A stretch of DNA of 64,000 nt, taken from Phytoactinopolyspora limicola (lineage in GTDB: Bacteria; Actinomycetota; Actinomycetes; Jiangellales; Jiangellaceae). This document shows, in pieces, positions 1-64,000 of the stretch (positions within the stretch are counted from its first letter, which is position 1; every line of letters starts with the position of its first letter). The notes under the pieces are model-generated. The model was given only the letters and a program-made list of their open reading frames with translations. It was not told the DNA's origin and searched no databases. The position numbers were made by a program, and so were the translations under genes. The stretch is from assembly GCF_011320225.1 (NCBI RefSeq), contig NZ_JAAOEN010000017.1, forward strand, positions 32,909-96,908, given 5' to 3'.

Positions 1-86
1 CGCGGGGGTGTCCCCCCCCCCGGCGGGGGGGCGGTTCCGTCCCTGGGCCCCCCCCCCCCGCCACGAGTGCCTCGGTCGACGGCGGA
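1..86. other. Low-complexity G/C homopolymer stretch
   Basis: The first 60 bases contain several long runs of C and G (runs of about 7 to 12). No gene is seen here. Such runs can form a strong hairpin after the adjacent leftward gene, which ends at 87, but they are also what poor consensus at a contig edge looks like. I cannot distinguish these. Confidence 0.5.
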
Positions 87-1568
87 TCAGGTGTACAAGC
101 CCAGCTCGGGCAGCTGATCGCGGGCCTCTTTCAGCATCGATCGCACCGTCGGAAGGTAGGCTTCGACGTCGTCAACGGTGGCGCGGCTGTCCCGGCCGAT
201 CGGGTTGTTCATCGCCAGCATCCGGCGCCGCATCAGCTCCACGTGGCCGAACTGGGTGCCGAACTGGACCACGATGATCTTGCTGACCGTCGCGGTGTCG
301 GTTCCGGGTGTGAGCCGCAGACCCTGGCCGGCCAGCAGACCTCTGCCGATGAGTTGCGCCGCCTGGCAGATCAGCATGAACGCCGAGCCGGGTGTGGTTG
401 CGGCGACGTGGTCGGCGGCGGTGAGATGTTGTTCGGCTAGGTCGAAATACGGCACGCCACTGGCGGTGGGGCCGCTGATCAGTTCGAGTTGACCGTCGTC
501 GACGAGTTTGTCGATGAGTTCCGCGCCGGTGGGTGTCTCGTCGTCGGGTACCGGAACGCTATCTGGGGGCGCCACCGGCTTGACATGGACAACGGGTGGC
601 CGGGCGCCTTGGTCGCGTAGTGTGACGTCCGCCGATGGCCTAACTGCTGGCCCGGCGGCGCGGGTGGGGCCCAGCGGAGCCGGTGGAACGGCCCGCGGTG
701 GCGTGGTCCCGTTCGACCGCCGAACCCCGGGGCGCAGGCTCAACGGCGCCAGCCGATACCGTACCGGGCGCTTGAGCCGGCGCTCCGCGCGGCGGACCGC
801 CGCGGCCAGAGCATCGCGGTCCGGCCGGACCCCTTCGGTGATCACCAGCCGAACCTGGATGTTGTCCGGCTCCGGGCCGGGTACCCCGCCGAACCGCTCG
901 GCCCAGGTACCGGTCAGCGCGATCCTGGTGATGCCGGGAACCTGGCCGAACTCCTCGCCGATCACCTGCGGCACGCCGTATGTGACCCGGATGAGTTCGG
1001 TGAGCGGGCCCAACATGGGCCGGTCGCTCGCCGCCTGGGTGAGCCGGATCGCACCGTCGTTCCTGGTGCACAAGATGCCGGCGTTCTCCAGCAGCACTGA
1101 CTCCTTGGAGACCGACGCCAACGACGCCCCCGCATGTTCGGCGAGTTCAGTGAGGCTGAACGCACGATCGGGGTTGAGCAGGACAGCGGCCAGCACGCCG
1201 GCGGCGACACGTGACCGGAAGACCGGCAGCAGAGCCGGTGTGCCCTGCATCCGGCGGCCATGGCGCGGATCGGACGAGTTGGCCGTTGATCCGGCGGCGT
1301 TGCCCAGCCGGTTCAGCTGGCGCGCGGCGGCCGCCCCGGCATCGAGTTGCTCTGGAGGGACCTTCAGCACCGCTGAGAGCCACTGCCGCCACTCCGACCG
1401 GGGCACCTGGCGGCCACGTTCCCACCGGGCGACCCGGTCACGACCCATGGTTGGTCGGCCGGAGATGGTGGCGAGTTCATGCGCGAGCGAGTACTGACTC
1501 ATGCCGAGCCGGTGCCTGGCGGCGCGGATGATCTGCCCAATCGGCTGTTGTGGGGGGACTTCGGTCAT
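87..1568 (-). CDS. XRE-family regulator with wHTH, degenerate MNT-like and HEPN-like regions
   Basis: A 493-residue protein if started at the ATG at 1568, which follows an AAGGTGA ribosome-binding site; an upstream in-frame start at 1610 has none. Residues about 10-75 form a Cro/C1 helix-turn-helix (QYSLAHELA ... RWERGRQVP). Residues about 115-190 look like a winged helix (FSLTELAEHAGASLASVSKE). The following segment has the MNT nucleotidyltransferase pattern (TGTWAERFGGVPG ... PDNIQVRLVI), but the second acidic residue of the DxD pair is missing, so it is probably inactive. After a proline-rich linker, the last 130 residues are all-helical and resemble the SAV_6107-type HEPN fold (HVELMRRRMLAMNNP). 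The regulator call is secure from the HTH; the MNT and HEPN assignments are by pattern only. It is divergent from the lactonase gene at 1985, which it could control. Confidence 0.75.
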   Translation of the reverse strand: MTEVPPQQPIGQIIRAARHRLGMSQYSLAHELATISGRPTMGRDRVARWERGRQVPRSEWRQWLSAVLKVPPEQLDAGAAAARQLNRLGNAAGSTANSSDPRHGRRMQGTPALLPVFRSRVAAGVLAAVLLNPDRAFSLTELAEHAGASLASVSKESVLLENAGILCTRNDGAIRLTQAASDRPMLGPLTELIRVTYGVPQVIGEEFGQVPGITRIALTGTWAERFGGVPGPEPDNIQVRLVITEGVRPDRDALAAAVRRAERRLKRPVRYRLAPLSLRPGVRRSNGTTPPRAVPPAPLGPTRAAGPAVRPSADVTLRDQGARPPVVHVKPVAPPDSVPVPDDETPTGAELIDKLVDDGQLELISGPTASGVPYFDLAEQHLTAADHVAATTPGSAFMLICQAAQLIGRGLLAGQGLRLTPGTDTATVSKIIVVQFGTQFGHVELMRRRMLAMNNPIGRDSRATVDDVEAYLPTVRSMLKEARDQLPELGLYT

Positions 1569-1984
1569 GGGTGTCACCTTCTTCGTGATCCCGTCCGCAA
1601 CCGGGGGCAAGACGGGCCTACGGCGGTGACACTACGGCGGCTGTTGGAGGGCAAGTAGTTCGTTTTGTGCGGATATCAGGCCACTTTGCGAACGTGCACG
1701 TCATGGGCCTGCCGGCCCGAGCGAAACTGGCCCCCACGTCCGTATATGTGGCCGCGAAATGGCCCTTGGCTTCCGCTGAGCGGATCAACGGTGACGAATT
1801 GGGGCAGGTCATGAAAGCACAGAATGCAACAATGAAAGCCAGAGACTATCCGGTTGACCGCTCCCGCCACCAGTCCGCCGCCATATCGGCCGATCTGCGC
1901 GACCGGTGATGCACAACGTCGTCCCATCGAGCCCGCACGTCAACGTGACCTCTTAAGTGTCGTCCACCGGAAAGGCGATAGTGG
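1569..1984. other. Intergenic region between divergent regulator and lactonase genes
   Basis: About 416 bases holding the promoters of both neighbours. It is visibly less GC-rich than the flanking genes. Short ORFs cross it, but none has a ribosome-binding site or recognisable motif. I see no RNA gene or clear operator. Confidence 0.5.
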
Positions 1985-2863
1985 ATGCGAGCTGAGCTGA
2001 TCGATACCGCGAACGGACCACGCACCACTCTTGGAGAGAGCCCTCGGTGGGAAGGACGTGCGTGGTGGTGGGTGGACGCCTGGCAAGGTGTGGTGTGGCG
2101 ACGACATCCCGACGAGGCCGCCGTCGCCGTGTGGGCGCCGGGGGAGCGGACGTCGCTGGTCCAGCCGGCCACGGATGGTGGGGTCGTGGTGGCTCGTGGC
2201 GGACAGCTGGTCCTGGTGGATGGGGGCGGCAGCGGTCGTCCGTGGTGCGACCTCGGCCTCGGGCCGGGGTGGTTGGCCAACGACGGCGCGGCGGATGCGC
2301 GCGGCCGGCTGTGGATCGGGTCGGTCGCCCCAGGCGGTACACGGCGCGGAGGTGCGCTGCTTCGGGTCGACGGGGACGGAACCGTTCATGAGGTGGCCGG
2401 GGGATTCACCATGTCCAACGGGATGGCGTGGCATCCGGTGGCGAGTGTGCTGTTTCATGCCGACTCGTCGGAGCGGGTCATCTGGGCCCATACCGTCGAT
2501 CTCGAGTCAGGCACCGTGATCCAGAGTCGGGTGTTCGTCCGGCTGCCGGAGAATGATGGACTGCCCGACGGCCTGGCCACCGACGTGGACGGCGGGGTGT
2601 GGGTGGCCGTCCACGGCGCGGGGGAGGTACGCCGCTACTCCCCGTCGGGTCGGCTCGACATCGTGGTCGCCGTCGACGCCCCGCAATGTACGAGCCTGGC
2701 GCTGGGCGGCCCCGACGGCTACGACATGCTCATCACCACCGCACGCGAAGGTTACGAGGCCGCGCGGAGCCTGAAGGAGCCGGCTGCCGGCCGGCTGTTC
2801 CACGCCCGCAGCCCACACCAGGCCACACCCATCTCGACGGTCACCGTCGATCCGGTCAGTTGA
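1985..2863 (+). CDS. SMP-30/gluconolactonase family protein
   Basis: A 292-residue six-bladed beta-propeller lactonase of the SMP-30/regucalcin family, expected to open sugar-acid lactones in the cytoplasm with a divalent metal. The family's metal ligands are visible: the N-terminal Glu in LGESPRW (residue 18), the Asn in MSNGMAWHP and the Asp in LPDGLATDVDGGVW. The start has AAAGG nine bases upstream. Length is normal for the family. It converges on the epimerase gene at 2893 with only 29 bases between. Together with the IlvD-type dehydratase at 5174 it suggests non-phosphorylative sugar oxidation; the actual sugar is unknown. A paralogue lies at 36345. Confidence 0.88.
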   Translation: MRAELIDTANGPRTTLGESPRWEGRAWWWVDAWQGVVWRRHPDEAAVAVWAPGERTSLVQPATDGGVVVARGGQLVLVDGGGSGRPWCDLGLGPGWLANDGAADARGRLWIGSVAPGGTRRGGALLRVDGDGTVHEVAGGFTMSNGMAWHPVASVLFHADSSERVIWAHTVDLESGTVIQSRVFVRLPENDGLPDGLATDVDGGVWVAVHGAGEVRRYSPSGRLDIVVAVDAPQCTSLALGGPDGYDMLITTAREGYEAARSLKEPAAGRLFHARSPHQATPISTVTVDPVS

Positions 2864-2892
2864 ATCCCGTGCGCGGTTGGGGCGGCGGCCGG

Positions 2893-3930
2893 TCAGACTC
2901 GGGCAGGAATGTAGGTCTTGTCGTGATCGAGCCGGCCGGCCGTGGCATCCTCGACCATGCTGCGGAAGGTGTGCCGAGGCCGGTAGCCCAGGGTGGTCCG
3001 GGCCGCGTCGACGGTCATCTCCAACCGCCAGGTGAACGGCATCTTGACGACGAGCTTCTGCACACCATCGAGCTCCGAGATGATCGACGCACCCTCGTCG
3101 TAGTCGGTAGGTTCGGCTGCCGCGATGTTGAACGCGCGCCCCGAAGCGTCCGGAACTGTCAGCGCCAGATGTACACCCTGCACGGCGTCCCGGACGTCCA
3201 GCATGTGGATGCTCCACGGCTGGCCATCGGCACCTACCACCGCGACCGCATCGTCGTCGTCGGCGCCACCCACCACGTCGTCGAAGATCTGCAGCAGGTG
3301 TGGATGGCGGCGGAACAGCTGCCAAATGTTCGTGTCTTTGCCCATCGCGTCGCGGCGCAGCACCTCACGCACGCTGCCCACGCGGAACTGCCGCCTGGCT
3401 TCGGCGGGGTCGAGGACCGTCGCGAAACGCACGATCGAATAGTCGATGTCGAACTGAGCCGCGTGGTTGCGCAAGATCACCTCGCCGAGCAGCTTCGACG
3501 TGCCGTAGTAGTCGGCCGGCTCTTGCGGGGTGTCCTCCGGCAACGGAACGGTGGGCGGGTCTCCCGGGCGATACGTCCCGTCGGTGCTGGCCAGCACGAA
3601 CCGCTCCACACCCCCGGCACGCACCACACCCTCCAGCAAGCGCAGCGTACCGAACGCGTTGACGTCATAGAAGCGGTCGACCGGTGTGGAACCGCGGACG
3701 AGCTGGGCAGCCAGATGGGCCACATGGGTCACACCACGGCAGGCATCGTCGATGGTCAGCTGATCGCTCAGATCGGCCTCAACGAGCTGCACACCAGGCA
3801 TCGACGTCAGCTTCCGCACCTGCGGATCAGCGGGCATCACCATCGCCCGCACCTGGACTCCCTGCGAGACCAGGCGGTTCACCAGGTTTGCGCCGACGCG
3901 TCCAGTGGCGCCGGTGACCAGAACTCTCAT
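2893..3930 (-). CDS. NAD-dependent epimerase/dehydratase family protein
   Basis: A 345-residue extended short-chain dehydrogenase. The N-terminal Rossmann motif is GATGRVGAN, and the active-site pair is DYYGTSKLLGE (Tyr/Lys) with an upstream Ser in LASTDGTY. It could be a sugar or uronate dehydrogenase or an epimerase; the sequence does not decide. It is the last gene of a leftward group: dehydratase (5174), amidohydrolase (3986), this gene. The nearest homologue in the window is the gene at 26863, with the same order of motifs and the same long insert before the conserved IHMLDVRDAV region. The start ATG at 3930 has a GAGG nine bases upstream. Confidence 0.85.
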   Translation of the reverse strand: MRVLVTGATGRVGANLVNRLVSQGVQVRAMVMPADPQVRKLTSMPGVQLVEADLSDQLTIDDACRGVTHVAHLAAQLVRGSTPVDRFYDVNAFGTLRLLEGVVRAGGVERFVLASTDGTYRPGDPPTVPLPEDTPQEPADYYGTSKLLGEVILRNHAAQFDIDYSIVRFATVLDPAEARRQFRVGSVREVLRRDAMGKDTNIWQLFRRHPHLLQIFDDVVGGADDDDAVAVVGADGQPWSIHMLDVRDAVQGVHLALTVPDASGRAFNIAAAEPTDYDEGASIISELDGVQKLVVKMPFTWRLEMTVDAARTTLGYRPRHTFRSMVEDATAGRLDHDKTYIPARV

Positions 3931-3985
3931 GGGTAAGCCTCACTCTAGGTTCAGGCGGGATGCGCGAGTTGCACGGCGGCGCGAC

Positions 3986-4933
3986 TCACCTCTGGCCCGC
4001 CGGCGCATCATCCACCTGTGCGAGTACGAATAAGACATCGCCGGCCAGAACTCGAGCTTGCCGGCGAAGGAACATCACCATTCCGTCGTTGGGAGCCTCG
4101 ACCAGGCGCCGGAACTCGCCGTCGTACGCGTGACAGCGTCCGATCTCGTCGCCGGCGACGACCACTTGCCCGGATCGGACGCTAGAGACGAACAGGCCAG
4201 ATTCGTCTGCTTGGGCACCCTGGTCCAGGTCGCCCAGGCCGCTCACCCGGACAGGATCAACGCTCGAATCTGGATGACGCGGCGCGATCATGCCCAGCTC
4301 CGCCATCACCGCCAGCACACCGTCGACGTACGCGTCGAGCTCCCAGGCGCGGATCGATCCACCGCCGGAACATTCGGCATAGAACGCCGGTATGCCGAAC
4401 TCGGCGGCCACCGACAACGAACGCCCGGGCGCTCCGTGCGGATGTGCCCAGATCACCGGCGCCCCGAACGTCTCAGCCAGCTGTTGGGAACGCTTGGCGA
4501 CGGTGTTGTCCTCGCAGTATCCGCTCATCAGCGGCATGCGATACCGCAACCCGGCCGAATGCAGGTCGATCAGCGCGTCGCTGTCTCGGATCACCGCGTC
4601 CGTGATGGCCGCGGCGGCTGCGGCCGTCGGACCGTCGACAGCCGACCCCGGGAAGACCCGGGCCAGGTTGGCTCCATCCAGTGGACTGAATCGGTCGTGC
4701 GCCGCCCAAGCGGCGACATTGGCCGGCGCGACAGCTCGCAGTGTTCCCAGCAACGGCAGAAGCGAGACGTCGTGGATGAGCCTTCGCACCGCGAGAACAC
4801 CCTCGTCTTCATCGCCGTGGACACCTCCCAGCAGCGCGAGCGTCGGCCCAGGGCCAGCACCGGTGACCGTAGTGAGGGTGGCATCCCCGGCCAGGGGGGC
4901 GTGGGCGACGCGGTTACCTGATGCTTCGACCAT
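3986..4933 (-). CDS. Succinylglutamate desuccinylase/aspartoacylase family protein
   Basis: A 315-residue zinc hydrolase of the AstE/AspA branch of the M14 superfamily, which removes acyl groups from amino-acid-type substrates. Zinc ligands are visible as H39 and E42 (GGVHGDEDEG) and H125 (LIDLHSAG); NLARVFPG matches the substrate-binding NLNRxFPG motif. I choose the ATG at 4933 because a GTGGAGG ribosome-binding site lies six bases upstream; a GTG at 4963 would add ten residues. It sits 55 bases upstream of the epimerase at 2893 and downstream of the dehydratase at 5174 on the same strand. The substrate is unknown. GC content is still high here, so it may mark the left edge of the island. 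Confidence 0.82.
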   Translation of the reverse strand: MVEASGNRVAHAPLAGDATLTTVTGAGPGPTLALLGGVHGDEDEGVLAVRRLIHDVSLLPLLGTLRAVAPANVAAWAAHDRFSPLDGANLARVFPGSAVDGPTAAAAAAITDAVIRDSDALIDLHSAGLRYRMPLMSGYCEDNTVAKRSQQLAETFGAPVIWAHPHGAPGRSLSVAAEFGIPAFYAECSGGGSIRAWELDAYVDGVLAVMAELGMIAPRHPDSSVDPVRVSGLGDLDQGAQADESGLFVSSVRSGQVVVAGDEIGRCHAYDGEFRRLVEAPNDGMVMFLRRQARVLAGDVLFVLAQVDDAPAGQR

Positions 4934-5006
4934 GGACGCCTCCACCTCTGCGCCGACCTGCACGGGCTCGTCCGGTTGCAGCTAAGTGAAGAGAACTTTG
5001 TTGGAT

Positions 5007-5020
5007 GATACACAGGTTTC
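5007..5020. promoter_or_regulatory. Candidate operator, GATACACAGGTTTC
   Basis: This lies upstream of the leftward amidohydrolase gene and agrees at 12 of 14 positions with the palindrome GAAACACATGTTTC found before the ABC ATPase genes at 26468. It is one of four similarly spaced sites (GAWA-N6-TTTC) in the window. Function is inferred only from position and repetition. Confidence 0.35.
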
Positions 5021-5173
5021 AACTTCTTGTGGGTAGCTCGGCCCTGAGCTATAGACGGATGGGATTGTCCAGGCCCAGGGCTACGGTCTCGTAGTCCCAT
5101 TGCGGCGTCTGTGGGGAGCGGACTCAAAAGGCGGCGCGCGGCGAGTATTGTGACGCCACCTCTGCCACGTGGA

Positions 5174-6919
5174 TCAGTGCGAGTGTCGTGGCTCCACATG
5201 TCCACTGCCCCCGACGAGAAAGTCAAGGTCGGCGCCGTGATTCGCTTGCATGACATGATCGGTATACAGCTTGGTCCAACCACGCGATGGCGTGTCCGCT
5301 GGAACCTGGTACCTTGCTCGCCGTGAATCAAGCTCGGCAGCATCCACGAGGAGTTCGAGCTTGCGGTTCGCAACATCGAGCTCAATCCAATCGCCGCTGC
5401 GGACGAGGGCAAGTGGCCCACCTACCGCCGCCTCCGGCGCGACATGCAGGATGCATGTGCCGTAGCCAGTGCCGCTCATGCGGGCATCACTGATCCGAAC
5501 CACGTCCTCCACCCCCCTGTTCAGCAGAACCTGGGGCACGGGTACGTTGCCAACCTCCGGAAAGCCTGGATAACCCTTGGGGCCGGCATATCGAACAACA
5601 ATGACACTCGAGGCCACCACCGGTAGATCAGGATCATCGGCCGCTGCGACATAGTCCTCCACCCTGTCAAAGACGAGTGCTTGCCCTCGGTGACGGAGCA
5701 GATGCGGGGATGCCGCCGAAACCTTGAGGACGGCGCCGTCTGGGCACAGGCTACCCCTGAGGACCACTGTGCCAGAGCCCGCGGGGAGGACAGGCCGCTC
5801 GACCTCGGAGATGACGTCTCGGTTCCAGCATGGAGCGTCCGCGGTCTCTTCGCCGATGGTCCGACCGCTGACAGTGAGGGCGTCCCGGTGAATCAGGTGG
5901 CCGAGCTCCCGTATCACCGCAGGAAGCCCACCAGCGTAATAGAAGTCTTCCATTAAGTACCGACCAGAAGGCTTGAGATTGACCAGGAGGGGGACGTCGG
6001 TGGTCAACTCATCAAAGTCGTCTAGCACGAGCGGTACGCCCAGGCGGCCTGCGAGGGCCAAGAGGTGAACCACTGCGTTGGTGGAGCCGCCAATAGCGGC
6101 ATTGACACGGATAGCGTTCTCGAATGCTGCGCGCACCAGCAACCGGGAAGGTCTAAGCCCTTCGTCGGCGAGTTCAACGGCTCTGCGGCCGGCGGCCTGT
6201 GCGAGCGAGAGACGGCGTGAGTCAACCGCAGGGATAGCTGCACCGCCGGAAAGCTGCAGGCCAAGCGCCTCAGCGAGGCATGCCATAGTCGAGGCCGTGC
6301 CCATCGTCATGCAATGACCACGGCTGCGCGACATGCAGCCCTCCGCCTCGGACAAGTCCGCTTCGGTCATGCGCCGGGCTCGTACCTCCTGGCTGAACCG
6401 CCATACGTCAGTCCCGGAACCTATGTTGTGGCCACGGAACACGCCATTGAGCATGGGGCCGCCTGTCACCATAATGGCCGGAACGTCCACGCTGGCGGCG
6501 CCCATGAGCTGAGCCGGCGTGGTCTTGTCGCATCCGGCCAGTAGTACCACAGCATCAAGTGGATTCGCCCGAATTCCCTCCTCGACCTCCATGGCCATCA
6601 AGTTGCGAAACAGCATGGTAGTTGGTCGCATCATCGATTCGCCGAGTGACATGGTGGGAAACTCCAACGGCCAACCGCCGGCCTCCCATACTCCCCGTTT
6701 TACGGCATCGGCAATGTCCCGTAGGTGGGCATTGCACGGCGTCAACTCAGACCAGCTGTTCGCAATCCCCACGACAGCGCGTCCGTCGAAGACCTCGGGG
6801 GTGAATCCCTGGCTGCGCATCCATGACCGGTGGATGAACCCGTTTCGTCCGTTCGCCCGGAACCAAGCCTCGCTTCGTCGTCCGAGGGGAATTCTCGTCG
6901 TGCTTGCCTGATCTTCCAC
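5174..6919 (-). CDS. IlvD/Edd family sugar-acid dehydratase
   Basis: A 581-residue Fe-S dehydratase starting at the GTG at 6919, which has a perfect AGGAGG ribosome-binding site; the ORF is open for 49 more codons upstream without one. Cluster ligands are C62 (ELTPCNAH), C130 (LLAGCDKTTP) and C203 (SRGHCMTMGT). The stretch IGSGTDVWRFSQEVRA is characteristic of the L-arabinonate/pentonate dehydratase branch rather than amino-acid-biosynthetic IlvD, which argues for dehydration of an aldonic acid to a 2-keto-3-deoxy acid. Codon use is less GC-rich than in the left flank. It is the first gene of a leftward group with the amidohydrolase and epimerase, after a 240-base gap. Confidence 0.88.
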   Translation of the reverse strand: MEDQASTTRIPLGRRSEAWFRANGRNGFIHRSWMRSQGFTPEVFDGRAVVGIANSWSELTPCNAHLRDIADAVKRGVWEAGGWPLEFPTMSLGESMMRPTTMLFRNLMAMEVEEGIRANPLDAVVLLAGCDKTTPAQLMGAASVDVPAIMVTGGPMLNGVFRGHNIGSGTDVWRFSQEVRARRMTEADLSEAEGCMSRSRGHCMTMGTASTMACLAEALGLQLSGGAAIPAVDSRRLSLAQAAGRRAVELADEGLRPSRLLVRAAFENAIRVNAAIGGSTNAVVHLLALAGRLGVPLVLDDFDELTTDVPLLVNLKPSGRYLMEDFYYAGGLPAVIRELGHLIHRDALTVSGRTIGEETADAPCWNRDVISEVERPVLPAGSGTVVLRGSLCPDGAVLKVSAASPHLLRHRGQALVFDRVEDYVAAADDPDLPVVASSVIVVRYAGPKGYPGFPEVGNVPVPQVLLNRGVEDVVRISDARMSGTGYGTCILHVAPEAAVGGPLALVRSGDWIELDVANRKLELLVDAAELDSRRARYQVPADTPSRGWTKLYTDHVMQANHGADLDFLVGGSGHVEPRHSH

Positions 6920-7307
6920 GTACCGTCCTCCTGGCTGAATTGGATTGATGGTGACGGGCGAAACACCTGGCCGCCGTATCAACCGACCTTCTGTCGACAC
7001 CTTCTTTCGGTCTTGTCGTTCGTTGCTGGGACGCAGAACCGAACGCCGCGGTCGGCCGTGCGCCAAGCCGTTCTAGAGAGGAAGGCGAACGCAAGTCGTG
7101 CCAATCTAGAGGTGGATACGTTGTTGTCTACATGGGAGAGCAACACTCGCCGACTCTCCATCAGTGGAAAACGTCCCCTGGTTGGAGCTACCCCTGATGA
7201 AGAGGGTAGTAGAAACAAGGAGTCGCCGGCCCTAAGAGCCTAAACCGGCGTTTCAGGAGGCTGGCCACTCCTTCAGTGGATGCTGGTCGACACGAGCCTG
7301 AAGTGGC
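6920..7307. other. Divergent promoter region between dehydratase and acyltransferase
   Basis: About 390 bases. It contains a GAAACAC half-site at 6960-6966, 40 bases upstream of the dehydratase start, resembling the candidate operator at 26468, and a TTGTCTACA element at 7124-7132. No supported gene is seen; ORFs here lack ribosome-binding sites. Confidence 0.4.
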
Positions 7308-8513
7308 GTGATCCCTGGAGTCCCGTTGTTCAAGGAGCGAAACCTCAGCGATATAGAAGTCAAATTCAAGGGGAAGGGGCCTTGCTACGTCATCGGATAC
7401 AGCGGCTCGATAGACGAAGCGTCGTTCAAAGAGGCCACGGTGTTGCTGTGCCAGCGCCACCCTGTCCTCGGGGGAAGAATCAGACGGGACAAGGACTCAT
7501 ATATTCTGGACCTACGGAGCAGTCGGCCGCCACCCTTTGTCGCGGGCGGCGGCAGTCTGGCGACAGTGCTGAGGGCGGCATTCTCTTCATGGGATCCTGA
7601 GCAAGCACTGTCAAGGTTCGTCCTGGTGCAAGACGGACGCCGTGGGTACGTCGGGTTCCGGCCCGATCACTCCGTCGCCGATGCGAGCAGCACCTTGGTC
7701 ATGTTGACGGATCTCTGGACCATCTACGTACAGATAGTTCAAGGTGGCGATCCTTATCTCCCGCCCTCGCGTGCGATGCCGGCATCTCCCGACGCGTTGC
7801 TCCGAGGCTGGAGCGCGAGTCAGGGTGAGCGCCAGCCAGTCATACGTGATGCTCACGAGGACCAGGGCTACGTCGCAATGACTGAGCGGATCTGGCTGTC
7901 TGTGGAGGAGACGGCGCGAGTTGTGACAGGGGCAAAGGCAAAAGGAATGACGGTTCACGCGCTAGTTTGTGGAGCTATTTTTGTTGCACATGCCCGGCAA
8001 CAACGTCACCAGTGGCCATTCGCGTGTATCTCTACCGTTGATCTACGGACTCGGACTGTCCCACCTGTGTCGCCAACCGATACGACGAACCTAATTGGAT
8101 TCCATCGCATCGTAATTCAGGCAGGGGCAAATTTGAGTGCTCCCATGATGGGTAAACGAATTGGTGCTGACTTGGCACACTGTATCGCTGACCGGTCCCT
8201 CTATGTGCCGACTTCGTCGCTAGAACTCCCTTTCCTGAAGAGTGTTCAAGGGGTGGAATGGCAGAGGTTGAATATATGTGTGAATAACTGGGGGATAGTT
8301 CCAAATTTCGTGCAGCCGCCCGGTGTTGACTGGCTGGACTTTCGAGGGATCTGGCCGGATCCGATTAAGACTTCATTTTCCGGGTATCTGGTGTATACAT
8401 TCAATGGCCGGTTGAGTATAGACTGTCATTATCCGGGTGGATTATTTGGTAGAGACGAAGTGAAGGAAATGGCCTCAGAAGTGGTAGATGAACTGGAGGT
8501 GGCGACCCGTTGA
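7308..8513 (+). CDS. Condensation/PapA-type acyltransferase family protein
   Basis: A 401-residue protein of the chloramphenicol-acetyltransferase/condensation fold. The catalytic motif is H121-S-V-A-D125, reached after the typical N-terminal layout (SIDEASFKEATVLLCQRHPVLGGRI). The first histidine of the classical HHxxxD is replaced by Asp (PDHSVAD). A downstream WLDFRGIW may correspond to the family's DFGW structural motif. Such enzymes esterify hydroxyl groups of lipids, sugars or polyketides, as PapA proteins do. The GTG at 7308 is the first start after an in-frame stop but lacks a good ribosome-binding site; a TTG at 7326 is an alternative. The 3' end overlaps the convergent esterase gene by 85 bases. 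The substrate is unknown. Confidence 0.72.
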   Translation: MIPGVPLFKERNLSDIEVKFKGKGPCYVIGYSGSIDEASFKEATVLLCQRHPVLGGRIRRDKDSYILDLRSSRPPPFVAGGGSLATVLRAAFSSWDPEQALSRFVLVQDGRRGYVGFRPDHSVADASSTLVMLTDLWTIYVQIVQGGDPYLPPSRAMPASPDALLRGWSASQGERQPVIRDAHEDQGYVAMTERIWLSVEETARVVTGAKAKGMTVHALVCGAIFVAHARQQRHQWPFACISTVDLRTRTVPPVSPTDTTNLIGFHRIVIQAGANLSAPMMGKRIGADLAHCIADRSLYVPTSSLELPFLKSVQGVEWQRLNICVNNWGIVPNFVQPPGVDWLDFRGIWPDPIKTSFSGYLVYTFNGRLSIDCHYPGGLFGRDEVKEMASEVVDELEVATR

Positions 8514-9604
8514 CTGGCCGAGTCTGTTGAGGAAGTCCGAGGTTGTGCATGTTCGGAAGTCTCGCTCCTCGCCCTCAATGCACCGTTCGGCACCCATTGG
8601 TGACGGGTCTGAGTTGTGTCTGGGTGGTTGAGGTTGCGGTGGAGTGAATGTAGGAAGGCTGCGGCATCCCAAAAGGTGTCCCGGATTTCGGGATATAAGG
8701 CTTCGAGCGAGGCAAAGCCGTGAGGTAGACCTTCGAGCATCGTGTACAGATGAGGCGTTCGTAGCGCTTCGAGGATTGATAATAAGTCCTTGGACTGTTG
8801 CAGGCATAAAGTATCATCTGAGCCCACGGCAATGTAGGCTGGTGGAAGATTTCGGGCCAGATGGATCGGGCTAACGCGAGTGTCGTCTATGAAGTCATCG
8901 AAGTTGGGGCCAAGGTAATAGGCGAGTACCTGTTGCCAATCTCTCTTGTTCTTCGTGTCGCGCATCATTCTGGCGTTGTCATATATGCCATACAGAAGTA
9001 CAGTTGCGGCGATCTCGGGCGCTTCGCGCTCGTTTGCAAGATTGACAGCGACGGAGGCGCTGAGATTGGCGCCAGCCGAGTCTCCGCCGATCGTGAGGAA
9101 TGACGGGTCTCCGCCGTACTGACCTGCAACCTCGGAGACCCATCGCACCGCCGCAATGCAGTCGTCGTAGGCGGCTGGGAAGGGGTGCTCCGGCGCAAGT
9201 CGATAATTAATGTTGAATACAAGAATTCCTGCTTCTGCGAACCTCATTGCCACGTTTCGGTAATCTCTTGCGCGACCCGTAATGAAGGCACCGCCGTGGA
9301 TGTAGATCAACACAGGGTGTGGTCCAGGACCCCGGGGCTGAACAACGTCGGCGGTCATGGTGAATTGGTTCACCTCACGGATCACGACGTCGTCGTTGAT
9401 CGCTCCTAAACCCAGATCGGTGCCGAAATGAGCGAAGCACTCAGATGCCTTGGCGCGAGTGTCTTCAATGGGTCGATCAAGGATTGGCGAGGCAGTGAGC
9501 TCCGCGATCCTAAGCTGTAACTCGGTGTCTTTGAGGTGACGAAGGTGGGAGTGGCAGGCAGGGCTCATGATTCCCCACGTTGTGGTTGGCTCTTCATTTG
9601 CCAT
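8429..9604 (-). CDS. Alpha/beta hydrolase of the hormone-sensitive-lipase type
   Basis: A 391-residue carboxylesterase. The oxyanion-hole motif HGGAF is at 103-107, the nucleophile is S176 in GDSAG, the acid is D263 or D264 in GSDD and the base is H295 in LPHGF. No signal peptide is present, so it acts in the cytoplasm. The ATG at 9604 is chosen for its GGGAG ribosome-binding site; an upstream ATG at 9631 is weaker. The fold should end near residue 325; the remaining 65 residues are Ser/Thr-rich and the last 28 are read antisense to the end of the acyltransferase gene, so the tail may be a recent run-on. It is the third gene of a leftward group after the DUF4038 protein and the solute-binding protein. 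Confidence 0.85.
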   Translation of the reverse strand: MANEEPTTTWGIMSPACHSHLRHLKDTELQLRIAELTASPILDRPIEDTRAKASECFAHFGTDLGLGAINDDVVIREVNQFTMTADVVQPRGPGPHPVLIYIHGGAFITGRARDYRNVAMRFAEAGILVFNINYRLAPEHPFPAAYDDCIAAVRWVSEVAGQYGGDPSFLTIGGDSAGANLSASVAVNLANEREAPEIAATVLLYGIYDNARMMRDTKNKRDWQQVLAYYLGPNFDDFIDDTRVSPIHLARNLPPAYIAVGSDDTLCLQQSKDLLSILEALRTPHLYTMLEGLPHGFASLEALYPEIRDTFWDAAAFLHSLHRNLNHPDTTQTRHQWVPNGALRARSETSEHAQPRTSSTDSASQRVATSSSSTTSEAISFTSSLPNNPPG

Positions 9605-9665
9605 ATGCTGACACTCCCATCGTTTTCGCATTCGCTTCTGGCGGGTCGTCTAGGCTGACCGACTT

Positions 9666-11279
9666 TCAGATGCTGACTCCGTCGAGGTAAATCCCGGTAG
9701 TTGCGGGTGCCTGGAATCCAGTAACGCGGTTACTCCAGGCCGTTATGCTCATCTTCCGATGAAGGGGCGCTAGGGGAACGAGCTCTTGAATGAGCCGCTG
9801 CGCGTTTTCGAGGGACTCGCGACGTAGCCCGTCGTTAGGTGCTTGGTATGCTTCGTCAAGTGCGTCTTCGATGCGGGTAGCGGTCGCGTCGTCGAGGAAC
9901 GCGAACTGACGAGGTATTACCCCGTAGTACAGCCAGCGAAGAATGAACTCGGCATCCGGGGCGAAGATGTCAGGACCACCAACGAGGATGAAGGCGTCGG
10001 CTCCCACATCGGCCGGAGAGCGTGGATCGGCAGGCCTGATCTGCGGCTCGAATCCGACGTCTCGGAGGTTCTCTTGGATGATCGGGAGTTGTGCCGTGAC
10101 GAATTCCAGCGCCATGCCATGTACGTCGATTGGTACGGGTTCACCGCCGAAGCCAGCTTCGCTTAGGAGTGCCCTGGCCTGATCAGGGTCATGACGATAA
10201 ATCAGATCTGGTTGTGCATAGTCAGGGTCCTCGGGGCGAATGACACCGTCCCAGGCTGGTTCGGCTAGACCAAAGAAGCACGTCTCCGAGATGGCATCAC
10301 GATCGATAGCATAGAGGGCTGCCTGGCGAACTCGTACGTCGTCGAAAGGCGGTTGGCTGTTGTTGAAGAATATGAAGGTTGAAAAATTGCTAGGCACCGC
10401 ATCGATACCCACAGCTTCGCTTGTGGAGAGTTCGTTGAATGCGCTCTCAGGTGGAAGCTCGATGATGTCGAAGCGATCGCTATATAGCCCGGCGAGCCGC
10501 GCGGCCGCATCTGCTGCATAGGTGTAGTTGACCTGATCCAAGTGATATGTGCCTGCGCCGGAGTAGCCTGAAGACTTGACGATAGTAAGAGCCTCACCAG
10601 GGACGACCTCTGAAACTTCGTAGGGACCGCTGCCAAGCGGCCTAGTCTCGAAGATGTCGGGTGTGTCGGCGACGGCGGCCTGGGAAATGATCTGCAACAC
10701 TCCCAGACGATGTGCAAGCAGGGTCGTTGGCGCCTTGAGGATGATCTCTAGTTCCCCCGGTCCTGTGGCGGTTAAACGGGTGAATAGAGGCTCAAAGAAT
10801 CTTGTGAGGAATGATGGCTGATCAGGGTTCATGTAGTGGTCGAACGTAAAGACCACGTCGTCGGCCGTGAGTGGGCGGCCGTCGTGGAAAGACACGTCAT
10901 CGCGGAGTCTAAGGCGATACGTCGTTTCGTCGACCTGCTCGGGAAAGTCGATAGCAAGGTCGGGCGTAAGGTCCGTCTGGGGTGGGAATGGGCTGTGACG
11001 GTAGAGAGATTGGTAGATGTGCTTGTTGACGGCGACATCCGCGCCCCTCGCGGTTTGTGCTGGATCAAAGCTCGTGTTGACCTCGCTCTGGCCTATTGAG
11101 ACAGCCCCACCCGTTGGCGGAGTTCGGTCGTTCTGATCCGGCTCATTCTGGCTTGTGCAACCGGCGAGGTAGGGCGGCAGGACTACAGCGCCAAGACCTA
11201 TACCCGCTGTGCGGAGAAGCGCGCGTCGGCTGACCTCGGTTCGGGCGTCCAGCCGGTTGGTGGGGAGACTATTGCTCAT
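9666..11279 (-). CDS. ABC transporter substrate-binding lipoprotein, family 5
   Basis: A 537-residue periplasmic-type binding protein of the peptide/oligopeptide (SBP_bac_5) family. The N-terminus carries a twin-arginine signal (SRRALLR, R18-R19) and a lipobox LAGC with C41, so it should be Tat-exported and lipid-anchored. Family landmarks include LRDDVSFHDGRPLTADDVVFTF. The start at 11279 has AAGGAGAA seven bases upstream. It lies 35 bases after the DUF4038 gene. Permeases for it are the divergent genes at 13428 and 14447, and ATPases at 24461 and 25375. Given the glycosidases beside it, I infer that it binds a glycoside or oligosaccharide rather than peptide. Confidence 0.93.
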   Translation of the reverse strand: MSNSLPTNRLDARTEVSRRALLRTAGIGLGAVVLPPYLAGCTSQNEPDQNDRTPPTGGAVSIGQSEVNTSFDPAQTARGADVAVNKHIYQSLYRHSPFPPQTDLTPDLAIDFPEQVDETTYRLRLRDDVSFHDGRPLTADDVVFTFDHYMNPDQPSFLTRFFEPLFTRLTATGPGELEIILKAPTTLLAHRLGVLQIISQAAVADTPDIFETRPLGSGPYEVSEVVPGEALTIVKSSGYSGAGTYHLDQVNYTYAADAAARLAGLYSDRFDIIELPPESAFNELSTSEAVGIDAVPSNFSTFIFFNNSQPPFDDVRVRQAALYAIDRDAISETCFFGLAEPAWDGVIRPEDPDYAQPDLIYRHDPDQARALLSEAGFGGEPVPIDVHGMALEFVTAQLPIIQENLRDVGFEPQIRPADPRSPADVGADAFILVGGPDIFAPDAEFILRWLYYGVIPRQFAFLDDATATRIEDALDEAYQAPNDGLRRESLENAQRLIQELVPLAPLHRKMSITAWSNRVTGFQAPATTGIYLDGVSI

Positions 11280-11314
11280 AGCCGTTCTCCTTAGGAAAAG
11301 GCGTCGGGAGGAGA

Positions 11315-13015
11315 CTACGTTGCTTGCTGAAGCAGTAGAAGCCAGTCAGCCCAACTGGGCAGGGGAGAAGCACCGTTGTATCCGCGGCTGAGGCTATGGG
11401 AACCGTCACGCTCAGGCTCGACGATGAACTCTTGCTGGACCGCACCGGTAGTGGGGTCGATTAGGCGCGCTTGCCAGAGTCCGTCTTCGAGGCCGTGTAG
11501 TCGGATGGAGGTGTATGCAAGCTCGTTCCGGAGCACTGAGTGGCACGGAAAGTAGAAGACTCGAGGTCCGCCGGAGGTGCCGGCGGCGTAGGGAAGCAGG
11601 CGGTCACCGGCGTGTTGGCTTGGGGAAACCCATTCGGGATGAGGCTCAAATTTATGCCAAGGCAGTGAGTTGAGAAGCCGGCGGCCGAGCCCGAGCTGGT
11701 GTGCTCCGGGCAGTTTCGCGGCATCATTCCAGGCCGGCGCTAGGCCGGAGTAGAGTCCAGGGATCGTCGCGTTGTTGAAGGCCCAAACGCCGTGCGCTCC
11801 GTAGCTGTGCCCTGCAGTGCCCGAGAGAAGGTGAGACCAAAAGAAGAATCGCTGGGTGTCTTGCCAGCTCGACCCGGCGATTCCTTCGTAAGACGGCTCG
11901 CCATTGATCACCGGCTTCGCAGGTTCGTGTGCAAGCGCCTCGTGGATCGCAGTGACGGCGGGCTCAAGGCTGTTTGCGCCTTGGTGGCCCGTCTGGAGAA
12001 GCCAGAAGTCAACCAGACTCTCGTCATCGAGGTAGTGCCAGGGCTGAACGCCGGGAACTGAATGTATTGTTACTGGTCGTCCGAATGGTTCCATGTCACG
12101 GAGGGCGTACGCCGTTTCGTTGAGGCGTTTCAACTGCTCAGCTACGGCGAGGTCCGCGCCGGCTAAGGCGATCGGAATTGCCTCTTCGGTTGTCGCGGCC
12201 AATGCAGCCTTGGCGGTGTCCAGGGTCTCGCCTGGTCTTTCCGAGCTGGTCTGCGCAGGGAGCGGGGGTTCACCTGCTAGGCACCAAACGACGGGATAGG
12301 CTCCCCATCTGGCGATCAGTTCGCGCCAGTGTCGAAAGATCTGGTGGGGATCCATAAGTCGGAAATAGTGGCCCCATGAGCCAACTATGCAAGGTATGAG
12401 GTCTTGATCTAGCAGCGTTACGACGCGGCGGTCCGCCTCATCGAACCAGGCAGAGTTCGGCGCGGTGAAGTCTTCGCTCCAGACCCATCCACTGCTGCTG
12501 CGGGCCTCAGGTGTGAAGGGCATCGTCTCTGGGTATAGTCCGGCTACGATCTGGACGACCGAGAAGCCTTGCCGGGCGCGTAGAGCGGCGAGATCGCTGA
12601 ACTCGGTCAGCGACACTCGATCGGTGAAGCCATACCACCAGGTGTCGGCCAACCATAGGAATGGTGTGCCATCGGCATGTTCGAGGCGGCGCCGGTCGCA
12701 TGACACCTTGATCGGGCCGTGTGCTCGGAGTGGCCCAGAGGCGTCGCGTGGCGCAACTTCAATTTGACCGTTAGCGCCGGAGAATGAGTCGTCCGCAGGT
12801 GCTTCGGCACGGTATCGGTGCGTTCCGACCAGGCTCGAGGAGTAACGGACTCGCCATCGGCTGCGCGAGGCAAAGGCGGGCACGCGTCGTTCGTTGCCTT
12901 CTGGATCGGTGAAGACCACATCAACGATCTTGTGTCGAGCATCGGTCTCAGATGAATCGCCGAGACTAACCTCGACGACTTCGTACTGACTCACCCGAGT
13001 GGGGGCGCCTGGCAT
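11315..13015 (-). CDS. DUF5060/DUF4038 glycosidase-like protein
   Basis: A 566-residue protein with an N-terminal beta-sandwich (DUF5060, about 1-90) and a TIM-barrel DUF4038-type domain (LEHADGTPFLWLADTWWYGFTDR onward), the architecture of GH140 apiosidases and relatives. Candidate acidic residues are in WCLAGEPP and VINGEPSYEG. No signal peptide is visible, so hydrolysis would be intracellular. The start at 13015 has a GGAGGT ribosome-binding site. It heads the leftward group with the binding protein and the esterase and diverges from the permease genes. Specificity for apiose, rhamnose or another branched-chain sugar cannot be told. Confidence 0.8.
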   Translation of the reverse strand: MPGAPTRVSQYEVVEVSLGDSSETDARHKIVDVVFTDPEGNERRVPAFASRSRWRVRYSSSLVGTHRYRAEAPADDSFSGANGQIEVAPRDASGPLRAHGPIKVSCDRRRLEHADGTPFLWLADTWWYGFTDRVSLTEFSDLAALRARQGFSVVQIVAGLYPETMPFTPEARSSSGWVWSEDFTAPNSAWFDEADRRVVTLLDQDLIPCIVGSWGHYFRLMDPHQIFRHWRELIARWGAYPVVWCLAGEPPLPAQTSSERPGETLDTAKAALAATTEEAIPIALAGADLAVAEQLKRLNETAYALRDMEPFGRPVTIHSVPGVQPWHYLDDESLVDFWLLQTGHQGANSLEPAVTAIHEALAHEPAKPVINGEPSYEGIAGSSWQDTQRFFFWSHLLSGTAGHSYGAHGVWAFNNATIPGLYSGLAPAWNDAAKLPGAHQLGLGRRLLNSLPWHKFEPHPEWVSPSQHAGDRLLPYAAGTSGGPRVFYFPCHSVLRNELAYTSIRLHGLEDGLWQARLIDPTTGAVQQEFIVEPERDGSHSLSRGYNGASPLPSWADWLLLLQQAT

Positions 13016-13427
13016 GTGACCTCCGTTTAGGTCTCGAGACGTGAATATCTGGCAGAAGATGGCCTGGTGACAACTGCTGTTAGCCAGCTCGGTCGTCTCA
13101 CACTCAGCAACTCCGGTTGGGCGCCTGGGCCAACTTGGCGCCGGCGTACATGTCGTTCGCAGTCAGTCGACGGTCCACATGGTTTGCCGCGGTTACGGTC
13201 TGAATCTTGGGTTGCATCCAGCCAACAACCTCAGATCACTGAACGAAACAACTATTTCACCGTAGTGTATATTGGTACGACCGCTAGTACCAGCCCTTTG
13301 AGGGGCGGGTTAGGGTCAAGGTGGCCACGAAATATAGCTGTGAGTTACGAGCACTCGCGGAGTGTAGTGTCCCTGTTCAATCTTCTACCCTCGCCGATCG
13401 CGGTGCGGCAGATGGGAGGTGATCGGC
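13016..13427. promoter_or_regulatory. Divergent control region of the transporter/glycosidase operons
   Basis: About 410 AT-richer bases between two divergent operons. It holds GAAACAACTATTTC (13245-13258), a GAAA-N6-TTTC palindrome, and at 13273-13292 an inverted repeat TGGTAC-N8-GTACCA whose left half, TGGTACGACC, matches 10 bases of the FadR-type core. Either could be the operator of a GntR or IclR regulator. No gene is seen. Confidence 0.4.
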
Positions 13428-14450
13428 TTGGCGGTCGTTGAAGATGACGTTCAAACTAACGCGGCGAGCAGTCGGAGAGGGCTCGCGGGCGCATCCGCTC
13501 GTCGCTTAGTGCTGCGCCGGGTTCTCCTGGCCCCGGCTATTCTGTTGGCCGCAACCTTTTCGGTATTCGTCATGGTCGACTTATCGCCTCATGATCCCGC
13601 TTTGGCTACATTAGGTCCGTTCGCCAGCGCGGAGGATCGGTTGCGTTATGCGGAGGAGCATGGCCTCAATGATCCGTTGCCTCTTAGGTTTGGGCGGTTC
13701 TTGGTAGCGTTAGCGCATCTCGACTTAGGTGAGTCGCTGATTCGGCCGGAGCCTGTCATCGAGTTGATTTCACGCGCCTTGCCGGTGTCCCTCCAGTTGA
13801 TGGTGCTGGCCGTCACCCTTGCGGTGGTGTTCGCGTTGGTGCTGGGTGTTTTGGCTGCATGGAAGGAGGGGCGCTGGATCGATCGGGTCATCAGTGGCGT
13901 CGCTGCTCTGCTTCATGCTGCGCCCGACTTCTGGCTCGGCCTACTGTTCATTCAGGTCTTCGCTCTAGGTCTCGGGGTAGTGCCCTCCGGCGGGTACACG
14001 CCCCCGTCGGCAGGTTTCACGCCGTGGCTCTCGTCAATGATCGGCCCAGCAGTGACGCTTGCCCTCGGGAGCATGGCCGTCTTGACCCGGGTGATCCGTG
14101 CATCGATGGCCGATGAGTTGGCCAGAGACTATGTCATTACTGCCCGAGGTGCCGGATTGTCCTGGCCGGTCGTATTGTTCCGAAACGTGTTTCGTAACGC
14201 ATTGATAACGCCAGTTACGGTTCTGGGAATAATCGTTGGGTCGCTGATATCTGGCGCCGTGTTGGTGGAGAGTGTTTTCAATATTCCCGGAATGGGCACG
14301 CTTCTGGTCGCTGGAGTAAATACGGGTGATCTTGGGGTCGTGCGAGGCGTCGTGATAGTTGCTGCCGCAGCATTCATTCTGGCGAATCTTGTCGTTGATC
14401 TTCTATATCTGGCGCTCAGTCCCAAGAGTGCGGAGGTGAGCGGTCAATGA
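13428..14450 (+). CDS. ABC transporter permease, DppB type
   Basis: A 340-residue membrane protein of the peptide/nickel permease family. A first transmembrane helix near residues 25-50 is followed by the long external loop typical of DppB (SPHDPALATLGPFASAEDRLRYAEEHGLNDPL). The ATPase-contact loop (EAA motif) region is RASMADELARDYVITARGAGLSWP. I prefer the TTG at 13428 because GGAGGTGA is ideally placed before it; the GTG at 13419 would overlap that site. The stop overlaps the next gene by four bases (ATGA). It works with the permease at 14447, and presumably with the binding protein at 9666. Confidence 0.92.
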   Translation: MAVVEDDVQTNAASSRRGLAGASARRLVLRRVLLAPAILLAATFSVFVMVDLSPHDPALATLGPFASAEDRLRYAEEHGLNDPLPLRFGRFLVALAHLDLGESLIRPEPVIELISRALPVSLQLMVLAVTLAVVFALVLGVLAAWKEGRWIDRVISGVAALLHAAPDFWLGLLFIQVFALGLGVVPSGGYTPPSAGFTPWLSSMIGPAVTLALGSMAVLTRVIRASMADELARDYVITARGAGLSWPVVLFRNVFRNALITPVTVLGIIVGSLISGAVLVESVFNIPGMGTLLVAGVNTGDLGVVRGVVIVAAAAFILANLVVDLLYLALSPKSAEVSGQ

Positions 14451-15328
14451 CAAGGGGTAAAAAAGAGACGCATGCCAAGGAATCCGTCGGGACGATGGAC
14501 GCTGAAGCGATGTCTCGGCGATTTAAGTACAGAAATCCAATGACTTACTGGGCAGGCGCAATATTCGTCGTACTTCTCGCGGTCCTAATTGTCATTCCAG
14601 CGGCTATTTCGACATCACCCACTGCGTTGAACGTTGGGGACCCGTTGGCGGCGCCGTCATCGGAACACTTGCTGGGCACCGACCAACTTGGTCGCGATGT
14701 CCTAGCGCGCGTTCTACATGGCACCAGGATCAGTATGGTGGTAGCAGTAGCGTCGGCCGCGCTGGCGTTGGCGATCGCTACCGTCATCGGGGGGCTAGCC
14801 GCTACTGGGAGGCCATGGCTGCAGGAAGTCTGCATGAGACTTGTCGATGTCGGCTTAGCCTTCCCTGGAATTCTCTTTCCTCTCGTTCTTTCGGCGGTCA
14901 TTGGGCCAAGTCTTATTACTACAGTGATCGCGCTTGGCGTCTTGTTTTCGTTTCCCTTGTCGCGGGTAGTTCGATCGGCGATCTACAACGAGTACGGAAA
15001 TGATTATGTGACCGCCGCCCGTATGCTGGGTACTAACCGCGTCCGTTTGGTTGGCTATCACATTGGCATCAATGCGATGCTCCCGGTCTTGGTCTATACG
15101 ACGCTTGTTATGGCTAGCGCGATTCTTGCGGAGGCAGCCTTGTCGTTTCTCGGCGCCGGTGTGCCACCGCCCGCGCCGAGCTGGGGAAATATGATCCGTG
15201 ACGGGTTGACGATCGTCCATGCTGGAGCCTGGTGGGTGAGCTTCTTCCCTGGCTTGGCGATCGTGTGCACGGTGTTCGCACTGAATCGCTTCTCTGAAGC
15301 ACTCGGACGGCGACTCCGAACTCGTTGA
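14447..15328 (+). CDS. ABC transporter permease, DppC type
   Basis: A 293-residue permease of the DppC/OppC family: an N-terminal helix, the conserved GDPLAAPSSEHLLGTDQLGRDVLARVLHG block, and the EAA-like loop NEYGNDYVTAARMLGTNRVRLVGYHI before the last helices. It is translationally coupled to the DppB-type gene by a 4-base overlap. No ATPase gene follows; instead a GH2 glycosidase gene comes 93 bases later. The missing ATPases are probably the oppositely oriented pair at 24461-26424. Confidence 0.93.
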   Translation: MTRGKKETHAKESVGTMDAEAMSRRFKYRNPMTYWAGAIFVVLLAVLIVIPAAISTSPTALNVGDPLAAPSSEHLLGTDQLGRDVLARVLHGTRISMVVAVASAALALAIATVIGGLAATGRPWLQEVCMRLVDVGLAFPGILFPLVLSAVIGPSLITTVIALGVLFSFPLSRVVRSAIYNEYGNDYVTAARMLGTNRVRLVGYHIGINAMLPVLVYTTLVMASAILAEAALSFLGAGVPPPAPSWGNMIRDGLTIVHAGAWWVSFFPGLAIVCTVFALNRFSEALGRRLRTR

Positions 15329-15421
15329 ACTTTGAGGCCGCGCTTAAGCGCCCGGGGCAATCCAAGTTGTGCATGCTCGCCGGGCACGGGAACAGCACAG
15401 CAACGACTCAGGAGGTTTGTG

Positions 15422-17875
15422 ATGTCGACTCCAGGGCCACTCCGGCGGCAGCGCCGCAGACTAAACGAGGGATGGTTGTTCCATCAGGGTGAACTCGAGG
15501 TTGCACCGGGACGAGGTGCAACCAAGGCCGGAGCTTGTGGCGGGCTTAGCGATCTAGCGATCGAGGAGTTGTCGGAGACTCACCTTCATAAGGCGTCCGT
15601 GGCAGCGGCAAATTCAGATGGGATCTTCTCAGGTGAGCCGCCGCCGGGAATCGGAATGTCGCCGGCATCGTTGGGGCAGGGTTGGAGAAAGGTACGTGTG
15701 CCTCATGACTGGCGTATCGCTCAACCACCGGCACAAGATGGTCCAGTCTGGCAGGCCTTTTCGCCGAACGGTGTCGCCTACTACAGACTCACCTTGCCGC
15801 CGCTCGAGTGGTTGGAGCGTACACGTACCGTGGTCGAGTTTGAAGGAGTGATGCGGGATGCCACGCTGTGGTGCAATGGCTTCCTTGTTGATGACCATTT
15901 GAGCGGCTATACGAGCATGCTTTTTGATCTCACCGAGTTGCTCAGGTATGGCGATGAGGGAAGTAACGTACTTCTGATTCGATGCGACACGACTACCCCC
16001 GAGGGCTGGTGGTACGAAGGTGGTGGCATCTACCGGGACGTCTGGCTGATCCGTCATCCAGACGTACATGTCGACTATGACGGCGTGTATGTGACGACGG
16101 CAGATGTGAGCGGCGAGGTAGCGGCGATCCGGATCGTCACGGCTGTACGCAACCAGACGACAGAGGACGTCACAGTCCCGGTGATGACGCGTGTGAATAA
16201 CGATGCTCCTTCCACCCAAGTTGTGATGGTGCGAGCTGGGGACACTGCGGAGGTAGTGGCCGACGCGAAAGTAGTGTCACCGACACTGTGGGACATCGCG
16301 CAGGGCAATCTATATTCAGTCACGTGCGAAGTCGGGTTCGATCGTGTCGAGACTAGTTTTGGGATCCGGACCATTGAGGTGCGCGCTGGGGAAGGAGTCT
16401 TCCTCAATGGTGAGCGGGTGCGGTTCCAGGGAGCAAACCTTCATCAGGACTTTGCGGGACTGGGGATTGCTTTGCCAAACCGTGTCGTCGAGCACAAACT
16501 CGAGTTGTTGCAGCAGATGGGCTGTAACGCTGTTAGGATCGCGCACCACCCGCCGTCTCGTGTGTTCTTGGATGTGGCGGACAGATTAGGGATGTTGGTC
16601 ATCGTAGAGAATCGCCTGTTGTCGACAGCGCGTCCTTACCTGGATGATCTCATCCAGACGGTGCGACGTTATCGCAACCATCCTTCGGTCTGGGCGTGGA
16701 GCCTCGAGAACGAGGAGCTGCTTGAAGATACCGTCCAAGGTACAAGAATCCTCCGCCGTCTAGTGAACCTCGTCCGACGCGTCGACTCGACGAGACCAAC
16801 CATGGTCGGAGCGGACGGCCTGAACTGTTACTCGATTCGGACAGGCTACTTCGACGCCGTGGACGTGGTGGGAGTGCACTACCGAGCGTTGAACAGCACC
16901 ATGGGCGATCTACACGCTTCACTGCCGAAGGCTGTTGTACTCGCAGATGAGGATGGTCTCTTCCCGACCGTGCGAGGGCAGTACGAAGATGATGAGATAC
17001 ACGGTTGGGCTTCATCATTCGGAACGAGAATGGGACAGTACGCGGTCTTACGTGAGTTGCACGCTGAGAGATCCGGTAGGGCGTTGCCTGATTACGATCT
17101 CGGCGCCACCTGGCAGTGGTTCGTTGACCATCCCGAGTCAGGGGGTGGATTTGTTTGGTCTGGCATGGACTACTTCGGTGAGCCAACGCCGATTAGGTGG
17201 CCGGTGACCCTAGCGAGTTATGGCGCCATGGATGTATGTGGATTCCCGAAGGACTATTACTGGCTGCTGCGTTCGTTCTTCCGACCTGAACCGCTTGTAC
17301 ACGTTCTACCTCATTGGACGTGGCCAGGTCATGAGGGTAGGCCGATACGGCTGTGGATCTATAGCAACTGTGACGAGGTCGAGCTCTTGGTCAACGGATC
17401 ATCGCTTGGAGTCCGACAGGTGGAGAATCACATCGTAAGATGGGACGAGGGCATTGTTTACCGGCCGGGGATTCTCACCGCCCTCGGGCGTCAAGATGGG
17501 GAGATCACCGCGAAGTTCGACAGCCATACGGCGGGTCATCCGGTGAGCCTTCGAGCTACGGTCGACCGAAGTGTCATAGAAGGCGATGGCCGAGATGTTG
17601 CCCTCGTGAGCTTAACGGTCGAGGACGCTGAGGGGCGGTTTTGCCCCTGGGCGGACGACGATGTTCACTTTGAAGTTGAAGGTCCAGCCGAAGTGATCGG
17701 CGTGGGGAATGGTGACCCAACAAGTCTAGAAGCACATGTTGGGGATCGCCGTCGTGCTTTTCGTGGGCGCTGTCTTGCCATCGTGAGAGCTACTGGCGTT
17801 GGTTCTGTGAACGTTCATGCCACGGCACACGGCTTGGTGAGGGGCACCGCGTCGTTCGAGGCAGTTCTTTCGTAG
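15422..17875 (+). CDS. Glycoside hydrolase family 2 protein, beta-galactosidase-like
   Basis: An 817-residue protein with the GH2 order: N-terminal sugar-binding domain, immunoglobulin-like domain, TIM barrel, then C-terminal beta domains. The acid/base is probably E431 in WSLENEE and the nucleophile E510 in VLADEDG, both by pattern. The ATG at 15422 has AGGAGG seven bases upstream; the ORF is open another 30 codons. There is no signal peptide, so the substrate must be imported, which fits the permease genes directly upstream. Specificity (galactoside, glucuronide, mannoside) is unresolved. The DEDG nucleophile context is unusual for lacZ-type enzymes. Confidence 0.86.
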   Translation: MSTPGPLRRQRRRLNEGWLFHQGELEVAPGRGATKAGACGGLSDLAIEELSETHLHKASVAAANSDGIFSGEPPPGIGMSPASLGQGWRKVRVPHDWRIAQPPAQDGPVWQAFSPNGVAYYRLTLPPLEWLERTRTVVEFEGVMRDATLWCNGFLVDDHLSGYTSMLFDLTELLRYGDEGSNVLLIRCDTTTPEGWWYEGGGIYRDVWLIRHPDVHVDYDGVYVTTADVSGEVAAIRIVTAVRNQTTEDVTVPVMTRVNNDAPSTQVVMVRAGDTAEVVADAKVVSPTLWDIAQGNLYSVTCEVGFDRVETSFGIRTIEVRAGEGVFLNGERVRFQGANLHQDFAGLGIALPNRVVEHKLELLQQMGCNAVRIAHHPPSRVFLDVADRLGMLVIVENRLLSTARPYLDDLIQTVRRYRNHPSVWAWSLENEELLEDTVQGTRILRRLVNLVRRVDSTRPTMVGADGLNCYSIRTGYFDAVDVVGVHYRALNSTMGDLHASLPKAVVLADEDGLFPTVRGQYEDDEIHGWASSFGTRMGQYAVLRELHAERSGRALPDYDLGATWQWFVDHPESGGGFVWSGMDYFGEPTPIRWPVTLASYGAMDVCGFPKDYYWLLRSFFRPEPLVHVLPHWTWPGHEGRPIRLWIYSNCDEVELLVNGSSLGVRQVENHIVRWDEGIVYRPGILTALGRQDGEITAKFDSHTAGHPVSLRATVDRSVIEGDGRDVALVSLTVEDAEGRFCPWADDDVHFEVEGPAEVIGVGNGDPTSLEAHVGDRRRAFRGRCLAIVRATGVGSVNVHATAHGLVRGTASFEAVLS

Positions 17876-17962
17876 TGCACGAAGGATCTCCACCTGGGGC
17901 AGCAAAGGCAGCGTCGACTCAGGGTGTCGTGTATGTAGGCCGAATTTCAAGCCGAGGAAGGT

Positions 17963-20029
17963 TCAGAGGCCATCTGTCTGTGTGAACTTCTCGGCGCAAC
18001 GGTAAGCAAGCGCGAGAACGGTCAGGGCCGGATTGACACCTCCGTTGGTGACGTGGAGGGATGCATCCATGACCCATAGACCGGGGTGGTTGTGGACTCG
18101 ACCATAAGGATCGGTTACTGACGTGGCTGGGTCGGTACCCATTCGTGCTGTTCCGGCCTGATGTTGGCCGGCACTCAAGCCGGTTTCAACCGGAAGCGAC
18201 CACACACGTGTGGCCCCGGCGGCGGCTAGCCACTCTTCAGCCCGGCGTTTTAACGAGTGCCCTGCCTTCACGCTTTCGCGGTGGACCCGGCCCCGCAGCT
18301 CAGGCACGGGGACGCCGCGTCTGTCGGTGATGCCGGTGAAGAGCCGAACGCGGCAGGATGGCGTCGGAATTTCCTGGACCGGACCTAGAACGTGGCTCGT
18401 ATATGCGTAGGAGTTCGCCATCGCCTCTTTGCCTGCCGTTCCCCACCGTCGAGCGTCTGGCGCCAAGGCGAGTTCCCAGAACATGACTGGGAGCTTAACG
18501 GTCGCGTTGCTCAATACACCGCCCCCAACTACGTCACCGACAGGGTTGTGTGCAAAGTCGAGGGTTGCGATGCTTGTGCCAGGGCCCTGTCCGTCCTGGA
18601 CTTTGGTGTCGAAGATCCCAAAAGCATTCACATAGATGTGTCCCTGGAGGTGCCGGCCGACTTGTCCGGTGGCGTTGCCGAGCCCGCTTGGAAAGGTGTC
18701 GTTGGCGCTCGCAAGCAGGAGACGGGCGGTTTCGATGGCGCCAGCAGATAGCACTACAGATCTTGCATAGATCTCGCGCCGTTCGCCAGTGTCGGTATCG
18801 GACACGAGAACGCCTGTTGTGCGGCCAGTGGTGTCAACGAGGACACGTTCTGCCCGCGTGTTGGTGGCGAGTGTGCACCTGCCGGTCTCCAGAGCGATAG
18901 GAATAGTGGTGTTGTGGGTGCCGTTCTTCGCATCGACCGGACAAGCGAAGCCTGCGCATTCGCCGCACCCAACGCACGCCGAGCGGCCACCATGCGGGAG
19001 TGAATTGAGTAGGAGCGGCACTGGCCCTGTGGTCCAACCGAGCTTGTCCGCTCCTCTTCGGAGGACATCTGCTTCGAGATTTGCCGGCAGAGGTGGCATC
19101 GGATATTTTGTACTGCGGAACCCAACGTTGAGGTGAGCATGGTCGTCACCGCTTACCCCAAGTTCGTGTTCTGCTCGACTGTAGTACGGCTCAAGTTCAT
19201 CGTAGGTTAACGGCCAGTCAGCTAAAGAGCTGTCTTCCGGGATGCCGTACTTTGTGGCCATGCGAAAGTCGTCGGGATGAAACCGCCATGCGATTCCCTG
19301 ATAGACGCGACTTCCACCGCCGACCGTCATGGCGTTGTTGTTCCATTTCCGTGCAAAGGGCTGGCGGACGACGTGGGCTGGCTCTCCGGGCTGAACTATG
19401 ACGCGTGGTCCGCCATCGGCGGCGTCAGGTCCCGTGTTATGTCCATAGAGCGGAAACGCTTGGTTTGCGACGTGATCATCTCCCACGGAACTGTAGGGGA
19501 GGAACTGGCCACGCTCGAGGAGTAGCACCGTAGCGCCGGCACTGCTAAGTACCCGAGCTGCCACACCGCCACCTAAGCCAGCCCCGACTACGATCACGTC
19601 GTACGTGGCGGACGAGTTGGAGAGTCTGGACTGCTTGAGTACGACATGGCGGCACGGCGGCGAAGGTGGCTGCTTCGGGCCAGGCGTATATCCCAGTGCG
19701 GTCCAGGCCTTGCTATTCGGTTGACGGTACCAGCCATGCGCTGTCAATCGTGTGAGAGTTTCGATAAACCGAGAGGGAGAAACGTTCCAGCCTGGGCGGG
19801 TCCGCTTCTGCTCCAGCTCGTGCACGAGAGCGGCGTCAGGCGCGCGGGGTTCGTTGGCGAGGGAAGCAAACCCTGGGCTTAGAATGTCTCGCCATAGCGG
19901 TGCATGGCTTGTCTGTGCAAGTGAATCTAGCCAACGCATGACTTCGTCTTGTTCGGCCGAGGGTTGGTCGTCGGGAACGATCACGTTGATGATCTTAGCA
20001 ACGAGCTTACGATCGTTGAATGGAATCAT
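17963..20029 (-). CDS. GMC oxidoreductase with N-terminal gluconate-dehydrogenase-subunit-3-like region
   Basis: A 688-residue flavoprotein. Residues 1-110 resemble the small subunit (subunit 3) of gluconate 2-dehydrogenase (RKLVAKIINVIVPDD); residues 143-688 are the GMC fold with FAD motif GAGLGGGVAARVLSSAGATVLLLERG split at 149-155 and beyond, a four-cysteine segment CVGCGECAGFACPVDAKN, and C-terminal HQAGTARMG and NPALTVLALA blocks. The start has AGGAG nine bases upstream. Relatives oxidise the 3-OH of glycosides or the C2 of gluconate with FAD. No signal peptide is seen. Being convergent with the GH2 gene and next to an aldo/keto reductase, it may oxidise the sugar of an imported glycoside; this is inference. 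Confidence 0.85.
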   Translation of the reverse strand: MIPFNDRKLVAKIINVIVPDDQPSAEQDEVMRWLDSLAQTSHAPLWRDILSPGFASLANEPRAPDAALVHELEQKRTRPGWNVSPSRFIETLTRLTAHGWYRQPNSKAWTALGYTPGPKQPPSPPCRHVVLKQSRLSNSSATYDVIVVGAGLGGGVAARVLSSAGATVLLLERGQFLPYSSVGDDHVANQAFPLYGHNTGPDAADGGPRVIVQPGEPAHVVRQPFARKWNNNAMTVGGGSRVYQGIAWRFHPDDFRMATKYGIPEDSSLADWPLTYDELEPYYSRAEHELGVSGDDHAHLNVGFRSTKYPMPPLPANLEADVLRRGADKLGWTTGPVPLLLNSLPHGGRSACVGCGECAGFACPVDAKNGTHNTTIPIALETGRCTLATNTRAERVLVDTTGRTTGVLVSDTDTGERREIYARSVVLSAGAIETARLLLASANDTFPSGLGNATGQVGRHLQGHIYVNAFGIFDTKVQDGQGPGTSIATLDFAHNPVGDVVGGGVLSNATVKLPVMFWELALAPDARRWGTAGKEAMANSYAYTSHVLGPVQEIPTPSCRVRLFTGITDRRGVPVPELRGRVHRESVKAGHSLKRRAEEWLAAAGATRVWSLPVETGLSAGQHQAGTARMGTDPATSVTDPYGRVHNHPGLWVMDASLHVTNGGVNPALTVLALAYRCAEKFTQTDGL

Positions 20030-20238
20030 TAATCGATCTCCTAATCCATTCGGGGAAGCAGGTCACAAATATGCGCCGTTGTGGTCTTGGTTTCCTTACT
20101 ATTTTCTTATAGAGATCGTGGTGGGTGAAATTGTGGCGACTCTAGGAAACTGGACGGTCGGGGCAAATCATCTCCAGCGTCGGGCGTAGTTGGAGTCTGG
20201 AATGGTGCCGAACTGGTGTGGCGATCGGTTGGGCTCCT

Positions 20239-21198
20239 TCAATCTTGCCAGTACTCTTGTGGTGCGGCGGAGCGTTCAAGCGTTTCCCAAAGTTCTTCCG
20301 GAATCGGCCAATGAGCGAGGCGCAGGGTGTTCCGAATCCGCTCAGGTTGAGAGACGCCGATGAGTGTGGAGCTGATCCGAGCATCGCGAGTTGAGAATTG
20401 GACGGCAGCAGCGGCGAGCGGAACCTGGTGGGCTAGGCAGGCGTCCTGAATCGCCCGAACCCGATCAAGGACAACCGGGTGTGCGTGGCGATATGCATAA
20501 CTAGCAGATCGGCTAGCACCGCGGGCGAGCAGGCCGCCTCCGAATGGCGCGGCGTTCACCACAGCAAGACCTGCGGAGTTAGCAGTGTTGATCAGATCGT
20601 TCGCCGAACGATCGAGCAGTGTCCACCGGTTGTGTGTCAATACCGCATGGAAGATCCCGGTATGGATATAACGAGTGAGCAGGCCAACCGGTCCACCCGC
20701 AACGCCGATATAGTCGGCGAGTCCCTCATCGTGGATGCGGATAAGCTCTTTGACTGGACCGCGTGGGCTTGTAGCCTCGGAGAACGAGATATGCTCTGGG
20801 TCGTGAAGGTACAGGAGCGGGAAACGATCCAGACCCAGCCGTTTGAGGCTGCCTTCTAGGGACTTCCGGATCTGCGATCCGGAAAAGTCGCCTGTATATT
20901 TGTCCCGGTCAACCTTGGTTGCTAGCACGAACCGTTTCGGTATCCCGCCGTACTCGGAGATCGCCGTGCCGATGCGTCGTTCTCCCGAGCCGTCGCCGTA
21001 CTCCGCCGCGGTGTCGATGAGGTTCACCGGCCCGCGCAAGATCTCCAGTATGGTGTCGATCGCGCGCCTTTCTGGAACCGCATACCCGAACGCCGCAGGC
21101 ATGCTCGCGAGTGCGCTGGTGCCAAACCCGATCTCGGTAACTTCTAAGCTGGTTGACCCGAATGTCCGTAGCGGCATGTTGACCGTTGGTTCGTTCAT
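20239..21198 (-). CDS. Aldo/keto reductase
   Basis: A 319-residue AKR of the aldose/L-fucose dehydrogenase type. The catalytic tetrad is visible as Asp and Tyr in LIDTAAEYGDG, Lys in LATKVDRD and His in LYLHDPEH. The C-terminal block STLIGVSQPERIRNTL is typical. The start at 21198 has a GAGG-rich ribosome-binding site. It would oxidise or reduce a free sugar with NAD(P). It lies just downstream of the leftward GT1 gene (end 21242) and upstream of the GMC gene, so the three may be co-transcribed. Confidence 0.87.
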   Translation of the reverse strand: MNEPTVNMPLRTFGSTSLEVTEIGFGTSALASMPAAFGYAVPERRAIDTILEILRGPVNLIDTAAEYGDGSGERRIGTAISEYGGIPKRFVLATKVDRDKYTGDFSGSQIRKSLEGSLKRLGLDRFPLLYLHDPEHISFSEATSPRGPVKELIRIHDEGLADYIGVAGGPVGLLTRYIHTGIFHAVLTHNRWTLLDRSANDLINTANSAGLAVVNAAPFGGGLLARGASRSASYAYRHAHPVVLDRVRAIQDACLAHQVPLAAAAVQFSTRDARISSTLIGVSQPERIRNTLRLAHWPIPEELWETLERSAAPQEYWQD

Positions 21199-21241
21199 GG
21201 CCCTCGCCTCGGGGAAGGTGGAGTGCGGCGGTACGCGATCG

Positions 21242-22486
21242 TCAGGGGACAGTCTCCAAGATCTTTACTGCCTTCGTGGGGCCGTCCTCCGCGCGGATGC
21301 GGTCTCCCAGTTCATGTGCACGGCGAGCTAGTCGACCGTCGGTGACCGCCTGATGGATCGCCCGAGCGAGGCGCTCTGGTGTGAGGTCGCGGTAGGGCTG
21401 AGGCGGTGGGGCGACGCCACATGAGTGTAGTTGGCGGGCGTAGAACGCTTGGTCTGTTGTGCTGAATGGGCAGACTACTTGTGGCCTGCCTGCGGCGAGC
21501 GCGTAACCGATCGTCCCGTTGCCACCATGATGGACGATGGCGGCTACACGCGGGAAGAGCCAATCGAATGATGTCTCTTGGACGTAGGCTATCTCGTCTG
21601 GTAGTTCGTGGGGGTCGATAGCTCCCCAGCCGCCCACTACAACTGCACGTACGTCCGCGAGTCGAACCGCTTCCGCTACGGTGCGTCCCAAGCGCCGCGG
21701 CTCTGTCAGGGCCATGCTGCCGAATCCGATACAAATCGGGGGATCGCCAGCTTCGAGGAAAGCTGAGAGGGCTGTCGGTGCTTCTCGACGATCCGGAGCG
21801 GTCGGGAGGAGCCAGTAACCGGTGGTATGCACCCACTTGGGGTACCTCAGGGGCGAAGGCAATACATGCCTGCTGAATGCCTGGAGTGCGACAGTGGGTG
21901 TGCCATCTGGGCGCAACATCACGTTTCGGTGACCTCGCCTTGGGGGCAGGCCTAGCGTTCGACGGCGCCATCGGCCGACCGTTGGGAAAAGCGTCCGCAT
22001 GACCAGTCCGGTCCATGCATAAGAGGAGCGATTTAAGCTAGATGGCAGAGCATACGGGAAGAACGGATTGGCGAACGAGGTGGTCGGAACCCACGATGGA
22101 TGTGCGCACACCGGCACAGCTGGCACGCCGAGCAGTTCGGCAATTTGATGTCCGGGAAGTGCTGCGGAGTGTATGACAATGTCCGGCTTTTCGTCGGCCG
22201 CGGACGCGAAGTCGTCGAGCATGCCTGCGCGTTCTCGCTGAACTCGGGGAATCAACTGGAGTGGCACGTTCTTGCGGCTGAGTCCGCGAATGTGAGGGTC
22301 GTTCACGATCTTCTTAGTGCGGTCCTGAAACCGAAGAACGCGTTGTGCGTTGGCATGGAAGAGGTGTGCCGATGTCTCGGGTGCCCCTACCGTCACCTCA
22401 TGGCCTTGCTCGCTAAGGCTCTTCGCTAGTGCGGCAAATGGTTGAATATCGCCGCGACTAAAATGAGTGAGAATCAGCACCTTCAT
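21242..22486 (-). CDS. GT1-family glycosyltransferase
   Basis: A 414-residue GT-B glycosyltransferase of the MGT/UGT type that glycosylates small hydrophobic acceptors or sterol-like and polyketide compounds. The N-terminus KVLILTHFSRGDIQPFAALAKSL and the C-terminal nucleotide-sugar signature (HHGGNGTIGYALAAGRPQVVCPF) are complete. I start it at the ATG at 22486, where the conserved domain begins; a weak AAAGG lies upstream. It is divergent from, and paralogous to, the GT1 gene at 22921. The acceptor is unknown. Confidence 0.88.
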   Translation of the reverse strand: MKVLILTHFSRGDIQPFAALAKSLSEQGHEVTVGAPETSAHLFHANAQRVLRFQDRTKKIVNDPHIRGLSRKNVPLQLIPRVQRERAGMLDDFASAADEKPDIVIHSAALPGHQIAELLGVPAVPVCAHPSWVPTTSFANPFFPYALPSSLNRSSYAWTGLVMRTLFPTVGRWRRRTLGLPPRRGHRNVMLRPDGTPTVALQAFSRHVLPSPLRYPKWVHTTGYWLLPTAPDRREAPTALSAFLEAGDPPICIGFGSMALTEPRRLGRTVAEAVRLADVRAVVVGGWGAIDPHELPDEIAYVQETSFDWLFPRVAAIVHHGGNGTIGYALAAGRPQVVCPFSTTDQAFYARQLHSCGVAPPPQPYRDLTPERLARAIHQAVTDGRLARRAHELGDRIRAEDGPTKAVKILETVP

Positions 22487-22621
22487 GTGGCGACGGCCTT
22501 TCGGTAGCGGCCGCGGCGTGGCCTGCAGGGCCAAACGCGGGCAACGTGTTGGTTTATGGCCGGGCTGGCTCGGCCGAGGTCCCGCGCCTCTTCCTTGTGA
22601 TCGAGTTCGCCAGGTTGTGGC

Positions 22622-22786
22622 TCAACCTTGACACGAGCCAACCTTGAGTGTGGAGGGGGTCGGTTTTGCCCCCTTGCGGCGCACCCCTCCTGCTTGGTGA
22701 CGTGCGGATCGAACCGAGGCATCTACCGCGGCAGCAGGTTTTCCCGTCTGCCTGGTGGCGATTCTGGACAGTTCTTCTTGCGCCAT
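22622..22786 (-). CDS. Possible small ORF of 54 residues
   Basis: This starts with ATG after a well placed AGGGGA and encodes a basic peptide beginning MAQEELSRIATRQTG and ending GSCQG. It lies in the 430-base gap between two divergent GT1 genes, on the strand of the leftward one. No family is recognised. It may be chance. Confidence 0.18.
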   Translation of the reverse strand: MAQEELSRIATRQTGKPAAAVDASVRSARHQAGGVRRKGAKPTPSTLKVGSCQG

Positions 22787-22833
22787 AAATGATCCCCTAC
22801 TCAAGCAGGAGAAACGATGGGAGAGTCTCGTTG

Positions 22834-22911
22834 ATGGACTACCGGAGCTTCAATATTCCGAACGACAAAGTAGGTAGCATGTGCATCATCTGTTCTTTTG
22901 CGGTGGAATGA
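22834..22911 (+). CDS. Small ORF of 25 residues immediately before a GT1 gene
   Basis: The ORF starts with ATG at 22834, eight bases after a GGGAGAG ribosome-binding site, and ends nine bases before the glycosyltransferase start at 22921. It begins MDYRSFNIPND and ends GSMCIICSFAVE. Its start overlaps the stop of a five-codon ORF (MGESR, 22817-22834) that itself has an AGGAG site. Position and size suit a leader peptide that controls the glycosyltransferase, or a small peptide substrate; neither is shown. Confidence 0.4.
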   Translation: MDYRSFNIPNDKVGSMCIICSFAVE

Positions 22912-22920
22912 CGGTAGGCT

Positions 22921-24189
22921 ATGAGGGTTCTAGTAATTACTCACGGTACTCGTGGTGATGTCCAACCATTCGTCGCCCTCGCTCAGGCGCTAAGCGTTGC
23001 TGGCCATGAGCCGGTCTTGGTTATGCCCAAGGGATTCAGTGCCCTAGCGGAGCCGCACGGCGTACATGTTGAGGCCATCCACGATGCGTTCGGTGAGTTC
23101 GGCAAAGATCCTACGGTGCGGGCTGCGTACGAAATCAACTTCCGTGGTGTGCGTGGCAAGCGACTTGCGATTGAATTCATGCGAAGGTACAGGGGTTCAA
23201 TTGCTCGTGCATTCGACGACATCGCAGCTGTCGTTGATCATTGTGATGCCGACCTGGTTGTACATCTTCCGAACATTCCTGGTCACGAGGTCGCCGAGCG
23301 ACTCGGTGTGCCGTCCGTCGCGGGGTGCCTGCAACCTGGTTGGGTTCCGACGGATTCATTTCCGAACCCGCTCATATCCCTGCCGCTGCCACGCGCCTTC
23401 AACCGAATGTCGTATGTGGCGACCAGGCTATGGTCTCGTGCGCAGAACGGCAGTACCAGGAAATGGCGGCGGACCGCGCTCGGGTTGTCGTCCCGCCGTC
23501 GGCGTGCGGACATCTTCCGACGACCCGATGGTTCTCGAGCGATCGCGCTGCACGCCTTTAGTCAATATCTCCTTCCCCCGTCTACCAGCTATCCGAGTTG
23601 GGCACACACGACGGGATTCTGGAGCTTACCGGCACCGCCTGACTGGCGTCCGCCGGCTCGCTTGGTGAACTTTCTCGCTTCCGGTGAGCCTCCGATTTAT
23701 GTAGGTTTCGGAAGCGTCGCTGGTAGCGATCCGGCCCGTGCGGCACAAGTGGTTACCAAGGCTGTAAAGCAAGCTGGTGTTCGGGCGCTCCTGGTGAAGG
23801 GTTGGGGAGGGATTCGCTCTGCCCAGGAGACGCCAGACGACATACTCGTCCTGGACGACGTGCCGTTTGAGTGGCTCTTCAGCCGCGTCTCCCTCATTGT
23901 CCATCATGGGGGAGTCGGAACGATCGGTGCGGCGCTAGCCTCTGGGCGACCCCAAGTGGTCTGCCCTTTTATGTACGAACAACCCTTCACTGCGCGGCGT
24001 ATGCACGCGATTGGTGTGGCGCCACCTCCAATATCGCAGACCGAGTTGACTGCCGACTCGCTCGCCAGCGCTATTCGCGAAGCGCTCACTGACCGTTCGA
24101 GTATCTACAGGGCCGAAGAGGCGGGGGATCTGGTCCGCTCCGAACGTGGTACAGCGGTTGCCGTGAAGATTCTAGAGTCACTCACCTAA
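22921..24189 (+). CDS. GT1-family glycosyltransferase
   Basis: A 422-residue GT-B enzyme closely related to the product of 21242. The N-terminal THGTRGDVQPFVALAQAL and the C-terminal HHGGVGTIGAALASGRPQVVCPF acceptor/donor motifs are intact. Enzymes of this branch transfer glucose or related sugars from UDP- or dTDP-sugars to sterols, macrolides or lipids. The start ATG has only a weak ribosome-binding site, consistent with coupling to the small ORF just upstream. Two GT1s in one locus could add two sugars in succession, or one could detoxify a compound. Confidence 0.9.
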   Translation: MRVLVITHGTRGDVQPFVALAQALSVAGHEPVLVMPKGFSALAEPHGVHVEAIHDAFGEFGKDPTVRAAYEINFRGVRGKRLAIEFMRRYRGSIARAFDDIAAVVDHCDADLVVHLPNIPGHEVAERLGVPSVAGCLQPGWVPTDSFPNPLISLPLPRAFNRMSYVATRLWSRAQNGSTRKWRRTALGLSSRRRRADIFRRPDGSRAIALHAFSQYLLPPSTSYPSWAHTTGFWSLPAPPDWRPPARLVNFLASGEPPIYVGFGSVAGSDPARAAQVVTKAVKQAGVRALLVKGWGGIRSAQETPDDILVLDDVPFEWLFSRVSLIVHHGGVGTIGAALASGRPQVVCPFMYEQPFTARRMHAIGVAPPPISQTELTADSLASAIREALTDRSSIYRAEEAGDLVRSERGTAVAVKILESLT

Positions 24190-24460
24190 CGCATAGCAAC
24201 CCCTCCGCGGATCGGCATGGGTTAGGCCATTATGTGGGCGGCGAACGTCCATGACGGTCGCTGCTGAAGCCACGAGTTGATGTTGTTGAACTGCAACGAT
24301 TTGGAGCGCGCCGGTCAATACGCTCAACCCCCGTAGCGCCAACTGGCAGCGCTGTCTGCCCTGGCCATTTGCCGTACTCGTCATCGATCAGAGGTTGACC
24401 CACCTTGTCTGTCTCGACATCGAATGACACGGGAGTTTGAGTATCAAGATGGCTGGACTG
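24190..24460. other. Convergent intergenic region
   Basis: About 270 bases between the end of the GT1 gene and the end of the ABC ATPase gene. No supported gene, and no strong hairpin noticed. Confidence 0.4.
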
Positions 24461-25354
24461 CTAAGCCTGGCCCGCGAACGTCGGCGCGATAGTCCCGCTG
24501 GCCGCTTCGTTAGCTGGAACTGTGCTTGCCATGACCGAGGCGAGTCTTGGTGCGGCGGCGAGGAGTGACTTGGTGTAGGGGTGCTGAGGGTCTTCGTAGA
24601 CCTGCTCGGTATGACCTTGCTCGACAATCTCGCCACGGTACATCACGATCGTACGGTTGGTTAAGCACCGCACTACTCGCATGTCGTGGGAGACTACGAG
24701 GACTGCGAGTTGTCGTTGAGCACGTATGTCACGTATTACGTTGAGAACTTGTGCTTGCACAGACACGTCGAGCGCTGAAGTAGGCTCGTCGGCGATGATC
24801 AAGCTGGGGTCAACTGCCAGAGCGCGTGCGAGTGCCACTCTCTGAAGTTGCCCGCCGGAGAGTGCTCTGACGGGACGGCCCGCTATGGACGCGGGCAGGC
24901 CGACGCTTTGGAGCGCATCTATCACCTTGGCGTCACGTTCGCGCCGAGTGCCGATGTGAAGAACCGTTAGGGGGTCGCGCACTACCGCGGCGACACTCAG
25001 TCTCGGGTTCAATGAACTACGTGGATCCTGGAATACCGTTGATGCATCCCGGCTGAGCATCCGGAATCTAGCGGTATTGCGAATGGCGTATATATTGCGC
25101 CCTCGATGTGCAACTTGGCCTGAAGTTGGCCGGATGAGGCCGAGCATACAGCGAGCTAAGGTCGTTTTTCCTGACCCTGATTCGCCGATCAGCCCTACGG
25201 CCTCAGCAGGCCGAACGCAGAGGGTAACATTTTTTAGTGCCCACGTCTGACCATGTTTGCCTGGATACGAAACGCTGACGCTGCGAACATCGAGGATGGC
25301 TGCTGAGGTGGCAGACACAGGACTCGAACGGTTGGTTTCCTCGAGAACGGTCAT
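24461..25354 (-). CDS. ABC transporter ATP-binding protein, OppF/DppF type
   Basis: A 297-residue ATPase with Walker A GESGSGKTT, signature LSGGQLQRVALARAL, Walker B LIIADEP and H-loop VVSHDMRV. The C-terminal extension HTEQVYEDPQHPYTKSLLAAAPRL is that of oligopeptide-family importers. The ATG at 25354 is preceded by AGGAAAGGA. It follows the OppD-type gene by 20 bases. It probably energises the permeases at 13428 and 14447. Confidence 0.93.
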   Translation of the reverse strand: MTVLEETNRSSPVSATSAAILDVRSVSVSYPGKHGQTWALKNVTLCVRPAEAVGLIGESGSGKTTLARCMLGLIRPTSGQVAHRGRNIYAIRNTARFRMLSRDASTVFQDPRSSLNPRLSVAAVVRDPLTVLHIGTRRERDAKVIDALQSVGLPASIAGRPVRALSGGQLQRVALARALAVDPSLIIADEPTSALDVSVQAQVLNVIRDIRAQRQLAVLVVSHDMRVVRCLTNRTIVMYRGEIVEQGHTEQVYEDPQHPYTKSLLAAAPRLASVMASTVPANEAASGTIAPTFAGQA

Positions 25355-25374
25355 CACTCGTCCTTTCCTCGGTG

Positions 25375-26424
25375 CTACCCGTTGGCCGAACGACGTGTGC
25401 CTTCATTTGCTTCACTAGTCCAGGAGGACTGGTCGCTAGGCGGGAGCGGGTGGTGACATGCCAAGAGGCGGCTGCCTGAAGTCTGAAGGGCTGGTCGAGT
25501 GACGCACGCGTCACTCGCTCTGGAACAGCGGTCACGGAAGCGGCAGCCGGTGGGAAGATCTCGCGGTTGACGAACTTGACCTGGAATGGGTGCCAACCGA
25601 TCCCAGCGTTGTTCGATGCTCATGCTCGCTCTGAGCAGGCCAGACGTATATGGATGACGCGGCTCGAGGAGGATGTCGTTGGTCGGTCCGGTCTCGACGA
25701 CCTGGCCGGCGTAAAGGACGGCCGCACGGGAGGTGACCTCGGACACGAGGCCAAGGTCGTGGCTAATGAAGAGTAGGGCGAACCGCCGACTAGTCTGCAA
25801 TGCCCGGAGAAGTTGGACGACTTGCCGTTGGATGGTGACGTCCAATGCGGTGGTCGGCTCATCGGCGATGATGAGAGCGGGATCGCGGGCCAACGCAAGT
25901 GCTATGAGGACGCGTTGACGTTGCCCTCCGGACAGCTGATGCGGTCTGGAGCGCATAATACGGTCGGTTTCTTGGAGGCCAACTGAACTGAGTAGGTCTT
26001 CGGGGGTAGACGATGAGCCGAGCCTACATATTTGCCGAAGTTGGGAAGCTATTGTCATTCCTGGGTTGAGGCTACTGGTTGCATCTTGATAAACCATTCC
26101 AACACCTGCGCCATGCATGCGACGCACCTGAGATCGTGACATGCTGCGGACGTCTTGCCCTCGGAATTCCACGGCGCCGTTCCATGTGGCGGCCGCCGGA
26201 AGAAGGTTGGCTGCGGCCAAGCCGAGGAGTGACTTCCCGCAGCCTGATTCGCCGACGACGGCGACAGCTTCGCCGGGGTTGATCGTGAGGTCGATTCCAT
26301 CCAGCACAGGAACGTTGCCGTGGCGTTTGGGAAAGTGCACATGCAGGTCCTGGACACGCAGGAGCGGTGTTCCGCTGGGCGCGTCCATCGTGCACTGTGC
26401 GGTCGGATCGCTGGTGAGAACCAT
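25375..26424 (-). CDS. ABC transporter ATP-binding protein, OppD/DppD type
   Basis: A 349-residue ATPase with Walker A GESGCGKS, signature LSGGQRQRVLIALALA, Walker B LIIADEP and the oligopeptide-family C-terminus with a cysteine cluster (PTGCRFRDRCSRASDACV). I choose the ATG at 26424 because GGAGGTGA precedes it; an in-frame ATG at 26463 lacks such a site and lies inside the candidate operator region. It is the first gene of a two-gene operon with OppF and is unusually far (10 kb) from its presumed permeases. Confidence 0.93.
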   Translation of the reverse strand: MVLTSDPTAQCTMDAPSGTPLLRVQDLHVHFPKRHGNVPVLDGIDLTINPGEAVAVVGESGCGKSLLGLAAANLLPAAATWNGAVEFRGQDVRSMSRSQVRRMHGAGVGMVYQDATSSLNPGMTIASQLRQICRLGSSSTPEDLLSSVGLQETDRIMRSRPHQLSGGQRQRVLIALALARDPALIIADEPTTALDVTIQRQVVQLLRALQTSRRFALLFISHDLGLVSEVTSRAAVLYAGQVVETGPTNDILLEPRHPYTSGLLRASMSIEQRWDRLAPIPGQVRQPRDLPTGCRFRDRCSRASDACVTRPALQTSGSRLLACHHPLPPSDQSSWTSEANEGTRRSANG

Positions 26425-26467
26425 TGTCACCTCCGAGTAGGCCCAGCCTGAGGTGGCGCTCATACAT

Positions 26468-26481
26468 GAAACACATGTTTC
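26468..26481. promoter_or_regulatory. Palindrome GAAACACATGTTTC upstream of oppD-type gene
   Basis: Perfect 6+6 inverted repeat with a 2-base spacer, 43 bases before the ATPase start. It is the best copy of a GAAA-N6-TTTC motif also seen at 5007, 13245 and 39881. A candidate operator for a GntR- or IclR-type repressor. Confidence 0.45.
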
Positions 26482-26550
26482 GTTTTACGGTAGCTCAAAA
26501 AGGCCGCGACTACCTAGCCCGGCGAGATGTAACTGTTCAGATGCACTTCA

Positions 26551-26591
26551 GAGCGCGAGAGGCGCGAGAGCGCGAGAGCGCGAGAGCGCAG
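26551..26591. repeat. Short tandem repeat of CGCGAGAG units
   Basis: Four to five imperfect eight-base units lie in the 438-base gap (26425-26862) between the divergent oppD-type and epimerase genes. The rest of that gap holds the palindrome at 26468 and the two promoters; no gene is supported. Confidence 0.7.
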
Positions 26592-26862
26592 GGTGGAGCA
26601 GCCATGTGTTCAGCACTTCAGGTGATGGTTCGTGGTCCGGGTGGAACTCTGCCCCCTACCTTTAGGCGCTCTCGCGCGGCGACGATGAACTGCAGTCGCG
26701 ATGTGCCGGTTGGACTTGAGGTAGCGGTATCTATGTCGAGATAGTCCCATTTCATGGGCGAAGGCTTGGCTGCCGAGACTGGCCGCCTCGTGTGTCAGAC
26801 AGCGCTATGACGTCCTGCATGGACTTCGAAAGTGGCGGGAATTGAGGCGAGCGGAGGTGGTC

Positions 26863-27909
26863 ATGAGGATCTTGGTGACCGGAGTGGCGGGACGAGTCGG
26901 CTCGACGTTGGCGCAACATTTGGTCCAGGCTGGCCATGACGTTAGGGGTGTGGTCCGCCCCCGGGGCCGGCTGCCGCATGAGTCGATGATGCAGCATGTC
27001 GGCCTCGTCCAGGCTGACCTCAGCGACACAGACGCACTCATGCGCGCGGTGTCCGGTACTGACGTTGTCGTCCACCTCGCAGCTCGGATGGTGATGTCCG
27101 ACATGCCGGTCGAAGAGTTCTTCGACGCCAACGTCACAGGCACCCTCAGAGTGCTCGAGGCGTGCGTTCGCCAGCCGACGCCACCGCGCCGGATCGTCTT
27201 CGCCAGCACGGACAACGTCTACGGCCCGGCCGAGCCACGGTCGTGGCCGATGACGGAGGAGCACCCGCAGGTGCCGGGAGACTATTACGGCACGTCGAAG
27301 GTGCTCGGCGAAGAGCTAGTGCGCAACTACGGCAAGCTGCACGGGCTTCCATACGTGATCGTCAGGTTGGCATCTGTGCTCGCCCCCAACGAAACCTCCA
27401 GTGTGTGCCGGCTTGACTGGGCCCGATCCTTTGTGGCCGCACACGTCGCGGCGAACCGGCGCAGCAATCTGTGGCCGCTGTTCGCTGATCGTCTCGATGT
27501 CATGTCCGCCATGGAGGCGGAGGCCATGGGACGCAGAGACAACCCCGCTGTCGCGTTGACCGGACCCGACGGGGAGCCGTGGGCGATCCACTTCACCGAC
27601 GTTCGTGACGCGGTGACCGGCCTGATGCTCGCCATCAGCGACGACGCTGCGGTGAACAACACGTTCAACATCGCCGGCCCGCGGACGACCACCTTTGAGG
27701 AGGCATCTCGGGCTCTGACCCAACACCTGCAGCTGGACAGCGTGACGTTACGCCTGCCAGTACGGCTCGCTTTCGAGCTGTCGATCGACAAAGCGGGCCG
27801 CCTGTTGGGGTACTCGCCCGAGTGGACCTTCGGGAGGTCACTAGCGAGCGGTATTGGTCTGGCCGACGCGCATGAGGTGCACGACTATGTTCCCGTCGGC
27901 GAGGTGTGA
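26863..27909 (+). CDS. NAD-dependent epimerase/dehydratase family protein
   Basis: A 348-residue extended SDR: Rossmann GVAGRVGST, active-site DYYGTSKVLGEE, and Ser in FASTDNVYG. The ATG at 26863 has GCGGAGG upstream; the ORF could begin seven codons earlier. It is the paralogue of the gene at 2893 and shares its unusual long central segment ending IHFTDVRDAV. The stop overlaps the NeuC-type gene by four bases, so both are co-translated and the product may act on a nucleotide sugar in the same route. GC content is high again here. Confidence 0.87.
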   Translation: MRILVTGVAGRVGSTLAQHLVQAGHDVRGVVRPRGRLPHESMMQHVGLVQADLSDTDALMRAVSGTDVVVHLAARMVMSDMPVEEFFDANVTGTLRVLEACVRQPTPPRRIVFASTDNVYGPAEPRSWPMTEEHPQVPGDYYGTSKVLGEELVRNYGKLHGLPYVIVRLASVLAPNETSSVCRLDWARSFVAAHVAANRRSNLWPLFADRLDVMSAMEAEAMGRRDNPAVALTGPDGEPWAIHFTDVRDAVTGLMLAISDDAAVNNTFNIAGPRTTTFEEASRALTQHLQLDSVTLRLPVRLAFELSIDKAGRLLGYSPEWTFGRSLASGIGLADAHEVHDYVPVGEV

Positions 27910-29093
27910 GGCTGGTGCGGCGGATCTGCGTAGTCACCGGCTCGCGCGCAGACTACGGACCGCTGTTGGCGTTGCTCCACGCGCTCCGAGAACATCCGGA
28001 GATCGACCTGCGGCTCGTGGTGACGGGCGGCCACCTGGTCCGAGGCCAGGGTATGACCGTTGACAGAGTGAAAGCCGATGGTTTCCAGGTCGATGAATGT
28101 CTCGACATCGTGCTGGCCGGTGACAGCCCGGCAGCGGTGGCGAAATCGTATGCGCTCGCGGTGATCGGACTGGTCGACGTATTCGACCGGCTCACGCCGG
28201 ACATCCTTGTTGTGCTCGGCGACCGTTACGAAGCCCATGCTGCCGCCTGGACCGCACATCTTCGTCGGCTTCCCGTCGCTCATATTCATGGTGGCGAGCT
28301 TTCCTATGGATCGACCGATGACGCCGCTCGGCACTCCATCACCAAGCTCGCCCATCTTCACTTCACCGCCAATGAAGAGTTCAGCCGACGGGTGATCCAG
28401 ATGGGGGAGCAGCCCGACCGGGTCTTCACTACGGGGGCGCCAAGTCTCGACACAATCCGCTCCGTCGCCCTACTTCAGCGGGGCGACCTTGAGGCGCTGC
28501 TCGGGATCGATCTGCGAGACCCTCTCTTCGCGGTCACCTATCATCCGGCTACCAACGATCCGCCTGGAAGTGTGGCCGGGGCGAAGGGGCTGATCGAGGC
28601 ACTCGACACGTTCCCGCACGCGACCTTCGTCTTCACCGGCACCAACGTGGACCAGGAGGCGTCGGCCATCGCCGAGATGATCGATGCCTATGTCGGCCGC
28701 CACCCCGGCCGCGCCATCGTTGTTCCATCCCTCGGGCAGGTCGCATATCTGAGTCTCGTGGCGTGTGCCTCCGCGGTCGTAGGAAACTCCTCCAGCGGAT
28801 TGGTAGAAGCGCCGGCGTTGGGGACGCCGACGGTCAACATCGGCTCTCGGCAGCAAGGCCGGCCTCGCGCCACCTCAGTGATCGACAGCGGTGAATCGGC
28901 GGCCGAGATCGAACACTCGATCCGACAAGCGTTGACACCCCGCCATCAGCAGCGTAGCCGCCTAGCTCGTTCTCCCTGGGGGGACGGTGACGCGGCGGGC
29001 CGCATAGTGGACGTGCTTGCAGGCATTGAGCCTGAGCTAGTGTATTCCAAGGTATTCGGCGACGAGCCGATGAAGTGCCATGATCGGTCGTGA
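27906..29093 (+). CDS. neuC: UDP-N-acetylglucosamine 2-epimerase (hydrolysing), NeuC/LegG type
   Basis: A 395-residue GT-B-fold epimerase. The N-terminal VVTGSRADYGPL, the central HIHGGELSYGSTDD and the C-terminal GNSSSGLVEAP blocks are diagnostic for the hydrolysing enzymes that make ManNAc (NeuC) or 2,4-diacetamido-trideoxymannose (LegG) for nonulosonic acids. GTG start overlaps the upstream epimerase stop. No NeuB synthase or CMP-transferase is in the window, but PtmE-like (33755), LegB (49540) and LegC (50547) homologues are, which favours the LegG reading. Which of the two substrates it uses cannot be decided from sequence by eye. Confidence 0.88.
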   Translation: MRLVRRICVVTGSRADYGPLLALLHALREHPEIDLRLVVTGGHLVRGQGMTVDRVKADGFQVDECLDIVLAGDSPAAVAKSYALAVIGLVDVFDRLTPDILVVLGDRYEAHAAAWTAHLRRLPVAHIHGGELSYGSTDDAARHSITKLAHLHFTANEEFSRRVIQMGEQPDRVFTTGAPSLDTIRSVALLQRGDLEALLGIDLRDPLFAVTYHPATNDPPGSVAGAKGLIEALDTFPHATFVFTGTNVDQEASAIAEMIDAYVGRHPGRAIVVPSLGQVAYLSLVACASAVVGNSSSGLVEAPALGTPTVNIGSRQQGRPRATSVIDSGESAAEIEHSIRQALTPRHQQRSRLARSPWGDGDAAGRIVDVLAGIEPELVYSKVFGDEPMKCHDRS

Positions 29094-29246
29094 AGCTCTC
29101 ACCCGACTACCGAGATCCGCGGCTCGCGTACGCGGAGGAATAGTCCATTTCCAGCATGGACATGGAGCCTGGGATTGTGGGCTCTACGAATTCTCGATAG
29201 CGCCAAAGCTCGTCCACGACGCTGAGGCGACCTCGAAAGTACGACC

Positions 29247-30683
29247 GTGAGACCGGACAACCGCGTTGGGCGGTCGCTGGGGTACGGGATCAGCCAGACA
29301 GCGGGCGGTCTGCCGGTGCTACTCATCGGTTGCCTGGCTCAGTTCGTCGTGGCACTGAACGCCACCGTCGTAGTGGTCGCGTTGCCCTTGATTCAGGCAG
29401 ACCTAGGCTTCAGCGCACAGGATCTTACCTGGATCTTGAACGCATACATTCTCACCATTGGAGGCTTCTTACTGCTTGCGGGGCGCGCGGGGGACCTACT
29501 TGGACACAAACGTGTACTCCTAGCTGGCGCGTCGATCTTCACTATTGCGTCACTCGTCGCGGCTGTCTCTATATCCGCAGGCATCCTTGTCGCCGCCCGC
29601 GCCCTGCAGGGTATTGCTGCCGCATTAGTGGTGCCGTCAGCGCTCTCTATCGTGATCGCAACCTTCGGCGACGGCGTCAAACGACGAAGAGCGTTGTCTG
29701 TTTGGGGGGCAGCAAATTCAGTAGGCGCGAGCGTTGCCTTCGTCGTTGGAGGTGTGCTAACCGAGTTACTGACTTGGCGCGCAATCTTCTTTATTAACGT
29801 TCCCTATGGGCTGATGATTGTTGGAGCCATTCATAGATGGATGCCGGAAAGTAGACGGTCATTCGCGCCTCACATGGACATCGCGGGTGCTCTACTTTTC
29901 ACAGGGACTGCCATAATGTTGGTATATGGAGTAGTGCGCGTAAATCAAGTGGGGCTGTTGGATCCTCTGGCCGCGGTGGCTGCGGCGACGACCTTGGTCG
30001 GTGGAGTTATGCTTGTAATTGTTGAACATGGTCGACAAGATCCACTTGTGCGGCTAGGCATCTTCCGGATAAGGACATTTACGGTAGCGATTGGCGGTGC
30101 GACTATTGTGGCCGGTGCTGCCCTGGTGACTGCCTATCTTGCGGCTCTATATTTCCAGGAAGCTCTGCACTTCTCCCCGCTAACTACCGGTGTGGCTTTT
30201 TTGCCAATGATGATTGTCCTATCGGTCGCGGCACTCAGTACCCATGCGCTCTTAGGACGAGCGAAAGTTCATTGGGTGATGCCGGCCGTACTGGCACTGA
30301 TGGGGCTCGGCGCTGGCTTGTTCGCGGTCGTCGGTATGAACTCGGGGTACGGGGCCTCGCTGCTGGGCTTGGTGATGATCTATGCCGGAGTAGGTTGTGC
30401 AAGTGTCATAGTGACCATTCTGGCATCGACGCGACTTTCCGAAAATGAAGTCGGGATGGCCTCGGGCTTGATTTCGACATCATTTCAGGTTGGCGGTGCT
30501 GTCTGGTTGGCGGTCTTCTCGTCTGTCGCGTTGGCTTCGACAACTTTGGTTGGCTCTGGTGGAGCGGGCCAAGAGATGGTCTCGGGATATCGGACTGGGC
30601 TCTTTGTGGTTGCGCTGCTTCTGATCGTGTGGTCGGCTGCAACGGCTGCAATTCTCCGGCCACGATCTGCCTCGCCGAGATGA
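29247..30683 (+). CDS. MFS transporter, DHA2/EmrB-QacA type
   Basis: A 478-residue inner-membrane exporter with about 14 hydrophobic segments. The first helix carries ALNATVVVVALPLI, where the family normally has Asp (LDxTIVNVALP), and motif A appears as GRAGDLLGHKR. The GTG at 29247 has only a weak site upstream. Codon use is AT-richer than the NeuC gene beside it. It is placed next to ferredoxin and P450 genes and may export their product. Confidence 0.88.
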   Translation: MRPDNRVGRSLGYGISQTAGGLPVLLIGCLAQFVVALNATVVVVALPLIQADLGFSAQDLTWILNAYILTIGGFLLLAGRAGDLLGHKRVLLAGASIFTIASLVAAVSISAGILVAARALQGIAAALVVPSALSIVIATFGDGVKRRRALSVWGAANSVGASVAFVVGGVLTELLTWRAIFFINVPYGLMIVGAIHRWMPESRRSFAPHMDIAGALLFTGTAIMLVYGVVRVNQVGLLDPLAAVAAATTLVGGVMLVIVEHGRQDPLVRLGIFRIRTFTVAIGGATIVAGAALVTAYLAALYFQEALHFSPLTTGVAFLPMMIVLSVAALSTHALLGRAKVHWVMPAVLALMGLGAGLFAVVGMNSGYGASLLGLVMIYAGVGCASVIVTILASTRLSENEVGMASGLISTSFQVGGAVWLAVFSSVALASTTLVGSGGAGQEMVSGYRTGLFVVALLLIVWSAATAAILRPRSASPR

Positions 30684-30763
30684 TGGTCGTAGTTCATGGT
30701 CCACGGACGAGTCTGGACTTTCTCGCCGCCAATTGTCATGCGGCGAAGGGAAGCTCTCGCGGC

Positions 30764-30958
30764 TCAATCTAGGGCGGACAGCGCCCCAGACGGGCAGAGT
30801 TCGATCGCTTCATGTATCCTCGCAACGTCGACGGATTCCGGTTCGTTACTTCTGAGTTCTACGCGGCCGTTATTTTCGTCCTGATCGAACACGTCAGGAG
30901 CGGCGAAGACGCACATGCCGGCACCTATGCATACTTCGCGATCTGCATTGATTCTCAT
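30764..30958 (-). CDS. Ferredoxin, single-cluster P450-partner type
   Basis: A 64-residue protein with three cysteines of the [3Fe-4S]-type pattern, C10 and C16 in VCIGAGMCVF and C54 in ELCPSGAL, and an acidic surface. Such ferredoxins pass electrons to bacterial P450s. It faces away from the P450 gene at 32112, with 1.15 kb between them, rather than being in an operon with it. Confidence 0.9.
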   Translation of the reverse strand: MRINADREVCIGAGMCVFAAPDVFDQDENNGRVELRSNEPESVDVARIHEAIELCPSGALSALD

Positions 30959-32111
30959 TTATCCTCCAGCTGACGTGCTACTTGATAAGTATAGTGAAGA
31001 CTCGCACCGATGCCTGGTAAATGGCCAACCATCAACCGGTCGCAGATGATGATTGCCGAGAGGTCTCAATAGTAGCTAGCGAACTAGCCGGCCGTCCAGC
31101 TGCATATGGCCAAGGTGCAGGTAATCAAGGTGGACAAGAGGTCCAGTCGGGGAACGCGAGATCCTCGGGCGGCGTCCGGTTAAACGTGCAAACGCATGCG
31201 CCCCGCTTTCCGCACGTCCGAGGGTGGTTTGTGCCGCCGGGTCGAGTTGGTTGTTTATCCGGTGGTGTGGGGATGTTTAGCCTGCGGCAGGCTCATGCCA
31301 CGATCCAGGCCAGCACGTGCCCTATCATCCGGTCGGCGCGCCGGCGCGCTGATCTGTCAAGAGGGCTCACACGCACTTGCCCATCCCAGGCGTCGCACCG
31401 CGCCACCCGAGGCAAACGCCCACCACGCCGGTCTGACCCGAGAAGTTCAGCTCCCGTTTTCACGAAGGCATCGGCGACGCTTGCGCCGCCATTAGTTTCA
31501 CGCGCCGCCGCCAAGGTCAGCTAAGAGTCGGCCGGCGAGTGAAGCTTGCGGACCGGCATCAGCGCGACTCGAGTGTGTTGGGGGATCCGCTGAGGATGGG
31601 CAGACATGTTCCAGTGTGTGTGGGACTCAGGCGTCGTGCTCATGAATCCCGGCTGGAAGTCATGCGTTCGACCAGTTAAACTGAGTTGAGTTGTATCTAT
31701 GCTAGCTGCCCGCCCGTATGTCGCGTTGTGCAAGGTCAGTAGCTAACTCCGCCTAGGGCTTTTGGTCCAGCAGAGGATTTCTAGGCGTATCGTTCAAGAT
31801 CTGATGAAGTGTCCCCGGCCCTAGCTGGTACTTCGTCCTTAGTTGGGACTCCCAGCTTCTTGGTCGACGTTGACAAATGTGACTTAAGCCCGACTGAATG
31901 GCGACGATTTTCGGAGCCCGGCGTAGTGTGCTGCAGTCGCCTTGTCGAAGGGTCGTTGTCACCAGTCTGGCTCCGGTCCAGATCACTGACAGAGGGTGAA
32001 CCGTTCCGCATGGAAGTAATTTGCTCTCTGCCGCCGAGCCGAACACTGGTTGCCCGCACCGGCGGCGCCTTTAACCCGGGCGTATCCACGGCACGGGTGC
32101 AAGGCATTTAC
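30959..32111. other. Long gap between ferredoxin and P450 genes
   Basis: About 1.15 kb without a supported gene. ORFs of 167 (31021-31524, plus) and 99 residues overlap here on both strands, rich in Arg, Pro and Ser, with no recognisable domain. They could be relics of a decayed gene. The 303 bases directly before the P450 are open in its frame but look non-coding (no family similarity, many Cys, Trp and Arg). Confidence 0.4.
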
Positions 32112-33464
32112 ATGGATAGGATCGCGATGAGGAGAACCAACCCTACGCCCCCCGGCGCAGTGCCCTTGCCCACACAGCGGAGAGCATTTGAGTTGCCGTC
32201 GGAAATTGCAAGCATGCGTCGAGAGCGGCCGATATCGCCCCTCAGATATCCCGATGGTAGAAACGGGTGGCTGGTCACGAGTTACACGCTCGCACGTATG
32301 GTCTTGCGAGATGCGCGATTTAGCATGCAACCGGCTATCCTTCCGGTGGGCCTGCCAGCCAAGCTTGCGGCAGTCCTATTTAACAGTCCTGACCTTCCGG
32401 ACGACGTCAGATCAGAGTTTGAACGCATCATAGGTGAAGGAAAGGAACTGCACGCGGCATTGGGTGACGAAGATGTTGTTAGGTCGATTCGACGGTCGCC
32501 GACTAGTGCTCAAATTCTTCTAGGAATGGATCCGCCTGAACATGCGAGAATAAGGAGAATTCTAGCGGGCTATTTCACGGTTCGTAGGGTTCGGGCGTAC
32601 CGAGAAAAGATCAATTCAGTGGTGTCAAGTTGTCTTGACGAGTTGGAGGAAATGGATTCGCCGCAGGACCTTGTGGAGAATTTTGCACTCCCGGTGTCAT
32701 CTATGTCGATTTGCGAATTGTTAGGCGCCCCTTATGGTGACCGATGTAAGTTCGAGGACCTGGCGAGCGTGGGAATTGATCCAGAATCATCGGTGGATGA
32801 TCTTATGTCAGTGAGGCAAGATTTCTATGATTACGCAACTTCGCTTATTGAAGGCGGTCGGGCGTCATCTGATGGAATACTGTACGCGTTGGCCAATGAA
32901 GGACAGTTGACGACCAGTGAGCAGCTTGGAGTCGCGGAACAGTTGTTTGTTGCAGGTCATCACACGTCGGCGAACATGTTGGCGCTCGCGGTGTGCACCT
33001 TGCTGGAAGATCGAAGAAGATGGGACTACCTTCGGGCTGACTTCTCAACGATTGGTGGAGCTGTCGAGGAGTTGCTCCGTTACTTGACAATCTTTCAAGT
33101 TGGAGCCTTTACGAGAACTGCGCTGTGTGAAGTTGAGATTAATGACATCGTGATAAAGTCGGGAGATCCGGTAACCGTTTCATTGCTCGCTGCGAATCAT
33201 GATCCAGATCAATTTGATCAGCCAAGCGAACTTAATTTAGGTCGGTCGGCATCGGGGCACCTGGCGTTTGGTCACGGCGTGCATCAGTGCTTGGGTCAGC
33301 ACTTGGCCAGACTTGAACTTGAGGTCGCTCTTTCTGGCTTGGTTAGTCGTTTCCCAACGCTTCGATTGGCCGTTCCTTTCGATGATATCGCCTTTTTCGG
33401 TGGGGACCAGATGATATATGGCGTGCGGAAGTTGCCCGTGGTTTGGGGGGGGGGGGACGTGTGA
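32112..33464 (+). CDS. Cytochrome P450
   Basis: A 450-residue class I bacterial P450. The I-helix motif AGHHT is at 281-285, ExxR at E320-R323, and the heme loop FGHGVHQC at 386-393 with C393 as ligand. I start it at the ATG at 32112 (AAGG eight bases upstream); 32127 is an alternative, and the ORF remains open to 31809. The normal C-terminus (LPVVW) is reached just before a run of 12 G, after which five residues are added. Electron supply is probably the ferredoxin at 30764. The substrate is unknown; neighbouring GT1, acyltransferase and MFS genes suggest tailoring of a lipid or polyketide-like compound. Confidence 0.92.
   Translation: MDRIAMRRTNPTPPGAVPLPTQRRAFELPSEIASMRRERPISPLRYPDGRNGWLVTSYTLARMVLRDARFSMQPAILPVGLPAKLAAVLFNSPDLPDDVRSEFERIIGEGKELHAALGDEDVVRSIRRSPTSAQILLGMDPPEHARIRRILAGYFTVRRVRAYREKINSVVSSCLDELEEMDSPQDLVENFALPVSSMSICELLGAPYGDRCKFEDLASVGIDPESSVDDLMSVRQDFYDYATSLIEGGRASSDGILYALANEGQLTTSEQLGVAEQLFVAGHHTSANMLALAVCTLLEDRRRWDYLRADFSTIGGAVEELLRYLTIFQVGAFTRTALCEVEINDIVIKSGDPVTVSLLAANHDPDQFDQPSELNLGRSASGHLAFGHGVHQCLGQHLARLELEVALSGLVSRFPTLRLAVPFDDIAFFGGDQMIYGVRKLPVVWGGGDV
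33445..33456. repeat. Run of 12 G at the end of the P450 gene
   Basis: The homopolymer spans the last codons of the P450. A length change here would alter only the final residues. It is a likely slippage or sequencing-error site. Confidence 0.85.
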
Positions 33465-33564
33465 TTTGTTGTGTACCGGCGAATGAGTGCTCCTAGGCTG
33501 GACGGGAGCGGCGCGATGACTCTTGATGCGATGTGTTTGTGCGCGAGTAACAGGAGGTTGAGAG

Positions 33565-33645
33565 ATGGAGACGAGTGAGTATGAGGCGGCTCAGATGGGA
33601 CCCCGCGACAGGAAAGCGTTGAAGGCGAGTAGCGGAGGAAACTAG
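33565..33645 (+). CDS. Small ORF of 26 residues with strong ribosome-binding site
   Basis: ATG preceded by AGGAGG seven bases upstream, in the 290-base gap after the P450. The peptide begins METSEYEAAQMGPRD and ends KASSGGN. It is charged, without a membrane segment, and has a single aromatic residue. No family is recognised. The site strength argues for translation; it could be a regulatory or precursor peptide. Confidence 0.42.
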   Translation: METSEYEAAQMGPRDRKALKASSGGN

Positions 33646-33754
33646 TCCCCTGGCCCGGTGAGCATCAATGGTCGAGCCTGAGATGTGTTAAGCATCGTGG
33701 CACGCGCGGTTCGGGATGTCCGCTTGCGCGCGGGCCGACGGGGAAGGGACGGCT

Positions 33755-34819
33755 ATGACCATCGAGAACGTTCAGCTGACCGACCTGGTGGTACGACATG
33801 ACGCGCCGTTGCGCGATTGCTTGATGATCATCGACAAGCATGACGTCGACTCCGTGATCGTGACCGACCATCGTGGTCGGCTGGTGGGTGTGCTTGATGA
33901 GACTCGCATTCGCAAAGCGTTGCTTGGCGGTGCCGAGCTGTCCGATCCGGTCGGTGATCAATCCCGCGAAGCGATGACGACGGTACCGCCGACGTGTTCG
34001 CGGCCTGCCGCACTGGACGTTATGCGCGCCTTAGGGCTGGGTGTTCTGCCAATCGTCGACACCGATGGCCGGGTCCTGGGGGCGCATGTCGACGAGCGTG
34101 TCGTCGGCGTCGGGCGTCGGGAAAACTGGGCCGTGGTGATGGCCGGCGGCCGGGGACGCCGGCTGTCGCCGCTCAGCGATGACACACCCAAACCGATGCT
34201 GACCGTTGCAGGGCGGCCAATTCTCGAACGTATCGTGCTTCACCTGGTCGGCTCCGGCATCGAGACCATCTACATCTCGGTCGCCTATCTTGCTGAGGCG
34301 ATCGAGGACCATTTCGGGGATGGCGCGGCGTTCGGTGCGCGGATCTCCTACCTTCGGGAAACGACCGAGTTTCCGCTGGGGACAGGTGGACCGCTGGGCT
34401 TGCTGGGCCAGTGCGTGGCACAGCCGGCCGCGCCGGTTCTGGTAATGAATGGTGATCTGGTCACCGCGTTCGACGTGGGCGAGATGCTTGATGCTCACTC
34501 TGACTCGGGCGCCGTCGCTACCATTGCGACGAGCCAATACCAACACCAGGTTCCGTTCGGTGTCCTCGAGGCTCGCGACGAGGACCATCTGGAGCGAATC
34601 GTGGAGAAGCCAACCTCGTCGTGGCCAATCAATGCTGGTATTTATGTCCTCGAGCCGTATCTGCTGCGCCGAGTGCCGCCGCGGACTAACTATCCGATCA
34701 CGGAACTGTTCAGCGAATGCCTGCGGCGAGGCGAACCGGTCGGACTCTGGTCGATGAGGTCCGACTGGCAGGACATTGGCCGGCCCGATGAGCTTGCCCG
34801 TGCTCGGGGCCACGGGTGA
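33755..34819 (+). CDS. CBS-domain nucleotidyltransferase, PtmE-like
   Basis: A 354-residue protein: two CBS motifs in residues 1-115, then a nucleotidyltransferase domain with the signature VVMAGGRGRRLSPLSDDTPKPMLTVAGRPIL. This fusion is that of PtmE, the glucosamine-1-phosphate guanylyltransferase of the legionaminic acid route, though other sugar-1-phosphate nucleotidyltransferases share it. The ATG at 33755 is chosen for its AAGGGA site; the ORF starts 13 codons earlier. High GC returns from this gene onward. NeuC/LegG, LegB and LegC homologues elsewhere in the window fit this reading. Confidence 0.8.
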   Translation: MTIENVQLTDLVVRHDAPLRDCLMIIDKHDVDSVIVTDHRGRLVGVLDETRIRKALLGGAELSDPVGDQSREAMTTVPPTCSRPAALDVMRALGLGVLPIVDTDGRVLGAHVDERVVGVGRRENWAVVMAGGRGRRLSPLSDDTPKPMLTVAGRPILERIVLHLVGSGIETIYISVAYLAEAIEDHFGDGAAFGARISYLRETTEFPLGTGGPLGLLGQCVAQPAAPVLVMNGDLVTAFDVGEMLDAHSDSGAVATIATSQYQHQVPFGVLEARDEDHLERIVEKPTSSWPINAGIYVLEPYLLRRVPPRTNYPITELFSECLRRGEPVGLWSMRSDWQDIGRPDELARARGHG

Positions 34820-34984
34820 CAGCTCGATGTATTTGAGTTGTCGCCCCGTGGCCGCGTGACGTCCGAGGTTCTCTGAACGACTAGTTCCTGACGGTGACGC
34901 CCCGCCCGGGTGTCGCCGTTAGGTTCCGGGCACGTCGTGTGCGCGTCCGTTGGAGATGCCAGATGTCGAGTCTTGCGGTATCAC

Positions 34985-34995
34985 TGGTCGTACCA
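34985..34995. promoter_or_regulatory. FadR-type operator core TGGTCGTACCA
   Basis: Eleven bases identical to the reverse complement of the TGGTACGACCA core of E. coli FadR sites. It stands 167 bases before the dehydratase start at 35162, and a GntR-family regulator of the FadR/FCD type ends the operon region (39080-39826). It is probably that regulator's site. Confidence 0.5.
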
Positions 34996-35074
34996 CTAGA
35001 ATTGCAACGCGGGTTTCGGTTCAAGAAACCAAGGGGACCGAAACGGGTAGGGCGGAGCCGAGGGGGCTCGCACC

Positions 35075-35113
35075 CGTGCCTGTTCCTGGGTCGCTGGCTC
35101 AGGAACAGGCACG
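35075..35113. terminator. Hairpin with 14-bp perfect stem
   Basis: Arms 35075-35088 (CGTGCCTGTTCCTG) and 35100-35113 are exact complements around an 11-base loop. It lies 49 bases before the dehydratase start, so it is either a terminator for upstream transcription or a leader structure of this operon. Confidence 0.6.
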
Positions 35114-35161
35114 ACGAATGCTCTTCTGCCATCTACGTCGTGCATATTGAGAGGAGCCCGT

Positions 35162-36385
35162 GTGACAACAATCGCCGGCGTCAAATGCAGACTGTTCGCA
35201 GCGTCGTCAGATGGCCCCGGGGAGTTGTACGCCAATCCGCTGCGGGCGTGGGACGGCTCCGGTGACGGTGAGACGTCCTTCGGGTTCCACGAGTGGCTCG
35301 TGGTGGAGGTGGAGCTCAGCACTGGTGAGGTCGGCATCGGCAACGCCGCGTTGGGGGCCCGGTTGGCGCGCGACGTCGTGACCAGATATCTGGAGCCGGT
35401 GGTGGTGGGGGAGAGCCCGGCTGACCGGGAGAAGTTGTGGCAGCGGATGTATCGGACGGTGGTGGCCTTCGGGCGCCGCGGTGCCGGGATGGCCGCGGTC
35501 AGTGCGGTCGACATCGCCATTTGGGACGCCGAGGCCAGGCGGCTCGGTGTGCCGGTGTATGAGCTGTTGGGCGGCCAGAATCGGCCCCGGATCCCGGTGT
35601 ACGCGAGCCAGCTGTACCCCACGGCGGATCTCGACGCGCTCGCCGCGGAGGCCCGCGGATACGTCGAGCAGGGTTTCGGTATGGTCAAGCAGCGTTTCCT
35701 CTGGGGACCAGCGGACGGCCGGGAGGGTATGCGCAAGAACGTGGAGTTGGTGCGTACCGTGCGGGAGGCGGTGGGTGACGCCGCCGACGTCGCGGCCGAC
35801 GCCTACATGGGGTGGGATCTCGACTACGCCCGTCGGATGGCGTGGCTGCTCGAACCGTTCGATCTGCGATGGCTGGAGGAACCACTCCTGCCCGATGACG
35901 TCGTCGGCTACCGCGAGCTTCGGCGGGTCAGCCCGGTGCCGGTGGCCGCCGGTGAACACGAGGCGACCCTGGCGGGCTTCTACCATCTGATCACCACCGG
36001 GGCGGTCGACGTGGCGCAGCCGGACGTGAACCGGGTTGGTGGTCTCACCCCGGCGCGCAAGGTGTGCGCCCTGGCGGAGGCGGCTGGTGTCCCCGTCGTG
36101 CCGCACGCCGGCCAGGTACATAACTATCATCTGGTGGCGTCGCAGCCGGCGTGCCCCATGGCCGAGTACTTCCCGGTTAATCCGCAACCGCTGGTGGGCA
36201 ATGAAATGCCGCATCTGCTGTTCGGCGGGGAACCCATCGCGAAGGACGGCCACATCGAGCTCGCCCAGCTTCCCGGCCTCGGAATCACGGTCGCACCACG
36301 TGGGCCGGTGTACGAGCAAGATCCAGCTGATGGGGAGGTCACGTATGGCAACGGCCCGGACCGGCGTGCGGCAGCTCAAGTGTGA
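35162..36385 (+). CDS. Enolase-superfamily sugar-acid dehydratase (mandelate racemase type)
   Basis: A 407-residue protein of the mandelate racemase/muconate lactonizing family. Metal ligands are visible as Asp in VAADAYMGWD, Glu in RWLEEPLLP and Glu in AAGEHEA; the His of the His-Asp dyad is in VVPHAGQVHNYH. The pattern resembles L-rhamnonate or related acid-sugar dehydratases. I choose the GTG at 35162 for its GAGAGGAG site. It is the first of four same-strand genes (dehydratase, lactonase, SDR, zinc dehydrogenase) that would form an oxidative sugar pathway. The next gene starts 41 bases inside it. Confidence 0.86.
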   Translation: MTTIAGVKCRLFAASSDGPGELYANPLRAWDGSGDGETSFGFHEWLVVEVELSTGEVGIGNAALGARLARDVVTRYLEPVVVGESPADREKLWQRMYRTVVAFGRRGAGMAAVSAVDIAIWDAEARRLGVPVYELLGGQNRPRIPVYASQLYPTADLDALAAEARGYVEQGFGMVKQRFLWGPADGREGMRKNVELVRTVREAVGDAADVAADAYMGWDLDYARRMAWLLEPFDLRWLEEPLLPDDVVGYRELRRVSPVPVAAGEHEATLAGFYHLITTGAVDVAQPDVNRVGGLTPARKVCALAEAAGVPVVPHAGQVHNYHLVASQPACPMAEYFPVNPQPLVGNEMPHLLFGGEPIAKDGHIELAQLPGLGITVAPRGPVYEQDPADGEVTYGNGPDRRAAAQV

Positions 36386-37226
36386 CGAGCTGACCAGGCT
36401 CGGTGGGCAACTGCTCGAGGGCCCCTGCTGGGAGGCCCGCGCTGGGCGGTTACTCCTGGTCGATATCAAGGCTCCCGCCGTGATCATGATCGACTGGGAT
36501 ACCGGCGCGGTAGGGACCATCGCGACGGAGGAGTCGGTCAGCGCGATCGTCCCTCGCACTAGGGGCGGGTACGTGGTTGCTTGCCGGCAGGGTGTCGCCA
36601 CGTTTGACGGCGAACGGCTGCGGCCTATTGTCCCGATCGAAATGACGAAGACGTGGATCCGCACCAATGACGCCAAGTGTGACCCCGGCGGCCGGTTATG
36701 GGTGGGCACGATGGCCGACGACGACCGACCTGGCGCCGGGGCCCTATACCGCGTCGACCCCATGTGGGGGTTGCATCTGATGGTGCCGGAGGTGGACATC
36801 AGCAACGGCCTCGGCTGGAGCCCAGACAGCTCGCGGATGTACTACATCGACAGCACCACCCGGCGTATCGACGTATTCGACTACAACGTCGGCGACGGCT
36901 CGGCGACGAAACGCCGGGCCCTGGTCGACACCTCGGAGTTCCCCGGACTACCCGACGGTATGGCCGTCGACGCCGACGGTGGGCTCTGGGTGGCGTTCTA
37001 CGGCGGCTCGGCGGTGCGTCGGTTCGCCCCTGACGGTCAGTTGACCGCCGTCATCGAGGTTCCGACACCCAACGTGACCAGCTGCGCGTTCGCCGGGCCA
37101 CAGCTGGACGATTTGGTGATCACTACTGCCCGCGCCGAAGACACCGGGGTGCCGTCGCCCGGCGGGGATCTGTACGTGACGCGGCCCGGAGTTGCCGGCC
37201 TACCGACTGAGGAGTTCGCCGCATGA
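36345..37226 (+). CDS. SMP-30/gluconolactonase family protein
   Basis: A 293-residue beta-propeller lactonase. Metal-binding positions match the family: Glu in LLEGPCWE, Asn in RTNDAKCDPGGRLWVGTM and ISNGLGWSPD, Asp in LPDGMAVDADGGLW. The ATG at 36345 has GGGAGGT six bases upstream, inside the end of the dehydratase gene (41-base overlap). It should hydrolyse the aldonolactone made by a sugar dehydrogenase in the same operon. It is a paralogue of the gene at 1985. Confidence 0.9.
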   Translation: MATARTGVRQLKCDELTRLGGQLLEGPCWEARAGRLLLVDIKAPAVIMIDWDTGAVGTIATEESVSAIVPRTRGGYVVACRQGVATFDGERLRPIVPIEMTKTWIRTNDAKCDPGGRLWVGTMADDDRPGAGALYRVDPMWGLHLMVPEVDISNGLGWSPDSSRMYYIDSTTRRIDVFDYNVGDGSATKRRALVDTSEFPGLPDGMAVDADGGLWVAFYGGSAVRRFAPDGQLTAVIEVPTPNVTSCAFAGPQLDDLVITTARAEDTGVPSPGGDLYVTRPGVAGLPTEEFAA

Positions 37227-37900
37227 GCCGCAAGGCACTAGTCACGGGTGGAGCCAGTGGCATCGGAGCGGTCACCGCGGACAGGTTGCGCGCCGACGGG
37301 CTCGACGTCTTGACCGCCGACGTCGCCGGAGCGGCCGACATCGAGTTGGATGTCACCGAATCGCAGCTGGTCGACGACACGCTGCGCGAACTCGGCCCGT
37401 TCGACGTGCTGGTCAACAGTGCCGGAGTGGTGGGGCCGAACGCTCCGCTGTGGGAGGTTCCGGCCAAGGAATGGTCGCGGGTGATGGCGGTCAACGTGGA
37501 CGGCCCGGTCAACACTTGCCGAGCGGTCGTGCCGGGCATGATCGACCGCGGATGGGGGCGCATCGTCAACGTCGCGAGTATCGCCGGCAAGGAGGGCAAC
37601 CCGAACCTGTCGGCCTACTCGGCGTCGAAGGCGGCGGTCATCGGCCTGACCAAGTCTCTCGGCAAGGAGCTGGCCGCTTCGGGGGTGCTGGTCAACGCGG
37701 TCGCCCCCGCGGTGATCGCTACCCCGATGAACGCGTCGACCGCACCGGAGACCCTCGAATACATGATCGCGCGTATTCCCATGGGCCGCCTCGGGCAACC
37801 GGACGAGGTCGCCGAGCTGATCGCCTGGTTGTGTTCCGACCGCTGTAGCTTCTCCACCGGAGCGGTGTACGACATCAGTGGCGGTCGCGCCACCTATTGA
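37223..37900 (+). CDS. Short-chain dehydrogenase/reductase
   Basis: A 225-residue classical SDR with TGGASGIG cofactor motif, NSAG, catalytic Ser in NVASIAG and YSASK. Overlaps the lactonase stop by four bases. In this operon it probably oxidises the sugar or a keto-deoxy acid with NAD(P). The cofactor segment after the glycine motif is short, and the protein is a little under the usual 250 residues, but all catalytic residues are present. Confidence 0.9.
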   Translation: MSRKALVTGGASGIGAVTADRLRADGLDVLTADVAGAADIELDVTESQLVDDTLRELGPFDVLVNSAGVVGPNAPLWEVPAKEWSRVMAVNVDGPVNTCRAVVPGMIDRGWGRIVNVASIAGKEGNPNLSAYSASKAAVIGLTKSLGKELAASGVLVNAVAPAVIATPMNASTAPETLEYMIARIPMGRLGQPDEVAELIAWLCSDRCSFSTGAVYDISGGRATY

Positions 37901-37986
37901 CCAGGGAGCAGCGTAGCCAGCAGCAACGACGGTCGAGCAGGGGGTACTCAGGCCAACGAACACGTCGGCCGGATTGGAGTGGCGCC

Positions 37987-39042
37987 ATGCGGGCATTCGT
38001 CATCGAAGGGCCGTCGAGCGGTTCTATCCGGGAGGTCCCCGAACCGGAACCTGGCCCCCGGGACGTCGTCGTCGACGTGGAGGTTGTCGGGCTTTGCGGC
38101 ACCGACGTGGAGCTGTTCGAAGGGACTATGCCGTACTTCCGGCAGGGCCTGGCCGCCTATCCGCTACGTCCTGGCCATGAATGGGCTGGTACTGTCCGTG
38201 CGGTCGGCAGCGACGTCACGTCGGTAGGTCCGGGAGATCGAGTCACCGCGGACACCTTCATCGGATGTGGTGTGTGCCGGCTGTGTGGTTCGGGCCGGCA
38301 TTACCTGTGTGCGGACCATGTCGAGATCGGCGTGCGCGGTGGCCGGCCGGGTGCGTTGGCCGAGCTGATCTGCGTGCCCGAGGTTGCCGTCCACCGGCTC
38401 CCAGCGCAGATGTCCGCCGTGGCGGGTGCGTTCGTCGAGCCGGCCGGCTGCGCACTCCGGGCGGTCCGCGCCGGCGGAGTGGAACCGGACATGCGTACCC
38501 TCGTGCTGGGCACGGGCACGCTCGGTCTGCTGGCCGCGCAGTTCGCCCGGGCCCTCGGAGCATCGGTCTGTGTGGCCGGCAAGGAGCCTGAGCAGATCGA
38601 GCTGGCGTGGCAGCTGGGGTTCGACGACGTGACCCGCCCGCACCTGTTGAGCGGCGCCGGGTTCGACGCCGTCATCGAGGCCACTGGAGCACCGGAGGTT
38701 CCGGCCCAAGCCGCCGGGTGGTTGGCGCCGGGTGGGCGGCTGGTACTGCTGGGTGTGATGCCGGAGCCCGCGCCCGTCGACGTCGGCGCACTGGTCGTCA
38801 ACGACGCCGCCGTGATCGGCGTTCTGGGCGGGTCCGCCTGCCTGGGCGAGGCGATCGACCTCCTCGCCGCCGGGAAGGTCCAGGTAGAGCCACTGGTGGC
38901 GGCAACCGTCGGCCTGAACGACGTCGGCGGGGTGCTCGAACGCGGCGGCCGGGTAGCCGGAGCGGGGGCACCGAAGGTCCATGTCCGGCCGCAGGTGAAC
39001 CCGCCGGGCACCCGACGGGCCGCCGTGCGGCACGCTTCCTGA
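37987..39042 (+). CDS. Zinc-dependent alcohol/polyol dehydrogenase
   Basis: A 351-residue medium-chain dehydrogenase. Catalytic zinc ligands are Cys in GLCGTDVE and His-Glu in RPGHEWAG; the structural zinc lobe has CGVCRLCGSGRHYLC; the NAD motif is LGTGTLGLLAAQFA. The ATG at 37987 follows TTGGAGTGG; the ORF is open 30 codons further. It closes the four-gene sugar-acid operon after an 86-base gap. A sorbitol/threonine-dehydrogenase-like sugar oxidation is likely; substrate unknown. Confidence 0.88.
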   Translation: MRAFVIEGPSSGSIREVPEPEPGPRDVVVDVEVVGLCGTDVELFEGTMPYFRQGLAAYPLRPGHEWAGTVRAVGSDVTSVGPGDRVTADTFIGCGVCRLCGSGRHYLCADHVEIGVRGGRPGALAELICVPEVAVHRLPAQMSAVAGAFVEPAGCALRAVRAGGVEPDMRTLVLGTGTLGLLAAQFARALGASVCVAGKEPEQIELAWQLGFDDVTRPHLLSGAGFDAVIEATGAPEVPAQAAGWLAPGGRLVLLGVMPEPAPVDVGALVVNDAAVIGVLGGSACLGEAIDLLAAGKVQVEPLVAATVGLNDVGGVLERGGRVAGAGAPKVHVRPQVNPPGTRRAAVRHAS

Positions 39043-39079
39043 CTCCGGGTGGATCAGGGTGGGCCCGCGAAATGGTTCT

Positions 39080-39826
39080 TCACTCGTCGACGTGGTCGGC
39101 GCCTGGCTGGTCCGCGGGCGCTGAGCCGTCCGTCTCCGGTTTGGCCAGGTCGAGCGCGAACCGCGAAGCGGTCCGGGCGTGTTCGCGGATGAGTGTCGCG
39201 GCCCGGGCGACGTCGGAGGAGGCCAGTGCGGTGACGATCGCTTCGTGTTGAGCGATGGAGTTCTCCGCCGCGCCCGGAACCTGGTAGACCGCCCGGGCGT
39301 GGGTATCGGCCATGGCGATCAGTTGTTTGGTCAGCACCCGCAGCGGCACGTTGGGGGTTTCGGCGGCCAGCAAGGCGTGAAACTCGGAGTCGAGGCGGGC
39401 CGCGGTGTCGAAGTCTTCCAGCCGGACTGCCTGCACCTGCCGGTCGACGATCTCGCTGGCGAGTTTGGCGATGTCGGCGGCACGAGCAGCCGGCATGGTC
39501 TCCACCGCACGAGGCTCGAGGAGTCCACGTACCTCGTTCAGCGACTCGAGATCTTGGCGGTGCATGTACACCCAGCGCATCGCTGCGGCGGCGCTGTGGC
39601 CGGCCGCCACGTCGCGGGCGACGAACCGGCCGCGGCCCACGTGGACCTCGACCAGTCCGCTGGTTTCCAGCGCTTGGAGGGCATCGCGCAGCGCGGTGCG
39701 GGAAATGCCGAGCTGCCCGCTGAGGACACGTTCGGACGGCAGCTGGCTGCCGGCGGGAAACGTGCCGTCGAGAATCTGGCGGCGCAGCAGTTCCGTGGTC
39801 TCGGCTGAGATATGAAGGGCTGCCAT
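39080..39826 (-). CDS. GntR-family regulator of the FadR/FCD type
   Basis: A 248-residue repressor: N-terminal winged helix with PSERVLSGQLGISRTALRDALQALETSGLVEV, and an all-helical FCD ligand domain with the metal-binding pattern (Asp in FDTAARLDSEFHALL, His in AENSIAQHEAIVTAL). It is convergent with the zinc dehydrogenase gene. It is the best candidate to bind the FadR-like core at 34985 and control the sugar-acid operon; a palindrome TGAAA-N6-TTTCA at 39880-39895 may be its own operator. Confidence 0.9.
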   Translation of the reverse strand: MAALHISAETTELLRRQILDGTFPAGSQLPSERVLSGQLGISRTALRDALQALETSGLVEVHVGRGRFVARDVAAGHSAAAAMRWVYMHRQDLESLNEVRGLLEPRAVETMPAARAADIAKLASEIVDRQVQAVRLEDFDTAARLDSEFHALLAAETPNVPLRVLTKQLIAMADTHARAVYQVPGAAENSIAQHEAIVTALASSDVARAATLIREHARTASRFALDLAKPETDGSAPADQPGADHVDE

Positions 39827-39879
39827 AGCAGTACAACGGTACCCCGTGGAGGTTTGCTCTGAACCTTTGGTGATAGGTT

Positions 39880-39895
39880 TGAAATAAGAGTTTCA
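39880..39895. promoter_or_regulatory. Palindrome TGAAATAAGAGTTTCA before the GntR gene
   Basis: Five-base inverted arms with a six-base centre, 54 bases upstream of the regulator start, between it and rmlD. It has the same GAAA-N6-TTTC spacing as sites at 13245 and 26468. Confidence 0.4.
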
Positions 39896-39965
39896 TTTAA
39901 CTCCCATTCTTGTTCAGCCATGCCTATGCCCGCGCGGCGCCGGCGCGACGGATGATGTCCGGGGC

Positions 39966-40859
39966 ATGGAAGCCGCCCCCGTGTCCGGTCCGACGGCGCG
40001 GCTCGATACTCGAGACGTGACCCGTTGGCTCGTGACCGGTGCGAGCGGCCTCCTTGGCCGCGACCTCGTTCCCCTGCTGCCACCAACCCACACGACGGCG
40101 CCGACCAGTAGCGATGTGGACGTGAGAGACGAGCGCCGAGTATTCGACGCGATCGCCGGACACGACGTCGTGGTACACCTGGCCGCCTGGGTCGACCCGG
40201 ACCGCGCCGAGGCTGAACCCGACCGGGCGATGGCGATCAACGCCGCCGGCACCGAGAACGTCGCGCGAGCCTGCCGTGCACATCACGCCCGGCTGATTTA
40301 CGTCTCCAGCGACTACGTCTTCGATGGCCGCGCCGACCATCCGTACCAGGAGGACGCACCAACCCACCCGATCTGTGTCTACGGGCGCAGCAAGGTGGCC
40401 GCGGAGCAGGCGGTCCGGCGGCATCTGCCGGACGACGGGATCGTGTTGCGCACCGCGTGGCTCTATGGCGCCTACGGCCGGAGCTTCGTCGCTACGATGC
40501 GCCGCCTGGCCGACGAGGGTACGTCTCCGTCCGTCGTGACCGACCAGACCGGCCAGCCGACGTGGGCTCGCGACGTTGCCCAGCGCATCCTGGAGGTAGT
40601 GCGAGTTGGTGCGCCTGCCGGGACGTACCACGCTACCAACGGAGGGGCCACGAGCTGGTATCAGCTGGCCCGGACGGTGTTCGCGGCGTTGGGTCATGAC
40701 CCAGACCGAGTCCGGCCCATGACCTCCGACCGGCTCGACCGCGCCGCCCCGCGGCCGGCCTATTCCGCGCTCTCGCACGCTGGCTGGGCCCGCGCCGGCC
40801 TACGGCCTTTGCGCCCATGGCGCGAGGCGTTCGACGCGGCCGTGCCGGTCCTGTTCTGA
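39966..40859 (+). CDS. rmlD: dTDP-4-dehydrorhamnose reductase
   Basis: A 297-residue RmlD-type reductase, last step of dTDP-L-rhamnose synthesis. Motifs: GASGLLGRDL, YVSSDYVFDG, YGRSKVAAE, and the C-terminal LRPWREAF. The start at 39966 is plausible; a GTG at 40017, just before the Rossmann strand, is an alternative. The other three rml genes are in the convergent operon to the right. Its stop codon lies at the edge of the perfect palindrome at 40859. Confidence 0.93.
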   Translation: MEAAPVSGPTARLDTRDVTRWLVTGASGLLGRDLVPLLPPTHTTAPTSSDVDVRDERRVFDAIAGHDVVVHLAAWVDPDRAEAEPDRAMAINAAGTENVARACRAHHARLIYVSSDYVFDGRADHPYQEDAPTHPICVYGRSKVAAEQAVRRHLPDDGIVLRTAWLYGAYGRSFVATMRRLADEGTSPSVVTDQTGQPTWARDVAQRILEVVRVGAPAGTYHATNGGATSWYQLARTVFAALGHDPDRVRPMTSDRLDRAAPRPAYSALSHAGWARAGLRPLRPWREAFDAAVPVLF

Positions 40860-40936
40860 CGTTCCCCTCCCATGATCATGAACACTTTGCCGTGCCATGG
40901 CACGGCAAAGTGTTCATGATCATGGGAGGGGAACGT
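40859..40936. terminator. 78-bp perfect palindrome between convergent rmlD and rmlC
   Basis: Arms of 39 bases are exact complements with no spacer, centred on CCATGG; for example ACGTTCCCCTCCC at the left end matches GGGAGGGGAACGT at the right. It begins at the last base of the rmlD stop and includes the final codons and stop of rmlC. A bidirectional terminator is the simplest role. Confidence 0.85.
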
Positions 40937-41537
40937 GGTGGGGGGCGAGGCGAGGCAAGGCGCCGGCCAGCCGGGCTTGCTCCAGCGTCGGCGCGGCGGC
41001 GTCGCGGGGAGACAGCAGCGGTGTCATCGGCCGGCCTCGCCGGTCGATGTCGGGCCACTCGATGGCCAGGTGGGGGTCGAGCGGGTTGATCGTGCGCTCC
41101 CGTTCGGGAACGTAGTCCGACGAGCACAAGTAGGTGATCACGGACCCGTCCTGCAGCGACATCACCGCGTGCCCGAGCCCTTCGGATAGGTAGACCGCGC
41201 GCCGTTCGGCGTCGTCGAGCAGCACGGCGTCCCATTCCCCGAACGTCGGCGATCCCTCACGCAGGTCGACGACGACGTCGAAGACGGCACCATAAGGACA
41301 CGTGACGTGTTTGGCCTGCCCCGGGGGGACGTCGGTGACATGGATGCCGCGGATGGCCCCGGCCGCCGACACCGCGCAGTTCGACTGGCGGACCGGCATG
41401 GCCGAACCCAGGACCGGCTCCAACAGGTCCTGCTGAAACCAGACGGCCAGCGTGCCCCGGTTGTCGTGAAAACGGGGTGGCGTGATGATCCAAGCGCCCG
41501 GAATGGTCATCGGCTCTACCCGAGAATGTTCGGTCAC
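40920..41537 (-). CDS. rmlC: dTDP-4-dehydrorhamnose 3,5-epimerase
   Basis: A 205-residue cupin epimerase starting at the GTG at 41537 with GAGGAGG six bases upstream. Family landmarks are FHDNRGTLAVWF, the catalytic His in RGIHVTDVPPGQAKHV, and FDVVVDLREGSPTFG. The last four codons and stop are within the 78-bp palindrome. It is the third gene of the leftward rmlA-rmlB-rmlC operon, 55 bases after rmlB. Confidence 0.93.
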   Translation of the reverse strand: MTEHSRVEPMTIPGAWIITPPRFHDNRGTLAVWFQQDLLEPVLGSAMPVRQSNCAVSAAGAIRGIHVTDVPPGQAKHVTCPYGAVFDVVVDLREGSPTFGEWDAVLLDDAERRAVYLSEGLGHAVMSLQDGSVITYLCSSDYVPERERTINPLDPHLAIEWPDIDRRGRPMTPLLSPRDAAAPTLEQARLAGALPRLAPHHVPLP

Positions 41538-41592
41538 GGCGTCCTCCTCGGATCGCGGTCGCTTGTACGGGTGGTGCACCCGCGGTGTCCGG

Positions 41593-42585
41593 TCAGGCGG
41601 GAGACAACCGGGCCCGCCGCTTCAGTGGCTCCCACCACGGGCGGTGCTGTCGATACCAGCGGACCGTGTCGGCGAGACCGTCCTCGAACGACACCTCGGG
41701 CCGATACCCCAGCTCGCGCTGGATCTTCGTGATGTCGACCGAGTAGCGCCGGTCATGCGCCTTGCGGTCGGCGACCGGCTCCACCATGTCCCACGCCGAC
41801 CCGAGGGCGGTCAGGATCACGTCGGTGAGCTGCCGGTTGGTCAGCTCGGTGCCGCCGCCGATGTTGTAGATCTCGCCCGGTTTGCCGTGTTCGGCCACGA
41901 GCTGGATGCCGCGGCAATGGTCGTCGACGTGCAGCCAGTCGCGCACGTTCAGCCCGTCGCCGTACAGAGGAACCCGCTCACCGTCCAGGAGGTTGGTGAT
42001 GAACAGCGGGATGACCTTCTCCGGGAATTGGTACGGGCCGTAGTTGTTGGAGCATCGCGTGACACACACCGGCAGGCCGTGGGTCTCGTGAAACGCCCGT
42101 ACGATCAGGTCCGCCGACGCTTTGGATGCCGAGTACGGCGAATTGGGCCAGAGGGGGTGATCCTCTGGCCACGATCCGGCCGTGATGGACCCGTAGACCT
42201 CGTCGGTGGAGACGTGGACGAATTTGTCGACAGCTGTATCGACCGCGGCCTGCAGGAGAGTGTGGGTGCCGACGACATTGGTCTGTACGAAGTCGGCCGA
42301 GCCCACGATCGAACGGTCGACGTGTGACTCCGCCGCGAAATGCACCACCAGGTCGACTCTCGCCATCAGATCGCGAGCCAGGAGCGGGTCACAGATGTCC
42401 CCGTGCACGAAACTCAGCCGCGGATGGGTGGCGACGGGGGAGAGGTTCTCCCGGCTGCCGGCGTAGGTCAGTTTGTCCAACACGATGACCTCGGCGCCGG
42501 CGGCGTGTGGGTAGGCCCCGGTGAGGACCTGGCGGACGTAGTGGGATCCGATGAAGCCGGCACCGCCGGTGACCAGGATGCGCAT
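41593..42585 (-). CDS. rmlB: dTDP-glucose 4,6-dehydratase
   Basis: A 330-residue extended SDR with GGAGFIGS, the active-site STDEVYG and YSASKASAD, and the diagnostic CSNNYGPYQFPEKVIP block of RmlB. The ATG at 42585 begins at the Rossmann strand and is four bases after the rmlA stop; the ORF is open 45 more codons inside rmlA without meaning. It makes dTDP-4-keto-6-deoxyglucose, used here for rhamnose and possibly for the GT1 enzymes. Confidence 0.95.
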   Translation of the reverse strand: MRILVTGGAGFIGSHYVRQVLTGAYPHAAGAEVIVLDKLTYAGSRENLSPVATHPRLSFVHGDICDPLLARDLMARVDLVVHFAAESHVDRSIVGSADFVQTNVVGTHTLLQAAVDTAVDKFVHVSTDEVYGSITAGSWPEDHPLWPNSPYSASKASADLIVRAFHETHGLPVCVTRCSNNYGPYQFPEKVIPLFITNLLDGERVPLYGDGLNVRDWLHVDDHCRGIQLVAEHGKPGEIYNIGGGTELTNRQLTDVILTALGSAWDMVEPVADRKAHDRRYSVDITKIQRELGYRPEVSFEDGLADTVRWYRQHRPWWEPLKRRARLSPA

Positions 42586-42589
42586 GGCG

Positions 42590-43489
42590 TTACCGGAGCG
42601 CGACGGACATCGGCGAACGACGGGCCTGCTCGGCCAACTCCATGACGTAGTGGCCGTAGCCGGAGTTGCCGACCCGGCGGCCGAGGTCATAACACTGCTC
42701 GGCGTCGATGAGACCGGCATGCAGGGCGATCTCCTCCAGGCAGGCGATCCGCACGCCCTGGCGTAGCTCTAGCGCACGAACGTACTGCCCGGCTTCGAGC
42801 AACGACTCGTACGTTCCCGCGTCCAGCCACGCGAAGCCGCGGCCAAGGTCGACCAGCCGGGCCCGCCCCCGCTCCAGGTACGTCTTGTTGACGTCGGTGA
42901 TCTCCAGTTCGCCCCGGGCGGACGGGGTCAGGCTCCGGGCGATCTCGACGACGTCGTTGTCGTAGAAGTACAGGCCGGTCACGGCGCGGTTGGAACGCGG
43001 CGCGGCCGGCTTCTCCTCGAGTGAGATGAGGTGTCCGTATTCGTCGACCTCTCCGATGCCGTACCGGTGGGGGTCCGACACGGCATAGCCGAACAGCACA
43101 CAGCCTTTGATGCCGTCCGAGCTACGTGTGAGCAGCTGGGAGAAACCCGGACCGTGGAAGATGTTGTCGCCGAGGATCAACGCGACGGAGTCGTCCCCGA
43201 CATGGTCGGCGCCGACGATGAACGCGTCGGCCAGCCCACGTGGGTGAGGCTGCTCGGCGTAGCTGAACGTCAGACCGAGCCAGGAGCCGTCACCGAGAAG
43301 GCGCTCGTAGGCATCACGGTCCTGAGGTGTGGTGATGATCAGGATGTCGGTGATTCCGGCCAGCATGAGCACCGAGATGGGGTAATAGATCATCGGTTTG
43401 TCGTAGACCGGAACCAACTGTTTGGACACTGCGAGCGTCATCGGATACAAGCGTGTTCCGCTGCCGCCGGCCAGGACTATTCCTTTCAT
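42590..43489 (-). CDS. rmlA: Glucose-1-phosphate thymidylyltransferase
   Basis: A 299-residue nucleotidyltransferase with GGSGTRLYPMTLAVSKQLVPV, LILGDNIFHG and the C-terminal GYGHYVMEL. The ATG at 43489 is at the domain start; the upstream open frame of 58 codons has no similarity. It is the first gene of the rmlABC operon and feeds dTDP-glucose to RmlB. Promoter sequences in the 198-base gap before it could not be assigned with confidence. Confidence 0.95.
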   Translation of the reverse strand: MKGIVLAGGSGTRLYPMTLAVSKQLVPVYDKPMIYYPISVLMLAGITDILIITTPQDRDAYERLLGDGSWLGLTFSYAEQPHPRGLADAFIVGADHVGDDSVALILGDNIFHGPGFSQLLTRSSDGIKGCVLFGYAVSDPHRYGIGEVDEYGHLISLEEKPAAPRSNRAVTGLYFYDNDVVEIARSLTPSARGELEITDVNKTYLERGRARLVDLGRGFAWLDAGTYESLLEAGQYVRALELRQGVRIACLEEIALHAGLIDAEQCYDLGRRVGNSGYGHYVMELAEQARRSPMSVALR

Positions 43490-43687
43490 CGCGCATCCCT
43501 GCCAAGCGTCCACACGCTGGGCGGACGCGGTTGTGCGAATATGACTTGACGAATGTATCCGGCTGAGAGCAACTGTTTGAGGGGACGATTTCTGGGTTCG
43601 CGGCGCGGCCTCTAATTCCGCAAAAAGATTGCGGGTAGCCGGCCGCCACAAAGTGGGACCCATAACTAGAATGTGTTCAGCCGATAT

Positions 43688-44329
43688 TCACTGCCGGTAT
43701 CGCGGCTTGCGGGAATAGTAGTCCACGCAGATCTGGGGGTACCGTCTTCGCCGCATCTCCTGGATCACGACGGCCGGATCATACGTCATAGCCCGGGGTT
43801 CCACGGCGCTGGTCTCGACGTCGACGACGAGGTAGTTGACGACGTCGAGGTACTCCCGGTTCTGTCCGACGCTGCCGGCGTTGTGCAGAACGTACGGCGG
43901 GTCGACGATGGTGAACTGGCGGTGCGTGTGGCCGATCAGGTAGTTGCGGTCGAGCACCACCGCTGAGTCGGCGTAGACGTACTCGCCGTCGAGTGTGTGC
44001 TGGCAGGTGAACGGCGGCAACGGGTGGCTGACGGGCAGGTCGGCGATGGCGTCCGCCCGGTCGAACTCCGGGAAACACGTATCGAAGAAGCTACGCACCA
44101 GCCGGCTCGACCCGGGGTAGTCCCCGTGCCGGAAGTAGGTCTCGTGGTTTCCTTCGACGAACACCAGGCCGGGCAGCGTATCGATGAGATCGAGGCACTC
44201 GTTGCTCCACGGCCCATAGTTCACGACATCGCCCAGGCAGACGTAGCCGTCGGCGGTTCCGGCGTGACGGAGCATCAGCTCCAGGGCTGGCAGGTTCCCA
44301 TGGACGTCGCTGAAGACCACCACCCGCAC
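43688..44329 (-). CDS. Metallophosphoesterase
   Basis: A 213-residue calcineurin-like phosphoesterase of the YfcE/ApaH-like group. Metal-binding blocks in order: FSDVHGN, LGDVVNYG, EGNHE and GHTHRQF. It starts one base after the stop of the ATP-grasp gene, so the two are co-translated. Substrate unknown; a nucleotide or phosphorylated intermediate made by the ATP-grasp partner is a reasonable inference. Confidence 0.87.
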   Translation of the reverse strand: MRVVVFSDVHGNLPALELMLRHAGTADGYVCLGDVVNYGPWSNECLDLIDTLPGLVFVEGNHETYFRHGDYPGSSRLVRSFFDTCFPEFDRADAIADLPVSHPLPPFTCQHTLDGEYVYADSAVVLDRNYLIGHTHRQFTIVDPPYVLHNAGSVGQNREYLDVVNYLVVDVETSAVEPRAMTYDPAVVIQEMRRRRYPQICVDYYSRKPRYRQ

Positions 44330-44330
44330 G

Positions 44331-45380
44331 TCACAACGTCCGTTCCCGCGACTGGTGCCGGCTGCCGGTGGAGGCCATAGCCGCGACGTCGTCGTCGGGG
44401 ACGACGAGTTCGGTCCAGTACCGCAGGATGGTCTGCTCCTGGATCCGGAATGCCGGTGGCCGGCCGTGGCAGATGAAGTCGGTGATCATCCGTGGCTCGT
44501 TGAATCCGCTGAGGCTGCGTGCGGCGGTGGTGCCCGAACACCTGGCGTTGATCTCGAACACATACGCCGTACCGCCGTCGACGCGGAGCTGGACGTTGCA
44601 TGCCCCGAAGGGCCGTAGCGCTCGCGCGACCTGCGTCGTCGTCTCTTCGACGACGGCATTCCGGGTGACGAAGCACTTGTAGGTGTCGCCGTCGCGGAGG
44701 GTACGGCGCATCGCGATCACCCCGTGGCACTGCCCGTCGAGATTGACCGACCCACACGTGTACTCGTCGCCCTCGATGTACTGCTGTGCGATGAAGGCGG
44801 ATGGATCGCCGAGCTGACCGGCCACCGTGGCGAGGTCGTGATCGTCGCGGACGAGGTGCACGTCGCGGGAGCGGGAGCCGCCGGTGCGGCGCTTGACGAT
44901 GAACGGGTAGGGCAGCGGCGGCTCCAGGCCAGCCGCACCGGGGCGGGGCGGGGCGGCCGGCCGAGGAGACTGGGTGAGGTCGACGGTCGCCGGCACCGGG
45001 ACGTCGTGTTTGCTCAGCACCTGATGCGTGAGCAGTTTGTTGTCGGAGCATTCGACGACGTCCGGTGTAGAGACCACCACGGTGGTACCCACCCGCTCGA
45101 AGGCAGCGCGGGCGCGGGACAGCGCGGCCAGCTCCGTGTCCAGGCCCGGGAACAGCACTCGGCAGCGTTCGGCCCGGCAGAGGTCGATCAGATGGTCGAT
45201 GTACGACGGCTCGTGCGGCGCCGGAACGAGATGCGCGCGAGGAGCCGCATACAGGCCCGTGGCCAGTGGGTGGCTGTCCAGCGCGACGACGTCGTACTCG
45301 CTGTCCTGCAAGGACTTGATGATGCTCTGGCCCACCCCGCCACCTGCGCCGGTGACCGCGACACGTATCCGGTTGCTCAT
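44331..45380 (-). CDS. ATP-grasp family protein
   Basis: A 349-residue ATP-grasp ligase, similar in layout to the carboxyl-activating proteins related to carbamoyl-phosphate synthase and PylC: N-terminal Rossmann-like VTGAGGGVGQSIIKSL, an ATP-binding loop around PFIVKRRTGGSRSRDV, and the metal-binding FEINARCSGTTA. The ATG at 45380 has GAGGTGGG upstream. It probably joins a carboxylate and an amine or carbamoylates a substrate; the compound is unknown. Paired with the phosphoesterase gene. Confidence 0.85.
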   Translation of the reverse strand: MSNRIRVAVTGAGGGVGQSIIKSLQDSEYDVVALDSHPLATGLYAAPRAHLVPAPHEPSYIDHLIDLCRAERCRVLFPGLDTELAALSRARAAFERVGTTVVVSTPDVVECSDNKLLTHQVLSKHDVPVPATVDLTQSPRPAAPPRPGAAGLEPPLPYPFIVKRRTGGSRSRDVHLVRDDHDLATVAGQLGDPSAFIAQQYIEGDEYTCGSVNLDGQCHGVIAMRRTLRDGDTYKCFVTRNAVVEETTTQVARALRPFGACNVQLRVDGGTAYVFEINARCSGTTAARSLSGFNEPRMITDFICHGRPPAFRIQEQTILRYWTELVVPDDDVAAMASTGSRHQSRERTL

Positions 45381-45643
45381 ACCCACCTCGGCTGGTTCGA
45401 CGGCGGTCACGACCGGCCGGAAGCGGGCCGGGCGTCCTCGACGATTGTCGGGACCCGGGCGGGGCCGCGGCCAGGGGAGGGCTTCCACCAGCGGAGGGTG
45501 TACACCGGCGATCTGCCCGGCCCGGGCTGATCCCGGCTGGTTGACGTCGCCTCCTGCCGTGCGGGCGTTGGCGCGGGTAGGAAGAACGAGCGGGGCCGGA
45601 CCAGGGCAGTCGGGCCCGGACCGGGTATCTCTGGGAGGCGAAT

Positions 45644-46615
45644 ATGCGCTACCGGCGGCTGGGTAGGTGGGGTCTGAAGGTCTCCGAGGTCACCTTGGGG
45701 ACCTGGCTCACCCATGGGGGCGCGGCCGACGGCGACACCGCAACCACCTGCACTCGGCGGGCCTATGAACTCGGCGTGAACATGTTCGACACCGCCAACA
45801 TCTATCCGCGCGGCAACGAGGGGGCCGCGGAACGGGTGCTCGGTGCCGCCCTGTCGGTGTTCCGGCGGGAGACATACGTGGTCGGCACCAAGGTGTACGC
45901 GTTCATGGGTGACGGGCCGTTGGAGCGTGGCCTGTCCAGGAAACACATCATGGCGCAGATCGACCACTCTCTACGACGCCTCGGCATGGACCACGTCGAC
46001 CTGTACCAATGCCATCGCTACGACGTCGAGACACCACTCGATGAGACGGCGCGGACGATGAACGACCTCGTGGTTCAGGGCAAGATCCTCTATTGGGGGG
46101 TATCCCAGTGGTCCGAGGAGCAGCTGGAGCAGGCCGTCGCGCTCTGCCAGGCCAACGGATGGGCCCCACCGGTGAGCAACCAGCCTCGGTATTCCGCGTT
46201 GTGGCGCGAGTGTGAGCCGCGGGTGCTGCCGGCGTGTGAACGGCTGGGTATGGGGGTGCTGGCCTACTCACCCCTGGACCATGGAGTGCTGACCGGGAAA
46301 TACCAGCCTGGTTCGTCCGCGCCGGCCGGTAGCCGCGCAGCGACCGCTTCGCACGCCCGGCTGTTCGATCAGTTCTTCGACGACGACCTCCTCGGTGCGG
46401 TGCAGCGCTTCCGTGAGTTGGCCGAGCAGGCCGGATACACCGCCGCGCAACTGGCGCTGGCCTGGTGTTTGCGGCAGCCGACGGTGTCGAGTGTTGTTGT
46501 GGGGGCGTCGTCGTTGCCGCAGCTGGAGGAGAACGCGGCGGCGGGCGTGTTGGACGTGGAGCCGGAGCTCGTCGATGCGGCGACGAAGATTCTCGATCCG
46601 GTCCGGGTGACCTGA
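45644..46615 (+). CDS. Aldo/keto reductase, potassium-channel-beta-like
   Basis: A 323-residue AKR. Catalytic Asp and Tyr are in FDTANIYPRG, Lys in VGTKVYAFMG and His in LYQCHRYD. The region LAYSPLDHGVLTGKY and the C-terminal SSVVVGASSLPQLEEN identify the AKR6/YghZ-like branch. It is divergent from the ATP-grasp gene. A hairpin follows its stop. Confidence 0.88.
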   Translation: MRYRRLGRWGLKVSEVTLGTWLTHGGAADGDTATTCTRRAYELGVNMFDTANIYPRGNEGAAERVLGAALSVFRRETYVVGTKVYAFMGDGPLERGLSRKHIMAQIDHSLRRLGMDHVDLYQCHRYDVETPLDETARTMNDLVVQGKILYWGVSQWSEEQLEQAVALCQANGWAPPVSNQPRYSALWRECEPRVLPACERLGMGVLAYSPLDHGVLTGKYQPGSSAPAGSRAATASHARLFDQFFDDDLLGAVQRFRELAEQAGYTAAQLALAWCLRQPTVSSVVVGASSLPQLEENAAAGVLDVEPELVDAATKILDPVRVT

Positions 46616-46619
46616 CGTC

Positions 46620-46654
46620 CTAGTGTCGCGTGAACCTGGTTCCCGCGACACTAG
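46620..46654. terminator. Hairpin after the aldo/keto reductase gene
   Basis: Perfect 11-bp stem, CTAGTGTCGCG and its complement, around a 13-base loop, starting four bases after the stop. No T tract follows, as is common in actinobacteria. Confidence 0.7.
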
Positions 46655-46866
46655 CCGCGCAGACCTGTCCGGTTCCCGCAGGCAGGTGTTACACCGTGCG
46701 AAATCGCCCGAGATCACTTCCATCGAGGGTTAGACTGTGGTTTCATCGAGTGCAACATCGCGGCCAGACAAAGAAGAGGGGGTCCATGGTGAGGCCGGCC
46801 CGGACGCCGGTCCGACATGCAGGTGAGTACCCACGAAGTGGAGTATCGATGTGAAGGACGAGGGTC

Positions 46867-47625
46867 ATGCCCAGAGGTAGGCGCCGGGTCTACTCGATCC
46901 GGGCTGTCCACCGTGTTTGTGACATCCTCGACTTGGTCCAGGAAAGGGCGGGTGGATTCACGCTCACGCAGGTGGCCGAGGCCACCGGCTTCCCGAAGAG
47001 TTCCGGCTACCGCTACCTTGCCACGCTGATCGACCATCGTTACGTGATCAAAGACCCCGAATCCGGGTTCTTCCGGATCGGCCCCGCCTTCTTGCCCACG
47101 CCCGACGAGCGGCTCATCGCGCTGGCCGACCGCGTCCGGCCGTTCCTGAGCCGGTTGCGCGATCAGGTGCAGGAGACGGTTAACCTCGGAGCGCTCGACG
47201 GTGGGCGGGTCTCATACGTCGAGATCTTCGAGAGCCCGCACTGCGTGCGGCTCGCGGCCCGTCCCGGCGACCGCGACGCGCTGCACTGCTCGGCGCTGGG
47301 CAAGGCGATCGGCGCCCAGCTGTCCCACGACGCCGTCGGCAAGATCATCGAGGTGGAGGGGTTGCCGCGGCATACGCCGCACACCATCACCACCATGGTC
47401 GACTACGAGGCTGAGCTGGCGAAGATTCGGAAAGATGGCTACGCGCTGGACAACTGCGAGAGCGAGATCGACGGGCGTTGCGTGGCGGTGGCCTTGCCCG
47501 ACGTCGTCCCGCCCGCCGCGATCAGCATATCCGCGCCTGCCACCCGGTTCCCGGTCGAAGACGTACCCGAGTATGCGAAGGCACTACGGGAGACCATGCG
47601 GTTGTTACAGGGAAAGGCGGAGTAA
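46867..47625 (+). CDS. IclR-family transcriptional regulator
   Basis: A 252-residue regulator: N-terminal winged helix (FTLTQVAEATGFPKSSGYRYLATL) and the GAF-like effector domain with LHCSALGKAI and NCESEIDGRCVAVALPD. It precedes the Gfo/Idh/MocA oxidoreductase gene by 237 bases on the same strand and probably controls it or the upstream AKR gene. The start at 46867 is the natural family start, though its ribosome-binding site (GAAGGACGAGGGTC) is a little rich and could serve either this or a nearby codon. Confidence 0.9.
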   Translation: MPRGRRRVYSIRAVHRVCDILDLVQERAGGFTLTQVAEATGFPKSSGYRYLATLIDHRYVIKDPESGFFRIGPAFLPTPDERLIALADRVRPFLSRLRDQVQETVNLGALDGGRVSYVEIFESPHCVRLAARPGDRDALHCSALGKAIGAQLSHDAVGKIIEVEGLPRHTPHTITTMVDYEAELAKIRKDGYALDNCESEIDGRCVAVALPDVVPPAAISISAPATRFPVEDVPEYAKALRETMRLLQGKAE

Positions 47626-47862
47626 CCCGGGCGGCCCGGCACAGGGTGTTCAGCCGTCCGGAGATCAATTAAAGTTGTGAGCTGTCAAGACCCCGGATCT
47701 TGGCAGAGTTGAGCGGGGTGGGGTTGTCTGACGGGTGGGGCGGCTGAGCGCACGTCCTGAGAAGACCGTCGAGTCATTGATGATGCGCTCGAGGGCAGGG
47801 CCGCGGTTGGTTGGTCTCGGGGGCGATAGTGGAGCAACCACTGCGCACCGAGGGGACTAGAC

Positions 47863-48816
47863 ATGCGAGTGCTGGTGGTTGGGGCGGCCGCCATGGGTGC
47901 GGTGTTCGCCCGGGTGGTCTGCGAGTTGAGCGAGGCCGAACTATGTGGTGTCGTGGACGACGACGTCGACGCGGCCGCGGAGCTGGCGGATGCCCTCGGT
48001 GTCGCCTGGTTCGTCGACCTAGCTGACGCCATCGACGCGAAACGCCCGGACGCGGCCGTCGTCGCCACTCCGGACCACCTCCACCGAGAACCGGCTGAGA
48101 TCCTCATCGAGGCGCGGATCCCGATTCTCGTCGAGAAGCCGCTGGCGACGTCAATGGAGGACGCCGAAGCCATCATTTGGCTCGCGGAGAAACGCGGGGT
48201 GCGGGTCATGGCCGGCCACACCGCGCGTTTCCTTCCTCGTTATGCCCAGGTGCTCGACGTCGTCCAGGCCGGCGAGCTCGGTGAGCCGTTGTTGATCACC
48301 ACGTCGTCATGGGGGCCCCGATCGATTGGGTCGAAGACGCCACAGCCCACCGATCCGCTGTGGTACTTCGGCATACATGACATCGACCTGGTGCAGTGGA
48401 TCGGCGGTGGAACCGTGCGTGAGGTCGACGGTGCACACCTGGTGGAGTCCGACTCCGGGGTCTGCACCTTCGCGGCTATGGGCGCGTTGCACAACGACGT
48501 TGCGTTCAACGTGGTGGCCGGCTGGACTCTGCCCGACGATGCGGCTCCCCGCTGGGACCTCCAGGTCCATGGCCGGCACGGTTCGGTGCAGGTGGCATGG
48601 AACGCCGACGGCGACGGTGCCGACGGCTGGGCCGGTGGCGCGTCGTGGGCGAACGTCTATGGGCGGGTCGGGGGCGCCATGCAGGCCGAGTTGGAGCATT
48701 TCGTCCATGCGTTGACTCACGATGAGCCGTTCCTCGTGACGATGGCCGACGCGGTTCGAGCCGTGATCGGAACGGCGATCCTGGACAGTGCGGTGATCAT
48801 TCGCCGGGTCGACTGA
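47863..48816 (+). CDS. Gfo/Idh/MocA family oxidoreductase
   Basis: A 317-residue NAD(P)-dependent sugar oxidoreductase. The Rossmann motif is VVGAAAMGAVFA, the cofactor block is VVATPDHLHRE, and the catalytic lysine lies in VEKPLA. The His/Asp active-site region is FGIHDIDLVQWI. Likely oxidises inositol, a glycoside or an amino-sugar; the glycine motif has Ala in place of one usual Gly. Located downstream of an IclR regulator. Confidence 0.9.
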   Translation: MRVLVVGAAAMGAVFARVVCELSEAELCGVVDDDVDAAAELADALGVAWFVDLADAIDAKRPDAAVVATPDHLHREPAEILIEARIPILVEKPLATSMEDAEAIIWLAEKRGVRVMAGHTARFLPRYAQVLDVVQAGELGEPLLITTSSWGPRSIGSKTPQPTDPLWYFGIHDIDLVQWIGGGTVREVDGAHLVESDSGVCTFAAMGALHNDVAFNVVAGWTLPDDAAPRWDLQVHGRHGSVQVAWNADGDGADGWAGGASWANVYGRVGGAMQAELEHFVHALTHDEPFLVTMADAVRAVIGTAILDSAVIIRRVD

Positions 48817-49539
48817 CCGGTATCAACCGCGGAAACTGCGACGCGCTCGGAGGCTGTATCGGCAGGGGATCCGAGAAGCAGGCTCCGAGCACGTCACGCT
48901 TCGGGGTGCCGAATGTCACGGACCGGAGTTGGGTGCGCAGGCTGTGGTGGCCTTGGGTGTGCACGGTTTAGAAAGCGCCGGATCGGCGACATCCGGGCAA
49001 CTCCCAAGACCACCACTGCGGCTTGCCCATCCCCAGGTTGATGGTGAATACCGTAGACCCGATCAGCGCATTCCTCAACCGCAACGAGCGAAAAAAGCTG
49101 GATGGCTTGTTCTGGAAATTTTGTAGCCAGTCCGAATCGGTTAGTTCGATGATCTCGTTCGATCTGTCAGATCATCTTCGACCACTGCCTTTCCGGGTGT
49201 GACTTCCTCGATGAGGTGTCGGGAGCGGGGATCATGCCTGCCAGAAGGTGGTACGTACCTGTATTGGGTGAGGAAAATAGTTTTCGGGTATCTGGTGTGT
49301 AATGCGGGACGGCACTATAGATACCCGAGTGGAGCTTCGCCGCTTCCCATCGGCCCGGCGTTCAATGGATTCGGTGATGCTCAATCGGATTCAGCGCTCT
49401 TGATGCCGCCCGTTGTGTAGCGGAGAACAGAACTCGGCCCCTGCCCGCCGGCTGCTAGCCCGAACCAGAATCGGCACGGGGCAGGTGGTTAAGACAGCCG
49501 GCCCCTGGTCGAATCGCGGACAGACGCTAGGGGCCGGCA
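48817..49539. other. 723-base gap upstream of legB
   Basis: No gene is supported; an ORF of 73 codons at 49199 lacks a ribosome-binding site. It contains a 10-bp inverted repeat at 49284-49328 (TCGGGTATCT and its complement, 25 bases apart) and the hairpin just before the legB start. Composition is lower in GC than the genes on either side. Confidence 0.5.
49497..49538 (+). promoter_or_regulatory. Hairpin covering the legB ribosome-binding site
   Basis: Arms GCCGGCCCCT (49497-49506) and AGGGGCCGGC (49529-49538) pair perfectly around a 22-base loop. The right arm includes the only Shine-Dalgarno-like AGGGG before the TTG start at 49540, so folding would hide it. Confidence 0.5.
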
Positions 49540-50550
49540 TTGCGCATAGACGGGTTGAATGGACTATCCGGGCGGCGAATTCTCGTCACGGGTGCCGATG
49601 GGTTCATCGGCAGTCATCTTGTGGAACGTCTCCTGGCCGAGAAGGCGGACGTTACGGCACTGTGTGTGTACAACTCGAACGGCTCGTACGGCTGGCTGGA
49701 CGAACTGCGGCCGGACCAGCTCGCTCAGCTCGACCTGCGGCTGGGTGACATCCGCGACGCGCGGGCGGTGCGCTCGGCCGTGCAGGACGTCGAGGTCGTG
49801 TTCCACCTCGCCGCCCTCATCGCCATCCCGTACAGCTACCAGGCACCGGAGTCGTTCATCGACACCAATATCTCCGGAACGCTGAACGTCCTCGAGGCGG
49901 TACGCGATGCCGGCGAGGTGCGGCTGGTCAACACCTCCACCAGCGAGGTCTACGGCACGCCGGAGACGGTGCCGATCACCGAGGAACATCCGTTGCGCGG
50001 GCAGTCGCCCTACTCGGCGTCGAAGATCGCCGCGGACCAGCTGTGCCACGCCTACGCGTGTTCGTTCGGCGTGGACGTGCGGACGCTGCGCCCGTTCAAC
50101 ACGTACGGCCCACGACAATCGGCGCGGGCGGTGATTCCCACCATCCTCGGGCAGTTGCTCACCGGTGCGCGCGAGGTCCGACTCGGTAGTCTCTGGCCGC
50201 GTCGTGACCTGACGTTCGTTTCGGACACCGTGGATGGGTTCATCCGGATGGCGGTGGCGGACCTACCACCGGGCTCCCTGGTGCAGCTGGGCACGGGGGA
50301 GGCGGTGTCGATCGGCGAGCTGTTCGACCTGTGCTGCGCCGTCACCGGCGTCGACGCCACGGCGGTCACCGATTCCCAGCGGCTGCGGCCGGCCGCCAGC
50401 GAGGTCGAGGTGCTGTTGTCCGAGCCGAGCCGGGCCAAGGAGCAACTCGGCTGGCAGGCGACCCGGACGCTGGCGGACGGGCTGCACGAGACCGCCCGGT
50501 GGCTGGCGCCGCGGGCCGACGTCGGACAAGCCGCGAGGTATCACCGATGA
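49540..50550 (+). CDS. legB: NAD-dependent 4,6-dehydratase LegB
   Basis: A 336-residue extended SDR. Strong family marks: VTGADGFIGSHLVE, YNSNGSYGWLDEL (compare YNSFNSWGWLD of LegB), HLAALIAIPYSYQAPESF, STSEVYGT, YSASKIAADQL, and GPRQSARAVIPTI. LegB dehydrates a UDP- or GDP-linked N-acetylglucosamine derivative to the 4-keto-6-deoxy sugar, first committed step to legionaminic or bacillosamine-type sugars. Start is TTG at 49540 or the TTG at 49555; neither is ideal. It overlaps legC by four bases. Confidence 0.9.
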   Translation: MRIDGLNGLSGRRILVTGADGFIGSHLVERLLAEKADVTALCVYNSNGSYGWLDELRPDQLAQLDLRLGDIRDARAVRSAVQDVEVVFHLAALIAIPYSYQAPESFIDTNISGTLNVLEAVRDAGEVRLVNTSTSEVYGTPETVPITEEHPLRGQSPYSASKIAADQLCHAYACSFGVDVRTLRPFNTYGPRQSARAVIPTILGQLLTGAREVRLGSLWPRRDLTFVSDTVDGFIRMAVADLPPGSLVQLGTGEAVSIGELFDLCCAVTGVDATAVTDSQRLRPAASEVEVLLSEPSRAKEQLGWQATRTLADGLHETARWLAPRADVGQAARYHR

Positions 50551-51695
50551 TTCCACTGTCCGAGCCGACCCTGGACGGCAACGAGGAACAGTACGTACGA
50601 GACTGCCTGCTCAGCGGGTACGTGGCGGGCGGAAGGTACGTCGAGCGCTTCGAGCGGAACTTCGCCGCCGCGGTGGGCGCCGGAGCGGCGGTGGCGTGTG
50701 CCAGCGGCACGGCCGCGTTGCATGTAGCACTGCGGTTGACCGGGGCTCACCACGGCCGCACGGTGGCGGTGTCCGACTTCACCTTCGTCGCTTCCGCCAA
50801 TGCGGCTGGTTATACCGGCGCCGACCTCCTGCTGGTGGATAGCGAGCCACGGACGTGGAACATGAACACCGAATTGCTGCGCGACGAGGTGGTCCGCCGG
50901 GCGCGCCGAGGCCAACCGATACCGGACATCGTCGAGGTGGTGCATGTCCTTGGGCACCCCGCCGACATGGAACCGCTGCTGGAGTTGCGGGACACGTACT
51001 GGATCGAGATCGTCGAAGACGCCGCGGAGTCGCTCGGGGCCAGGTGGGTGACGGACGGCCCAGTGGGCCCCCATTCGGTGGGAACCGTCGGCCTATGGGG
51101 GTGCTTCTCGTTCAACGGCAACAAGCTGATCACTAGTGGTGGCGGCGGCATGATGGTGACCGACGACGACGAACTGGCCGGCCGCGCCCGGCATCTGATC
51201 AATCAGGCCAAGGTGTCGGGGGGCGGCTACATCCACGACACGGTGGGTTACAACTACCGGCTGTCCAACCTGGCCGCTGCCGTCGGCACCGCTCAGCTGG
51301 AACGGCTCGACCGGCGGCTGGCGGCCAAACGGGCGATCGCCGCTCGCTACCGCGACTGGCTAGAACCGCTCGGACTGAGCCCCGCGCCGTGCGCGGCGTG
51401 GGCGGATCCGTCCTATTGGCTGTATTCGGTGCTGCTCGACACCAGCGAGGTCGACGTCGACGACGTGGTGGAGGCCCTGGGGCGGGACGGGATCCAGGCG
51501 CGGCGGTTGTGGCCGCCGCTTCATCAGCAACGGCCGTACCGGCGCACGGAGCGGGTCGGCGGCGACGTGGCCGAGCGGCTGTACCGGGACGGTCTGTCGC
51601 TGCCGAGTTCGGCTCATCTGGCCGAGGAGGACCAGCAGGCCGTCGTAGCGGCGTTGGCGTCCACGCTGGCCCGGCGCCGGGCCAGCGTGTCGTGA
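50547..51695 (+). CDS. legC: PLP-dependent sugar aminotransferase LegC
   Basis: A 382-residue DegT/DnrJ/EryC1/StrS aminotransferase. The N-terminus IPLSEPTLDGNEEQYVRDCLLSG split by the family motif, SGTAALHVALRL, EDAAESLGA, and the PLP-lysine block FSFNGNKLITSGGGGM match LegC. It aminates the 4-keto sugar made by LegB. The ATG overlaps the legB stop (ATGA). No acetyltransferase (LegH) or NeuB-type synthase follows, so the rest of the route must be elsewhere. Confidence 0.9.
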   Translation: MIPLSEPTLDGNEEQYVRDCLLSGYVAGGRYVERFERNFAAAVGAGAAVACASGTAALHVALRLTGAHHGRTVAVSDFTFVASANAAGYTGADLLLVDSEPRTWNMNTELLRDEVVRRARRGQPIPDIVEVVHVLGHPADMEPLLELRDTYWIEIVEDAAESLGARWVTDGPVGPHSVGTVGLWGCFSFNGNKLITSGGGGMMVTDDDELAGRARHLINQAKVSGGGYIHDTVGYNYRLSNLAAAVGTAQLERLDRRLAAKRAIAARYRDWLEPLGLSPAPCAAWADPSYWLYSVLLDTSEVDVDDVVEALGRDGIQARRLWPPLHQQRPYRRTERVGGDVAERLYRDGLSLPSSAHLAEEDQQAVVAALASTLARRRASVS

Positions 51696-52275
51696 GATAT
51701 GTGGCACCGGCGACTCTCTTGCGATCTCCGGCCCATTCTGATGAAATACGTGTTTTATCAGCTGGGTCGTGGGGGGTGGATGGGGCGGGGAGCAATCCCG
51801 TGAACGGAACGGGTAACCCCAAAGCCCCGCAGGCCGGCTCGTGGTTCGCCACGGGTGGCGGATCCGTGTCGTCGGTGGTGGTAGCTGGATGGTGCGGGTT
51901 TCGGGTGGCGGTCTGCGGGGCGTGGTCGCCGACGCCTGCGCAGGTGACGATCCAGCCCCACCCGCATCGTTGATCGGTTGCCGTAGACCGGCCGGCCCGA
52001 GCCTCCGCGTGGGCGGCAAAGGAGACTCGAGCCAGCCGGCCGGCCCGGAAGGTCGGCGACGGCAAGACTCGGTGCTCCGGCGGCAGGGCACTGGTGAGCC
52101 GCCTCAGGGGCGCGGCGGCCGCGTGACGGTGAAATAGCCAGGCCCGCAGGCCGGACATCCTGGACGGCGACGTTCGTCGTCGGTCGACGCACATGCGGTG
52201 CGCCTCCGTGCTCCGCCGTCGCCGCCAGGTGCCCGAGCCCGCAGCCTCATCCGGCGCCGTTATTCGCGAGGAGTC
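51696..52275. other. Gap after legC, no supported gene
   Basis: About 580 GC-rich bases, open in several frames on both strands but without ribosome-binding sites or domain motifs. Contains a GGGG-rich segment with short inverted repeats near 51780-51840 (GGGGCGGGG and CCCCGC). It may hold a structured leader or a decayed gene; I cannot assign it. Confidence 0.35.
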
Positions 52276-53190
52276 TTACTCCGCGTCCGCGATGGCGTCG
52301 GAGAAGACCTCGTCCGGATGCGGCGTGATCTCGTTGGCGATCTCGACCAAGCGTCTGCCAATGGCGGCGAGCTGCCGTTTGGGTTGCCGGAACGCTGGTG
52401 CGCTGATGCTGATGGCCGCCGCGATCCTGGTGCCCAGCAGCGGTGCGGCCACACACCGGCCGTCGGGATCGTTCTCGCCGTCGTCGATCGCGTAGCCCGC
52501 CTTGCGCGTGCGGTCTAGCTCCTCGAGGAAATGGTCCGTCGAGGTGATCGAGTTCTGGGTGACACCAGGCAGGCCGGTCGAGGCCAACAACTCGCGCACC
52601 CGGGACTCCGGGAGTGTCGAGGCGATGGCTTTGCCGAGCGCCGTGGTGTTGATGGGATCACGCTGGCCCGCGTCCGCGGACAGCCGCACCGAGTTGGGGC
52701 TCGGCACCACATCCAGGTAGAGCACAGCGTCGTAGTCGAGTATCCCGAGGTTGGAGGTCTCGCCCAATTCCTTGCTCATGTTCACCAACCACGGCCGGGC
52801 CCGTTCGCGGAGCACCTCCAGTCGGCGTGACTGGAGGCCGGCGAAGCCGAGCCCGAGACGGTAGACACCACCTTTGGTGTCGCGTTCGACGTAGCGCTGA
52901 CGTTCGAGAGTCCACATGTAGCGGAAAGCCGAAGGTTTGGCGAGGCCGGTTGCCTCGACGATCTGATTCAGCGTGACCCCGTCGACCTCGCGCTGGAGCA
53001 TGTTCAAAATGGAACACACCCGCACGACGGACCGCTGCGTGTAATCGCGGCCGGAGATGACGTCGTCGTCGGGTGTGTTGTCGTCTGATGGGGCGTCATG
53101 AGACGCCGCGGAGTGGTGGGAAGGGTCCGGGGATGAGTTCTGATGCATCGGTGTTGCTTTCGACGATTGGTCGTTGGCCTCGGGGTCCAT
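52276..53190 (-). CDS. IclR-family transcriptional regulator
   Basis: A 304-residue IclR protein with an unusual 55-residue hydrophilic N-terminal extension rich in Ser, His and Asp before the winged helix (VTLNQIVEATGLAKPSAFRYMWTL). The effector domain has INTTALGKAIAST and DDGENDPDGRCVAAPL. ATG at 53190 has AAAGGAC nine bases upstream. It is divergent from the aminotransferase gene at 53629 and probably controls it. Confidence 0.88.
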   Translation of the reverse strand: MDPEANDQSSKATPMHQNSSPDPSHHSAASHDAPSDDNTPDDDVISGRDYTQRSVVRVCSILNMLQREVDGVTLNQIVEATGLAKPSAFRYMWTLERQRYVERDTKGGVYRLGLGFAGLQSRRLEVLRERARPWLVNMSKELGETSNLGILDYDAVLYLDVVPSPNSVRLSADAGQRDPINTTALGKAIASTLPESRVRELLASTGLPGVTQNSITSTDHFLEELDRTRKAGYAIDDGENDPDGRCVAAPLLGTRIAAAISISAPAFRQPKRQLAAIGRRLVEIANEITPHPDEVFSDAIADAE

Positions 53191-53467
53191 CGTGACTGTC
53201 CTTTCCCGTGTCGCGGGCTCCGCCCTGCTCTGCCGGAGGCGCATACGCGACAGAGCACCCGTTTCGTTTGTTGAATTCCGCGTTTGAAGTCTAACGCGGT
53301 GAGGGTGGTTGACCAGGGGCCAATTGGCGGTTTTATGGGTCATTTTGCCTGTTGTTGGCAACTATTCATCCACACGTTGCCTGAGTGGGCAGATCAGTAC
53401 GAAAGGTATCCGGCGCTCGTTGTTGCCCCCTCGGGTAGTGGTCGTTGGATGGTCATCTCATGGCCCC

Positions 53468-53495
53468 TTGACGGCTCGGAGTGAGGTCGTAGACT
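53468..53495 (+). promoter_or_regulatory. Sigma-70-like promoter for the aminotransferase gene
   Basis: TTGACG (53468-53473) and TAGACT (53490-53495) with 16 bases between, about 135 bases before the start at 53629. Confidence 0.45.
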
Positions 53496-53516
53496 CGATC
53501 ATCAAGTGGACGGTCT

Positions 53517-53533
53517 GTTTTGAAGCTCAAAAC
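53517..53533. promoter_or_regulatory. Inverted repeat GTTTTGA-AGC-TCAAAAC
   Basis: Perfect 7-bp arms, 22 bases downstream of the predicted -10 element, in the right place for a repressor. The divergent IclR protein is the natural candidate to bind it. Confidence 0.5.
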
Positions 53534-53628
53534 GTGCTCCTCGGGGGTGGGGGAACTATCGCCCCATACGACAACAAACCCCCCAAGATCCAACAAGGGG
53601 ACGAGATCACAGATCGAGGAGATCGACC

Positions 53629-54900
53629 ATGCCTTCTGGTTCGCATCAGAACCGGCGGTCGGCTGACCTGAGCCGCCGCGCCAGTGCACGGACTCCGGGG
53701 GGTGTCCATTCCAGCGTTCGGATGTCGGGGCCACGTCCGTTCATCTCTCGGGCCAAGGGCGCCTGGCTGTATGGCGTCGATGGCGACAGCTACGTCGACT
53801 ACCTGCTCGGACAGGGTCCCAACTTCCTCGGACACGCACCCGACGCACTCGTCAACGCCGTCACCAGCGCTATCCGTCGAGGGCTCATCTACGGAGGACA
53901 ACACGAACTCGAAGTGGAGGCGGCCGAGGCCGTGTGTCAGGCGCTCGAATGGCCGGCCATGGTCCGCTTCGCGGGTTCGGGAACCGAAGCCGTTCAAGTT
54001 GCGCTACGGCTGGCCCGCGCGGCCACCGGGCGTCGCACCGTCGTCCGCTTCGAGGGCCATTACCACGGCTGGCTCGACAACGTCCTCGTCGCACCCGACG
54101 GCGACGGCGTGTGGGGTGCGGCCAGTGCTGGCCAGCTCGACGGCGACCTCGACCACTTCACGATCGTGCCGTGGAACCGGCCGGACGTGGTGGAGGAGGT
54201 ATTCCGGGACCACGGAGATCAGATCGCGGCGGTGGTCATGGAGCCAATCATGGTGAACGCCGGTGTTATCCAGCCGCGCGCCGGATACCTGGAGCACGTC
54301 CGCCGACTCTGCACCGAGAACGGTGCGGTCCTCATCTTCGACGAGATCATCTCCGGGTTCCGGTTCGGCCTCGGCGGCGCGGTGGAGCGTTACGGCGTGG
54401 TTCCCGATCTCGCCACCTATGGCAAGGCACTAGCCGGAGGGTGGCCGGTGGCTGCGGTGGCCGGGCGGGTCGAGTTGATGGAATTGCTGAACGGGCAGGT
54501 GATCCACGCGGGGACCTTCAACAGCTCGGTGGCCGGCATGGCAGCAGTCAAGGCCACCGTCGCCCGGTTGCGGCAGGATCCGCCGTACGAGGCGATCGAG
54601 GAGCACGGCGCGGCGCTGATGCGAGGCATCCAGGACATCGCCGACGCCAACCACCTGTCAGTGCGCCTGCAAGGGTTGCCGATGGCATTTCACATGTCGT
54701 TCGGCGCTGCGGAGGTCACCGACTACCGCAGTCTGCAGGAGTTGGACCTAGGGCTCTACGCCGACTTCGCCGAGGCGTTGATACACCACGGCGTATGGGT
54801 GGCCGGACGCGGAGTGTGGTACGTCTCGGCCAGCCACGGCGACGAGGAACTCGAGGCGGCACTGACCAGGATCTCCAAAACGGTCAGCGACTGGATCTGA
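53629..54900 (+). CDS. Class III aminotransferase, glutamate-1-semialdehyde aminomutase type
   Basis: A 423-residue PLP enzyme. N-terminal TPGGVHSSVR and GVDGDSYVDY, GSGTEAVQVALRLARA, YHGWLDNV, FDEIISGFR and the PLP lysine in TYGKALAGGWPVAAVAG are as in HemL-like enzymes. ATG at 53629 has GAGGAG eight bases upstream. It is not next to haem genes and the flanking IclR and GntR regulators suggest a catabolic or amino-sugar role rather than haem synthesis. Its end overlaps the GntR gene at 54884. Confidence 0.87.
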   Translation: MPSGSHQNRRSADLSRRASARTPGGVHSSVRMSGPRPFISRAKGAWLYGVDGDSYVDYLLGQGPNFLGHAPDALVNAVTSAIRRGLIYGGQHELEVEAAEAVCQALEWPAMVRFAGSGTEAVQVALRLARAATGRRTVVRFEGHYHGWLDNVLVAPDGDGVWGAASAGQLDGDLDHFTIVPWNRPDVVEEVFRDHGDQIAAVVMEPIMVNAGVIQPRAGYLEHVRRLCTENGAVLIFDEIISGFRFGLGGAVERYGVVPDLATYGKALAGGWPVAAVAGRVELMELLNGQVIHAGTFNSSVAGMAAVKATVARLRQDPPYEAIEEHGAALMRGIQDIADANHLSVRLQGLPMAFHMSFGAAEVTDYRSLQELDLGLYADFAEALIHHGVWVAGRGVWYVSASHGDEELEAALTRISKTVSDWI

Positions 54901-55177
54901 GGGCGTCGTCGGGTGGAGGTGGCCGACGGTCCTCGGGCATCACGAACGTCCCTTTGGCGGGCAGCGTCAACACCAGGCCCCGGATGCGCAGTTCGGTGGT
55001 AGCCCGCCGGATGGTGCCGATGGACAGGCCGTACTCGACGGCGAGATCGCGTTCGCCGGGCAGCCTGGCGCCGGGCGGCAACCTCCCTTCCTCGATACAT
55101 GTGGCGATGAAGTCGGCGAACTGCATGTACAGGTAACTCGGCTGGGCCGGATCAGGCTCGAACTTCGGCAAGCCCAT
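54884..55177 (-). CDS. Short GntR protein, DNA-binding domain only
   Basis: A 97-residue winged-helix protein (PPGARLPGERDLAVEYGLSIGTIRRATTELRIRGLV) without an effector domain. Convergent with the aminotransferase gene and overlapping its end by 17 bases. It likely needs a partner or senses through dimerisation; function unknown. Confidence 0.82.
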   Translation of the reverse strand: MGLPKFEPDPAQPSYLYMQFADFIATCIEEGRLPPGARLPGERDLAVEYGLSIGTIRRATTELRIRGLVLTLPAKGTFVMPEDRRPPPPDDALRSSR

Positions 55178-55304
55178 GTCGAGGACCGTAGATCTGCCAT
55201 GTGCTCTACATATGGGCTGCCCTCGGTCTTCTGCTCTATAAAGCTTCAGGCTGTACCGGGTACGTCCGGTCCGCGGGCGACGTCAGCCTAGCGCTACGAG
55301 AAAG

Positions 55305-55351
55305 GACCGTGAGTGCCGGTCCGACAGGGGAGCGGACCGGCACTCACGGTC
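55305..55351. terminator. Inverted repeat with 18-bp stem
   Basis: Arms GACCGTGAGTGCCGGTCC (55305-55322) and the exact complement (55334-55351), 11-base loop, between the two short GntR genes. Probably a terminator for the rightmost one. The rest of the gap 55178-55448 holds nothing recognised. Confidence 0.7.
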
Positions 55352-55448
55352 GGGTGGCGAGACTGGTGTCGTTCGCTGCCGAGTCCGGTGATCGCGGCCG
55401 CGCGGCCAGGTTGGCGACAGCGGGTGGTCGGCGACGGCCTACGGTTGC

Positions 55449-55706
55449 TCAGTCCGCCGGCTCGGCGTATGTTCCGCGGCCTTGGACCACCCTCACCCGC
55501 CCTTCCTGCCGCAGCTCCTTGATGGCCCGACGTACCGTGATGCGCGACACGCCGTAGGACGAAGCCAGATCCAGCTCGCTCGGGAGCTGCGCACCGCCGG
55601 GCAGGGCACCCGAGTTCAGATCGGCCAGGATGTCCTCGGCGATCTGCCGCCACAGCAGTTTCGGGCCAGAGTGGTCAATTCGGCTGGAACGATCTTCAAC
55701 AGACAC
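55449..55706 (-). CDS. Short GntR protein, DNA-binding domain only
   Basis: An 85-residue winged helix (GGAQLPSELDLASSYGVSRITVRRAIKELRQEGRV) ending with the wing VVQGRGTYA; no ligand domain. Divergent from pyrG with 244 bases between. Similar in type to the protein at 54884. Confidence 0.85.
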   Translation of the reverse strand: MSVEDRSSRIDHSGPKLLWRQIAEDILADLNSGALPGGAQLPSELDLASSYGVSRITVRRAIKELRQEGRVRVVQGRGTYAEPAD

Positions 55707-55719
55707 AAGCTCACATTAA

Positions 55720-57702
<1,983 letters not shown>

Positions 57703-57720
57703 ACGCCGGCATCGGGGCGC

Positions 57721-58725
57721 TCAGGCCGCCCGACGGTAGGTGTGGACGTCTCGGTACCAGGGGAACGGATGGCGCTGCACCGGTTGTGACGCGATGGCGT
57801 GCCGGAACCGCCCAGCCAGTTCGGCTCGGTCATGGCGAGCCAGCCGCCACCCGTACCGGCAGATCTCGAAGCCCGCCTGGCGTAGCCGCCATTCTCGTTC
57901 GCGTTGCCGATCGACGACGGTGGCCGCATCTGGCCCGCTGTACTTGAGGGCGCCGTCGCCCTCGAAGATCAGCCACTGGTCATCCAACAGGTGATCGGCT
58001 CGATACCGGGCATCGCCGAGGTCGATCCAGGGGTTAGAGACGGGCACTGGAAGATCCGCATCGATGAACGTGAGGCGGCCCAGCGTCTCGAGTGCGGACT
58101 CCGCGTATGGGTCGGCATGCTCGATCACCCACCGTGCCCCGGCCACCCCGGGCCAGTGGGGCATGAGCTCCAGCACGCCGGCTAGGTCCGCAGGGTTGTT
58201 GCCCAGGGCCAACGCCGCGTCGGCGAGCACGAGGGCCTCCGCGCGGGACGTCGTACGAGCGAGGTCGACGGTGGCGCGGGCGGGCGACAGCACGGGGACG
58301 CCGTCGACGACATCACGATGCCCGACGGGTAGCGCCGCGACCCGCACCTGGCCGAAGGCAGAGTTGGTGGCGGTGCCATACCCGATGGGCACCACAACCG
58401 TGGGGGTCCGCGGAGGTGCGGTGATCGTCGGCCACCCCCGGAGGGCCACCGCGGACCACCCGGCGGCGTGGGCGAGGCCGCCGACTGCCAGGGTGAACGC
58501 GCGGGAACGCAGCGCGAACGCCGGCCACGGGGGCAGGGCGTGGTACATCTCGGCGCTGGCGTACGCGCCGCGGGCGAGGCGGACGAGCAACCCGGCTCGG
58601 ACGAGCCTGAGCAGGCGGTGGGGCGGCACGCCGGCGCCGGCCGCTCCAGTGACCGTGAGCACACCGCGCCCGGCGGTGAGCAGCAACTCGACATCGCCGG
58701 GTAGACGGGTTGGGCGGGGCGGCAT
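57721..58725 (-). CDS. AbiEi-antitoxin-like/DUF559 domain protein
   Basis: A 334-residue protein of a kind common in actinobacteria: an N-terminal AbiEi-like winged-helix region (PPHRLLRLVRAGLLVRLARGAYA), a central helical part, and a C-terminal DUF559/Vsr-like nuclease fold (YRADHLLDDQWLIFEGDGALKY ... RQREREWRLRQAGFEICRYGW). Asp and Glu of the nuclease motif (DHLLDDQ, FEGDG) are present. ATG at 58725 begins the domain; no good ribosome-binding site. It stands between the two copies of the hairpin repeat. Function unknown, possibly defence-related. Confidence 0.72.
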   Translation of the reverse strand: MPPRPTRLPGDVELLLTAGRGVLTVTGAAGAGVPPHRLLRLVRAGLLVRLARGAYASAEMYHALPPWPAFALRSRAFTLAVGGLAHAAGWSAVALRGWPTITAPPRTPTVVVPIGYGTATNSAFGQVRVAALPVGHRDVVDGVPVLSPARATVDLARTTSRAEALVLADAALALGNNPADLAGVLELMPHWPGVAGARWVIEHADPYAESALETLGRLTFIDADLPVPVSNPWIDLGDARYRADHLLDDQWLIFEGDGALKYSGPDAATVVDRQREREWRLRQAGFEICRYGWRLARHDRAELAGRFRHAIASQPVQRHPFPWYRDVHTYRRAA

Positions 58726-58827
58726 GCCGTTTATCGTCGCCTGGCTTGGCGTGTCCCGGGAGGGGGAAGATCGCGGATGTGGATAAGTGGGCGTCGACCC
58801 GACCGTGTCCTGTGGACAACCACCGTG

Positions 58828-58923
58828 CTGACGTCGGGCGGCGGCCGTCGTCGGCACTTGCTGGTTTTATATGACGGATCCGGGCCGGTTCGGGGCTGGC
58901 ATGCGTCATAGAAAGCCAGCAAG
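58828..58923. repeat. 96-base hairpin repeat, copy 2
   Basis: Differs from copy 1 by one indel and four substitutions. Substitutions in the stem keep pairing (C-G to U-G, U-G to U-A), consistent with a folded RNA or a mobile hairpin element. Confidence 0.85.
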
Positions 58924-58939
58924 AGCCGCGGCGGCGGTT

Positions 58940-59497
58940 TTAGGGGCCGCTGGGCGGCTCCGGTGCTGGCGAACTGGCCTGGTGGGAGAGGCGTTCGGTG
59001 AGCGCGGCCAGCATCTCGTCGTCGGGAATCGAGAGGCCGGCGAGCACCCGCAGGTACAGGCCGTCGCCGGCTAGGCGGACGATCTCGGCAGTGACCGGAT
59101 CGTCGATGCGGGAGAGCAGGATCTTCTCCCACCGGGCGAAGATGTCGGCGACGAGCTGGCGTGCTTCCTTACTGGCGACGTCGTTGGTGCGCAGCGACGC
59201 CACCAGCGACCACATCAGCGCGGCGTCGGAGCTACCCGGCACCGAGGCGCGTACGTAGTGCTCGACGATGTCCGGCGCCCGTTCGGCCTCGGCGAACTCC
59301 GCCTCGGCGGTGTCGCACATACGTTGGACGAAGGCGTCGAGCATGGCTTCCTTGCTGGGGAAGTGGTACAGCAGTCCGCCCTTGGAGATGCCGGCGTTGT
59401 CGGCGACAGCTTCGAGGGTGACACCGGGGAGGCCGGCTTCGGTGAGGATCTCCTGCAGCGCGTCCAGGATTCGGTCACGGGATGACGGTCGTGGCAT
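58940..59497 (-). CDS. TetR/AcrR-family regulator
   Basis: A 185-residue repressor with N-terminal HTH (RDRILDALQEILTEAGLPG ... VADNAGISKGGLLYHFPSKEAM) and a helical ligand domain. Divergent from the MFS exporter at 59602; the 104-base gap holds its probable operator at 59510. The TetR-plus-exporter pair is typical of drug efflux control. Confidence 0.93.
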   Translation of the reverse strand: MPRPSSRDRILDALQEILTEAGLPGVTLEAVADNAGISKGGLLYHFPSKEAMLDAFVQRMCDTAEAEFAEAERAPDIVEHYVRASVPGSSDAALMWSLVASLRTNDVASKEARQLVADIFARWEKILLSRIDDPVTAEIVRLAGDGLYLRVLAGLSIPDDEMLAALTERLSHQASSPAPEPPSGP

Positions 59498-59509
59498 ACG
59501 TGTTAGTAT

Positions 59510-59523
59510 ACCGTCTGGACGGT
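59510..59523. promoter_or_regulatory. TetR operator candidate ACCGTCTGGACGGT
   Basis: Perfect 6+6 palindrome with a 2-base centre, between the divergent TetR and MFS genes. Confidence 0.75.
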
Positions 59524-59601
59524 TAAGTTATGGACCGTTCGGGTGGCAGTATGGCGTGACGGTGGCGGGCCCGGCGCTGCAGAGACGTGTAGGAGAAGCG
59601 C

Positions 59602-61158
59602 GTGTCCGTCGGGGCCGTGAATCATGTTGTGGAGCCGCGTGCCGGGCGCCGGGAGTGGGCTGCCCTCGGTGTGCTGCTGCTGCCGGTGTTGTTGATCTCG
59701 GTCGACGCCACCGTGCTGAACTTCGCCGTGCCGCACCTCAGTGAGGACCTGGCACCAAGCGGGACCCAGCTGCTGTGGATCGTCGACATCTATTCGTTCA
59801 TGCTGGCCGGGCTGCTGGTCACGATGGGTACGTTCGGAGACCGGATCGGTCGCCGGCGACTCCTGCTGATCGGCGCGGTAGGTTTCGGTCTGGCGTCTGC
59901 CGTCGCCGCGTACTCGTCGTCGGCGGAAATGCTGATCCTGGCCCGGGCCCTCCTGGGCTTCGCCGGTGCCACCCTGATGCCGTCCACCCTGTCGCTGCTG
60001 CGCAACATCTTCCTCGACCAGCGGCAACGGACCCTCGCCATCGCCATCTGGGCCACCATGTTCTCCGTCGGCTCCGCGCTTGGGCCGATCATCGGTGGAT
60101 GGCTGCTGGAGCACTTCTGGTGGGGATCCGTCTTCTTGATCAACCTGCCGGTCATGGTGGTGCTTCTGGTGCTGGCGCCCCTGCTGGTGCCGGAGTCCCG
60201 CAACCCGCATCCAGGGCGATACGACCTGATGAGCGCCGGATTGTCGCTGGTGGCGATGCTGGCGTTCGTCTACGGGATCAAGACGCTGGCCTCCTACGGC
60301 CTCGGCGTGACGGGTGTACTCGCGCTACTGGCCGGAGTGGCCTTCGGTGTGCTGTTCGTGCGGCGGCAGCGCCAGCTGGACGAGCCGTTGCTGGACCTCG
60401 AGCTGTTCACCAACCGCGGGTTCAGCGTGTCGGTGGTGTCCAACCTGCTGACCATGATCGCGTTCATCGGTGCGCTGTTCTTCATCACCCAATACCTGCA
60501 GATCGTGATCGGGCTAAGCCCCCTGCGGGCCGCCCTGGTGCTGGTACCGGGGCTGACGCTGGCGATCTTCACCGGGCTGTTCGTGGTCCGGCTGATGCGG
60601 CGATTCAGCATCGGGCCGCTGCTGCTGTTCGCATTGCTGTCCGTGGCGTCCGGGTATGCGTTGATGACCCAGCTGCCCGCCGGCTCGTCGGCGGGTGCGT
60701 GGCTGCTGGCCGTAGGGTTCACCCTGGTGGGCGCCGGCGTTGGTGCCGCCAACACCGTCACCAACAACACGATCATGTCGGCCGTGCGGCCCGAGAAAGC
60801 CGGCGCGGCGTCGGCCATCTCGGAGACGGCGTACGAGGTCGGCGCGGCGATGGGCACCGCCATACTGGGCACCTTGGTGACCACCCTCTACGCGTCCGGG
60901 CTGGCGTCCGTGCCCGGGGTGTCCGAGGCGCATATGGACGAGGCGCGGCAGACCCTAGGCGGAGCCCTACATGTCTCCGAGGACCTCGGCGGACAGCTCG
61001 GCGCCACCCTCAAAGCGGCGGCGGATGCGTCGTTCACCTCGGCAGTGCACGTGACCAGCCTCGTTGGCGCCCTTGTGGTCATGTACGCGGCGGTGCAGGC
61101 GTTCCTGGTGCTCCGCGGCCGGCGTCGTGACCGCGTGATGGCGGAACAGACGCACTGA
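59602..61158 (+). CDS. MFS multidrug exporter, DHA2/SmvA type
   Basis: A 518-residue membrane protein with about 14 transmembrane segments. The first helix has SVDATVLNFAVPHLSEDL and motif A is GTFGDRIGRRRLL. GTG at 59602 has AGGAGAAGC upstream. Expelled compounds probably include quaternary ammonium or similar cations, by similarity to SmvA/QacA; regulated by the adjacent TetR protein. An inverted repeat follows. Confidence 0.92.
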   Translation: MSVGAVNHVVEPRAGRREWAALGVLLLPVLLISVDATVLNFAVPHLSEDLAPSGTQLLWIVDIYSFMLAGLLVTMGTFGDRIGRRRLLLIGAVGFGLASAVAAYSSSAEMLILARALLGFAGATLMPSTLSLLRNIFLDQRQRTLAIAIWATMFSVGSALGPIIGGWLLEHFWWGSVFLINLPVMVVLLVLAPLLVPESRNPHPGRYDLMSAGLSLVAMLAFVYGIKTLASYGLGVTGVLALLAGVAFGVLFVRRQRQLDEPLLDLELFTNRGFSVSVVSNLLTMIAFIGALFFITQYLQIVIGLSPLRAALVLVPGLTLAIFTGLFVVRLMRRFSIGPLLLFALLSVASGYALMTQLPAGSSAGAWLLAVGFTLVGAGVGAANTVTNNTIMSAVRPEKAGAASAISETAYEVGAAMGTAILGTLVTTLYASGLASVPGVSEAHMDEARQTLGGALHVSEDLGGQLGATLKAAADASFTSAVHVTSLVGALVVMYAAVQAFLVLRGRRRDRVMAEQTH

Positions 61159-61191
61159 GGCGTTGGCGCTTTTGGGTCACCTTCGCGCTCG

Positions 61192-61239
61192 TTGCGTCCT
61201 GCACGGTGTGCGCCCTGGGCCACGCGGTGCAGGACGCAA
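61192..61239. terminator. Inverted repeat between MFS exporter and ABC permease
   Basis: TTGCGTCCTGCAC (61192-61204) and its exact complement (61227-61239), 22-base loop, between convergent genes. Likely terminator for both. Confidence 0.65.
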
Positions 61240-61256
61240 GGGTGCTGTTGGCGGCG

Positions 61257-62447
61257 CTACATACGGAGGACGTCGGCGGGGTTCATCCGGGACGCACGTC
61301 TGGCCGGAATCAACCCGGCAAGGACCCCCGACGCAATGCCGAGCAGTGGTGCCATGAGAAGTGCGAGCGGTTCGGCGACGGGGGTCCAGCCGAGGGCGAG
61401 TTGAGTGACGGTGGCGCCGACGACCGCCACCCAGGCTCCGACGAGTCCGCCGATCAGGCCGAGCACGGCGCTTTCGACGAGGAACTGTCCGGCGATGGCG
61501 GACCGGGTCGCGCCGGTGGCCCGCCGGACACCGATCTCGGGCATCCGTTGGGTGGTGTTCAACGTCATGCTGATGCCGATGCCGAACGTCCCGACGGCGA
61601 CGGCGACCGCGCCTATCCCCAGCAGGAGGCCTCTCATGTTGGCTTCGATCTGCCCACGGAGTTGCCTCGGGGCCGCGGAGACAACGGCAGCGTACTGGTC
61701 CGGGTTGACGGGGTTGGCTGCCACGGGCGCCTCATTGACGACGCTGGCCGCGGCCCCGGCCTGCGTCCGTACGACGATGGACAGGGGATGGCGATCTTCC
61801 ACGTCGAAGAGAGCGGAGGCGGTCGATGGAGGAATGATGACCGCGCCGATGGTTTCGGGCCGATCAGATGGGCTGACGAAGGTACCGATAACCGTCACCG
61901 GGACTTCGTCGACAAAGATCATCGGATCGGTGAACTCCGTGATACCGAGGTCGGCTGCCAGCCGGGAGTGGACAACGGCGACGGGGGAACCGGCGTCCTG
62001 GTGTCCGTCGTCGTAATGACGTCCGCTAACGATCTCCAGCTGGTAGGCGTCGATAGCAGCCGGCCCAGCGGCGAAGGTATGGGCATATACGGGGCGTTCG
62101 GAGTCGGCTGCGAGCCGGGTGATGGGTATCTGGTCGGTGGTGAGCCGGCCCCACGCACCAGCGTGTTCAACGCCGTTGAGGGCGGAAATGTGTGTGGACG
62201 CGGTGTCAGCATCCACGTCGGAGGGCGCCCCGGATGTTGCGGGAATCATCGTGACGAGGGTGGAGTTGAGGGCGTCGAACTCGGCTGTGACCGCGCGGGA
62301 CACTCCCGCACTGACCATGACGGTGCCGACGATCCCGGCGACGCCTAGCGCCACGGCCCCGGTGGCCAGCAAGGCGCCGAGTGGACGACCACGGAGTGCG
62401 CGGATCGCCTCGGCTATGACATCCCGTGCCGGCATCCCGCGTTTCAT
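61257..62447 (-). CDS. ABC transporter permease, MacB/FtsX type
   Basis: A 396-residue permease with one N-terminal helix (LGALLATGAVALGVAGIVGTV), a large periplasmic domain and three C-terminal helices; ends with the conserved IPARRASRMNPADVLR. The stretch EIGVRRATGATRSAI is diagnostic for MacB-type. Overlaps the ATPase gene by four bases. Third gene of an efflux operon. Confidence 0.92.
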   Translation of the reverse strand: MKRGMPARDVIAEAIRALRGRPLGALLATGAVALGVAGIVGTVMVSAGVSRAVTAEFDALNSTLVTMIPATSGAPSDVDADTASTHISALNGVEHAGAWGRLTTDQIPITRLAADSERPVYAHTFAAGPAAIDAYQLEIVSGRHYDDGHQDAGSPVAVVHSRLAADLGITEFTDPMIFVDEVPVTVIGTFVSPSDRPETIGAVIIPPSTASALFDVEDRHPLSIVVRTQAGAAASVVNEAPVAANPVNPDQYAAVVSAAPRQLRGQIEANMRGLLLGIGAVAVAVGTFGIGISMTLNTTQRMPEIGVRRATGATRSAIAGQFLVESAVLGLIGGLVGAWVAVVGATVTQLALGWTPVAEPLALLMAPLLGIASGVLAGLIPARRASRMNPADVLRM

Positions 62448-63160
62448 CGGCCGCTGCCGCGATGCTCACGTAGCCGTCCCGCGTCGATCCGTAGCGTCCG
62501 GTCGCAGCGTGCGGCCACGGATTCGTCGTGGGTGACAATCAGCACTGTGTGCCCGTTGCGAGGGAGACCGAACAGGACGTCGAGGACTCTCTCCGCGGTG
62601 TCGTTGTCGAGGTTCCCGGTGGGTTCGTCGCAGAGAATCAGTTTCGGGTTGTGCACAATCGCGCGGGCGATGGCCACGCGCTGGCGTTCTCCGCCGGAGA
62701 GCTGCCCGGCCCGCGCGTGTATACGGTCGCTGAGGCCAACCAACTCGAGTGCGGCATGGGCTCGGTCGAGGCGTTGCGAGCGGGGGAGCCGCGTGTGGCG
62801 CAAGGGCAGCATCACGTTGCCGAGCGCGTCGTGATGGGGAATGAGGTGGAACGACTGGAAGACGAACCCGACCGTATGCCCACGAAACACTGACCGGGCC
62901 TTCTCCGTCATCGTCGTGGTTGCTACGCCGTCGATCTCGTAGCTGCCGGCGGACGGTTCGTCCAACAACCCGAGAATGTTCAACAGCGTCGACTTGCCCG
63001 CACCGGAGCGGCCCATGATGCTGACGAGTTCACCGGGGTAGATGTCGAGGTCCAGCCCGTGCAGGATCGTCAGAGCCGCGCCCGGCGACGGGTACGTTTT
63101 GCCGATGCCGGCGCAGCGCAGCAACGGCACCTGCGTCGTCGCCGGGATTGTCCCGCTCAT
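62444..63160 (-). CDS. ABC transporter ATP-binding protein, MacB/LolD type
   Basis: A 238-residue ATPase with Walker A GRSGAGKST, signature LSGGERQRVAIARAI, Walker B LILCDEP and H-loop IVTHDE. Overlaps both neighbours by four bases. Powers the permease at 61257. Confidence 0.94.
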   Translation of the reverse strand: MSGTIPATTQVPLLRCAGIGKTYPSPGAALTILHGLDLDIYPGELVSIMGRSGAGKSTLLNILGLLDEPSAGSYEIDGVATTTMTEKARSVFRGHTVGFVFQSFHLIPHHDALGNVMLPLRHTRLPRSQRLDRAHAALELVGLSDRIHARAGQLSGGERQRVAIARAIVHNPKLILCDEPTGNLDNDTAERVLDVLFGLPRNGHTVLIVTHDESVAARCDRTLRIDAGRLREHRGSGR

Positions 63161-64000
63161 GGTGACGTCGACGGTGGGGCATCGGGCACCGGCAGCAGGC
63201 GCACCAGATCTCCGTCCCGGATCTCGCCGGACTCGACGAGAGACTCACCGTGCAAAGCGCCGACCACGTCCACGCGGGTCTCGACCACGTTGTCATCGCG
63301 GACCACACGGGTCACCACGTTCCCCGACCGATCCGTCCAGAGTGCGCTGGTGGGAAGCACCCAATGATCGCGGTCACCGATCTCCCGGGTCATGGTCAGG
63401 CTGATCTCCTGCCCCGCGACGATGTCGTCGAGATCGCCGGACAGCGGGAACACGGTCACGGCATCACTGGATTCGCCGTCGTGCCCTTCGAGTACGGCGT
63501 CGTGTGGAGCAGCCACCTCGATGTCGTCGAACCCGACCAGATGGAACTGCCATCCGTCCGGCGTTCGTCACCCCGAGAAGCAGCGGCGATGCGGGCGCGG
63601 TCAACCGCCAGGTACCGGAGCCGACCGAAACGATGGGCCCATCGACCTCGTCGCCCACATCAAGCAGCACGGCCGTCACCGACACGGGCACCTCGGCGAG
63701 GAAAGCCACCTCAGATGCCGGTAGACGTCCTCCGTTCTCGAGGGCTTCCAGCCCGTGACCGGCATACAGGCGAGCGATCGCCGCGGCAAGCGTTTCGTCG
63801 TAGGGGCCGTCCGTAGGTATCGAGAAACCGTCGAGGCCATCCAGCGCGTCCCGAAGCTGTTCCACGTCGGGCCCGGACATTCCTAACTCCATATCCCGGT
63901 AGGCGCCAAAGGCTCCAGCCAGAACGAACACCGGACGGCCAGATACGTGGGCTAGAACGTCGCCGGAGTGAAGCTGGTCACCGGTTTGCAGTTGAAGGCT
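63157..64000 (-). pseudogene. Membrane-fusion/peptidoglycan-binding-like subunit, frameshifted and cut by the window end
   Basis: An efflux periplasmic adaptor gene. The part from 64000 to about 63560 reads SGDVLAHVSGRPVFVLAGAF ... GMSGPDVEQLRDALDG (a peptidoglycan-binding-like domain) and ends WRLTAPASPLLLGVT; the second part, from about 63560 to 63157, continues in another frame as PDGWQFHLVGFDDIEVAAPHD and ends with the C-terminal beta domain. A one-base change near 63555-63575 joins them. It may be a true mutation or a sequencing error. The N-terminus lies beyond the window. First gene of the operon with ATPase and permease. Confidence 0.8.

Follow-up and report, generated by a model that had tools for sequence, protein, structure and literature searches.

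Repetitive extragenic palindromic (REP) sequences are tagged with GTAG or CGTC at one of their ends, according to the definition in one part of PMC3733652, and the RAYT genes that accompany them are described in a section of PMC8049555 as single-copy and vertically inherited. For the CGTC-tagged REPs, which are palindromic repeats like those described here, the same part of PMC3733652 gives no known RAYT partner. Extragenic palindromes also serve as insertion sites for REP-targeting insertion sequences (ISPsy8, ISPa11 and others; a portion of PMC1525189). Among DNA-binding proteins, a passage of PMC7319586 states that the promoters of AbiEi and Rv2827c contain inverted repeats to which these proteins themselves bind.

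Here we describe a 78-bp perfect palindrome that is probably a non-autonomous member of a dispersed hairpin family, the partner of which is the gene for an AbiEi–Vsr/DUF559-like protein lying between hairpins of its own. As in REPIN/RAYT systems, short, palindromic, high-copy extragenic hairpins are matched to a gene for a protein. The hairpins differ in being longer, nearly symmetric and ATGATCAT-ended, and the protein in being of AbiEi type with a Vsr-like part. The existence of the dispersed family and of the matched gene units is well supported.

The palindrome lies at the junction of an rmlD-like and an rmlC-like gene in the window (the whole 64,000-nucleotide stretch of Phytoactinopolyspora limicola DNA that was analysed; Table 1). 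Its two 39-nt arms (40859–40897 and 40898–40936) are 100% complementary with a spacer of 0 nt. The TGA stop of the rmlD-like gene (40857–40859) meets the first base of the palindrome, and the rmlC-like gene, which is encoded on the minus strand, has its end at 40920, within it. The earlier note on this DNA, which described a perfect palindrome of this length covering the C-terminal codons of rmlC and touching the rmlD stop, is borne out on each of these points. In a palindrome scan of the window the element takes first place (score 39; runner-up 17.5), and its RNA fold has an energy of −81.6 kcal/mol against a mean of −32.6 (s.d. 3.7) for 200 shuffles (z −13). An Rfam search over 40500–41300 returned miRNA families only, each scoring below its gathering threshold; matches of this sort are to be expected from a long hairpin. 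Shorter palindromes with scores of 13.5–17.5 are also present in the window near 55327, 46636, 51675 and 35093.

Table 1. Features of the window, numbered from its first base.
Feature	Coordinates	Strand	Remarks
Perfect 78-bp palindrome, comprising the core, its CCC/GGG borders and outer arms that differ among copies	40859–40936	.	Arm comparison, palindrome scan
52-bp family-A hairpin core, ATGATCAT...ATGATCAT	40872–40923	.	
Left CCC border	40869–40871	.	Belongs to the element or to its target
Right GGG border	40924–40926	.	
Outer left arm, copy-specific	40859–40868	.	Pairs with 40927–40936
Outer right arm, copy-specific	40927–40936	.	
Central four bases, CATG	40896–40899	.	Loop position of the fold; least-paired place among copies
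rmlD-like gene	39966–40859	+	RmlD_sub_bind PF04321, E 1.7e-87; host gene stopping at the palindrome
rmlC-like gene	40920–41579	-	dTDP_sugar_isom PF00908, E 1.3e-51; host gene with its stop codon in the element
Hairpin, first flank of the second unit	57636–57702	.	Family sequence-unrelated to that of the palindrome
AbiEi_4 ORF	57721–58857	-	C-terminal part aligns with the 91-sequence profile in the nuclease region; start uncertain
Partner hairpin of the second unit	58857–58923	.	64/67 identical to 57636–57702, direct orientation

The palindrome is one of many copies in its own genome (6.59 Mb in 40 contigs). A similarity search gave 103 candidate places, and all 40 of the 40 that were scored matched (worst E 1.9e-21). 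The pattern AACACTTT-N18-AAAGTGTT occurs 75 times and its reversed control 0 times, which excludes chance; another exact palindromic pattern occurs 51 times, again against 0 for the reversed control. Pairs of ATGATCAT spaced 22–52 bases apart number 129 (reversed control 0), and the roughly 50 of them that were listed belong mainly to families A (GAACACTTTGCCG..., the window's own) and B (TGGCTTTTGACTACCGGATCC...). Single arms match at 72 forward and 76 reverse places, and the unpaired arms that were compared among the places listed, a set to which C12:380813 does not belong, have a variant partner arm.

The search for copies elsewhere in the genome and in relatives that the earlier note had proposed finds them in both. 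Within the bacterial family f1, to which the window's genome belongs, 20 of the 22 genomes contain the ATGATCAT pair pattern and 19 of the 22 hold at least 11 pairs; the lone match in G009 does not look like a hairpin. Further afield, one related hairpin was present in a 400-kb sample of G126, and a high copy number is thus demonstrated within the family only. No match to the family-A pattern was found in viral contigs, and none of 80 rmlC homologue loci from named genomes (best identity 61%) has the hairpin pattern. In these genomes the statement of the earlier note that such palindromes are rare, since cells tend to delete them, is not borne out. A further long palindrome family (GCACTCCGCTACCGCCAGATGG...), the ends of which are not ATGATCAT, has two copies in 400 kb sampled (L251, about 13862; L253, about 17796).

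The note had also raised an assembly fold-back artefact. The genome is a draft assembly in which one 6-kb stretch appears twice, on two contigs, which lends this idea some colour; the copies have differing flanks and occur in many separate genomes, some of which are single-contig assemblies, and we regard an artefact as excluded for practical purposes. The repeated stretch is identical over 6034 bp at L067 (G000:C18) and L082 (G000:C36), reflecting either duplication or redundant assembly.

We read 69 family-A copies, from 60 loci and the window. The 68-copy set used below omits L082, which is still counted in the per-position pairing, core-length and weak-ORF (n = 69) figures. Of the 70 ATGATCAT pairs in own-genome loci, 69 are 52 bp long, and of the 23 pairs in the congener G002, 22 are 51 bp long. 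Counting from the centre outward, the second pair is formed in 35 and the third in 58 of the 69 copies, and the other core pairs in 62–69; weak pairing at the second and third positions is expected if the hairpin has a loop of some four bases. In all 69 copies, positions 17–24, which the search patterns left unconstrained, are unchanged in both arms, and loop positions are variable.

Beyond the core, positions 29–37 vary among copies, yet pairing within a copy exceeds pairing between copies: outer pair runs of at least 6 occur in 24 of 68 copies, against a control mean of 0.83 and maximum of 4 in 300 shuffles. Copies in G002 have weak outer pairing, with three outer positions above control (p about 0.025 each). 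The core is bordered by CCC and GGG in 56 of the 68 own-genome family-A copies, in 17 of 24 copies in G002 and in 10 of 17 in G014, so that both ends are alike and the GTAG or CGTC end tag is absent. The hairpins thus differ from CGTC-tagged REPs in lacking a CGTC tag at one end, and also in having a matched gene. No excess of direct repeats indicative of the target-site duplication that marks a MITE was detected in the own-genome copies for boundaries 24–45 from the centre.

Genes around the copies were called with a simple codon-usage gene finder. The 68 family-A copies lie between codirectional (39), convergent (18) or divergent (11) genes and never within a gene, which together with the 129 pairs gives the REP/REPIN trait of high-copy, short extragenic palindromes; when the threshold for calling genes is relaxed, 1 of 69 lies in a weak ORF. 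In codirectional spaces the upstream stop is closer than the downstream start in 34 of 39 cases (p 2e-6), and of the 64 genes with a 3′ end no more than 60 bp away, 28 have the TGA of the element itself as their stop codon. The host proteins at 40920, L033, L037, L043, L067 and L069 end with a proline followed by the element-supplied stop codon, which indicates that insertion has reshaped protein C termini.

Gene ends are therefore favoured by the hairpins, and a terminator role is not required for that. That they are plain bidirectional transcription terminators, which arose and were kept in place at each gene end, we consider very improbable. Proximity to gene 3′ ends, the convergent setting of 18 of the 68 copies and the very stable fold would suit such a role, as would the long hairpins found in random stretches at 12 of 48 convergent but 5 of 55 divergent junctions, a count that includes some family copies. 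Against this, a terminator scan of 40600–41200 found no stem followed by a U-tract, the 11 copies between divergent genes are not a significant depletion (p 0.10) and the convergent copies not a significant enrichment (p 0.23). Moreover, termination needs neither identical arms nor an exact length of 52 bp, and three congeners manage without a hairpin at the rmlD/rmlC junction. What may survive of the bidirectional terminator proposed in the earlier note is transcription termination as a by-product at gene ends.

In those congeners (G002, G003 and G004; L193–L195), the convergent rmlD/rmlC arrangement is kept with the gene ends nearly touching, and neither ATGATCAT nor a long palindrome lies between the genes; their rmlD-like proteins are 63–65% identical to that of the window. 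The window's element was thus either gained in its own lineage or lost in three. Near 1473 in L194, the G004 junction reads CTGATCACC, where the two stop codons together form a TGATCA palindrome. Conversely, the G002 elements L181@3003 and L177@3003 are absent from the counterpart spaces of the window's genome, which contain one 5-pair and one 6-pair palindrome. At L172/L057 an element is present in both species beside one shared flank. Most of the other comparisons between the two genomes (L188/L077 and the own-genome elements at L030 and L028) align too poorly at the site to be informative.

Two empty sites with short palindromes and one hairpin nested in the loop of another (L249) suggest insertion at the centre of pre-existing palindromes, which would also fit the copy-specific outer arms. 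At none of the three empty rmlD/rmlC junctions is a clear palindrome present, which weakens this idea and leaves palindrome targeting a suggestion. Alternatively, the outer arms may result from extension of the palindrome after insertion. Insertion at extragenic palindromes would recall ISPsy8 and ISPa11 as described in the available portion of PMC1525189, with the difference that the inserted item here is itself a hairpin. The earlier note had offered a recently duplicated and inverted gene end as a further origin, for which the occurrence of the identical core beside unrelated genes leaves no support; its third guess, a mobile hairpin, fares best of the three given the high-copy dispersed family, the matched gene and the junction that is empty in three congeners.

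In several genomes, pairs of hairpins about 1.0–1.1 kb apart enclose a homologous ORF of about 300 amino acids. A profile built from eight of these unit proteins, searched against 393 genomes of the class, matched 144 at E 1e-20 or better. Among the matches listed, those from the genera g1 and g3 score about 450–623 bits (one fragment 226), G026 scores 432, and all others score at most 317, including the family genome G007 (309). The 58 listed matches from g1, g3 and G026, for which five candidates were scored per genome, form our unit set. The window's genome has four profile matches, two of which were listed and read: L288 (same as L051; G000:C10) is flanked by family A hairpins and L333 (G000:C12) by family B.

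Hairpins flank most of the 58 units. A strict test for a GATC-ended hairpin is positive upstream in 42, downstream in 45, on both sides in 38 and on neither in 9; the corresponding numbers in a loose test are 49, 46, 43 and 6. Control windows give 11 of 1420 (strict) and 18 of 1420 (loose) in random stretches of the own genome, which contain elements themselves, and 1 of 1738 and 11 of 1738 at loci from other genera. All eight discovery units have both hairpins; excluding them, both are present in 30 of 50 and neither in 9 of 50. Hairpins that flank one unit have a likeness of 94%, compared with 61% for hairpins from different units, and rank in the top tenth in 37 of 38 cases; their relative orientation is direct in 18, inverted in 17 and undecided in 3 of the 38. 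The MITE trait of ends shared with a gene-bearing element is thus present in the form of matched flanking hairpins. Units measure 1080–1303 bp (43 measured), which leaves no room inside for a second, AbiEii-type gene. No plasmid match to the unit protein was found at E 1e-10, and in phages there were two matches, both weak (29% and 41% identity) and both in records that carry no annotation.

Among 91 members of the partner protein family, Pfam identifies AbiEi_4 (PF13338) in 69 and DUF559 (PF04480) in 12, and the PADLOC AbiEi model matches all 91; searches of NCBIfam and PHROGs gave weak, unhelpful matches only. An AlphaFold2 model from the 91-sequence alignment has a pLDDT of 91.6. Its residues 1–185 resemble the AbiEi antitoxin 6y8q (Z 12.6, 4.2 Å, 178 residues aligned), and residues of about 191–295 resemble NGO0050 (3hrl; Z 12.0, 2.6 Å, 92 residues aligned of a 94-residue chain), which we take to be a DUF559 protein, the homing endonuclease I-Bth0305I (3r3p; Z 11.6, 2.3 Å, 95 aligned) and Vsr (1cw0; Z 9.4, 2.5 Å, 97 aligned). 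TnsA is also in the fold list (Z 6.0). Foldseek E-values are weak (I-Bth0305I 0.08; NGO0050 0.14), and an earlier model from eight sequences had a pLDDT of 73.7 and a weak nuclease match (Z 5.8).

The C-terminal part is thus predicted to have a nuclease fold of the Vsr/DUF559 type. Within it, H207, D227, H245 and D257 (numbered as in L288) are invariant in the 91 sequences, and E238 and D240 are conserved in at least 90%. The protein shares this modelled fold with I-Bth0305I/Vsr-type nucleases and DUF559 proteins and differs from them in its fusion to an AbiEi-type part and in being flanked by hairpins. With the AbiEi antitoxins of type IV toxin–antitoxin systems it has the N-terminal part, a winged-helix DNA-binding one, in common; the additional nuclease-like part and units too small to hold an AbiEii-type gene set it apart.

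The protein and its hairpins vary together. Between genomes of genus g3, protein identity correlates with hairpin identity (r 0.50, n = 40, p 0.0003; permutation maximum 0.27), although the p value is a guide only because related sequences are not independent. For 31 of the 40, the nearest protein in another genome carries the same hairpin family, against a background of 11%. Units of several species occupy common chromosomal sites (11 groups of 2–6), at which the hairpin family sometimes differs, so the unit genes do not look freely mobile; in this they resemble the vertically inherited RAYTs portrayed in that section of PMC8049555. At different sites, mean protein identity is 0.793 for 71 same-family pairs and 0.698 for 1155 different-family pairs.

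The presence of the gene also follows that of the hairpins across genomes. A homologue at E <1e-100 exists in 17 of the 19 family genomes with at least 11 pairs and in none of the 3 with 0–1 pair; outside the family, among the matches listed, only G026 has one, and this genome has pairs. Exceptions are G005 (41 pairs) and G011 (40 pairs), in which the five candidates scored per genome are distant homologues only, and G234, a genome outside the family that has 13 pairs and no protein match at E 1e-20. A lower-scoring set of 35 more units, of which G007 contributes one and other families 34, has a strong hairpin (score at least 14) within 600 bp upstream in 15 and downstream in 9, against 9 of 384 control windows. 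In L353, L360–L363, L365 and L368 the hairpins on the two sides of the gene appear similar on visual inspection and have sequences unrelated to ATGATCAT.

The window itself contains a second unit (57636–58923). It was located by its hairpins and the kind of gene was found afterwards; it is one case, identified after the hypothesis had been formed. Its ORF matches AbiEi_4 (E 1.6e-9) and not DUF559, and aligns over nearly its full length with the 91-sequence profile (E 4.8e-8, search space set to 40000). The unit adjoins a 620-amino-acid ORF (55747–57609) that appears CTP synthase-like by eye.

Two alternatives accept the association and explain it differently. In the first, the hairpins are binding sites of an AbiEi-type protein, serving self-regulation and the control of many genes, and are kept by selection and not moved by the protein. 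The binding of inverted repeats by AbiEi and Rv2827c recorded in the cited part of PMC7319586 is a precedent, in many units the upstream hairpin lies about 95–135 bp ahead of the matched coding start, and invariant arm bases with variable loop bases are what a binding site might show. We nevertheless hold this to be unlikely: the bias of codirectional copies towards the upstream stop makes for a poor promoter operator, the hairpin is also downstream of the gene in 45 of 58 units, hairpin sites differ among species, and the nuclease-like part is left without explanation.

In the second alternative, a different transposase moves the hairpin, which would be a repeat of MITE-like or REP-like type, and the AbiEi/nuclease gene has the role of a passenger, one that targets hairpins or became trapped between them. 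The transposase search covered the Y1 type alone: the RAYT-type domain Y1_Tnp (PF01797) is absent from all 22 genomes of f1, the window's own included, and matches in 2 of 40 genomes searched, both from other families. The units at shared sites with changing hairpin families could be read in the same way, as could the hairpin pairs that enclose other genes (L264, L265, L269 and L270, which are 4 of the 9 loci of one set, and six more at L172, L058 (two), L064, L066 and L191). However, protein and hairpin family co-vary at different sites too, and such pairing is seen again, with hairpins of unrelated sequence, in other families and at 57636–58923 of the window, making a passenger gene a decidedly doubtful account.

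We infer instead that the unit protein most likely copies or moves the hairpins. The protein would recognise the arms of its own hairpin and cut or nick DNA, and new hairpin copies would arise in the course of repair. Landing sites would show a preference for gene ends, with some sites suggesting the centre of an existing palindrome, and a hairpin at a gene end may additionally act as a two-way transcription stop. The best reading of the hairpins and their partner gene is a REPIN/RAYT-like system with a different enzyme; we rate it a variant and not a member of the REPIN/RAYT kind because neither a RAYT gene nor the end tag was found. The wider proposal, that hairpin populations are copied in trans by an AbiEi–Vsr fusion nuclease, in specific co-evolving pairs that extend across the class and involve many unrelated hairpins and that form a new class of mobile repeat, seems to us evenly poised between right and wrong. 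In open-licence literature, we found nothing on hairpin repeats combined with such a gene, and a search with the arm sequence gave no paper there.

If the wider proposal is true, many genes labelled as AbiEi antitoxin or DUF559 would encode the enzymes of hairpin systems like this one, and the extragenic hairpin repeats of bacteria would have a second type of partner enzyme beside the known one. A testable role would fall to an actinobacterial gene family that has been little studied, and each nuclease-like protein, being paired with its own predicted DNA substrate, would be suited to specificity tests. It would also account for the commonness in these genomes of long perfect palindromes, which are normally thought to be unstable.
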